In this document: positions 1-37,241 of the stretch, piece by piece
Layout: each line of letters starts with the position of its first letter
Position numbering within the stretch: the first letter of the stretch is position 1
Source: Methanobacteriota archaeon
GTDB taxonomy: Archaea; Thermoplasmatota; Poseidoniia; Poseidoniales; Poseidoniaceae
Reading direction: 5' to 3'
DNA length: 37,241 nucleotides
Assembly (NCBI GenBank): GCA_011522915.1
Contig: WTIA01000016.1
Coordinates: 1 to 37,241 of the forward strand
The notes under the pieces: generated by a model
Told to the model about the DNA's origin: nothing
The model's input: only the letters and a program-made list of their open reading frames with translations
The model's database searches: none
Translations under genes and position numbers: made by a program

Positions 1-6
1 TACACT

Positions 7-83
7 GGCCCCATAGTGTAGCCTGGATATCACAGTGGCTTGCGGAGCCACGAACCCGTGTTCGAATCGCGGTGGGGCCGCCA
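7..83 (+). tRNA. tRNA-Arg (anticodon GCG), 3' CCA encoded
   Basis: Acceptor GGCCCCA/TGGGGCC, anticodon stem GTGGC/GCCAC with loop TTGCGGA (anticodon GCG at 42-44), T arm CCGTG-TTCGAAT-CGCGG, discriminator G at 80 followed by CCA at 81-83. Confidence 0.95.
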
Positions 84-133
84 ATTGATTTCAGATAGCA
101 TTGGCCAACGCACTTTCGGGCAGGCACTAAAGT

Positions 134-152
134 AGTGGCGGGGCCGCTTTTT
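134..152 (+). terminator. Possible terminator downstream of tRNA-Arg
   Basis: AGTGGC-GGG-GCCGCT stem (one T:G wobble) followed by TTTTT; overlaps the stop codon of the convergent minus-strand ORF. Confidence 0.4.
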
Positions 153-771
153 ACTCTTCTTCGTTTACGAGTTCGACACTTTCATTCAAGGCCGCTCTTG
201 CAGAAGCATTCAGAATTGGCAGGGCAGACATTGCAACACAAATCAGCATGCAAACACCGCATAGATATGACATAAGTTCGGTAACCGTCGTGACTTCTTG
301 TGGTAACAGTTCAGATGATACATTTGTCATCATCCAGGTTCCTCCAAACCCACCAAATAATCCAATTGTCGAGCCTAGAAGAGACAATTTAACTCCCAAT
401 TTGTTTAGACGGAATAGAAGAATTCCTCCTACTAGCACGAGAATACCACCTAACATCAACGAATATCCGCGAACAGAATATGCTCCATCATCACGAACTT
501 TGTCGTGGTAATCTTGGTATTCTTCTGCTGTGATGTTGATGTCCTGATTTTGATAATTCCCAAGAATCGCATCCAAATCTGCTTCAGGGAAATCTTCTGC
601 CATTGAATTTTTGAAATCACCCCAACCTACAAGGATCATCAAAATCGAACCCATAACCAGCAGTATTGCAATTGTCTTTGGCCCTTTTTTGTCTGGCCTA
701 GGAGCGAATAATGAGGCAGGTGGGATTGGGCCATCATCATCCTTCATTCGAATTGAAATTTCATCACTCAT
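151..771 (-). CDS. Hypothetical membrane protein (several predicted TM segments, acidic ends)
   Basis: 206-aa ORF with hydrophobic segments (TIAILLVMGSILMILVGW, GGILVLVGGILLF, LSLLGSTIGLFGGFGG, LCGVCMLICVAMSALPIL). Confidence 0.7.
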   Translation of the reverse strand: MSDEISIRMKDDDGPIPPASLFAPRPDKKGPKTIAILLVMGSILMILVGWGDFKNSMAEDFPEADLDAILGNYQNQDINITAEEYQDYHDKVRDDGAYSVRGYSLMLGGILVLVGGILLFRLNKLGVKLSLLGSTIGLFGGFGGTWMMTNVSSELLPQEVTTVTELMSYLCGVCMLICVAMSALPILNASARAALNESVELVNEEE

Positions 772-1210
772 TGGTACATCCCTCCAAACCCATTCTTAGT
801 GTATTGGGAATTGGTAATGATTCCATATTCTCCATACTTACACAAACAGTAACTTGTTCACTTGACCATAAAAGGTCACCATTTTGGTTGTGAAATTCAT
901 ATTGCCAAGTGCATGATGTTACTCCAACTTTCGATATCCATATCGTTGCTGTTACAGTATCTCCATACCTAAATGGAGCGTGAAATTGAGATTGAACATT
1001 CACAACAGGAAATCCTAGTTTCATATCATTCAAAATCTCTGGATATCCAACTCCACAAATCTCTTGCCATGATTCTTCGAAGAACCTGTGAGCAAGGTCA
1101 AAAATTCTAGGATAGAATGCAATGCCTGCCATATCCAGCATTGGAAAATCAACACGCCGGGATAATTGAACTGCCATGTTTCTGCGTAAGGGAAGGAGTT
1201 CTTCAAGCAT
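764..1210 (-). CDS. Acyl-CoA thioesterase-like (4HBT / hotdog fold)
   Basis: VDFPMLDMAGIAFYPRIFDLAHRFFEE and FRYGDTVTATIWISKVGVTSCTWQYEF resemble YbgC/4HBT family; overlaps neighbours on both sides by 8 bp. Confidence 0.8.
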   Translation of the reverse strand: MLEELLPLRRNMAVQLSRRVDFPMLDMAGIAFYPRIFDLAHRFFEESWQEICGVGYPEILNDMKLGFPVVNVQSQFHAPFRYGDTVTATIWISKVGVTSCTWQYEFHNQNGDLLWSSEQVTVCVSMENMESLPIPNTLRMGLEGCTNE

Positions 1211-1619
1211 CCTCGGGCTTGGGCCATTTCTTGGCCAGAACCTTTGCTAAATCGTCATCGAGCTTTGCATTCCACCAATCACTGCCTTGCCAAATTGCGT
1301 ATCTACCTCTAATGCCACGTATGTCGGCACCTTCGAAAGAACAGTTTCTGAAATTTGAAAGGTTTAATCTTGCTTTTCGTAAATCAGCACCGCGGAAATC
1401 GCAGTTATCGAATGCAGATTTCATTAGGTCTGCTTCGACCATGGATGCACGATTGAAATTCGAATCGGTGTAATTCCCTTCTGTCAAATCTGCATTGTCC
1501 AAGATGCATCTTTTGAAATTTGAACGAGGGTGGTTTCCTCTTCTCAGTAACTCTCCAGCATGATTTTGGAAAGACCAATCCAAAGGCTCCTCTTCTCTGT
1601 CGGTGCTGCTGCCCGACAT
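1203..1619 (-). CDS. Pentapeptide-repeat protein
   Basis: Tandem A(D/N)LxX-type repeats (CILDNADLTEGNYTDSNFNRASMVEADLMKSAFDNCDFRGADLRKARLNLSNFRNCSFEGADIRG). Start ATG placed at 1619; ORF extends to 1625. Confidence 0.85.
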   Translation of the reverse strand: MSGSSTDREEEPLDWSFQNHAGELLRRGNHPRSNFKRCILDNADLTEGNYTDSNFNRASMVEADLMKSAFDNCDFRGADLRKARLNLSNFRNCSFEGADIRGIRGRYAIWQGSDWWNAKLDDDLAKVLAKKWPKPEDA

Positions 1620-1634
1620 GACCATTTTTCCACC

Positions 1635-2135
1635 TCAATATCGGCTGCGCTTGTCCAAGTGCGCCCTTCCCTCGGGAGTGATTATTGCGTATCGGTTTTT
1701 CTCCTTTGCAGAAGGAGGAGTGACTAGGAACCCTCTTTCTCTAAGTCTGTTGAGGTACAAGGAGAGGTTGCCTGGCGGCTCTAAGCCTGCGTCTTCGAAT
1801 AATTGGTCAATGACTCTTGGTGGGCTGTCATTCACACCTTCGACGTCCCTGAGGTATTGGATTGCGCCCAGTACTTGATCCGGCTTCCTAATCAAGCTGC
1901 AGTTTTCAATCAGAGCGCGAAATGCTGAGCCCCTCTCGGGCAAGCCTGCGTCTCTTGCTGCATCGACCGCCGCCTCTATCGCACGCTCTCTTGCATTTCT
2001 GATTCTAGAAAGTGCGATTGACCAAGTATCATCTTCTTTGATCCTGATTAGCCTTTCATCAACGCTGTTTTGTGCGCCAGAGATATCTATTTCTACATCT
2101 CCTGCTCTGATTAGAACCTTGGCTTCTTCTTCCAT
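1635..2135 (-). CDS. Hypothetical protein with C-terminal winged-helix-like region
   Basis: Start MEEEAKV at 2135 preceded on the minus strand by GGGAGAT; C-terminus NLSLYLNRLRERGFLVTPPSAKEKNRYAIITPEGRAHL resembles an archaeal wHTH. Confidence 0.6.
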   Translation of the reverse strand: MEEEAKVLIRAGDVEIDISGAQNSVDERLIRIKEDDTWSIALSRIRNARERAIEAAVDAARDAGLPERGSAFRALIENCSLIRKPDQVLGAIQYLRDVEGVNDSPPRVIDQLFEDAGLEPPGNLSLYLNRLRERGFLVTPPSAKEKNRYAIITPEGRAHLDKRSRY

Positions 2136-2393
2136 ATTATCTCCCCAATTATTGCGACTTTCCACTTTCTATTGTAATGGGCACCACATAACAAAAAGAG
2201 CCGTTTCGTTTATGAGACACTGAACTTGTGTAATAAAAGCCTGTTTAACACTACTAAAATAATGTAATGGAAATAAAACAAAAAATAACATTGCGGTGCA
2301 AAATAACACCAATTCAAAACCCAAACATACTACAATTTCATGGGCAAGACACATGAAGGGGCGACATGTTCAACCACCAGCACGGGTGATTTT

Positions 2394-5300
2394 ATGAAAC
2401 GCATGTCCCCAATTTTACTTGCAATACTCATGGTTACGTCATGCGCTCCAATCGGACTTGTCATGGCATCTAATGAGTCATTAAGCTTCGATACATTTAC
2501 TGGCGGATTCGCCACAGTAGATGTAAAATTACAAGGAGATGTGACAAACAATAGCTCATCAATAGAGGTTCCAAGAAACGTCACATTTGTGGCATCCGGA
2601 TTTGAAGTCAGCATCGATTCTGGAGAAGAGAGTCCCGGGGAAGTTTGGGTTGATATCGGCGAAGATGGGATTTTCGAATGGGAATTCACAGAAACAGGAT
2701 ATGGTGACATCGGCCATCAGAATGAATTCTATGATGGTAACAATTGGTATATCTCTCCAGTAACGGCAGGAAACTCATCAACTCCGGGTTATCTATTGCC
2801 TTCTGCTGCCACAATTCAAACCTCGAATTTAGATGTTGCATTCTCACCAGAATCTGGTGGAGGCTTTTTCGCTATCGGTACTCATCAGGATGTAATCGAG
2901 ACTGACATTGACAATGACAGTAATCCAGAACCAATGTTTTTGTCTGATATTCATTCAAACAACTCTACGTTCATCGTTTATGCTGATTGGGACGTAAACA
3001 CTGGGATTTCAATATCTGCACAAATTCAGACATGTGATAATGCAACTTCAATACAGGTTGGAGACTTGAATGGAGATGGCGATGAAGATATTATCGCATT
3101 TTCAGATACATCAGGAAACGCATGCATCCACTTAGCAAATGGCACATCTTTTGACCCTGTACAGAATGCTTCGGTTGCGGCTGGCTTGTCGAGCGCGAAA
3201 GTTGGAGATATTAATGCGGATGGTAGTGATGAAATTATCACGGTAACGTCTGGCGGAACTCTATCGTATTTCAGTTGGAATAACACAACATCAGGGCTCT
3301 CTTCTGCAGTATCATCGCTTGTCAATGGTAATGGCACGATTGGCATGCCTGCTTATTTGATTTCACTACACGTAGGTGATTTCTTTTCGAATGGAACAGA
3401 ATCCGCTCTAGTTATGGATAATACCGGCCACTGGACGTTATGGAACACAGTATCGGGAGCATGGGCAGGGCCAATTACATCGTTTGATGATATTTCAAGA
3501 GATGAGATACTGACGGATTTGGATGGCGATGGAGATATTGACATCGTGGGTAGTAACGATCAAGGATATGCATTCAGAATAAACGATGGCTCTGGTTGGG
3601 ATGTGAACTTAACTCAAAACCAAATATCCATGATTAACTCAACAATTGCTGATTTTGACAACGACGGAGATTTGGATTTGATGACTCCAGTCCCTGGTTT
3701 TTCAGATGGAACAGCATCAACGTTAGAGGGGAATATTTCTCTTCGTGAGATAAATTCCTCTGCTATATCTTCCCCTTCGATGATAGTTTTGGAACCATGG
3801 TCGATACCAACATCGATAATCACCATGGACATGGATGGTGATGGTGTTGTTGAACACATAGTATCCGCTGGTGAGAATTCAAAAGGCGTGTTTATCGGAG
3901 GATGGCACAGCATTGAGCTCGATGCCGACGGCGACGGCAACCCAGAAATGAGTAGAACTGGGTATGCTGGCGATTCAAGCAATGGCCTTGATCCATTGGT
4001 AATGACCGATGATGCAGACGGAATCAGAGACGACTTATTGCAAATTATCACTTCACTTCCAACCAGTATAGATGGCTATGGTATATCGATGATTAATTTT
4101 TCAATGAACGTTAAAGCATCAGGCAATGGAGAATTTAATTATTCAGAACTTGATATTGGGTATGATTGTAATTTCTTAGTCGACATAAACCCTCACCTTA
4201 TAGGCAATCTCACTAACTCGCTAAATCAACAAATGACAGGCGGTATTGGCAACTTTACTATCGATATTCCGGTAAACTCAACTAAGGCTGGAAATATTTC
4301 TTTGACTAATTTCTACGCTGTAACCGTACCAGGTGCGCCGAATCTAGCAATACCACTAACTCCGGTACTTTCCCTTGTTACTGCAACCCCTGATATGGTG
4401 GAGTTCAAGTGGAATGATACTATTGATTTTGGATTAGATTTTATTGAATTCGAAATATTCAGATTAGAATCTGCAAGTGAATCTGTTGACTTAATGAACG
4501 TATACAATTGGTCGTTCTTCAATGAGACAATTGACTCAAATGTTACTGTAGGTTCTACATATTGGTATCTAGTACGGTCAACGCATCAATTCGGAATAGC
4601 ATCAAACCTGTCCGAGCCTTTACAGGTTACAGTTCCTTATCCATCGCCACCTTCAGCGATTAATGGTCTCAGGTTGAACGATGTATCCTCTGACCAAGGT
4701 GGCGTCCTTGAACTAAGTTGGAACCATTCAGAGGAGGAGTTTACGGAATATGAAATATATTTGGAAAACTCAACCTTCAACAGTATAGCCGGCCTCACAG
4801 CATTCGGCAATGTATCCTCTTCTGAAAACTCTACATTATTGTCGGGGTTAGTAGACGGACAGGAATATTGGGCTGCAGTCGTTGCCGTAGACCAATATGG
4901 AAATAAGACCGAGAATGTAATTTCTGTTGGACCAACATATCCGAGAAATGATGAACCAAACAATGTCAATTTGGAATTGACAGTATCTACCCAAACCTCT
5001 CTGTCATCTCCGTTTAGTCTAGAAATAACAGCGGAAATTGATGGAGTTCAGGTAACTCCACCAGGAGACATTGTAATCACAATGGTAACATCGTCAGGAA
5101 CATATCCTATCGCCACAAGTTGGGATTCGATACTTCTTTCAAATTTCTCAGAATTGGTTTCATTCGCTGCAGAAATTAGCGGCGATGTAACTTTCTATGC
5201 AAATTACAGTGGCGATTCTGGAGATGAACAGAACAGGCCGCTAGCATCAGCAACTACCACAGCAACTACATTTGTTACAGTTGCAGCAGACCTCTCATCT

Positions 5301-6536
5301 CCTGAGGATTTCTACGAACTTGACTGGGAGAATGAAACAAGCGTTAGGGTTGATTTGAATGCAATAAATCCTGTTCAACAAGACTTGTTGAACGGAACTG
5401 CTTACACATGGGTTGCTTTCAATTCAACCACAGGAAATCAGAATTCAGGCAATGGTGTTATCGATAACGGCTTCGATCAATTCATTGTTTCGTTCAATGA
5501 ATCAGGCGTGCTATTCATCAATTTGACTAGCCCGTCTTGGGTAAACGCAGGAACAAATTCGCTAGAAATACAGCTTGTTCCATACGGCAGTACGGTCGAG
5601 GAGAATAACACCGATGGTAATGAAACAGACAATACTCCTTGGTCTCCAGATACTATGCTGGATGTCACTATTGACTGTGGTAGTGTTGTAATAGATCCTT
5701 CAACAGACCAAGAATTAGATTGTACTATTACAAATCCGAATAATTACTCGGTCGATATTTCATTAGAAGCCGACGGCTGGTCTCAATGGTCGGATTACAT
5801 TTTATTCGAACCAAAAGCAGGCCAGGGAGATTTTGTCCTTACAGAATTTGAAAGCAAGAATTTGGAAATACGCGTTGACATTGTCCAAGACCTAGAGGCG
5901 AGTGGCTTGTTAACGGGCCTGATCCAAATCGATTTGAGACAGGGTCCAACAAATTACACCAGCGTTGGTGACAAGCCGCAAACATTCGAAATCACGTGGA
6001 ACTTGATTGAAGAAGAAATCACAATAGATCCGAATCCAGAAGAGAACAATACCAATCAAACAACCAACACAAAAGATGAATCCTCATCTGATAATACGAT
6101 GTTGATCCTTGGTGGAGTTGGAGGAGTTGCGGTCATCGGGCTAGCGGTTTTCATCGTCTTGCGAATGCGAAATAGTGATTTTGAGGATTGGGACGAAGAC
6201 GATTTGGACCTAGAGCCAGAGGTAGAAGCTCAGACTCGCGCATCCAAGCCACTACCAGTGGGGGTTGCTTTGGATGAATTCGAAGACAAAACAATTGTTG
6301 ACGAAACGCCGGATAGGCCAGATGTAATCAATGAATTCGAAGAGGATTACGAGGAGTATTCAGAAGATACCGTCGCCGAATCTACAGAAGACGAATATTC
6401 AGAGTACGACGAATCTAGCGAAGAAGATACTGGAATTACTGTTGATGAACACGGAACAGAATGGTATGAGGATGAAGTCGGAGTTTGGTGGTTCAGAGAA
6501 CCTGGCCAGGACGATTGGGCTGAGTTTACAGAGTAG
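2394..6536 (+). CDS. Large secreted/surface-anchored protein with FG-GAP/VCBS-type repeats, FN3-like domains, C-terminal TM and acidic cytoplasmic tail
   Basis: Start MKRMSPILLAILMV (signal peptide) preceded by GGGTGAT; Ca-binding-type repeats DLNGDGDEDII, DINADGSDEII, DLDGDGDIDIV, DFDNDGDLDLM; FN3-like VLELSWNHSEEEFTEYEIYL; TM LILGGVGGVAVIGLAVFIVL; many NxS/T sequons. Confidence 0.88.
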   Translation: MKRMSPILLAILMVTSCAPIGLVMASNESLSFDTFTGGFATVDVKLQGDVTNNSSSIEVPRNVTFVASGFEVSIDSGEESPGEVWVDIGEDGIFEWEFTETGYGDIGHQNEFYDGNNWYISPVTAGNSSTPGYLLPSAATIQTSNLDVAFSPESGGGFFAIGTHQDVIETDIDNDSNPEPMFLSDIHSNNSTFIVYADWDVNTGISISAQIQTCDNATSIQVGDLNGDGDEDIIAFSDTSGNACIHLANGTSFDPVQNASVAAGLSSAKVGDINADGSDEIITVTSGGTLSYFSWNNTTSGLSSAVSSLVNGNGTIGMPAYLISLHVGDFFSNGTESALVMDNTGHWTLWNTVSGAWAGPITSFDDISRDEILTDLDGDGDIDIVGSNDQGYAFRINDGSGWDVNLTQNQISMINSTIADFDNDGDLDLMTPVPGFSDGTASTLEGNISLREINSSAISSPSMIVLEPWSIPTSIITMDMDGDGVVEHIVSAGENSKGVFIGGWHSIELDADGDGNPEMSRTGYAGDSSNGLDPLVMTDDADGIRDDLLQIITSLPTSIDGYGISMINFSMNVKASGNGEFNYSELDIGYDCNFLVDINPHLIGNLTNSLNQQMTGGIGNFTIDIPVNSTKAGNISLTNFYAVTVPGAPNLAIPLTPVLSLVTATPDMVEFKWNDTIDFGLDFIEFEIFRLESASESVDLMNVYNWSFFNETIDSNVTVGSTYWYLVRSTHQFGIASNLSEPLQVTVPYPSPPSAINGLRLNDVSSDQGGVLELSWNHSEEEFTEYEIYLENSTFNSIAGLTAFGNVSSSENSTLLSGLVDGQEYWAAVVAVDQYGNKTENVISVGPTYPRNDEPNNVNLELTVSTQTSLSSPFSLEITAEIDGVQVTPPGDIVITMVTSSGTYPIATSWDSILLSNFSELVSFAAEISGDVTFYANYSGDSGDEQNRPLASATTTATTFVTVAADLSSPEDFYELDWENETSVRVDLNAINPVQQDLLNGTAYTWVAFNSTTGNQNSGNGVIDNGFDQFIVSFNESGVLFINLTSPSWVNAGTNSLEIQLVPYGSTVEENNTDGNETDNTPWSPDTMLDVTIDCGSVVIDPSTDQELDCTITNPNNYSVDISLEADGWSQWSDYILFEPKAGQGDFVLTEFESKNLEIRVDIVQDLEASGLLTGLIQIDLRQGPTNYTSVGDKPQTFEITWNLIEEEITIDPNPEENNTNQTTNTKDESSSDNTMLILGGVGGVAVIGLAVFIVLRMRNSDFEDWDEDDLDLEPEVEAQTRASKPLPVGVALDEFEDKTIVDETPDRPDVINEFEEDYEEYSEDTVAESTEDEYSEYDESSEEDTGITVDEHGTEWYEDEVGVWWFREPGQDDWAEFTE

Positions 6537-6579
6537 AGATTTAGTAACCACTTTCAATGAGTGAACAAGAGGCGGTAGC

Positions 6580-7323
6580 ATGGCGGGTCAAGCAACATAC
6601 GACTTGGTGTTACATCAAGACGCAGACCCTACAACCAGCGGGGTAGCTATTTGCGGATTTTCTACTGTTGGCATGGTTGGAGTTATTGCGGCTTCACACG
6701 TCATCAGTCAACTGAAATTGAACCAGTTAGGCACGGTTCTCAATCCTGATTTCCCAGCCATGGCTCTAGTCCACCATGAAGTACCAAAGCATCCAGTTAG
6801 AGTATATCAGGGAGACGGAGTTGGCGTTTTCACTGCAGAAGTCCGATTTGGTCCAGAACGCGATGTATTATTCGCAAATACGGTTCTTGATTGGTTTACC
6901 AAAGGAGGTTTTGACAGACTTATCGTCATAGACGGTGTAGCGAGAGAGAATATGGATGATAGAGAAGATTCCTTGTACGGTGTGAGTTCTCTGCCAACAG
7001 GAAGAGACCGTTTGAAGAAGGCAGGAATTGAACCGGTAAAGCAAGGGATTGTTGCAGGTATAGCAGGTTATCTTATCGCAGAAGGAGATAGACTTGGTCT
7101 TGATGTTACGGCAATCTTAGCAGACTGTAATCCAATGTATCCAGATGCTAGGGCCGCAGCTCTTGCAATAGAAGCGGTTACGGATTTGACAGGAATTGAT
7201 ATCCCACTCTCATCTCTGTTGGAAGATGCAAGGAAAATCGAGGATAGTGTTAGAGAAGTATTCGAAAATTCTCAAACTATGTTGCCTGCGCCTGATGATG
7301 AAATTGATCCATCATTTGGCTGA
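6580..7323 (+). CDS. PAC2 (proteasome assembly chaperone) family protein
   Basis: 247 aa; VAICGFSTVGMVGVIAASHVISQL..., GVARENM..., GIVAGIAGYLIAEGDRLGLDVTAILADC typical of archaeal PAC2/COG2047 proteins. Confidence 0.85.
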   Translation: MAGQATYDLVLHQDADPTTSGVAICGFSTVGMVGVIAASHVISQLKLNQLGTVLNPDFPAMALVHHEVPKHPVRVYQGDGVGVFTAEVRFGPERDVLFANTVLDWFTKGGFDRLIVIDGVARENMDDREDSLYGVSSLPTGRDRLKKAGIEPVKQGIVAGIAGYLIAEGDRLGLDVTAILADCNPMYPDARAAALAIEAVTDLTGIDIPLSSLLEDARKIEDSVREVFENSQTMLPAPDDEIDPSFG

Positions 7324-8598
7324 TTTAGCAACATCGATTACCGTATCCCAATCTGCATCTGTTGCAAACATTGGCTCAGGCATGTGGCATTGTGCCATTT
7401 TGAAACCTCTATCTTCTAAGCCTGCTTTCAGTTTCTTCATTGAAGGAATTTGTCCGATTCCAGCAGCGATTCCCAAACTATCTATTGGAACTAACAGATG
7501 TTTTCCAGACAATAGTTCAGCAGAATCAGAAATGTGACGAACGCTCCTTTCGATTTCTCGCTTGGAATGTTCAATATCGTAATCAGTCCAATCATCAGGG
7601 TAGTCTTCTTCTTTTCCAGCACACAACTGAATTGCTCTTTCTACAGTCATCCTTCCAGCGATATCGCAATCGAATAATGGGCCGGTCCACATCGGTCCGG
7701 AGAATTCTCCCGAGGGCTGCGAAGCGAAGTGGTAGGGACTTGACCTAATCCTATATCCAATATGTTCATTCCAATTTGAAGCAACTTCCTTTGATTTGCG
7801 TAATAGGACACTAACTCTTACGTGGTGGCCATCGAATAGCGAAAGAATTGGATGCATAGATTTGTCATGCATCGCAGCGATTCTTGCAATCACTCCTAAC
7901 AGAATTCTTGTAGCATCATCGTGCATGTAAGCATCCGTTATTCCTACCGAACCATACCTTCTAGATGCACTTGTTTTTGCTGAACCACACAACGCTGCGG
8001 TATCGGTAGCGGTGACCTCCAATACTCCAATTCTTGAAATTGATTGAATGGCAGTATCAAGGAAACTAACTGGAGAGCCAAACGGATCCAAATCAATCCA
8101 TTGGAACGGGGCTTCAACCATCAATTTCTTTGCATCCCCGTTTATCCATTGAATTCCATCTTTCACCGAATCTTTCGGTTTTGCCTCAAATCTACTTGGT
8201 TCTGGAATCCAATGAATTCCATCATTTAGCGGATGAGTTTCATGAGATTTCATTCCCCAAGAAAGAGCATCTGAATCTAAATCATTTGCAGTAATCCTTA
8301 GCCTGTCTTGTCTTGGTACTTCCTTACGCCAGCGCCTTGGCCTAACTCCTGTTGCACAAAGAGCATCTAGTACCCTGATAATTTTCTCCTCAGGAACTAA
8401 CCAATTATTCTCAATAGCATCAGCTAAAAGCATTACAGAACGTGTTCTAGCAGGAGCCATTGCTGGATTGAGAAACCCTTCGCCTGTCTTTGCAGCAGGA
8501 CCTCTAGGCATATGGGATGGTCGCATTTGGTGGTCTTTCAGGTGAACAGATGTTCTACCTTCTAACCATATATGACCAGGCCAGCCTTCTGGTTCCAT
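7312..8598 (-). CDS. trm1: tRNA (guanine(26)-N2)-dimethyltransferase Trm1
   Basis: FLNPAMAPARTRSVMLLADAI, VLDALCATGVRPRRW, WIDLDPFGSPVSFLDTAIQSI, VTATDTAALCG are Trm1 hallmarks. Confidence 0.93.
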   Translation of the reverse strand: MEPEGWPGHIWLEGRTSVHLKDHQMRPSHMPRGPAAKTGEGFLNPAMAPARTRSVMLLADAIENNWLVPEEKIIRVLDALCATGVRPRRWRKEVPRQDRLRITANDLDSDALSWGMKSHETHPLNDGIHWIPEPSRFEAKPKDSVKDGIQWINGDAKKLMVEAPFQWIDLDPFGSPVSFLDTAIQSISRIGVLEVTATDTAALCGSAKTSASRRYGSVGITDAYMHDDATRILLGVIARIAAMHDKSMHPILSLFDGHHVRVSVLLRKSKEVASNWNEHIGYRIRSSPYHFASQPSGEFSGPMWTGPLFDCDIAGRMTVERAIQLCAGKEEDYPDDWTDYDIEHSKREIERSVRHISDSAELLSGKHLLVPIDSLGIAAGIGQIPSMKKLKAGLEDRGFKMAQCHMPEPMFATDADWDTVIDVAKSAK

Positions 8599-8607
8599 TT
8601 TTAGACC

Positions 8608-9702
8608 TCAATAATGCTCAAAGACAACATTTGGATTAGAATGAGTAACCTTTCTTCCATTATCTACGACTTTTCCAATTATAGCACATCCGGGCATTTT
8701 TTCGGAAAGCCATTCAATGATATCCTCTGCAACGTTTGAATCGACTGCGATTATCATGCCACATCCCATGTTGAATGTTCTATACATTTCTCTGTCGTTC
8801 ACGTTTCCATTTTCTTGAATCCATTTGAATTCAGGTAGGACAGGTAACGGGTCACTGATGTGCCATCCCAATGAGTCATGAAGCCGCAAAAGATTGGATA
8901 GACCACCGCCTGTAACGTGGCAAATGCCGTGAATAAAGCTAGAAGCACACGGGCCATCCTGAATCAAATCTACAACAGGATCACAGTAAATTCTAGTCGG
9001 GTTCAAGAATATTTCACCAAGAGTGATATCTCCCTCATTGAACCTCTCAATTCTACTTTCATCTACATCAAATGAAGCAGCATCTTCCCAACTTGCACCA
9101 CAGTGCGATATCACATTCCTGACCAAAGAGTATCCATTTGAATGAACACCTGACGATGGCATTCCAATCAGTACATCCCCTTCTTTTAGATTAGCACCGG
9201 TGATTTCTGCACCTTTCGGTAGCCAACCAAGAGCAGTTCCTGATAAATCCAGTTCTGTTACAATTCCTGGAAGGCTTGCAGTTTCTCCCCCAGCTAATGT
9301 AACTCTAGCCCTTCTACATGCTTCTGCTAGGCTTGCACCTAGTGCTGCATGAATCTCAGGGTCGGGCTTTGGTACTGCGATGTAATCTACAAACGCAATC
9401 GGTTCAGCACCAACACAAAGCAAGTCGTTGACGTTCATCGCCATGCAGTCGATACCTACTCCTGCCCATTGCCCCAACTTTGTAGCGATGGATAATTTGG
9501 AACCTACCCCGTCAGTAGCTAATGCTAGGTAATTATCACCAAACTCGACCAGTCCACCAAATCCACCGGGTAAATCAACAGGTGCGCCAGGTGTTCCTGA
9601 CTTTCGGACAGAGCGGGATAATGCGCCGACTAAAGCGCCTACAGCATTACCTTCTAGGTCGATATCTACGCCACTTCCAGCGTAGTTCAACTCTTCTGCC
9701 AT
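8608..9702 (-). CDS. purM: Phosphoribosylformylglycinamidine cyclo-ligase
   Basis: LNYAGSGVDIDLEGNAV, GVGSKLSIATKLGQWAGVGIDCMAMNVNDLLCVGAEPIAFVDY, GGETASLPG, PSSGVHSNGYSLVR. Start at 9702 follows SD-like GGGTGATGTC. Confidence 0.95.
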   Translation of the reverse strand: MAEELNYAGSGVDIDLEGNAVGALVGALSRSVRKSGTPGAPVDLPGGFGGLVEFGDNYLALATDGVGSKLSIATKLGQWAGVGIDCMAMNVNDLLCVGAEPIAFVDYIAVPKPDPEIHAALGASLAEACRRARVTLAGGETASLPGIVTELDLSGTALGWLPKGAEITGANLKEGDVLIGMPSSGVHSNGYSLVRNVISHCGASWEDAASFDVDESRIERFNEGDITLGEIFLNPTRIYCDPVVDLIQDGPCASSFIHGICHVTGGGLSNLLRLHDSLGWHISDPLPVLPEFKWIQENGNVNDREMYRTFNMGCGMIIAVDSNVAEDIIEWLSEKMPGCAIIGKVVDNGRKVTHSNPNVVFEHY

Positions 9703-9728
9703 GACATCACCCAAACGCGCCACTCTCA

Positions 9729-10736
9729 TCATGATGCCGATTCAATCTGAGAAGATAGCCAAGGCAAAGAGAGGTCTAATCGATGGTCTATTCCACTATG
9801 TGTACCTGGAAATTCTTCCCATTCATGAGGGATTCCTAACTCATTCATACGGGAGTGAAGTTCTCTCAGTCCGTACTGTATATTGTACTGGTCTTTGTCT
9901 CCGACGTCTACCCAACATGGTGGCAAATTTTGGTACTTTTCGATTAATTTTAGAGGGTCCCAATCTAGCCACTGGCCCCACTTTTCATCATCAAATTTGC
10001 AGTTGGAATCCACTGGCAAAGTTCCGTCACTGTAGGTTGCAGCCATTGCTAAAATCATCAAAGTATGGAAATCATCACTCTTCATCGAAGATGTATTTCT
10101 GATATAATCAAGGAAACCATTTTCATCGCCATAGGGAGCTATTTCAGTCAGCGTGGAAGCCATTTCTATTCCAAATAATAATTCGAACCCGCAATCTCCT
10201 GAGTGGCACGCAATTGCTTTCCAGCAATCATCTTTCATACCTCTGACAATCGCTCCATATCCTCCACTTGATTTACCTACTAGCCCAAACCCTGTAATGT
10301 CATATCTATTGTTCAATTCATTACGCAAATCATCGCGTAACCAACTTCCCCAGTTACCCATTATTTCAGAATCCACAAATTGGTTGCCACCCATACTTGT
10401 GAAGGTGTCAGGCATTACGAGAATCGATGGAGTCATTTTTCCCTCTCTGACCAATCTTTCATGTCGTTGCGGTAGTGTTTCACCAAAGGCACGCCAATTT
10501 GCTCTAGCAAAACCAGTTCCTGTAAATGGTGCCAGATAAATTATACAAGGCATAGGGCCTGTTTTACCAGGGGGAATATGCACCAAGACTTCCCTTTCCA
10601 TAGGATCACCCAGGCGATTTTCTAATTTTTCTGAGGAAAAAGAAAATCTCTCCAAAATTCCTCTGATGGGTTCAAAAGAGTGCTCCGGCATGAACCGGCG
10701 ATGGGCTTCAAGGAAATGTGTTTGGCGGTATTCCAA
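9729..10736 (-). CDS. Putative esterase, alpha/beta hydrolase (enterochelin esterase/esterase-D-like)
   Basis: GxSxG nucleophile elbow GLVGKSSGGYGAIVRGMK; C-terminal His in GTHSGIDHRLDLSLPWL. The 10736 start is TTG; an alternative ATG start is at 10691. Confidence 0.8.
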   Translation of the reverse strand: MEYRQTHFLEAHRRFMPEHSFEPIRGILERFSFSSEKLENRLGDPMEREVLVHIPPGKTGPMPCIIYLAPFTGTGFARANWRAFGETLPQRHERLVREGKMTPSILVMPDTFTSMGGNQFVDSEIMGNWGSWLRDDLRNELNNRYDITGFGLVGKSSGGYGAIVRGMKDDCWKAIACHSGDCGFELLFGIEMASTLTEIAPYGDENGFLDYIRNTSSMKSDDFHTLMILAMAATYSDGTLPVDSNCKFDDEKWGQWLDWDPLKLIEKYQNLPPCWVDVGDKDQYNIQYGLRELHSRMNELGIPHEWEEFPGTHSGIDHRLDLSLPWLSSQIESAS

Positions 10737-10756
10737 TGGAAGCCTTTGGAGGTTGA

Positions 10757-10864
10757 ATGATGCGGTTATATTCCAGTGGAAATAAAGGGGAAGAAGAGTT
10801 CAATGTGAATGATTATATGCATTCGACAACGGCTGCAGATGTCCGGTTGGGGGTTTTGGCTTGA
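10757..10864 (+). CDS. Candidate 35-aa leader ORF overlapping the mcm start
   Basis: GGAGGT (10748-10753) then ATGATG; translation MMRLYSSGNKGEEEFNVNDYMHSTTAADVRLGVLA; TGA at 10862-10864 overlaps the TTG of mcm (TTGA). Confidence 0.4.
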   Translation: MMRLYSSGNKGEEEFNVNDYMHSTTAADVRLGVLA

Positions 10865-12975
10865 CTATCCAAGAATTTGATTTGCCAGCGAGATGGAGAA
10901 CATTGCTTCTTGACACCTACAGTGAAGCGATACACAGTTTGCAGGTTAGTTGGCCAGATGTCCAATCTCTTGAAGTTTCATATCGTGACATTGAATCCTT
11001 CGATCCAGATTTCGCTCGCTCAATAATTGAAGAGCCGGAGAACAATACACAGGCAGCCAATCAGGCTCTCAGGCAATTACTTGCTGAAGCAGGATCCCCG
11101 AGGATTGTTTCCTTCGTACGGATTATCGAATTACCTCCAGATTCTGATAGAAAAGTTCGCCAATTAAGGAGTGAAGATTTGGGTTCAATGATTTCGGTTG
11201 AAGCCATAGCTACAAAGATTGGAAAAGTCCTGCCAAGAACCTACGAAGGAGTGTTCGTTTGTGCAGCTTGTGGCCATCAAAGTAGGGTCAACCAACCCAA
11301 CGAACAAGAGTTGGTTGAACCGGTCGAATGTTTCGAAATCGACGGCGGATGTGGAAGAAAGAGAAACCAAACGAAATTCCATCAAAAAGTGGAAGATTCG
11401 ATTCTAATTGATACTCAATTCATCGAGTTACAAGAACCTCCAGAAAACCTTCGTGGCGGCGTACAGCCTGAAAGAATACTTTGTATTGCGGAGCATGACT
11501 TGGCTGGAAAACTGAATCCAGGTGACAGAGTTACTGCAAACGGAATGCTGTTTGTAAGGTCCCAAAGAAAGTCAGGAAAAGATACACCTATTTTTGATAT
11601 TTTTATGAGAATCCACAGTATTCAGAGAGAAAATATTCCGCTTGAGGAAATTCAGATTTCGGAAGAAGAAGAAAGGGAAATCAAGGAATTAGCAAGAAGA
11701 GAGGACATCCATGATGTGCTAACTAGGTCTATTGCCCCGTCTATTTTTGGAATGACTCGCCAAAAAGAGTCACTGATGTTGCAATTATTTGGTGGCGTTG
11801 CCTCCAAAGCAAAAGATGGAACTAGACTTCGTGGCGATATTCACATCCTGCTGATGGGAGATCCTGGTGTTGCAAAGTCGCAATTATTGTCATACATGGC
11901 TCAAATTTCTCCTCGTGGTCGCTTCACGTCAGGTATGTCTGCTTCAGCAGCGGGTTTGACCGCTGCTGCAGTTCAGGATTCAGCAGCAGATGGTAGATGG
12001 ACTCTTGAGGCAGGTGCGCTTGCTTTAGCCGACCTTGGACTCGCAGCAATCGATGAATTCGATAAAATGAATGAAAACGATAGGTCTTCGATGCACGAAG
12101 CAATGGAACAACAAAGAATCTCGGTATCAAAGGCTGGAATCAACGCAACTCTTTCCACAAGGTGTGCTATATTGGCTGCAGCCAACCCTAAAGCAGGACG
12201 ATTCCAAGCTGTATCCGAGGTTCCATTTACCCAGCAAATAAATCTCAAACCAGCCCTAATCTCAAGATTTGACGTAATATGGTTGCTCACCGACCAACCT
12301 GCTGCTGAACATGATTCACTGATTGCAAATCATATCATGAGCAATAGAGCGGAATCAACACCAGAAATTTTAATCGAGCAGGGTAGCGAAGTTGACCCAG
12401 CAAAAGCAGCACGTCAAGACGGTTTAGACAATAAAGAAGGTATTGTGAACCGAGACCTGATAAGAAAATACGTGGCTTTGGCAAAAAGAACCGTTCATCC
12501 AAGACTAACCGATGAGGCGAGAGATGCACTGAGAGACTTCTATGTTGAAACAAGAAGAAAGGGTGGAGAGTCTCACGATTCAATCGCAATTTCAGCAAGA
12601 GCCATTGAAGGTTTGTATCGATTAGCACAAGCCTCTGCAAGGGTTAGATTATCCAATATTGCAACAATAGAAGATGCCGAAAGGTCGGTTAGGTTGACAA
12701 GATTCTGGAGGCACGAGTTGATGGGTGAAAACTTCGATGAAACAACACTTCAATCCGGGAAGAAAGCAACGACAAGAAATCGCGAAAGAACAATCCTAGA
12801 AATTGTAAGGAGAATACATCTAGACACTGGTGGACAGCCAGTGCCGCTAAATGACGTTTTCAACGAGGCTGCTAGACTCGATATTGCTAGAGATGCGGCT
12901 GAGGATATTATCGAGGCTATGTGTACCGACGGGAGACTATTCCGTCCGTTGTACGACACCTTAGCTCCGGCATGA
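10861..12975 (+). CDS. mcm: Replicative DNA helicase MCM
   Basis: Walker A GDPGVAKSQLL, Walker B LAAIDEFDKM, arginine finger region LISRFDVIWLL, C-terminal wHTH. TTG start; the next upstream in-frame codons hold no ATG/GTG/TTG before the TGA at 10810. Confidence 0.96.
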   Translation: MTIQEFDLPARWRTLLLDTYSEAIHSLQVSWPDVQSLEVSYRDIESFDPDFARSIIEEPENNTQAANQALRQLLAEAGSPRIVSFVRIIELPPDSDRKVRQLRSEDLGSMISVEAIATKIGKVLPRTYEGVFVCAACGHQSRVNQPNEQELVEPVECFEIDGGCGRKRNQTKFHQKVEDSILIDTQFIELQEPPENLRGGVQPERILCIAEHDLAGKLNPGDRVTANGMLFVRSQRKSGKDTPIFDIFMRIHSIQRENIPLEEIQISEEEEREIKELARREDIHDVLTRSIAPSIFGMTRQKESLMLQLFGGVASKAKDGTRLRGDIHILLMGDPGVAKSQLLSYMAQISPRGRFTSGMSASAAGLTAAAVQDSAADGRWTLEAGALALADLGLAAIDEFDKMNENDRSSMHEAMEQQRISVSKAGINATLSTRCAILAAANPKAGRFQAVSEVPFTQQINLKPALISRFDVIWLLTDQPAAEHDSLIANHIMSNRAESTPEILIEQGSEVDPAKAARQDGLDNKEGIVNRDLIRKYVALAKRTVHPRLTDEARDALRDFYVETRRKGGESHDSIAISARAIEGLYRLAQASARVRLSNIATIEDAERSVRLTRFWRHELMGENFDETTLQSGKKATTRNRERTILEIVRRIHLDTGGQPVPLNDVFNEAARLDIARDAAEDIIEAMCTDGRLFRPLYDTLAPA

Positions 12976-13015
12976 AACGATGCAATCATATCAATGAGAT
13001 ATTTCAGGTGAAAAC

Positions 13016-15007
13016 ATGGAACCTGTAGGCGATGTGGCTAATCCTGCATCCTTAGACCCAGAAAGTCTCGGTTTCATGTGCGGAATTGAAGTCCACCAAC
13101 AATTGGCAACCGGGAAATTACATTCACGCCAGCCAGGAGAACTTCATGACATAACAATCGAAACACTACCCGATAATTGGCAGCGCTATTACCGTAAATT
13201 GAGGTCTTCAAGTGGAGAGGGCGGAGCAGTCGATGTTGCAGCGAGGTTTGAAGCGAGACGTAATCGCTCTTTCGTGTACTGTCAAGCACCCAATGCTGGA
13301 CTTATTGAATTAGACGAGCAACCACCGCTGCCGCATGATGATGATGCTTTGGATATCTCTCTTACAGTTTCAGGAATGCTAAATGCACGGCCTGCTCCTC
13401 TGCTTCAGACTATGAGAAAAACAGTTGTAGACGGCTCGAATACTAGTGGTTTTCAACGTACTACACTTGTGGCAACTGATGGTACACTACATACAGAAGG
13501 AGGCCCTGTTGGAATTGATGTTCTGTGCCTAGAAGAGGATAGTGCTCGTAAGTTGGATAGCGAGTTGACTCCTAATGGCGAAGTTGTAACATGGAATCTA
13601 GATCGTTTAGGGATACCACTGATTGAAATCGCAACAGCGCCGGACGTAAAAACGCCTGACCATGCCAAACAAACCTCCATCGCATTAGGTAGAACATTGA
13701 GAGATACTCGACGAGTAAGAAGAGGCCTAGGAAGCATTCGTCAAGATTTGAACGTCTCAATAATGTGTGGCGACAGGGTTGAAATTAAGGGATGTCAAGA
13801 CCTAGAATGGATTCCAAAAATCATCAGATGTGAAATGGCTAGGCAACTTCATTTCTACAGACTAGCCAATAAACTCAGGTCATCACATGGATTACCAGCA
13901 CTCTCTAGTGATAGAAGAGAAGAATCCCCTTCAATTAGTGGAGAGGTTGAAAAAATCCTCCCCCTAAATTTAGTAGATGTCTCATCTCAATTTTCCTCAT
14001 GTGATGCAAAGAGAGTCAAACAGGGTCTAGAATCAAAATCAGTGATGCTTGCGCTCCCACTTCCAGGATTTAATGGATTAATTGGGACCAAAGAATTCGA
14101 TACAGATGGTGCCCAACTACCACGTTTAGGCAGAGAACTCGCCGGTGCTGCGAAATTAGCAGGGGTTGCTGGGGTATACCATTCTGACGAATTACCAGCA
14201 TACGGAATTGGGCAAGAATATGTTGATGCTACAAGGGATGCTCTGAACGGAGTCGATGCTTTTGTACTATGTCTTGCTCCAAAATGGCAAGCAGAACTGG
14301 CGCTAGAGAGTGTATTGAATAGGGCGCGACTTGCATTTGATAGAATTCCACAGGAGGTCAGGAATGTTGTGATTCGAAAAGGATCTCCAGAAGACGGTAC
14401 TACAACTCCTATGAGGCCACTTCCTGGGGGAGCAAGGATGTATCCTGAGACCGATATACCGCCTTTGGTCATCACAAAAGAACGTTGGAAAAACATCATG
14501 GATAAATTACCAATGACTCAAGATGAAAGAAAACAAAGACTGAGTGAATACGAAATCAGCGTCGACCAACAAAATCAGTTGTTATCTAGGGAATTAGATG
14601 ATGATTTCATTTCCCATTCACAGGGTTTGCCACAGAAAGCATGGGCGACAATGCTATTGGAGAACGAGGGCGACATTGGCCTAATGGCATTAGTCTTAGC
14701 TGCAAAAGAGGAAGGCCATGTGACTCGCGAAGGTATGGTCTCTCTTCTCAAAGAATTTGAAGGGCAGAATCCAAGCATGGCCCAATTATCTTCAACAGCC
14801 GAAAACTTAGGGCTAAAACCTGCTGATGCAAGTGATTTAGCCGATGTTGTAGCGAAGGTTGTTGCCGACCGCCTTGATTTTGTCAAGGAAAGAGGAATGG
14901 GCGCTATGGGCCCATTGATGGGATTAGTGATGAAAGAATGTGGTGGCGCTGCAGATGGAAAACAGGTTAGCGCACTTTTACGAGAAGAAATCATGAGGCA
15001 TGTTTGA
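13016..15007 (+). CDS. gatE: Glu-tRNA(Gln) amidotransferase subunit E
   Basis: FMCGIEVHQQLATGKLHSRQPGEL, QTMRKTVVDGSNTSGFQRTTLVATDG, GIPLIEIATAPD, SIRQDLNVSI; SD AGGTGA upstream. Confidence 0.95.
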   Translation: MEPVGDVANPASLDPESLGFMCGIEVHQQLATGKLHSRQPGELHDITIETLPDNWQRYYRKLRSSSGEGGAVDVAARFEARRNRSFVYCQAPNAGLIELDEQPPLPHDDDALDISLTVSGMLNARPAPLLQTMRKTVVDGSNTSGFQRTTLVATDGTLHTEGGPVGIDVLCLEEDSARKLDSELTPNGEVVTWNLDRLGIPLIEIATAPDVKTPDHAKQTSIALGRTLRDTRRVRRGLGSIRQDLNVSIMCGDRVEIKGCQDLEWIPKIIRCEMARQLHFYRLANKLRSSHGLPALSSDRREESPSISGEVEKILPLNLVDVSSQFSSCDAKRVKQGLESKSVMLALPLPGFNGLIGTKEFDTDGAQLPRLGRELAGAAKLAGVAGVYHSDELPAYGIGQEYVDATRDALNGVDAFVLCLAPKWQAELALESVLNRARLAFDRIPQEVRNVVIRKGSPEDGTTTPMRPLPGGARMYPETDIPPLVITKERWKNIMDKLPMTQDERKQRLSEYEISVDQQNQLLSRELDDDFISHSQGLPQKAWATMLLENEGDIGLMALVLAAKEEGHVTREGMVSLLKEFEGQNPSMAQLSSTAENLGLKPADASDLADVVAKVVADRLDFVKERGMGAMGPLMGLVMKECGGAADGKQVSALLREEIMRHV

Positions 15008-16665
15008 TGAAGCGAATACTTGCTGTATTTTGCTTGATTCTATGCCTGTTTATTCCACAATCTAGTGCTCAAAATACGATAGAAAGCGATTGGGAAATCG
15101 ACCTAGAAAATGGATATATCTCAACCAAACCAATCTTTGTTGGCGACCAAGTAATAGTTCGTACTTCGGGTTTTTGGACAGGTGAAGAAAGACCTCATGT
15201 TTACTCATTTGACACAATTAGCGGTGTTGAAAATTGGAGATTCATTAATCCAAATTCAACCAATCATGACATGAGTCCATTGTTACATGTTTCGCAAGGT
15301 AGTGGAGATTGTGGAAATTGGTCTGATATGGTAATTGTAGGGTGGACAGACGGAAAGGTTACAGCTCTTAATTCCACAGATGGAAGTTTAGTTTGGGAAG
15401 CAGAAACAGAAGTAGTGACTTGGGGAATTACAGGAAAGATGGCAGTAGATGAGGACAACCTAGTCGTTCCAACACGGCAAGGTCTCTCCAGATATTGTTT
15501 GAGCGATGGTGAACAAAATCTGCGAATCGATTTACCACAGTTGGGTTGGAGAAATGGTGTAACAGTAACCAATGATAGTTACTTGATTGGAAATGAGGAA
15601 GGAGTGCTCAATATTATCTCAAAAACTGGTGACGTAACAAATCTCTCAATCGGTGAGGGGATGATTCGCCACCCGCCGATAAAAACATCCGCAGGTATCG
15701 TAATACATTTGCAAACAAGTCAAGGTTCAGAAATTTACCTAGACGACTTCTTATTATCCCAAGAGGGCACATCCCCTGCGATCCCTTTGCAGGTTGGCGA
15801 ACAGATTTTCTTTGCTACTAGTGATAGTCTCTTTAGTTGGAGATGTTCAATCAACTGTACGTTTGAAGGAAGGTCAAATTTCCACAGTAATGGGGAAATA
15901 ACACATCAGAATTTGGAAGGAAATTTCAGCGTTTGGTTCCCTATCAATACTCCAAATGGAGGTTGGGGCTCAGGAATACCTGGCCAACAAATTATGATTT
16001 ATTCAACCAATCATGATACATATACAACCGCAGGTGTTGCATTTGGAAGTAATGGGGAAATGGCACTTGGAAATGATGCAGGCATTTTAATGGTAATTAG
16101 CGGAAAGGAAGACCAAACAGATCATGGCAACGAGGATGACGATAATTCAATGAAGGAATCATCCTTCCAAGTGAAACCGGTTCATTTTGTCGTAGTTGGA
16201 TTGCTGTTCGGAACATTGTATTCCTATTCAAAATCAAATCGTGATTTAACGATTAAATTAGGAGTTTTGTTAGCCTTGGTAATTGCAATTTCCGCTCTAC
16301 CTTTGTTGTCCGAACAATGGTCTGAAGAAGTCAGTAAATTATCCGAAACCCCTGGAGATTGGAATGAAGAGTGGCCAAATGATTGGCAAGGCACACAAGT
16401 TGTTGTGTTTGAATTACCTGAAGGCGAATATGCGATAGGAGGGCTATCAGGATATGAGAATGTGGATGACCTGACTGATGCTGCTGCCGGCGAACTCGGG
16501 ATTGATATCGAAAAGAAATCCTACAGTTTAGGAGAAATGGTCGTTTCGATTAACGGTCAAGAACTTGAAGGCTGGGAATTCACTATTGACGGCGAAAGAA
16601 CTCAGGTTGGAATTTCTTCTGCTGAGGTAGAAGAAGACTCGGTTGTTAGATGGTCTGCAGCGTGA
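15007..16665 (+). CDS. Secreted/membrane protein: PQQ-type beta-propeller plus TM segments and a C-terminal DUF4430-like domain
   Basis: Signal peptide MKRILAVFCLILCLFIPQSSAQ; propeller-like repeats (VYSFDTISGVENWRF, VTALNSTDGSLVWEAE); two TMs; C-terminus GWEFTIDGERTQVGISSAEVEEDSVVRWSAA. Start ATG overlaps the gatE stop (TGATG). Confidence 0.75.
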   Translation: MKRILAVFCLILCLFIPQSSAQNTIESDWEIDLENGYISTKPIFVGDQVIVRTSGFWTGEERPHVYSFDTISGVENWRFINPNSTNHDMSPLLHVSQGSGDCGNWSDMVIVGWTDGKVTALNSTDGSLVWEAETEVVTWGITGKMAVDEDNLVVPTRQGLSRYCLSDGEQNLRIDLPQLGWRNGVTVTNDSYLIGNEEGVLNIISKTGDVTNLSIGEGMIRHPPIKTSAGIVIHLQTSQGSEIYLDDFLLSQEGTSPAIPLQVGEQIFFATSDSLFSWRCSINCTFEGRSNFHSNGEITHQNLEGNFSVWFPINTPNGGWGSGIPGQQIMIYSTNHDTYTTAGVAFGSNGEMALGNDAGILMVISGKEDQTDHGNEDDDNSMKESSFQVKPVHFVVVGLLFGTLYSYSKSNRDLTIKLGVLLALVIAISALPLLSEQWSEEVSKLSETPGDWNEEWPNDWQGTQVVVFELPEGEYAIGGLSGYENVDDLTDAAAGELGIDIEKKSYSLGEMVVSINGQELEGWEFTIDGERTQVGISSAEVEEDSVVRWSAA

Positions 16666-16697
16666 AGTTGAAATCTTGAACCCTCTAGGCTTGATAC

Positions 16698-17360
16698 ATG
16701 GTAATGACCGACGGGGTCCACGGAACTGTTTTGGGCCCTGTGGAAATGTTGATTTTGAATGTGTTTCTAATCACATTTTCTTTCTTCTTATTGTGTCGAC
16801 CAACTGAATCCGCTAAGCGGGAAATCCTTGTTCTAACAAGCATTACCGCAGCAGCAGCAGCAAGCCGGGTTTTACTCGAACCATTTCCAAACGTCCAACC
16901 GCTGACACTCATGTGTCTAGTCATGGGAGCATCACTGGGAGCAAGGAGAGGTATGGCATTCGCCGTAATGGCAACTATGGTCTCTAATCTAATATTATCT
17001 CACGGTCTGTGGACCTTGTTCCAAGCAACTGGATGGGCGGCAATAGCATTTGCAGGATCCAGACTCAAACTACTCGATGACCATCAAGTAAACATGAAGC
17101 GTCTAGTCATAGCATCAGTATTTGCATCCGTTCTCTTTGGTTGGTGGGTCTCATTATCGGTAATAGGAAGTTTAGCAACATTTTCAGATTTCGGAATTTA
17201 TTTGTTAAATGGTCTACCGTTTGACGCTATTCACGCCCTTGCTAGCATAGTCAGCGCAGTTTGGATAGCACCTTACCTTGCAAATCTACTGTATGTAGAA
17301 ACAGCTGATACTGCGGAACCAACGGTCAGTGGTGAAACCGATGTCGTCACCGCTAACTGA
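16698..17360 (+). CDS. ECF transporter S-component-like membrane protein
   Basis: LEPFPNVQPLTLMCLVMGASLGARRGMAFAVMATMVSNLILSHGLWTLFQATGWAAIAFAG resembles ECF substrate-binding S components; multiple TMs. Confidence 0.7.
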   Translation: MVMTDGVHGTVLGPVEMLILNVFLITFSFFLLCRPTESAKREILVLTSITAAAAASRVLLEPFPNVQPLTLMCLVMGASLGARRGMAFAVMATMVSNLILSHGLWTLFQATGWAAIAFAGSRLKLLDDHQVNMKRLVIASVFASVLFGWWVSLSVIGSLATFSDFGIYLLNGLPFDAIHALASIVSAVWIAPYLANLLYVETADTAEPTVSGETDVVTAN

Positions 17361-17709
17361 AGTCACTATGGTCCTAGTGACCCGAGATGATTTGAAATTG
17401 TCAAAAGGTAAACTTGCAGCCCAATGCTCTCATGCTGCTGTCAACTGTGCAATGAAAGCTAGAAAAAAGGCTGCAAGGTTGTATGAGCGTTGGAACAACC
17501 ATGGCGCAAGAAAAATCGTAGTCAGGGCTGAAGATGAACCACAACTTCGTCAACTTTACGCCAAAGCCCTAGAAGGCGGTTTAGTATGCGATTTAGTCAA
17601 GGACGCTGGCCATACAGAAATCCCTCCCGGAACAGTAACAGTCCTCGGCATCGGCCCTGCACCTCGCTCAGCAGTTGATGCAATCACAGGAGACCTGAAA
17701 CTGCTTTGA
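17341..17709 (+). CDS. pth2: Peptidyl-tRNA hydrolase, Pth2 family
   Basis: MVLVTRDDLKLSKGKLAAQCSHAAVNCAMKA ... GLVCDLVKDAGHTEIPPGTVTVLGIGPAP. Start uncertain (17329 GTG, 17341 ATG or 17368 ATG). Confidence 0.95.
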   Translation: MSSPLTEVTMVLVTRDDLKLSKGKLAAQCSHAAVNCAMKARKKAARLYERWNNHGARKIVVRAEDEPQLRQLYAKALEGGLVCDLVKDAGHTEIPPGTVTVLGIGPAPRSAVDAITGDLKLL

Positions 17710-17731
17710 GTAAAGTCGTTTTAGACCCTTC

Positions 17732-18772
17732 ATGCGCGAGTACCCATCTGAGCGTGTTGATGTACGCAGCGATACTGTGACGCAGCCTACGGCTGCTATG
17801 CGCTCTGTGATGGAGGCCGCAAAAGTCGGAGACGATGTGTTAGGAGATGACCCTACCGTAATCGAATTACAAAATCGCCTTGCAAAGATGTTCGGAAAAG
17901 AGGCTGCACTTTTTGTTGCAAGCGGTACGATGGCAAATGCGATTGCGCTGCGCACACACACTTCGCCTGGTGATGAAATCGTCTGTGACAAGACAGCCCA
18001 CATTTACAAATACGAAGGTGGAGGTTATGCGGCACTTTGCGGGGCATCGATTTCTCTAGTAGATGGCGAAGGGGGAATAATGACTGCAGAGCAGGTGAAA
18101 AAGGCGATTAGAAAAGCCGAAGGTTCAGGTTCTCATTACCCAGATGGTACATTGGTTTGTGTTGAAAACACTTCCAATTTAGGAGGAGGAGCGTGTTACA
18201 GCCAAGAGGCGCTTGATGAGATTGCTGCAGTAGCAAAAGAGAATGGTTGTGCAACTCACATTGATGGGGCAAGAATTTTCAACGCTTCAATCGCAACTGG
18301 AGTAGATGTTGCGAGGATGTGCAGGGATTATGACTCGGTCTCCATCTGCCTATCAAAGGGCTTGGGAGCACCAGTTGGCTCAGTTTTAGTCGGCAGTCGA
18401 GAATTTATCAACAAAGCACACAGATGGCGAAAGATGTTTGGTGGTGGCTGGAGACAAGCGGGCGTTCTTGCAGCTGCTGGCTTACATGCTATCGACCATC
18501 ACATAGAGCGTTTGGCAGAAGATCATTCCCGAGCTAGAGTTGTCGCAGAGGCAATAGATGCAATGGAGAATTTTAGCGTTGATTTAGACGCAGTCCAATC
18601 AAATCTCGTCTATGTAAACTGCAAAATTCCCGCTTCTGAGGTTGTAGTCTCACTAGCAGAGCATGGGATCGACATGTTCGATTTACCTTACAATAGAGTA
18701 AGAGTTGCCATTCATCTTCACATAACAGATGAAGATGTGGAGCGGATTATTGCTGCTTTTGCTGCACAATAG
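17732..18772 (+). CDS. ltaE: Low-specificity L-threonine aldolase (PLP-dependent)
   Basis: VDVRSDTVTQPTAAMRSVMEAAKVGDDVLGDDPTV, HIDGARIFNASIATG, SICLSKGLGAPVGSVLVGS, RRKMFGGGWRQAGVLAAAG-type signature. Confidence 0.93.
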   Translation: MREYPSERVDVRSDTVTQPTAAMRSVMEAAKVGDDVLGDDPTVIELQNRLAKMFGKEAALFVASGTMANAIALRTHTSPGDEIVCDKTAHIYKYEGGGYAALCGASISLVDGEGGIMTAEQVKKAIRKAEGSGSHYPDGTLVCVENTSNLGGGACYSQEALDEIAAVAKENGCATHIDGARIFNASIATGVDVARMCRDYDSVSICLSKGLGAPVGSVLVGSREFINKAHRWRKMFGGGWRQAGVLAAAGLHAIDHHIERLAEDHSRARVVAEAIDAMENFSVDLDAVQSNLVYVNCKIPASEVVVSLAEHGIDMFDLPYNRVRVAIHLHITDEDVERIIAAFAAQ

Positions 18773-19649
18773 CCGCTGCAAACATCGTGATTCCAATTAC
18801 TGCAACGAGTCCAAGGCTTGGAAGACTATCCTCATCATCTTCTTTGCTGACCTGTGGCTCTTCCTCTGGTTCCTCTGCTTGCGGTAGAATGACCTCGTGA
18901 ATTAGGTGGACCTGCAAGTCATCGCCGTCGTAGGCTGTTGGCATTGTGACTTCCATTGTACCGTATGTTGAATTACCTAAGTCGATGATGCCTCTCACGC
19001 TTTTGTTGTAATATTCTTCTTCGTTACCGCCATCTGGGAAGTATGCTAGTTTTTCAACTATCCAAAGTGAGGATTTAATCTCACTATCATCTGGGAAATT
19101 AGCCATGTCTACGACTAGATTCCAGGTTACAATGGGATTTGAATTGTTACTGACAACCCAACCAAGTGTTGACGAACCTACTCCCAAATTCAGTGAATTT
19201 GCTAGGTTTAGATTATAGTCATCCTGTAGAGAATCACCATCTGGCACACTTCCAATTTGTCTAATTGTGCCGTTGAAGATAGCGGTTGGAGGTAGTCTTT
19301 GGTCATACCTTTCAATCCACCGATCATCACCTTCTTGTGAACCTAGAGGGTCTTCATTTTCTCCAATAAATCTGTGGAAATGATAAGTTTGCATTTGATG
19401 TTGAGACTCAATATCTTTCAATGCATTCTCGACCGCTATACAATTTGTGCACCACGTGGCGGTATAGTCTTCCACAATAGCGGGTAATTCTGAAAGGTTG
19501 TTACTAGAATTTCCAGAAACGTTTGCATCAACGTAAACTCCACCAAAGACCGGACCAACATTTTCTAATTTCTCAGGACTCCCTGCATGAGAGGTTGGCA
19601 TTGTTGATAGGCAAAGTGCCAATACAATCAGTGCAATTCGTGCTCGCAT
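18747..19649 (-). CDS. Secreted, membrane-anchored thioredoxin-fold protein
   Basis: Start MRARIALIVLALCLSTMPTSHAG (signal peptide); TATWCTNCIAVENALKDI (CxxC); C-terminal TM LGLVAVIGITMFAAAIV. Confidence 0.75.
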   Translation of the reverse strand: MRARIALIVLALCLSTMPTSHAGSPEKLENVGPVFGGVYVDANVSGNSSNNLSELPAIVEDYTATWCTNCIAVENALKDIESQHQMQTYHFHRFIGENEDPLGSQEGDDRWIERYDQRLPPTAIFNGTIRQIGSVPDGDSLQDDYNLNLANSLNLGVGSSTLGWVVSNNSNPIVTWNLVVDMANFPDDSEIKSSLWIVEKLAYFPDGGNEEEYYNKSVRGIIDLGNSTYGTMEVTMPTAYDGDDLQVHLIHEVILPQAEEPEEEPQVSKEDDEDSLPSLGLVAVIGITMFAAAIVQQKQQ

Positions 19650-19751
19650 AAACTTCCCAAACTTTACCTCATTTTCAATGGTTTGGCCTTTAGTTGGAAG
19701 CGTGGGTTCAAGAACCACCGTCACCGAGTTGGTCCGTTGGCGGACCTGACA

Positions 19752-22700
19752 ATGATGACCGAGGAACCTGTAGCACTGACTGACCTGTCTATGGAGGCAG
19801 TTCCTGCTGGTCGTGCAATTCCTGAGTGGTTGATGTCCTCGCTATTAGATGGCAGGCGTTTGATGATAATTCATCCATCTGAAGAATGCAGAAAACAAAC
19901 GATAGAATCTCTACATAGATTAGGTGAAGGTAAAGCGATTGACACATCTCATCATCTAACCATAAATCGCTTGATAGGAATATTGCATCTTGACCTAAGA
20001 CTTCCAGTTATGCTCCAAGACGACGGAGTATTATTCGAACAAACTCACCAAGCACTATCGCACGAAGCCTCTGAGTATGGCTTCCCAAATCTCTTATCGA
20101 ATCCAAAACACAAATGGTCCCGCTCCAGAAGTCGCAGATTGCTGGCTTTGTATCGTGAATTAACTAGCCTAAGAAGACCATGGGATTGGGAGGAAGACCC
20201 TGGCGGTAAGGCTTGCGATAAGGTACTGAAGGCAATGGAATTGAAATTGCAAGCAACCCATCCATTGCGATTGAAAAGGAAGGTTTGGGAAGAGTTGAGA
20301 ACTACAGAAAATGAACCGTTCACGATTTCTGACATAGAGGGCATCGTTGTCCTTGACCATCCTCCGGGAATTAGTGAAATTGAAATTGCAATATTGAAAG
20401 AAATTTCCAGGTTTAAAGCGGTTCACCAACTCGTTAACCCTGGTTCTCACAGGTTAGGTTACCATGGAGAATATATTGAGGACATCGCTCCAATTAGAAA
20501 GAAATCCGATTTGCCAGAATGGGTCCCGACTCACGAGGTTTGGGCGCCAAATTCTCAACCCGGGTGGCAATCATCAATTGGAATAGAAAAAGGTTGCAAA
20601 ATTAATCGGGTTTTTTGTGAATCAAATGATCACACCCCTCTGGCTCTAGCAAATATTCTAAGTCAAATTGAAGGAGACATTGTCATTGTAAGCGGTGATT
20701 CTGAAAGCCTTACTGCACAGATGAAACCTCATCTGAAATCGATGGGACATCACACCCTAGAGCCGAGAAGGAAAGTAATCGAAACAAGTAGCGTTGCAAG
20801 GATCCTTTCAATCGCTAGAATCCCTCGAGGAGAAGAAGCATGGTCACTTAACCGACTTACTCAATTATGGACCCAAATTGAACTACCGATGACTTGGGAC
20901 ATTTTGGATTTAGAGCATCCAATTCACCCGGATTGGAAGCCAAGATTGCATCCTGAGGTACTAGCTGAACTGGCCAGAGGCTTTCACCTACTGGGAGGTA
21001 ATGGAGCTCTTAGAAGATGGCAGGCAACATTAGAGAATGCAAGTCCAAGAGCCGGAGTAGATCCTAAGAAGCGAGAACAAAAATTAGAGGAGTGTCAATG
21101 GTGGCTTTCATGTATAATCAATTGGATGTATCCAATTCTACCGGCAACAGACAAGAAAGAGGTCCGTAAGGAGTTAATCGGATGTTCAACAGGAAAAGAA
21201 CTACCATTGCCGTCTTCCCCAAAAGATGTAGTTGGTTGGATTAACTCTTGCCTCGACCAAATTGATTGGCTAAAACTGACATCTCGTGATGAATTATTCA
21301 CAACCTCTATACCGGGATTGCAACAATTTGCTGAATCGATAAACAAACTAAGAAAAGAGAAAATCGAACTAAATTCTGAAGACTTTCTAGAAGTACTAGA
21401 GATGGTTTCATCCTACGATGAAATTAACGTTAAATCATCTCAGGATAAGGGAATAAAGATTCTATCTCCGTCGCAATCCTACGGTCTTGAAGCCGACTAT
21501 CTCATTCTTTGTGGAATAGATTCTGAAACGTGGTCCATGAAGACCAAGCAAGTGCCTTGGCTAGACGAAGCAAGTAGGATGAAAATAGGGCTACACAGAC
21601 CGGACGAACCTCTTAGAATTGCCCGCCACCAACTTAGGCATTTCTTCAATTGCACTCCAAATGTACTGATAATCGATTCCAGTATCGAAGAAGGAATAGA
21701 ACTTGCAGGGCCATTAGATGAGTGGTTCAGTGAAATAGCTGATGGTGAAGCGTTACCATCTTTGAATAAGGAACCATCCTATCTAGATCCGAACTCTTGG
21801 TCGACAACTTCAGAAAACCGGTCTTGGAGGTGGGAAACTAAACCTGAAGGAAACAGATTGATTTACAGAGTTTCATCTATGGAATCGACGGAGTCTGGAA
21901 TAAAGACTCATAGAAGCGGAAGTTTACACAGGGATATAATCCAAAGAGCGGGCATAGCATCGATAGAATCTCGCAAACCTCTTGTTCCTCCACTGAATTC
22001 TGATGCTATTTTAGTCGCTGCTGAGACAGAGGTCCTTGACGATCAGTTTTCCCGAAGAAGAACAGGGGACGACTTACAAATTGGTCAGGTTCATCCATTT
22101 TCAAGCGCACAGCAAAGGATACAATCTTCAGACATAAAATTGGTACCGACCAAAACCAAACCGGCCAATGCACGAGAATCAGAAATATGGCCACATTTGG
22201 GCATTATGTCGAAAAAAGGACTCGGGATTCCAATTGACCCTAGACCAATTCAACCACCGTCAACAACCCTAGAAGAATTAGACCGTATCACTGGAAGGAG
22301 TATAATGCAACTTAATCTTCCGAAAGTTTGGTCACAAGGGAGGCTTCAATCTTGGTTAGAATGTCCAAGAAGAGCGTGGTTTGAGAAGCACATGTATTTT
22401 GGTGATGAGGATGGATTGGAGGAAGACTTGGCTGCTGTAACTAGGGGTAATATTGTTCACGTTGTGGAAGAGGCAATCCTCAGGGCGCATGGGATTGGTG
22501 AAGAATCAGTTCAATCAAACCCGCAGCCACTTGTTTATGGGAAAGTAGGAAGTGTCGAAAATGCTTGGCAGATTGCACTGCAAACACTTGCAGAAAGTGC
22601 AACTTGGATGAAGAGAGAGGACGGCATTTCCGCTCATCGATGTCGTGACTTAATCGGAGTTTCACCTAACCGCTGGAATGAATGGTTAGAGGAAGGTAGT

Positions 22701-23426
22701 CCTATATCGTTGGGTGGAAGAATTGGAAGAATGATTGAAAGTGATTTTGCATTAACCAACGTCGCTCCAATCGCAACGGAATGGGAACTTAACAGTCCAG
22801 ATGGTAAACATGTTCGACTAGGTTTACCCGACACATCAGATTCATTCTTAATTCGGGGAAGAATAGACAGGGTAGACCAGTTAGTGAATTTTGATTATGA
22901 CTTTTCCGATGTTGAGGAAGTTATTCCACTGGATTTTGATTTAGATAATCCTCCTAAATCAAAGCGATTGATAATTCTGAGAGACATCAAGTCAATTGAC
23001 GGTGCAAAAGATAATGGCAATAATGAAAGACATTTGAAGGGTATATTCCATGAATTACAATTGGCACTCTATGCTAGGGCTTGGGAGATTGCAAACCCCG
23101 GAGATAGAGTAATCGGGGTTGGTGCAACACAGGTAGGTAACCAAACCCACCATTTCATCGAAATCGACCCCGAGTTTTACGATAGTTGTCTGGAGTTAAA
23201 CGTTGGAATCATTGGCAATGATACCCATGGCCATTACAGACTACCAGGAGATTTCAAGGATGAATCCTCTAATCCATTTAGAGCATGGATGAGAGAAAGA
23301 ATTACCACTGCAATTCGAGTTATCAAAAATGCTGAAGCAGGTAACATTCATCCTGAGCCATCTAACATGTGTAAATACTGCCCGATCAAAGACGCATGTC
23401 CAAGCGCCAAAAGAGGTGGTTGGTGA
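19752..23426 (+). CDS. AddB-like subunit: degenerate UvrD-like domain plus PD-(D/E)XK nuclease with putative Fe-S cluster
   Basis: C-terminus: WLECPRRAWFEKH (Cys1), RGNIVHVVEEAIL, GRIDRVD..., LIILRDIKSI, HELQLALYARAWE, CKYCPIKDAC (CX2CX5C). No GxGKT Walker A seen near the N-terminus (LMIIHPSEECRKQTIES). Confidence 0.82.
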   Translation: MMTEEPVALTDLSMEAVPAGRAIPEWLMSSLLDGRRLMIIHPSEECRKQTIESLHRLGEGKAIDTSHHLTINRLIGILHLDLRLPVMLQDDGVLFEQTHQALSHEASEYGFPNLLSNPKHKWSRSRSRRLLALYRELTSLRRPWDWEEDPGGKACDKVLKAMELKLQATHPLRLKRKVWEELRTTENEPFTISDIEGIVVLDHPPGISEIEIAILKEISRFKAVHQLVNPGSHRLGYHGEYIEDIAPIRKKSDLPEWVPTHEVWAPNSQPGWQSSIGIEKGCKINRVFCESNDHTPLALANILSQIEGDIVIVSGDSESLTAQMKPHLKSMGHHTLEPRRKVIETSSVARILSIARIPRGEEAWSLNRLTQLWTQIELPMTWDILDLEHPIHPDWKPRLHPEVLAELARGFHLLGGNGALRRWQATLENASPRAGVDPKKREQKLEECQWWLSCIINWMYPILPATDKKEVRKELIGCSTGKELPLPSSPKDVVGWINSCLDQIDWLKLTSRDELFTTSIPGLQQFAESINKLRKEKIELNSEDFLEVLEMVSSYDEINVKSSQDKGIKILSPSQSYGLEADYLILCGIDSETWSMKTKQVPWLDEASRMKIGLHRPDEPLRIARHQLRHFFNCTPNVLIIDSSIEEGIELAGPLDEWFSEIADGEALPSLNKEPSYLDPNSWSTTSENRSWRWETKPEGNRLIYRVSSMESTESGIKTHRSGSLHRDIIQRAGIASIESRKPLVPPLNSDAILVAAETEVLDDQFSRRRTGDDLQIGQVHPFSSAQQRIQSSDIKLVPTKTKPANARESEIWPHLGIMSKKGLGIPIDPRPIQPPSTTLEELDRITGRSIMQLNLPKVWSQGRLQSWLECPRRAWFEKHMYFGDEDGLEEDLAAVTRGNIVHVVEEAILRAHGIGEESVQSNPQPLVYGKVGSVENAWQIALQTLAESATWMKREDGISAHRCRDLIGVSPNRWNEWLEEGSPISLGGRIGRMIESDFALTNVAPIATEWELNSPDGKHVRLGLPDTSDSFLIRGRIDRVDQLVNFDYDFSDVEEVIPLDFDLDNPPKSKRLIILRDIKSIDGAKDNGNNERHLKGIFHELQLALYARAWEIANPGDRVIGVGATQVGNQTHHFIEIDPEFYDSCLELNVGIIGNDTHGHYRLPGDFKDESSNPFRAWMRERITTAIRVIKNAEAGNIHPEPSNMCKYCPIKDACPSAKRGGW

Positions 23427-26400
23427 TGGTGGAATTTAGAGTATCACAGATTCTCGGTCTGGACATTAACCGGCACATAGCGATTGATGCGGGCGCTGGT
23501 ACTGGAAAGACTACGGTTATGGCTAGTAGGTACCTACAGCATTTGTTATCTGGAGATCAACGTGCAACTAGGATATTACCTTCCGCACCAAGAATCCCGT
23601 TACAAGGAATGGGCGCAATCAGGGTTCCATCAAGAGAAAGGACATCACTCGAGGAATGGCCCGGATTACTTCCTACAGAGACAGTTGCAATTACATTCAC
23701 TCGCAAAGCAGCAGCTGAATTGAAGGGCCGAATAAGGAGGTTGATTGCTTCTCTGAAGGCACAACCGGATAAGGCTGGTGGAACGCATGATCCAAGATTG
23801 AGAAATCAAGGTGATGTAGCGATGTTGTTATCCCTTATCGATGACGCTCCAATTTCTACAATAGATTCATTTTTGTCATCGATAGTTTCACCTTGGATGG
23901 GTCTTGTTAGCGAAAATCCAACCAGTGAACAATTAGATGAAGACGCTGCCGTATTCCTTCGCGATGAAGCAATTAGAACAGCGTGGAGGCTGCAAAGGGG
24001 CATAGATGGTAAGGAGGCGGGAATGTCGGGAGACATCGAATCTTTCCTAGAATCTAGAGATAGATTGTCTGTCCTATTAGGGGGACAAGATTCCTCAGCA
24101 AGAGTAGTCAAAGGAATGTTGAAACGCTCCCTATTTGTTGAAGAGGCATCCCGCAGATTGCGTTTAGATGATACAGGAAACCTACAAGCAGAATCTCTGA
24201 ACCAACTATTTTTGTCTCCAATTTGCGAATTCATCGATAATTGGTATCTAGACTTCAGAGCGCACGTTTGCAATTGGGTGGATTCTTGGCTAGAAAGCGG
24301 GGCCGCTTTCATCATAGGTGCTGACGAACCAATTGGAATGACTCGCTACAGGTATGTCCAATACCTGTGCACTTTAGATGTGAATGAGCAAATCCAAAAA
24401 CTGCAGTGGATTTGGCTTGTTTCGCATGCTATTGCTACCGCATCAAATCTAGATAAAATCGATTGCAAAGCACTGTATAGAGCTCGACCTCCGAAAGGAA
24501 AAGGCTGGCCAAGCGGTATCATGACGAAGGGGAATTGTCCACTAGCGAATTCTGTAAAAGATATGATTTCCACCAATGCACAAGTACATGCAGACGCAAT
24601 CAGAGATATGCTTCACACACCAAGAGGTTTGTTAATCAGGGTATTAGGTCAATCTTCACATCTGTTGAATCCATTGATTAGCGACCCTCAAGAAGTACCT
24701 GGTCAGACCGCATATCCTCCCAGGCTGGATGTTGCTTTACCACAACTTCCGCCAGCCCCTGAAATGAGACTTACAACAGAATTGGAACTACAAGTAATTC
24801 GAGATTTATTTGTTGTAAATGTAGGGGTTGGCGAAATATTATCGCGATTAAAATCTCAGGAAGGAGTTAGCGACCACGATGACATGCACCGTTTAGCCGA
24901 AGATTTGTTATTGACACGCTGTCCATCTGTATGTAGGAATTGGTATCCTCAATCGGTTGTAGAAGCACTCGATTCTTTAGGCGACAGGCCTTGGCAAGAT
25001 GATCATTTATTCAGAGCAATCAGTGCTAGCCAAGGCAACGAAGATGTTCACAAGGATTTGATGCGCAGGATAACGATTCTACGAGATTTGAGAAGACAAT
25101 ATAGGGCATTTATTATCGATGAATATCAAGATACAAATCCACAACATTTCAGATTGCTGGCAAGACTCTGGGGAAGAAGAAGATTGGATGAAGGAGAACC
25201 AGCACCTCCTGCATCAGAATGGGACCCAACCATTTGTATCGTTGGAGATATGAAGCAGTCAATTTATCGCTTTAGGCAAGCAGAAGTAACGGTCATGCGT
25301 AGAGCCGTTGCAGCAATTCGAGAAATGAACAGAGAAGAATCAGCGATGGAGAATCGTACAGATTCTTTGAGAAGGCCTGATTTTGGAAAAGATCCTCGAG
25401 TTACGAAACCTATGACATTCATGTCAACTACTGATTTGGTTGAGGAGGAAAAAAGAAGAGAATGGGTTCCGTTCTTAGAAGACGATGATGGAAGAAAATT
25501 GGATCTAGATTCAGTAGTCAAGAGAAGGGAAGGGCATATTGAGATGTCAACTAACTACCGAACAATTCCAGAATTGATGAATACAATGAACGTAATGTTC
25601 CAGGACACATTTTCGCAAAGGCATCATTTGCTACCGGGCCCTTGGCATGCAGAGCCTCAGGATTTGAATCCTGGAAGGAAATCGGAAACGATTGCAAAAT
25701 TGGAGTGGGTACTTCCCACAAGAACTGGAAGCGGTTTGCGACCTATGGACATGAATGTTGCAGTTGATCCTTTCCAATTTGATGGATCCGATGATAGAGA
25801 GTTGACAGCAAACTTGCTTGCAAAACGAATTTCATCACTAATCGATGGTAAGTTAGCTCAGGTTTACAGCGCAGAAAAAGGCTCTTGGATCGATGTCAGC
25901 GAATCAAAATTTTACAGGCCTAAGGACATCATGATCTTAGTAGCATCACACGCAAGAGTGCCTTTACTGGTTAAAGCACTGGAAGAACATGGAGTGCCAG
26001 CTATTGCAGGAAAACAAGGCCTGCTCATGTTTAGGCCAGCGATTAAGACATTGATGTCCTTGCTTTGGCTATTGACCTCGCCGCACAATAAGACGGCCGC
26101 ACTAGCAGTTGCTCGTTCTGCCTTGGTCGGAATGAATGATTCAGAAGTCATATCGCACTTCGGAAATAGTCAGGGTAATCAGTTGGAAAATCTGGCCAAG
26201 GCGGCGCCAACTGAAGGAGTAAAATCACTACTTCAAAGGATGAATTACCTTGTTGAAAATGGTAAGGTCAGGGAAGCAATAGATGTGGCCATTGACTATT
26301 CCGACTTACTATACGCATACCCAAGAGAAGGCGACAGGCAAGACATAGAGAACTGGATTTCTCTTTATGACAAGATTGCAGATACAGTTGGTGGAGATGC

Positions 26401-28222
26401 TGCATTAGTTTACAACCGGCTTAGGGAATTGAGTAATTTGGAAAAAGACGGCCCAAAAAGCAGTACTTCAGGAACCGGAGGAGCGGTTCAGATAATGACA
26501 ATTCACGGTTCCAAAGGTCTAGAGGCGCCGGTAGTAGTAGCATACGATATATTCTCAACCGGAACTAAAGACTCATCATTTTCATCATCAGATAATGTAT
26601 TGGTTACCCCAGATATTATTGCTGGAAGAATCCATCCATGGCGCGGAATAAGTAAACCACAAAGTGGCCTTTGGACAATCGCTCATCTATTCGATGACGG
26701 ACAGCAAAGGGCAGAGCGCCGGAGGCAATTCTATGTGGCGTTAACAAGGGCAAAAGATCGCTTAATCATAGCAGGAACCCCAAGCGATGGAGCCTATGTC
26801 GACGAGGACGGGCGTATAACTTTCAAGCGTGGTAAAGGAAGACAAAACATGGGTTACATGTTCCTCGATGGATTAGCATATGCAAGTATTCAGGCAGGCC
26901 ACGAGGGCTGTAGTTGGTCACAGGGTGGGCTTGAACAAGAAGGAAACACCTACACATTGGACCCGGGCATACTCGTAGGGAATTCTTGCTTAGGTCAAAA
27001 TTGTGTAAATGGAATATCTATTTTCCATCACTCTAATTGCTTCGAAGACAATCAAGATGTAGCACTGGTAGAAACTTGGCGTCAGAGGCTAGAATTATCA
27101 AGAAATCCTGCTGAGCAAAAAGAAGACAAAAATTTACGAAAGATTTCGTTTAAACTACCCATGACATCACATGGCCTAGACAGTGCTTGGTCGTGTAAAA
27201 GGCGTCATTGGTTGTCAACAAAGATGAATTGGAATTCAGAAAGATTTGACTTTATTGCTGATGATTTTGAACAAAGCAAATGGCCAAGTTCAGCCGAATT
27301 TGGTTCTTTATTCCACAGATTGCTGGAAATCGGATTGGCAAATCCCGGTTCAGATAATTCAGATTTAGATGCGAAGTGGACAGAATCGCAAAACGATAAT
27401 CTCACAGAATCCAAAACAATAGATGAGGTTATGGCACAATCAACAATTTCAGAACCAGATGTGATAGAAAAGACCAGGCTGCGGTTGCTACACTTAGGAA
27501 AATTGGCAAGACAAGGACCACTTGGAAGATTAGTTCTTGGAGAAACTTTTGATGGGTTTAGCGTTGAAGGATTGAGGACAGAATTGCCATTTTACCTTTC
27601 ACTTAATCATGAACCAAATGAATTGTACAGAAATAATTGGACTCCTAGGGGTGACCAAATTTTATCATACATTGAATCGATTACAGCCACATTTAACGGC
27701 AGAGCGGATTTAGTTTTAGCACTCAAAGACAAGGACGGCCAGGGCTGGCTTCAAGTCGTTGATGCCAAGACTAAGCACTGCCTGTATGGATTCAATCCAC
27801 TCAACCCACTAGAAGGAAATGAATTGCAAATTGTAACCGATATGGAATCTCCTTATCCAATAACTCCTGCTGAAGAGGAGATAATTCGGGAGCATAGATT
27901 GCAATTGACCCTGTATAGCCTTGCACTTGAAATCGCAGAGAATGCTAAACCTGCGAATAAGCAAAGGAAAATTCTACCTCCTGCTATTCAGATTTCTGCT
28001 TCAGGTAGAATGGTTAGGATGCATCAAGAAGAGTTCAAGCAAGCAAAACTGGACCTGATTTCACTCATTGAATGGGCGGGGGAGACCGCTGCTGCAGGAG
28101 ATGGAATTAAGGCACCATCACGATTACCAATTGAGCAAAAATCGACCTGTGAAAAGTGCCCATTCTATGCTGGAACAATCAAACTGTGTGGACCTATTGG
28201 TGAGAAGCTCGGCCCATCATAA
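23426..28222 (+). CDS. AddA/RecB-like UvrD-family helicase-nuclease
   Basis: Walker A AIDAGAGTGKTTV; VAITFTRKAAAELKGRIRRLI; AFIIDEYQDTNPQHFRLL; IVGDMKQSIYRFRQAE; MTIHGSKGLEAPVVV; RRQFYVALTRAKDRLIIAG; nuclease FNGRADLVLA...VVDAKTK...QLTLYSLALE; cysteines SCKRRHW and CEKCPFYAGTIKLC. Start ATG overlaps the upstream stop as ATGA. Confidence 0.9.
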   Translation: MVEFRVSQILGLDINRHIAIDAGAGTGKTTVMASRYLQHLLSGDQRATRILPSAPRIPLQGMGAIRVPSRERTSLEEWPGLLPTETVAITFTRKAAAELKGRIRRLIASLKAQPDKAGGTHDPRLRNQGDVAMLLSLIDDAPISTIDSFLSSIVSPWMGLVSENPTSEQLDEDAAVFLRDEAIRTAWRLQRGIDGKEAGMSGDIESFLESRDRLSVLLGGQDSSARVVKGMLKRSLFVEEASRRLRLDDTGNLQAESLNQLFLSPICEFIDNWYLDFRAHVCNWVDSWLESGAAFIIGADEPIGMTRYRYVQYLCTLDVNEQIQKLQWIWLVSHAIATASNLDKIDCKALYRARPPKGKGWPSGIMTKGNCPLANSVKDMISTNAQVHADAIRDMLHTPRGLLIRVLGQSSHLLNPLISDPQEVPGQTAYPPRLDVALPQLPPAPEMRLTTELELQVIRDLFVVNVGVGEILSRLKSQEGVSDHDDMHRLAEDLLLTRCPSVCRNWYPQSVVEALDSLGDRPWQDDHLFRAISASQGNEDVHKDLMRRITILRDLRRQYRAFIIDEYQDTNPQHFRLLARLWGRRRLDEGEPAPPASEWDPTICIVGDMKQSIYRFRQAEVTVMRRAVAAIREMNREESAMENRTDSLRRPDFGKDPRVTKPMTFMSTTDLVEEEKRREWVPFLEDDDGRKLDLDSVVKRREGHIEMSTNYRTIPELMNTMNVMFQDTFSQRHHLLPGPWHAEPQDLNPGRKSETIAKLEWVLPTRTGSGLRPMDMNVAVDPFQFDGSDDRELTANLLAKRISSLIDGKLAQVYSAEKGSWIDVSESKFYRPKDIMILVASHARVPLLVKALEEHGVPAIAGKQGLLMFRPAIKTLMSLLWLLTSPHNKTAALAVARSALVGMNDSEVISHFGNSQGNQLENLAKAAPTEGVKSLLQRMNYLVENGKVREAIDVAIDYSDLLYAYPREGDRQDIENWISLYDKIADTVGGDAALVYNRLRELSNLEKDGPKSSTSGTGGAVQIMTIHGSKGLEAPVVVAYDIFSTGTKDSSFSSSDNVLVTPDIIAGRIHPWRGISKPQSGLWTIAHLFDDGQQRAERRRQFYVALTRAKDRLIIAGTPSDGAYVDEDGRITFKRGKGRQNMGYMFLDGLAYASIQAGHEGCSWSQGGLEQEGNTYTLDPGILVGNSCLGQNCVNGISIFHHSNCFEDNQDVALVETWRQRLELSRNPAEQKEDKNLRKISFKLPMTSHGLDSAWSCKRRHWLSTKMNWNSERFDFIADDFEQSKWPSSAEFGSLFHRLLEIGLANPGSDNSDLDAKWTESQNDNLTESKTIDEVMAQSTISEPDVIEKTRLRLLHLGKLARQGPLGRLVLGETFDGFSVEGLRTELPFYLSLNHEPNELYRNNWTPRGDQILSYIESITATFNGRADLVLALKDKDGQGWLQVVDAKTKHCLYGFNPLNPLEGNELQIVTDMESPYPITPAEEEIIREHRLQLTLYSLALEIAENAKPANKQRKILPPAIQISASGRMVRMHQEEFKQAKLDLISLIEWAGETAAAGDGIKAPSRLPIEQKSTCEKCPFYAGTIKLCGPIGEKLGPS

Positions 28223-28814
28223 CCAAGGTTCCAGGAAAGTTTTCTTTCCCTGCAACTTGGTGAATTTCGACGTCTGTAAAACCAGCATTAATCATTGCAT
28301 TACTCCATTCTTCGATTGATAGAGTAGTCATGTGAACGCCCACGTGTTCGGGCCAAGTCAATGATTCTTCATGCTCTAGGTAGTGGTCGACACCTGCGAC
28401 TAGAACTCCTTCATTTTCTAGCCACTCATCGTGAATAATCGAAATCATGCTTGCTGGGTCATCAAGATAGTACAGGAATTCCATTGTGTGTACCAGATCA
28501 AATCTTCTCTTAGGGCTCCAGTCTGGAAGTAAGCCCTGAGAGTATTTGTGATTCGAATCCTTGGTTCTCGCTTTGGTTATCATTTCGTTTGAGCCATCTA
28601 CGCCTTCGCTATGGCTTGCTCCTAATTCGGTTAACATCCTTGTCACCCAGCCGTTACCACATCCCAAATCAATAGCAGAAAAGTTGGTTTTTACCTTTGG
28701 TAGTGCTAACTCAAGCATAGCTTTTACAGAGGCAGCATGTCCTCTTTCCATACCCTCGTCTTTGCCGATTAGAGCCCACTGTGAGAAAACGTCAACAGCA
28801 GATTTTTTCTCCAT
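28194..28814 (-). CDS. Class I SAM-dependent methyltransferase
   Basis: AIDLGCGNGWVTRMLTELGASHSEGVDGSNEMITKA; RRFDLVHTMEFLYYLDDP. Start placed at MEKKSAVDVFSQWA (28814); ORF opens upstream to 29015 over the divergent gene. Confidence 0.85.
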   Translation of the reverse strand: MEKKSAVDVFSQWALIGKDEGMERGHAASVKAMLELALPKVKTNFSAIDLGCGNGWVTRMLTELGASHSEGVDGSNEMITKARTKDSNHKYSQGLLPDWSPKRRFDLVHTMEFLYYLDDPASMISIIHDEWLENEGVLVAGVDHYLEHEESLTWPEHVGVHMTTLSIEEWSNAMINAGFTDVEIHQVAGKENFPGTLVMMGRASHQ

Positions 28815-28894
28815 GTTTTGTCGCAATGCAAGGCCCTCAATAAACCGTGTGTACCCAGCGAAAGTAACATGTTCTTGGTACGAATGGACCATAC

Positions 28895-29857
28895 ATGCAA
28901 ATTGTATCACAGACAATTGATGAGGTGCTATATCCCGCCATAGAGGCCCATACAACTGGGTTTTTGCAAGTTTCAGACTTGCATACGATAGCCTGGGAGC
29001 GGAGTGGTAATCCAAACGGACTCCCTGTGATTGTTATTCATGGTGGCCCTGGTGGAGGCAGCCAGCCATCATACCGCAGATATTTCGACCCAGAAAAATT
29101 CGATATCATCCAGTTTGACCAGAGAGGATGTGGACAATCCACTCCTTATGCCGAATTAGAAGATAACAATACTCACGCATCGGTTTCAGATTTAGAAATG
29201 CTAAGAGAACATCTGGATATTGAACAGTGGCACGTATTTGGCGGGTCATGGGGTTCAACACTTTCACTAATCTATGCCCAAAACCATCCTTCGCGAGCAC
29301 TCAGTTTAACCCTAAGAGGGATTTTCATGTGCAGGAAAAGTGAACTTCATTGGTTCTACCAAGATGGTGCAAGTCACGTGTTCCCAGACGCCTTCGAACC
29401 ATATCGTGACCATATCCCACTTTCGGAACAAGGAGATTTAATCAAAGCATATTATTCTAGATTAATCAGTGAAAATGTGGAGGTTAGAAGGGCCGCTGCT
29501 AGGGAATGGACGCGTTGGGAAATGGCAACAAGCAGACTATTTCCAGACCCAGAATATCTCGATAAAGCCGAGGATCTGGATTTCGCTGTCGCCTTTGCAA
29601 GGATTGAATGTCATTATTTCATAAATGCGATATTTGTAGAAGAGGCATACATTTTGAACCATGTATCAACGATTCAAAATATTCCAACAACCATAGTCCA
29701 AGGTCGTTATGATATGGTCTGTCCTGCTCGCAGTGCTTGGGAATTACACAAGGCGTTACCAAATAGCAAATTGGTCATGGTAGCAGATGCAGGTCATTCG
29801 ATGGGTGAGGTTAGTATTGCCAGAGAATTAGTGAAAGCGACCGACGCTATTCAATAA
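28895..29857 (+). CDS. pip: Proline iminopeptidase (alpha/beta hydrolase, S33)
   Basis: VIVIHGGPGGGSQPSYRRYFDPEKFDIIQFDQRGCGQSTPY; VFGGSWGSTLSLIYAQNHP; LTLRGIFMCRKSELHWFYQDGASHVFPD; IVQGRYDMVCP. Confidence 0.94.
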   Translation: MQIVSQTIDEVLYPAIEAHTTGFLQVSDLHTIAWERSGNPNGLPVIVIHGGPGGGSQPSYRRYFDPEKFDIIQFDQRGCGQSTPYAELEDNNTHASVSDLEMLREHLDIEQWHVFGGSWGSTLSLIYAQNHPSRALSLTLRGIFMCRKSELHWFYQDGASHVFPDAFEPYRDHIPLSEQGDLIKAYYSRLISENVEVRRAAAREWTRWEMATSRLFPDPEYLDKAEDLDFAVAFARIECHYFINAIFVEEAYILNHVSTIQNIPTTIVQGRYDMVCPARSAWELHKALPNSKLVMVADAGHSMGEVSIARELVKATDAIQ

Positions 29858-29926
29858 CCTTCAGAACGTTATATGCTGCTACGATGAAGCGTCGGCTTGA
29901 TATGTAGGACCAATGTGGGTATAGAA

Positions 29927-29941
29927 TAAGGCGTAGCCTTA
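29927..29941 (+). promoter_or_regulatory. Perfect hairpin abutting the SD of the downstream coiled-coil/EF-hand gene
   Basis: TAAGGC-GTA-GCCTTA, 6-bp stem; its last A is the first base of AGGTGA (29941-29946), 5 nt before ATG 29952. Confidence 0.45.
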
Positions 29942-29951
29942 GGTGAGAGAA

Positions 29952-30908
29952 ATGTCCGATGTTGGAACCATCACTCCAGAAACCCAAATCAAAGAACTCA
30001 CAGAGAAACTTGAGGAAGAAACCGAGCGTTTACTCAAGTTGTATGCGGCTTATGAGCAGCAAGAAGCCGAATTGAGAGATACAAAGGCTGAAGTCGAAGT
30101 TCTCGAGAAAGAAATCGTAGAGCGTGAAATAGAAAAAGAGAGCCTTGAGGCACTTTTGACAGAAAAAGATGCAAGAATTAGGGACCTCGAAATGAAAGCT
30201 AGTAAATCCAGTAAGCAGGTTGAACATCTTGAACCTGAATTACAGAAGATGGAAGAAAAATTCACTCGTGAAAAGGACCGCCTAGGAAAAGTATTCTCAA
30301 TTGCAGAGGAGTTGGACAACGATTTGCGATTAGCCGTTGTTGAATTAAACACCAGAGACGAGTGGTACATGGCTCACATGTCGCTATTCGAAGACTTGAA
30401 CAAGGCAATTAAGCGCAGATATGAGATGATTGAAGCAGCTGCAGAAGCAGAAAGGCAATCACAGCACATGGGAAGAGCAATCACCGAAAGAATGGAGGAA
30501 ATGGTCGAAGCACGTGCTGCCGAAATGACTCTAGAAGAAGCATCTGAAATAGAGTCTGTCGAAACAGAAAACACTCCTGAAACAACCGAAGAATCTCCCG
30601 CTACAGAAGAGTCTGAAGATGACGAATGGAATTGGTCTGAGCAGGTCCTAACAGGTGTAATGCAGAAAAACGGAATAACAGACCGTGATGCATTTATTGA
30701 ATTTGCAAAGTCATACGATATGGATGGCAACAAGTACCTCAAAGGCTCAGAACTTGGCGCAGCAGCAGCAGATTTTGTCGCTAAGGACGCCCCGGCTGAA
30801 GAAGCACCAGCTGGTGAAACACCAGCTGAAGAAGAGCAAGAAGAATCATCATCAGATGATGACAAAGAGCCAGAAGTAGTCTGGAGAAACTCCGGCGACT
30901 CTCAGTAG
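29952..30908 (+). CDS. Coiled-coil protein with C-terminal EF-hand-like motif
   Basis: Long heptad-rich N-terminal half (EKLEEETERLLKLYAAYEQQEAELRDTKAEVEVLEKEIVEREIEKE...); acidic linker; DMDGNKYLKGSEL EF-like loop; SD AGGTGA upstream. Confidence 0.75.
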   Translation: MSDVGTITPETQIKELTEKLEEETERLLKLYAAYEQQEAELRDTKAEVEVLEKEIVEREIEKESLEALLTEKDARIRDLEMKASKSSKQVEHLEPELQKMEEKFTREKDRLGKVFSIAEELDNDLRLAVVELNTRDEWYMAHMSLFEDLNKAIKRRYEMIEAAAEAERQSQHMGRAITERMEEMVEARAAEMTLEEASEIESVETENTPETTEESPATEESEDDEWNWSEQVLTGVMQKNGITDRDAFIEFAKSYDMDGNKYLKGSELGAAAADFVAKDAPAEEAPAGETPAEEEQEESSSDDDKEPEVVWRNSGDSQ

Positions 30909-30917
30909 GTGAGTTAA

Positions 30918-31757
30918 TTGGCTATGTTAGCCAGAGGCGGCCTTCTGCCTGTAATCACTCCTGCATTGATGGGAATAGGGTTCATTTCTGTAGGCTGGTT
31001 TGTAGATCCTCTCTATGGTTTAGCACCTGGCCTTGGTGTGCTGATGTTGATGCTTTCAGCATTTTTCGCTAATTTCTGGAGAGACCCTGACCGCCCAATT
31101 CCAAGAGATGAGGGCATCATCGTATCCCCTGCAGATGGTCATGTAATGTTTGCAAAGAGAGAGAGAGCGACGGGTCGCAGGCCATCCAATGATGAAATGC
31201 AAGATGCTGAAGAAGACGAACATACTGGAACTTGGCATCCTGAACCCTGTAATAATCCGCTTTCATTTTCAACTGAACAGAGATTTGAAGCGGTTCCAGA
31301 AGGTGAAGAATCAGATACAGATGTTTGGAGAATTGCAGTCTTCATGTCCCCGCTTGATGTACACGTAAATCGCTCACCAATCGCTGGAAAGATAATCAGA
31401 ATGGAACATAGAACCGGCAAAGGGCGAAGAAGAGGTCCTTTCCTGCCCGCTTTCCGTAAAGAAAGCGAGTTTAACGAGAGGGTTAGAACCCTGTTCGAGA
31501 GAGAAGATGGATTAATTGTGGAAGTTATGCAAATTTCTGGGGCCCTCGCTCGAACTATTATTCCCTGGACAGGTGAGGGAGATGAATTGAGGCGAGGCGA
31601 ACGGTTTGGAATGATTCGCCTTGGTAGCAGAGTTGATGTCAGAGTACCTGCATCCAAATTCCAACCCTGCGTAATCAGTGCAGAGGATGGCGATAAAAAT
31701 CATCCAAAAGGCGAGTTTGTAAAAGCAGGCTCAACCATTCTTTACAGAGGGATTTGA
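30918..31757 (+). CDS. psd: Phosphatidylserine/archaetidylserine decarboxylase-type protein
   Basis: FFANFWRDPDRPIPRDEGIIVSPADGHV; VFMSPLDVHVNRSPIAGKI; processing-site-like MIRLGSRVDVRVP. TTG start 5 nt after AGGTGA (30907-30912). Confidence 0.9.
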   Translation: MAMLARGGLLPVITPALMGIGFISVGWFVDPLYGLAPGLGVLMLMLSAFFANFWRDPDRPIPRDEGIIVSPADGHVMFAKRERATGRRPSNDEMQDAEEDEHTGTWHPEPCNNPLSFSTEQRFEAVPEGEESDTDVWRIAVFMSPLDVHVNRSPIAGKIIRMEHRTGKGRRRGPFLPAFRKESEFNERVRTLFEREDGLIVEVMQISGALARTIIPWTGEGDELRRGERFGMIRLGSRVDVRVPASKFQPCVISAEDGDKNHPKGEFVKAGSTILYRGI

Positions 31758-32812
31758 TGGGGATTAAGCGAGAGATTTTTCCATTTTTATTGATGCTATT
31801 TGTTTTGCTTCCAACAGGATATTACTTTGCAGGCTCTATTGTATACAATGGAGTGGCATTTACCAATACCGATTGTTGGGGAAATTTTGACCAAAATACT
31901 CCACAGCAATTCGCCCCACTAAGAAATGAAATTCCCTTGAATGAGTCTGAAAATAGCGAAAATATTTCATCAAATATTATGACAGGATTATCGCAGTATT
32001 GGTGGGATGGTTATGAAAACGCAACTATCGATGTCAAGGGCGATGATATATTCCTGTCAGCCTGGTATCTCGAGCAGAATTCATCGATGCCTTGGGTAAT
32101 TTTTGTTCATGGGATAAGAGGTTGCAAAGCAGATGGGTCGATACTGATCCCTTCTGGAATGTTAGCCAATGCCGGATTCAACGTGATCGTGTTTGATTTG
32201 AGGGATCATGGCGAATCATCTATCGATGACGACCGTGTTTCTGGTGGTCAAGACGAATGGGTTGACGTCGTCGCTGTTTTTGATTGGCTTGTAGATGAAA
32301 AAGATGCAGATCCAAATAAAATTGGAATTTATGGAAATTCAATGGGAGCCGGTACCGCTGCAATCGCATTCAACTTGGACGATAGAATGCAATCCGTATG
32401 GTTGGAATCTGGATATTCAGATATGGGAGACATTGTTGTCGAGGAATTAGAATTCCAAGGCTATCCCACCTTTTTGGGAGGTGCTGGAATATTTGCTGGT
32501 AAGATTATCGCTCAACAGAATTTAGTCGAGCATTATCCGCTTGATGCGGCCACAGAAATTGGTGATAGACACATGTTTGTTGTTCACGGTAACCAAGACA
32601 AAAGGGTCAGGGTTCACCACGGTGAAAAGATGTGCAATGAAGCACTAGAAAATGGAAATGAAAGCAAAATCGAGTGTTGGTTCCAAGATTCTGTAATCCG
32701 ATATGACGTTGGCAGGGGGATGGAAAGTGACGAACATCAAACCCTTATGCTAACAGACACTGATGAATATGAATCAAGAATAGTTGATTTTTTCCAGCGT
32801 TCACTATTGTAA
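31757..32812 (+). CDS. Membrane-anchored alpha/beta hydrolase
   Basis: N-terminal TM/signal anchor; WVIFVHGIRGCKADG, VIVFDLRDHGESS, GIYGNSMGAGTAAIAF (GxSxG), FVVHGNQDKRV. Confidence 0.85.
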   Translation: MGIKREIFPFLLMLFVLLPTGYYFAGSIVYNGVAFTNTDCWGNFDQNTPQQFAPLRNEIPLNESENSENISSNIMTGLSQYWWDGYENATIDVKGDDIFLSAWYLEQNSSMPWVIFVHGIRGCKADGSILIPSGMLANAGFNVIVFDLRDHGESSIDDDRVSGGQDEWVDVVAVFDWLVDEKDADPNKIGIYGNSMGAGTAAIAFNLDDRMQSVWLESGYSDMGDIVVEELEFQGYPTFLGGAGIFAGKIIAQQNLVEHYPLDAATEIGDRHMFVVHGNQDKRVRVHHGEKMCNEALENGNESKIECWFQDSVIRYDVGRGMESDEHQTLMLTDTDEYESRIVDFFQRSLL

Positions 32813-32840
32813 GCAAATTCAAACAATGGAAGCATGAGGG

Positions 32841-34013
32841 ATGTTCATGGCGAATGGTAAGCTGACTATGGTCGGAGATTCCGACAAACGTCCGGCTCGT
32901 ATCCATGACCTTGTCAAGGCGCCTGCAAATACACCTTGGGCACAGGAAAGAAAACATTCCTGGGATGCAAGAGATCCTGCAACGGTATACTACACTCCAG
33001 AAACATTAGCAGATGGGACACCGACCACTGCACTAACCGTCATACTCAGAACAAAAGGATGCCATTGGTGGTGGTCCAGCGGTTGTACTTTCTGTGGGTA
33101 CTTTAACGATACAAGAGATGATGTAACCAGCGAAGACCTACATTCCCAGTGGGAGAAATCTCTAGCTAAGTTCGATGATTTTGAATCGATGGGAATGGTA
33201 AAAGTATACACTTCAGGAAGCCTTCTTGAGGATAGAGAAATTCCTCTAGATTTCCAAGAAAGAGTCCTGAAGGATTGTCATGAATTGGGCAAAGAACTTG
33301 TTGTAGAGAGTAGAACAGAACAATTGACTCAAGAAAAATTAGAATGGGCTACGAAAATAAATCCAAGATTTTCAGTTGCAATCGGTCTCGAGGCTTACGA
33401 TGATGAGGTATTACGCTTCCACGTAAACAAGGGATTTAGCACCAAAAGTTGGGATAAGGCTGTAGAAAACCTAGCAAAATTTGGCCTTAGGATCAAAACA
33501 TATCTGATGTTCAAGCCACCGTTTATGAGCGAAGGCGATGCCTTAATTCACGGTGCAAAATGGATAAGAGATGTCTCTGAGCGAAGCGATGAAATAAGTG
33601 TCAATCCAATGAATATTCAGAAAGGAACAGTCATCGACAGATTGTTTCGAGCAAATGAATACCGGCCTCCTTGGCTGTGGTCACTAATTCAACTCATCAA
33701 AGATGTCCACTATGACATTCACCCAACAAACTCTGGCAATGGTTCTAAAGATCAGGTCTGTCGATTAATCATCCATCCAACGGCAGGTGGTAAAGTTCGC
33801 GGAGCACACAACTGTGGAACGTGTGATGAAGAGGTCGTTGCAGCAATAGAAAGATATTCTGTCAGCGGTGATATCCATGATTTGGATGGTCTTTCTTGTG
33901 ATTGTCAGAAAGTCTGGGAAACAGAGATAGAATTAGACCAAAAACTCCCTATCCCATTGGGAACTGGTAAAAATCGAAGAGGAGACGCACTTTTGCATCT
34001 TCGCTCGCCATGA
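32841..34013 (+). CDS. raSEA: Radical SAM protein, archaeosine biosynthesis RaSEA type
   Basis: TVILRTKGCHWWWSSGCTFCGYFNDT, VKVYTSGSLLEDREIP, VVESRTEQLTQEKLEWA, VAIGLEAYDDEVLRFHVNKGFS, ISVNPMNIQKGTVIDRLF; C-terminal Cys motif NCGTCDEE...LSCDC. Confidence 0.85.
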   Translation: MFMANGKLTMVGDSDKRPARIHDLVKAPANTPWAQERKHSWDARDPATVYYTPETLADGTPTTALTVILRTKGCHWWWSSGCTFCGYFNDTRDDVTSEDLHSQWEKSLAKFDDFESMGMVKVYTSGSLLEDREIPLDFQERVLKDCHELGKELVVESRTEQLTQEKLEWATKINPRFSVAIGLEAYDDEVLRFHVNKGFSTKSWDKAVENLAKFGLRIKTYLMFKPPFMSEGDALIHGAKWIRDVSERSDEISVNPMNIQKGTVIDRLFRANEYRPPWLWSLIQLIKDVHYDIHPTNSGNGSKDQVCRLIIHPTAGGKVRGAHNCGTCDEEVVAAIERYSVSGDIHDLDGLSCDCQKVWETEIELDQKLPIPLGTGKNRRGDALLHLRSP

Positions 34014-34058
34014 TAATTTGCTAGTGAATGTTTATCACTGTATCATAAGTGGCGTAAA

Positions 34059-34075
34059 TGACCCCTACGGGGTCA
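34059..34075 (+). promoter_or_regulatory. Perfect hairpin abutting the SD of the downstream small membrane protein gene
   Basis: TGACCCC-TAC-GGGGTCA, 7-bp perfect stem, directly followed by AGGTGA (34076-34081), 4 nt before ATG 34086. Confidence 0.5.
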
Positions 34076-34085
34076 AGGTGATGAC

Positions 34086-34358
34086 ATGACCAATAACACC
34101 ATACTGCCCGATGTATCTGAAGGGGTTGCAGAACCATCTGCATCTCGAGTAATTCTTGTATTGATGAGCGTCGGCCTCGTAGGCTTAATTGCGCTTTTTA
34201 GCAACATTTTCGGCTGGGATAATGTGCCTGTAATCGGAGAGATTGTACCGTTTATGGACAATCTCGGAGGGTCAGGAATCTGGTACTATCTGATTGGCAT
34301 ACTAGTGGGATGTGGAATGATAATCGCTAACCTAGTCGGAGGCGTCCTTTCGGACTGA
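34086..34358 (+). CDS. Small membrane protein (two predicted TM segments)
   Basis: 90-aa ORF, SD AGGTGATGAC; hydrophobic VILVLMSVGLVGLIALF and IWYYLIGILVGCGMIIANLVGG; 13 bp before the next gene. Confidence 0.7.
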   Translation: MTNNTILPDVSEGVAEPSASRVILVLMSVGLVGLIALFSNIFGWDNVPVIGEIVPFMDNLGGSGIWYYLIGILVGCGMIIANLVGGVLSD

Positions 34359-34371
34359 AGGAGGAATAATT

Positions 34372-36864
34372 ATGTCAGAAGCTTTCACCACATCTGCAAT
34401 TTTACTAGCCTCGATTTTACTCTTCTCATATTACATCCAGAAAGGATTTGGCGGAATGAGTGTGCCACTGCGTCAATTTGGAATGTTCTTGTTAACCAAA
34501 GCAGCGGGACCCGCAGCCGACCTATTCCAGGAAAGGGAAGGTAGCGGTGCTAAGACTTGGATGCAAACCGGAATATTTTGGCTAGTCCTAGCTGGAATAG
34601 GCGGTTTCCTTTCTGCATGGCACAATTATGACCCAACCGCATTGGATTCACTTTCCAACATTGGTTGGGGCTATGATGACGGAAGTGCACTCGCTTACTT
34701 CAACGAGGTTGCAATGTCTACCGCAATTTTTGCAATACTGGTTGGCGGAGTATTGGTAGCCCACACTAGAACAACCGGTGCAAAACTTGCTAGTGAGGCA
34801 AACGCATCCATGATAGCAATGGCTTGGACCGCTCAAGTTCTAGTCGGCTTGGTCCTGTGTGTGCTTGACCACTGGGATTGGGTTACCTACGGAGAAAGCG
34901 AGGCTGCTCTTTATGGATTGATATCCGGTCTGCTTGTTCTCAGCCTTCTGGTCAATTCACTTATCACTCTTGGAAGCAGAGGAAACTCACCAATCTCGGT
35001 TCCATCTTGGTTCCTTATTCTAGCACTGTTCACACTCTTATTCAGTAGATTTGCAAACGCAATGGGTGAAACATTAGGCTGGACTGGGACTGTCTGGGTA
35101 GCAGACATTATGGCTTCTGGATGGGTTCCTCTTGCATTGATGTTCGGTGTTGGATACCACGTTCTATCCCACGTCACAGGTCAACCTATCTGGTCTGGTA
35201 GTATGACAAAGGCATCTATGTTCCTTCTATTCGTTACAGTGCCGCCATTCTTCCTTTCCGAGTCAACTCACGCTGACAACTTCACACAATCAATCGGTGC
35301 GATTCTTGTTACCGTTGGATTGATGCCAATAATGGCTGCATCTGCTAACATGCTTGCAACAATCCGTGGAAATGCAAGTGCTGTTGTAGATAGTCCAGGA
35401 GCAACCGCAGCTGCTGGTGCAGCAATTCTGCTGCCAATTTATGCTCTGCTTGGTTACTTTACCGGACTAAACGTCATGGTAGGCGATGGCAGCCTTTCTG
35501 GAGTTGCTGACACGGTAAATTCATCTTACCTGTACGTAATTGGCGGATTGTTCGCATTATCCGCTCTATTCCATTCTTATCCGCTTGCAGCTGGAAAGTC
35601 CCTGACTGGTTCTGCGGGTACGGCTACTTGGATGGTAATCGCTGGAGGCGTACTATCCACCATCCTATTCTTGATGGGAGACTGGTCTGAGAAATCATTA
35701 ATCGATGCTGAAGTCGAAGACTTATCCACCCTTTCCGGGTTTGCTTTGACAGGCGCATTTGCGTTTTATGGAGTCGTTATCGGTTTCATCCTAGCAGGTA
35801 ATAGCGTAGTCAAAACGCTGTTATTCGGAAACGTTCAAACCTCTAGCGCTGCTTCAACTAGCGATATTTCTGCATACAATCTAGTTGAGGGTACAACCAC
35901 CATTAGAGCATTGTTTGGAAGGGGAGTAGGAATTGACACAACCCTAATCATTGGCGAGTCTGAAGAAGAAGGCTCAACCGGTTCAACAATAATTGAAGTG
36001 TCCGCTGATTTACACAATGATGAAGTCGATGAGTTCCCAGTAACATTTGACGAGGATCTTGTTAGATTAACAGAGTGGCTTTGTGGAAGGGGTACAACAA
36101 CCGCGCAATTCTTCTCATGGGCAGACGTTGACGGTTCGGGTGAAATCGACATGTTCGAATTTTCTAATGCTCTAAGAGTTGCAGACATTGCCGACCTTCC
36201 TCCATGGGATATCGAAGTCCTTGTCAAGTCAATGGACATCAACTCTGATGGAAGAATAAACCTTCCAGAACTAGACATCGCCTTACTTAACATTCGTAAC
36301 ACCTTGGGCATAGAATTCGTTCCTTACGAGGAAGAATCAGCTGAAGAGGTAGAAGAAGAAACTGAAGAAGTCGCAGAAGAGCCAGAGGCCTCCGAAGAGG
36401 AAGAAGAGGCTGCAGAAGCACCTTCTAAAGCAGAACTCAAGAAGAGAGAGGAATTAGAGCGAGTCAAAGCAAATGCTTCGAAGATTGACTTTGAAGTTCT
36501 TGGTACTGCTAAGGCTTCTGATAAGAATGACCTCCAAGCAATCAAGGGAGTGGGTCCATTTATCGAAGAGAAGTTGAACGCATTAGGAATCTACACCTAT
36601 GAACAGATTTCTAAGATGACTAGCGAACTTGAGGATACAGTTAACGAGGCAATCGAATTCTTCCCTGGACGTGTAAAGCGTGACCAGTGGGTTGCCCAAT
36701 CCAAGACATTGCTCGAAGGAGGCGAATGGGTCGATGATAAAGATTCAAAGAAGCCAAATCTGAAAGCAATGAAGAAGGCAGAATTGGTGGATTTAGCAGA
36801 CTCAATGGGTCTAGACACATCTGGAACCAAGGCTGACCTAATAGAGAGAATTACCAAGGCGTGA
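34372..36864 (+). CDS. Polytopic membrane protein resembling a heme-copper oxidase subunit I core, fused to EF-hand pair, acidic linker, HhH domain and SAP-like domain
   Basis: About 13 hydrophobic segments through about 35835; EF loops DVDGSGEIDMFE (36124-36159) and DINSDGRINLPE (36235-36270); HhH DLQAIKGVGPFIEEKLNALGIYTYEQISKMT (from 36529); SAP-like LKAMKKAELVDLADSMGLDTSGTKADLIERITKA (36760-36861); SD GGAGG upstream. Confidence 0.8.
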   Translation: MSEAFTTSAILLASILLFSYYIQKGFGGMSVPLRQFGMFLLTKAAGPAADLFQEREGSGAKTWMQTGIFWLVLAGIGGFLSAWHNYDPTALDSLSNIGWGYDDGSALAYFNEVAMSTAIFAILVGGVLVAHTRTTGAKLASEANASMIAMAWTAQVLVGLVLCVLDHWDWVTYGESEAALYGLISGLLVLSLLVNSLITLGSRGNSPISVPSWFLILALFTLLFSRFANAMGETLGWTGTVWVADIMASGWVPLALMFGVGYHVLSHVTGQPIWSGSMTKASMFLLFVTVPPFFLSESTHADNFTQSIGAILVTVGLMPIMAASANMLATIRGNASAVVDSPGATAAAGAAILLPIYALLGYFTGLNVMVGDGSLSGVADTVNSSYLYVIGGLFALSALFHSYPLAAGKSLTGSAGTATWMVIAGGVLSTILFLMGDWSEKSLIDAEVEDLSTLSGFALTGAFAFYGVVIGFILAGNSVVKTLLFGNVQTSSAASTSDISAYNLVEGTTTIRALFGRGVGIDTTLIIGESEEEGSTGSTIIEVSADLHNDEVDEFPVTFDEDLVRLTEWLCGRGTTTAQFFSWADVDGSGEIDMFEFSNALRVADIADLPPWDIEVLVKSMDINSDGRINLPELDIALLNIRNTLGIEFVPYEEESAEEVEEETEEVAEEPEASEEEEEAAEAPSKAELKKREELERVKANASKIDFEVLGTAKASDKNDLQAIKGVGPFIEEKLNALGIYTYEQISKMTSELEDTVNEAIEFFPGRVKRDQWVAQSKTLLEGGEWVDDKDSKKPNLKAMKKAELVDLADSMGLDTSGTKADLIERITKA

Positions 36865-36868
36865 TGTA

Positions 36869-37241
36869 ATGCGAATTGGCTTGGTAGGTAAGCCAAACGT
36901 GGGCAAATCGACTTTTTTCAGCGCTGCTACCTTAGCAAAAGTTGACATCGCAAATTATCCATTTTGTACAATTGAAGCAAACGTAGGTGTCGCATTTATC
37001 GCTGCACCTCAGCCTTGCCCATGTAAGGAATTACGAGCAAAATTAGAGGCAGATGGACGCCTTGAGCCAGCCTCTGAAGATGATGAAAGGCAAGGAAGTA
37101 TTTGTGAGCCAAGAACAGGCTCCTGTATTGGACACGTGCGCCTTGTTCCTACATTCTTGGTAGATGTAGCAGGCCTTGTCCCAGGTGCTGCAGAAGGAAG
37201 GGGAAGAGGAAACGCCTTCCTTTCTGATTTGGCTAATTGTG
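36869..37241 (+). CDS. YchF/Obg-family GTPase, truncated by window end
   Basis: MRIGLVGKPNVGKSTFFSAATLAKVDIANYPFCTIEANVGVAF ... FLVDVAGLVPGAAEGRGRGNAFLSDL; continues past 37241. Confidence 0.92.
   Translation, partial: MRIGLVGKPNVGKSTFFSAATLAKVDIANYPFCTIEANVGVAFIAAPQPCPCKELRAKLEADGRLEPASEDDERQGSICEPRTGSCIGHVRLVPTFLVDVAGLVPGAAEGRGRGNAFLSDLANC

Follow-up and report, generated by a model that had tools for sequence, protein, structure and literature searches.

The archaeal order Poseidoniales probably resects its DNA double-strand breaks chiefly with a divergent, ancestral AddAB machine, which would have replaced both HerA-NurA and Mre11-Rad50. This view starts from a window of 37,241 nucleotides, the whole of contig 44 of genome G000 (family Poseidoniaceae, order Poseidoniales, Marine Group II; 77.6% complete). 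Positions 19752-28222 of the window are an AddAB-type addB-addA gene pair, as the original prediction had stated for this archaeon, and the motifs, the fold of AddB and the tree of AddA agree on this identity.

HerA-NurA is regarded as the standard archaeal resection pair and, to our knowledge, Mre11-Rad50 is usually regarded as near universal. In Sulfolobus, HerA-NurA is essential (PMC7776575).

Results

The addB-addA locus

Two long open reading frames running in the same direction fill the region (Table 1). The addB gene starts with the ATG at 19752 and ends with a TGA at 23426, its frame being open already from a TTG at 19683, while addA runs from the ATG at 23426 to a stop at 28222, with another in-frame ATG at 23396. 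An ATGA overlap had been described at 23426; the actual junction is TGATG, in which the addB stop (23424-23426) and the addA start have one base in common. Translational coupling of adjacent addB and addA, a hallmark of AddAB, is seen in this junction and in the same gene order in relatives.

The pair is surrounded by housekeeping genes, among them MCM, Trm1, a gene for a GatE-type amidotransferase and genes of metabolism, and what PADLOC returns is limited to generic matches to UvrD helicases and Cas4; together these observations speak against an anti-phage island. No RecD-like gene was found among the scanned neighbours of addBA. Elsewhere in the window (2340-6536) lies the gene of a probable large surface protein, 1398 aa long, in which FG-GAP repeats and a fibronectin type III domain are recognised.

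Table 1 Coordinates of the addB-addA pair, its nuclease domains and its neighbours in the window.
Feature	Position	Strand	Description
beta-eliminating lyase	17732..18772	+	Flanking gene, context only; Pfam 1.3e-104; adjoins the pair in both families
thioredoxin-like gene	18747-19724		Upstream neighbour of addBA
addB, AddB-type subunit, 1224 aa	19752..23426	+	Inactive UvrD-like motor fold (predicted), C-terminal PD-(D/E)XK nuclease
AddB nuclease domain	22320..23414 (bounds approximate)	+	Four iron-sulfur-type cysteines and catalytic motifs
addA, AddA-type helicase-nuclease, 1598 aa	23426..28222	+	UvrD_N, UvrD_C, PDDEXK_1
AddA nuclease domain	27185..28210 (bounds approximate)	+	Iron-sulfur-type cysteines and catalytic residues
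methyltransferase gene	28194-29015		Downstream neighbour of addBA
gene without Pfam match	29943..30908	+	Flanking gene, context only; order-wide conserved neighbourhood

Motor and nuclease of AddA are intact

In AddA, the N- and C-terminal UvrD helicase domains (Pfam UvrD_N, E 8.7e-31; UvrD_C, 9e-20) are followed by a PD-(D/E)XK nuclease (PDDEXK_1, 5.1e-10). The best NCBIfam models are Gram-positive AddA (1e-39) and RecB (9e-39) for AddA and alpha-type AddB (3e-5) for AddB. Both proteins score far under the equivalog cut-offs (135.8 against 707.65 bits for AddA, 22.4 against 486.5 bits for AddB), which are naming thresholds and stand for no mechanistic feature; the proteins are therefore divergent, and names alone do not settle their membership.

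The intact motor and nuclease claimed for AddA are borne out by 48 Poseidoniales sequences. Helicase motifs I, II and VI show no variation at their catalytic residues, so that the complete set of SF1A motifs expected of an AddA is present, and the nuclease residues H, D, D, K, Q and Y are kept in 48/48 (one residue unread). The loss of catalytic nuclease residues that the original prediction had allowed for is thus seen in none of these AddA, nor in any of 44 AddB.

The nuclease of AddA carries iron-sulfur-type cysteines in SCKRRHW and CEKCPFYAGTIKLC, together with the catalytic H, D, DAK and QLTLY. This four-cysteine set is complete in 37 of the 48 sequences, ten others being without the fourth cysteine alone and one AddA being truncated; the first three are present in every complete sequence. 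In our survey of AddA, some bacterial proteins and two from other Thermoplasmatota have such cysteines as well, and those of the Bacillus type do not, indicating that the Poseidoniales AddA is a variant and not a first. An AlphaFold model of this nuclease (pLDDT 83.7) has AdnA, Dna2, the Cas4-like ACE1 and AddB as its best PDB matches, with modest TM-scores. At 1598 aa, AddA is also about 340 residues longer than Bacillus-type AddA, of which a Bacillaceae example has 1259 aa, and much of the added length falls between helicase motifs I and II.

AddB is a motor-degenerate nuclease

Pfam finds only PDDEXK_1 (9.8e-13) in AddB and no helicase domain. A PDB sequence search with AddB gave chance-level matches only, and its identity was therefore settled by fold search. 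The five top PDB matches of the AlphaFold model, which covers residues 30-1224 at moderate confidence (pLDDT 74.7), are all AddB chains (4ceh_B, 4cei_B, 3u44_B, 4cej_B and 3u4q_B; E 6.6e-18 to 4.8e-15), ranking ahead of AdnA, UvrD and RecC. A Walker A motif is present in 0/18 full-length Poseidoniales orthologues; several Firmicutes AddB do keep it. The fold match and the missing Walker A point to an SF1-like fold that lacks an active motor, as expected of AddB in AddAB, and they agree with the motor-degenerate partner originally proposed.

The first cysteine of the AddB nuclease lies in LECPRRAW, followed by the catalytic motifs RGNIVH, RGRID, RDIK and QLALY and by the C-terminal CKYCPIKDAC. 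The residues H, D, D, K, Q and Y are kept in 44/44 Poseidoniales (one D to E), and the four cysteines are invariant in the same 44. Judged by sequence, the pair thus appears to have what is characteristic of AddAB: nuclease residues in both subunits and putative iron-sulfur cysteines in AddB. The iron-sulfur cluster of AddAB is required for binding broken DNA ends, as reported in PMC4176176 (Yeeles et al. 2009).

addBA is ancestral to Poseidoniales

We sampled two families of the order, Poseidoniaceae (f1, MGIIa) and Thalassarchaeaceae (f2, MGIIb), and a third family label, f3, from another order of the same class. One class has been proposed to contain both MGII and MGIII (PMC6461757), and f3 is presumably Marine Group III. 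AddA is found in 257/293 genomes of the class, namely in 257/272 of f1 and f2 and in 0/21 of f3; the 15 Poseidoniales genomes without it are incomplete MAGs (63-90%). The named organisms with a related AddA are Euryarchaeota archaeon SAT1390 (57% identity), Ca. Poseidoniaceae and Poseidonia sp. (40-43%) and Ca. Thalassarchaeum (35%), and the family names given to f1 and f2 rest on these matches. After Poseidoniales, the next matches are bacterial AddA with less than 30% identity, short segments excepted.

At every sampled Poseidoniales locus with enough flank, addB lies immediately upstream of addA, indicating that the pairing of these homologous genes is not due to chance. In both families addBA is bordered by the genes for the beta-eliminating lyase and the thioredoxin-like protein and by the gene at 29943, the orthologue of the last standing beside the pair in most loci (56-78% identity, minimum 42%). 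Order-wide presence and common synteny therefore place addBA in the ancestor of Poseidoniales, with vertical inheritance since. They also rule out a recent horizontal acquisition and, together with the single-contig genome G002, the contamination of one MAG.

The dN of addA and addB is about 2-5 times that of housekeeping neighbours in most close pairs aligned. Two neighbours, the thioredoxin-like gene and the methyltransferase gene, roughly keep pace with AddAB in divergence, and the other neighbours are slow. Synonymous sites are mostly saturated, so these figures are relative protein rates only and give no estimate of positive selection. For the fast-diverging addBA genes pN is well under pS; addA and addB evolve rapidly under purifying selection, with no evidence of an arms race.

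In a motor-domain tree, Poseidoniales AddA form one clade (support 100) on a long stem. This clade falls within an AddA/RecB clade (support 99) which leaves out UvrD, a two-motor pair and UvrD-Cas4-like fusions. Its closest neighbours in the tree, weakly supported (86), are AddA encoded on plasmids of Picosynechococcus and Thermus. The AU test weakly rejects one clade for all archaeal AddA (p 0.028) and does not reject one that joins Poseidoniales to other Thermoplasmatota (p 0.134); the trees come from quick searches and carry long branches and composition warnings. The comparison with bacterial proteins suggested at the outset thus places AddA in its class, but yields no donor. An early acquisition of AddAB from bacteria is likely, the tree giving neither donor nor direction. 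Of the acquisition originally implied, this early event is still likely, whereas a recent or single-genome import does not, since the pair is order-wide and syntenic.

The usual archaeal resection genes go undetected in nearly all Poseidoniales

The original prediction asked for NurA-HerA and Mre11-Rad50 in the same genome, and the outcome is stronger than expected, as both are undetectable in nearly all Poseidoniales. A profile search finds NurA in 0/106 Poseidoniales, and HerA, sought with the protein of the sister lineage, in 0/88. Mre11 gives one clear match in 88 Poseidoniales (G104) and one weak match in a 531-aa frame; Rad50, again sought with the sister lineage's protein, gives the G104 match and one weak match in 88. 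RadA is present in 87/88. In G002, a single contig of 2.06 Mb, AddA and RadA are present and Mre11, Rad50, HerA and NurA were not found.

Most of the MAGs behind these absences are incomplete, and the searches used profiles and proteins as queries, which a nuclease of high divergence could escape. As a control, the Mre11 model detected 13/14 genomes, including all four archaeal ones, and the NurA model 6-7/14, a lower sensitivity for a divergent family. In a draw of 243 genomes across the phylum, Mre11 is matched in 170, none of them Poseidoniales. Nearly all other sampled Thermoplasmatota retain Mre11, and so do the other AddAB-bearing families of that draw.

The sister lineage within the class (genus g23) shows the reverse set: it has no AddA, but both Mre11-Rad50 and HerA-NurA. 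Mre11 adjoins Rad50 in G001, G013 and G031, and NurA adjoins HerA in G001. In another genus, g24 of f3 (G003, G005, G007, G009 and others), neither AddAB nor HerA-NurA was found and RadA is kept. Most of g24 seem to be without Mre11-Rad50 too, one Rad50 fragment apart; weak matches to the Mre11 model in frames of about 480-530 aa are possibly the small subunit of DNA polymerase D. The loss of Mre11-Rad50 thus does not seem to require AddAB.

The only real Mre11-Rad50-like pair among the 88 Poseidoniales lies on contig 9 of G104 (L199), a genome of the Poseidoniaceae in which AddA is also present. It adjoins an apparent topoisomerase VI B gene and may be a remnant, a regain or a binning error.

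Matches to DUF87 of about 800-900 aa in Poseidoniaceae were considered as HerA and rejected: in the piece read, their ATPase domain is close to the N-terminus, and the true HerA of the sister lineage retrieves none of them. They belong to a conserved DUF87/TrwB-like ATPase (L184, L185 and G000:C75:23762), rare in Thalassarchaeaceae, which is not a canonical HerA.

AddAB-type pairs in other archaea

By gene order, AddAB-type pairs were found in 16 further Thermoplasmatota genomes of several families, and also on haloarchaeal plasmids. The general reliance of archaea on HerA-NurA and Mre11-Rad50, from which the original prediction argued, therefore needs qualification, and "archaea lack AddAB" is too strong a statement. 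These pairs (L081-L096, L100 and L200-L203) share the two-gene layout of Poseidoniales, but differ in tree position, and several are without iron-sulfur cysteines in both subunits. Neither subunit was seen to carry such cysteines in the f11 and f37 pairs (L083-L093) or in L081 and L085 (f30), and both subunits carry them in L089 and L092 (f32, f35).

NurA is found in 0/16 of the AddAB-bearing other Thermoplasmatota, whereas 64 of the 205 genomes which that draw holds from outside the class have it (p 0.003 by Fisher's test, relatedness ignored). Mre11 is kept by most of the 16. Some of the haloarchaeal plasmid pairs (L200-L203) lie near restriction-type or transposase genes and could be mobile or linked to defence. 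Two further loci of other Thermoplasmatota, L097 and L098, encode single-protein UvrD-nuclease fusions with iron-sulfur-type cysteines. They resemble the UvrD-Cas4 family, which has been described (PMC5704561).

Discussion

The genes, their motifs, folds and synteny, and the presence or absence of partners are observed directly. Activities, polarity and the hand-over to RadA are taken from the AddAB family, and by this analogy an AddA/AddB heterodimer would bind a double-strand end, a step for which the iron-sulfur cluster of AddB is required in AddAB. The single motor of AddA would then travel 3' to 5', unwinding the duplex, while the nucleases of AddA and AddB would each cut, so covering both strands; the remaining 3' single-stranded tail would be loaded with the archaeal RadA. 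As for a Chi-like motif, 20 stretches of G002, each of 20 kb and 400 kb in all, gave no outstanding 6-8-mer; in this genome GC skew is too weak for strand orientation and a short Bacillus-like Chi is probably invisible. We lean, by a modest degree, towards a hybrid of bacterial and archaeal recombination that has operated since the order's origin: a pathway without Mre11-Rad50 and HerA-NurA, in which RadA, a recombinase of archaeal/eukaryal type, is fed by a bacterial-type AddAB with two iron-sulfur "iron staple" nucleases.

It is unlikely that AddAB serves mainly to degrade viral DNA, with repair being secondary or left to unrelated nucleases. Bacterial RecBCD and AddAB are reported in PMC4176176 to degrade foreign DNA too, the two proteins outpace most housekeeping neighbours, and haloarchaeal plasmid pairs lie near restriction-type genes. 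However, in Poseidoniales the pair is a near-universal, single, syntenic copy among housekeeping genes instead of part of a patchy defence island, the methyltransferase and thioredoxin-like neighbours diverge equally fast, and the PADLOC matches are generic. Thus, of the alternative pathway originally suggested, break processing is plausible, whereas the anti-phage role finds no positive support in these neighbours. There is also only a small chance that AddAB is accessory to a highly divergent, undetected Mre11-Rad50 or HerA-NurA. AddAB and Mre11 do occur together in other Thermoplasmatota, and NurA is a divergent family that our model recovers in under half or just half of the controls; on the other hand, the Mre11 model detects nearly all controls, the archaeal ones included, all four proteins are missing although two were sought with the sister lineage's own sequences, and the single-contig G002 is without any of them.

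That the pair should be AdnAB with its two motors, a UvrD-Cas4 fusion or RecBCD is highly improbable. The iron-sulfur-type cysteines in both nucleases and an AddA nuclease model closest to AdnA would fit such a reading, but AddB has none of the motor motifs of the two-motor pair at L129, and the tree groups AddA with AddA/RecB, separately from the sequences of two-motor and UvrD-Cas4-like type. AdnAB is defined by an active motor in both subunits, and AddB has neither a helicase domain match nor Walker A. RecBCD combines RecD with a nuclease-dead RecC; here no third subunit or RecD-like neighbour was found, AddB keeps its nuclease residues, and by fold AddB ranks first.

AddAB as the main resection machine of Poseidoniales is the reading that we prefer. 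AddAB itself is well known, and AddAB-type pairs occur in archaea outside this order as well. Two things seem new: AddAB as apparently the only recognised resection system throughout an archaeal order, and the long AddA in a pair with two potential iron-sulfur nucleases. Our searches of the open-access literature turned up no paper on AddAB or on missing Mre11-Rad50 in Marine Group II, and prior mention elsewhere is possible. An abundant archaeal order of marine surface waters with RadA and a vertically inherited AddAB, in which Mre11-Rad50 and HerA-NurA are undetectable in almost every genome, would amount to an experiment in replacement done by nature. With it one could ask whether AddAB is able to pass DNA to a RadA/Rad51-type recombinase instead of RecA, and whether there is Chi control in archaea.

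Comparison with known systems

HerA-NurA with Mre11-Rad50 is unrelated to AddAB in its proteins and goes undetected in nearly all Poseidoniales, but the job proposed for AddAB is the same, end resection feeding RadA. AdnAB (6ppr, 9np6) has motors in both subunits and the Poseidoniales pair only one; both have two nucleases, and the AddA nuclease fold is nearest to AdnA. The AddAB-like pairs of Picosynechococcus pAQ6 (L208) and Thermus pTHEOS01 (L205) are plasmid-borne and their proteins much shorter, although they hold the nearest AddA in the tree (weak support, 86) and the pAQ6 pair has iron-sulfur-type cysteines in both subunits. Compared with Bacillus-type AddAB (AddA model TIGR02785; structures 3u4q, 4ceh, 4cej), the Poseidoniales AddA is longer and its nuclease also has cysteines, and AddB is without the Walker A that several Firmicutes AddB retain. 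The two systems nevertheless share the overlapping addB-addA order, one active SF1A motor in AddA, a nuclease in both subunits, a motor-dead AddB and iron-sulfur-type cysteines in the AddB nuclease.
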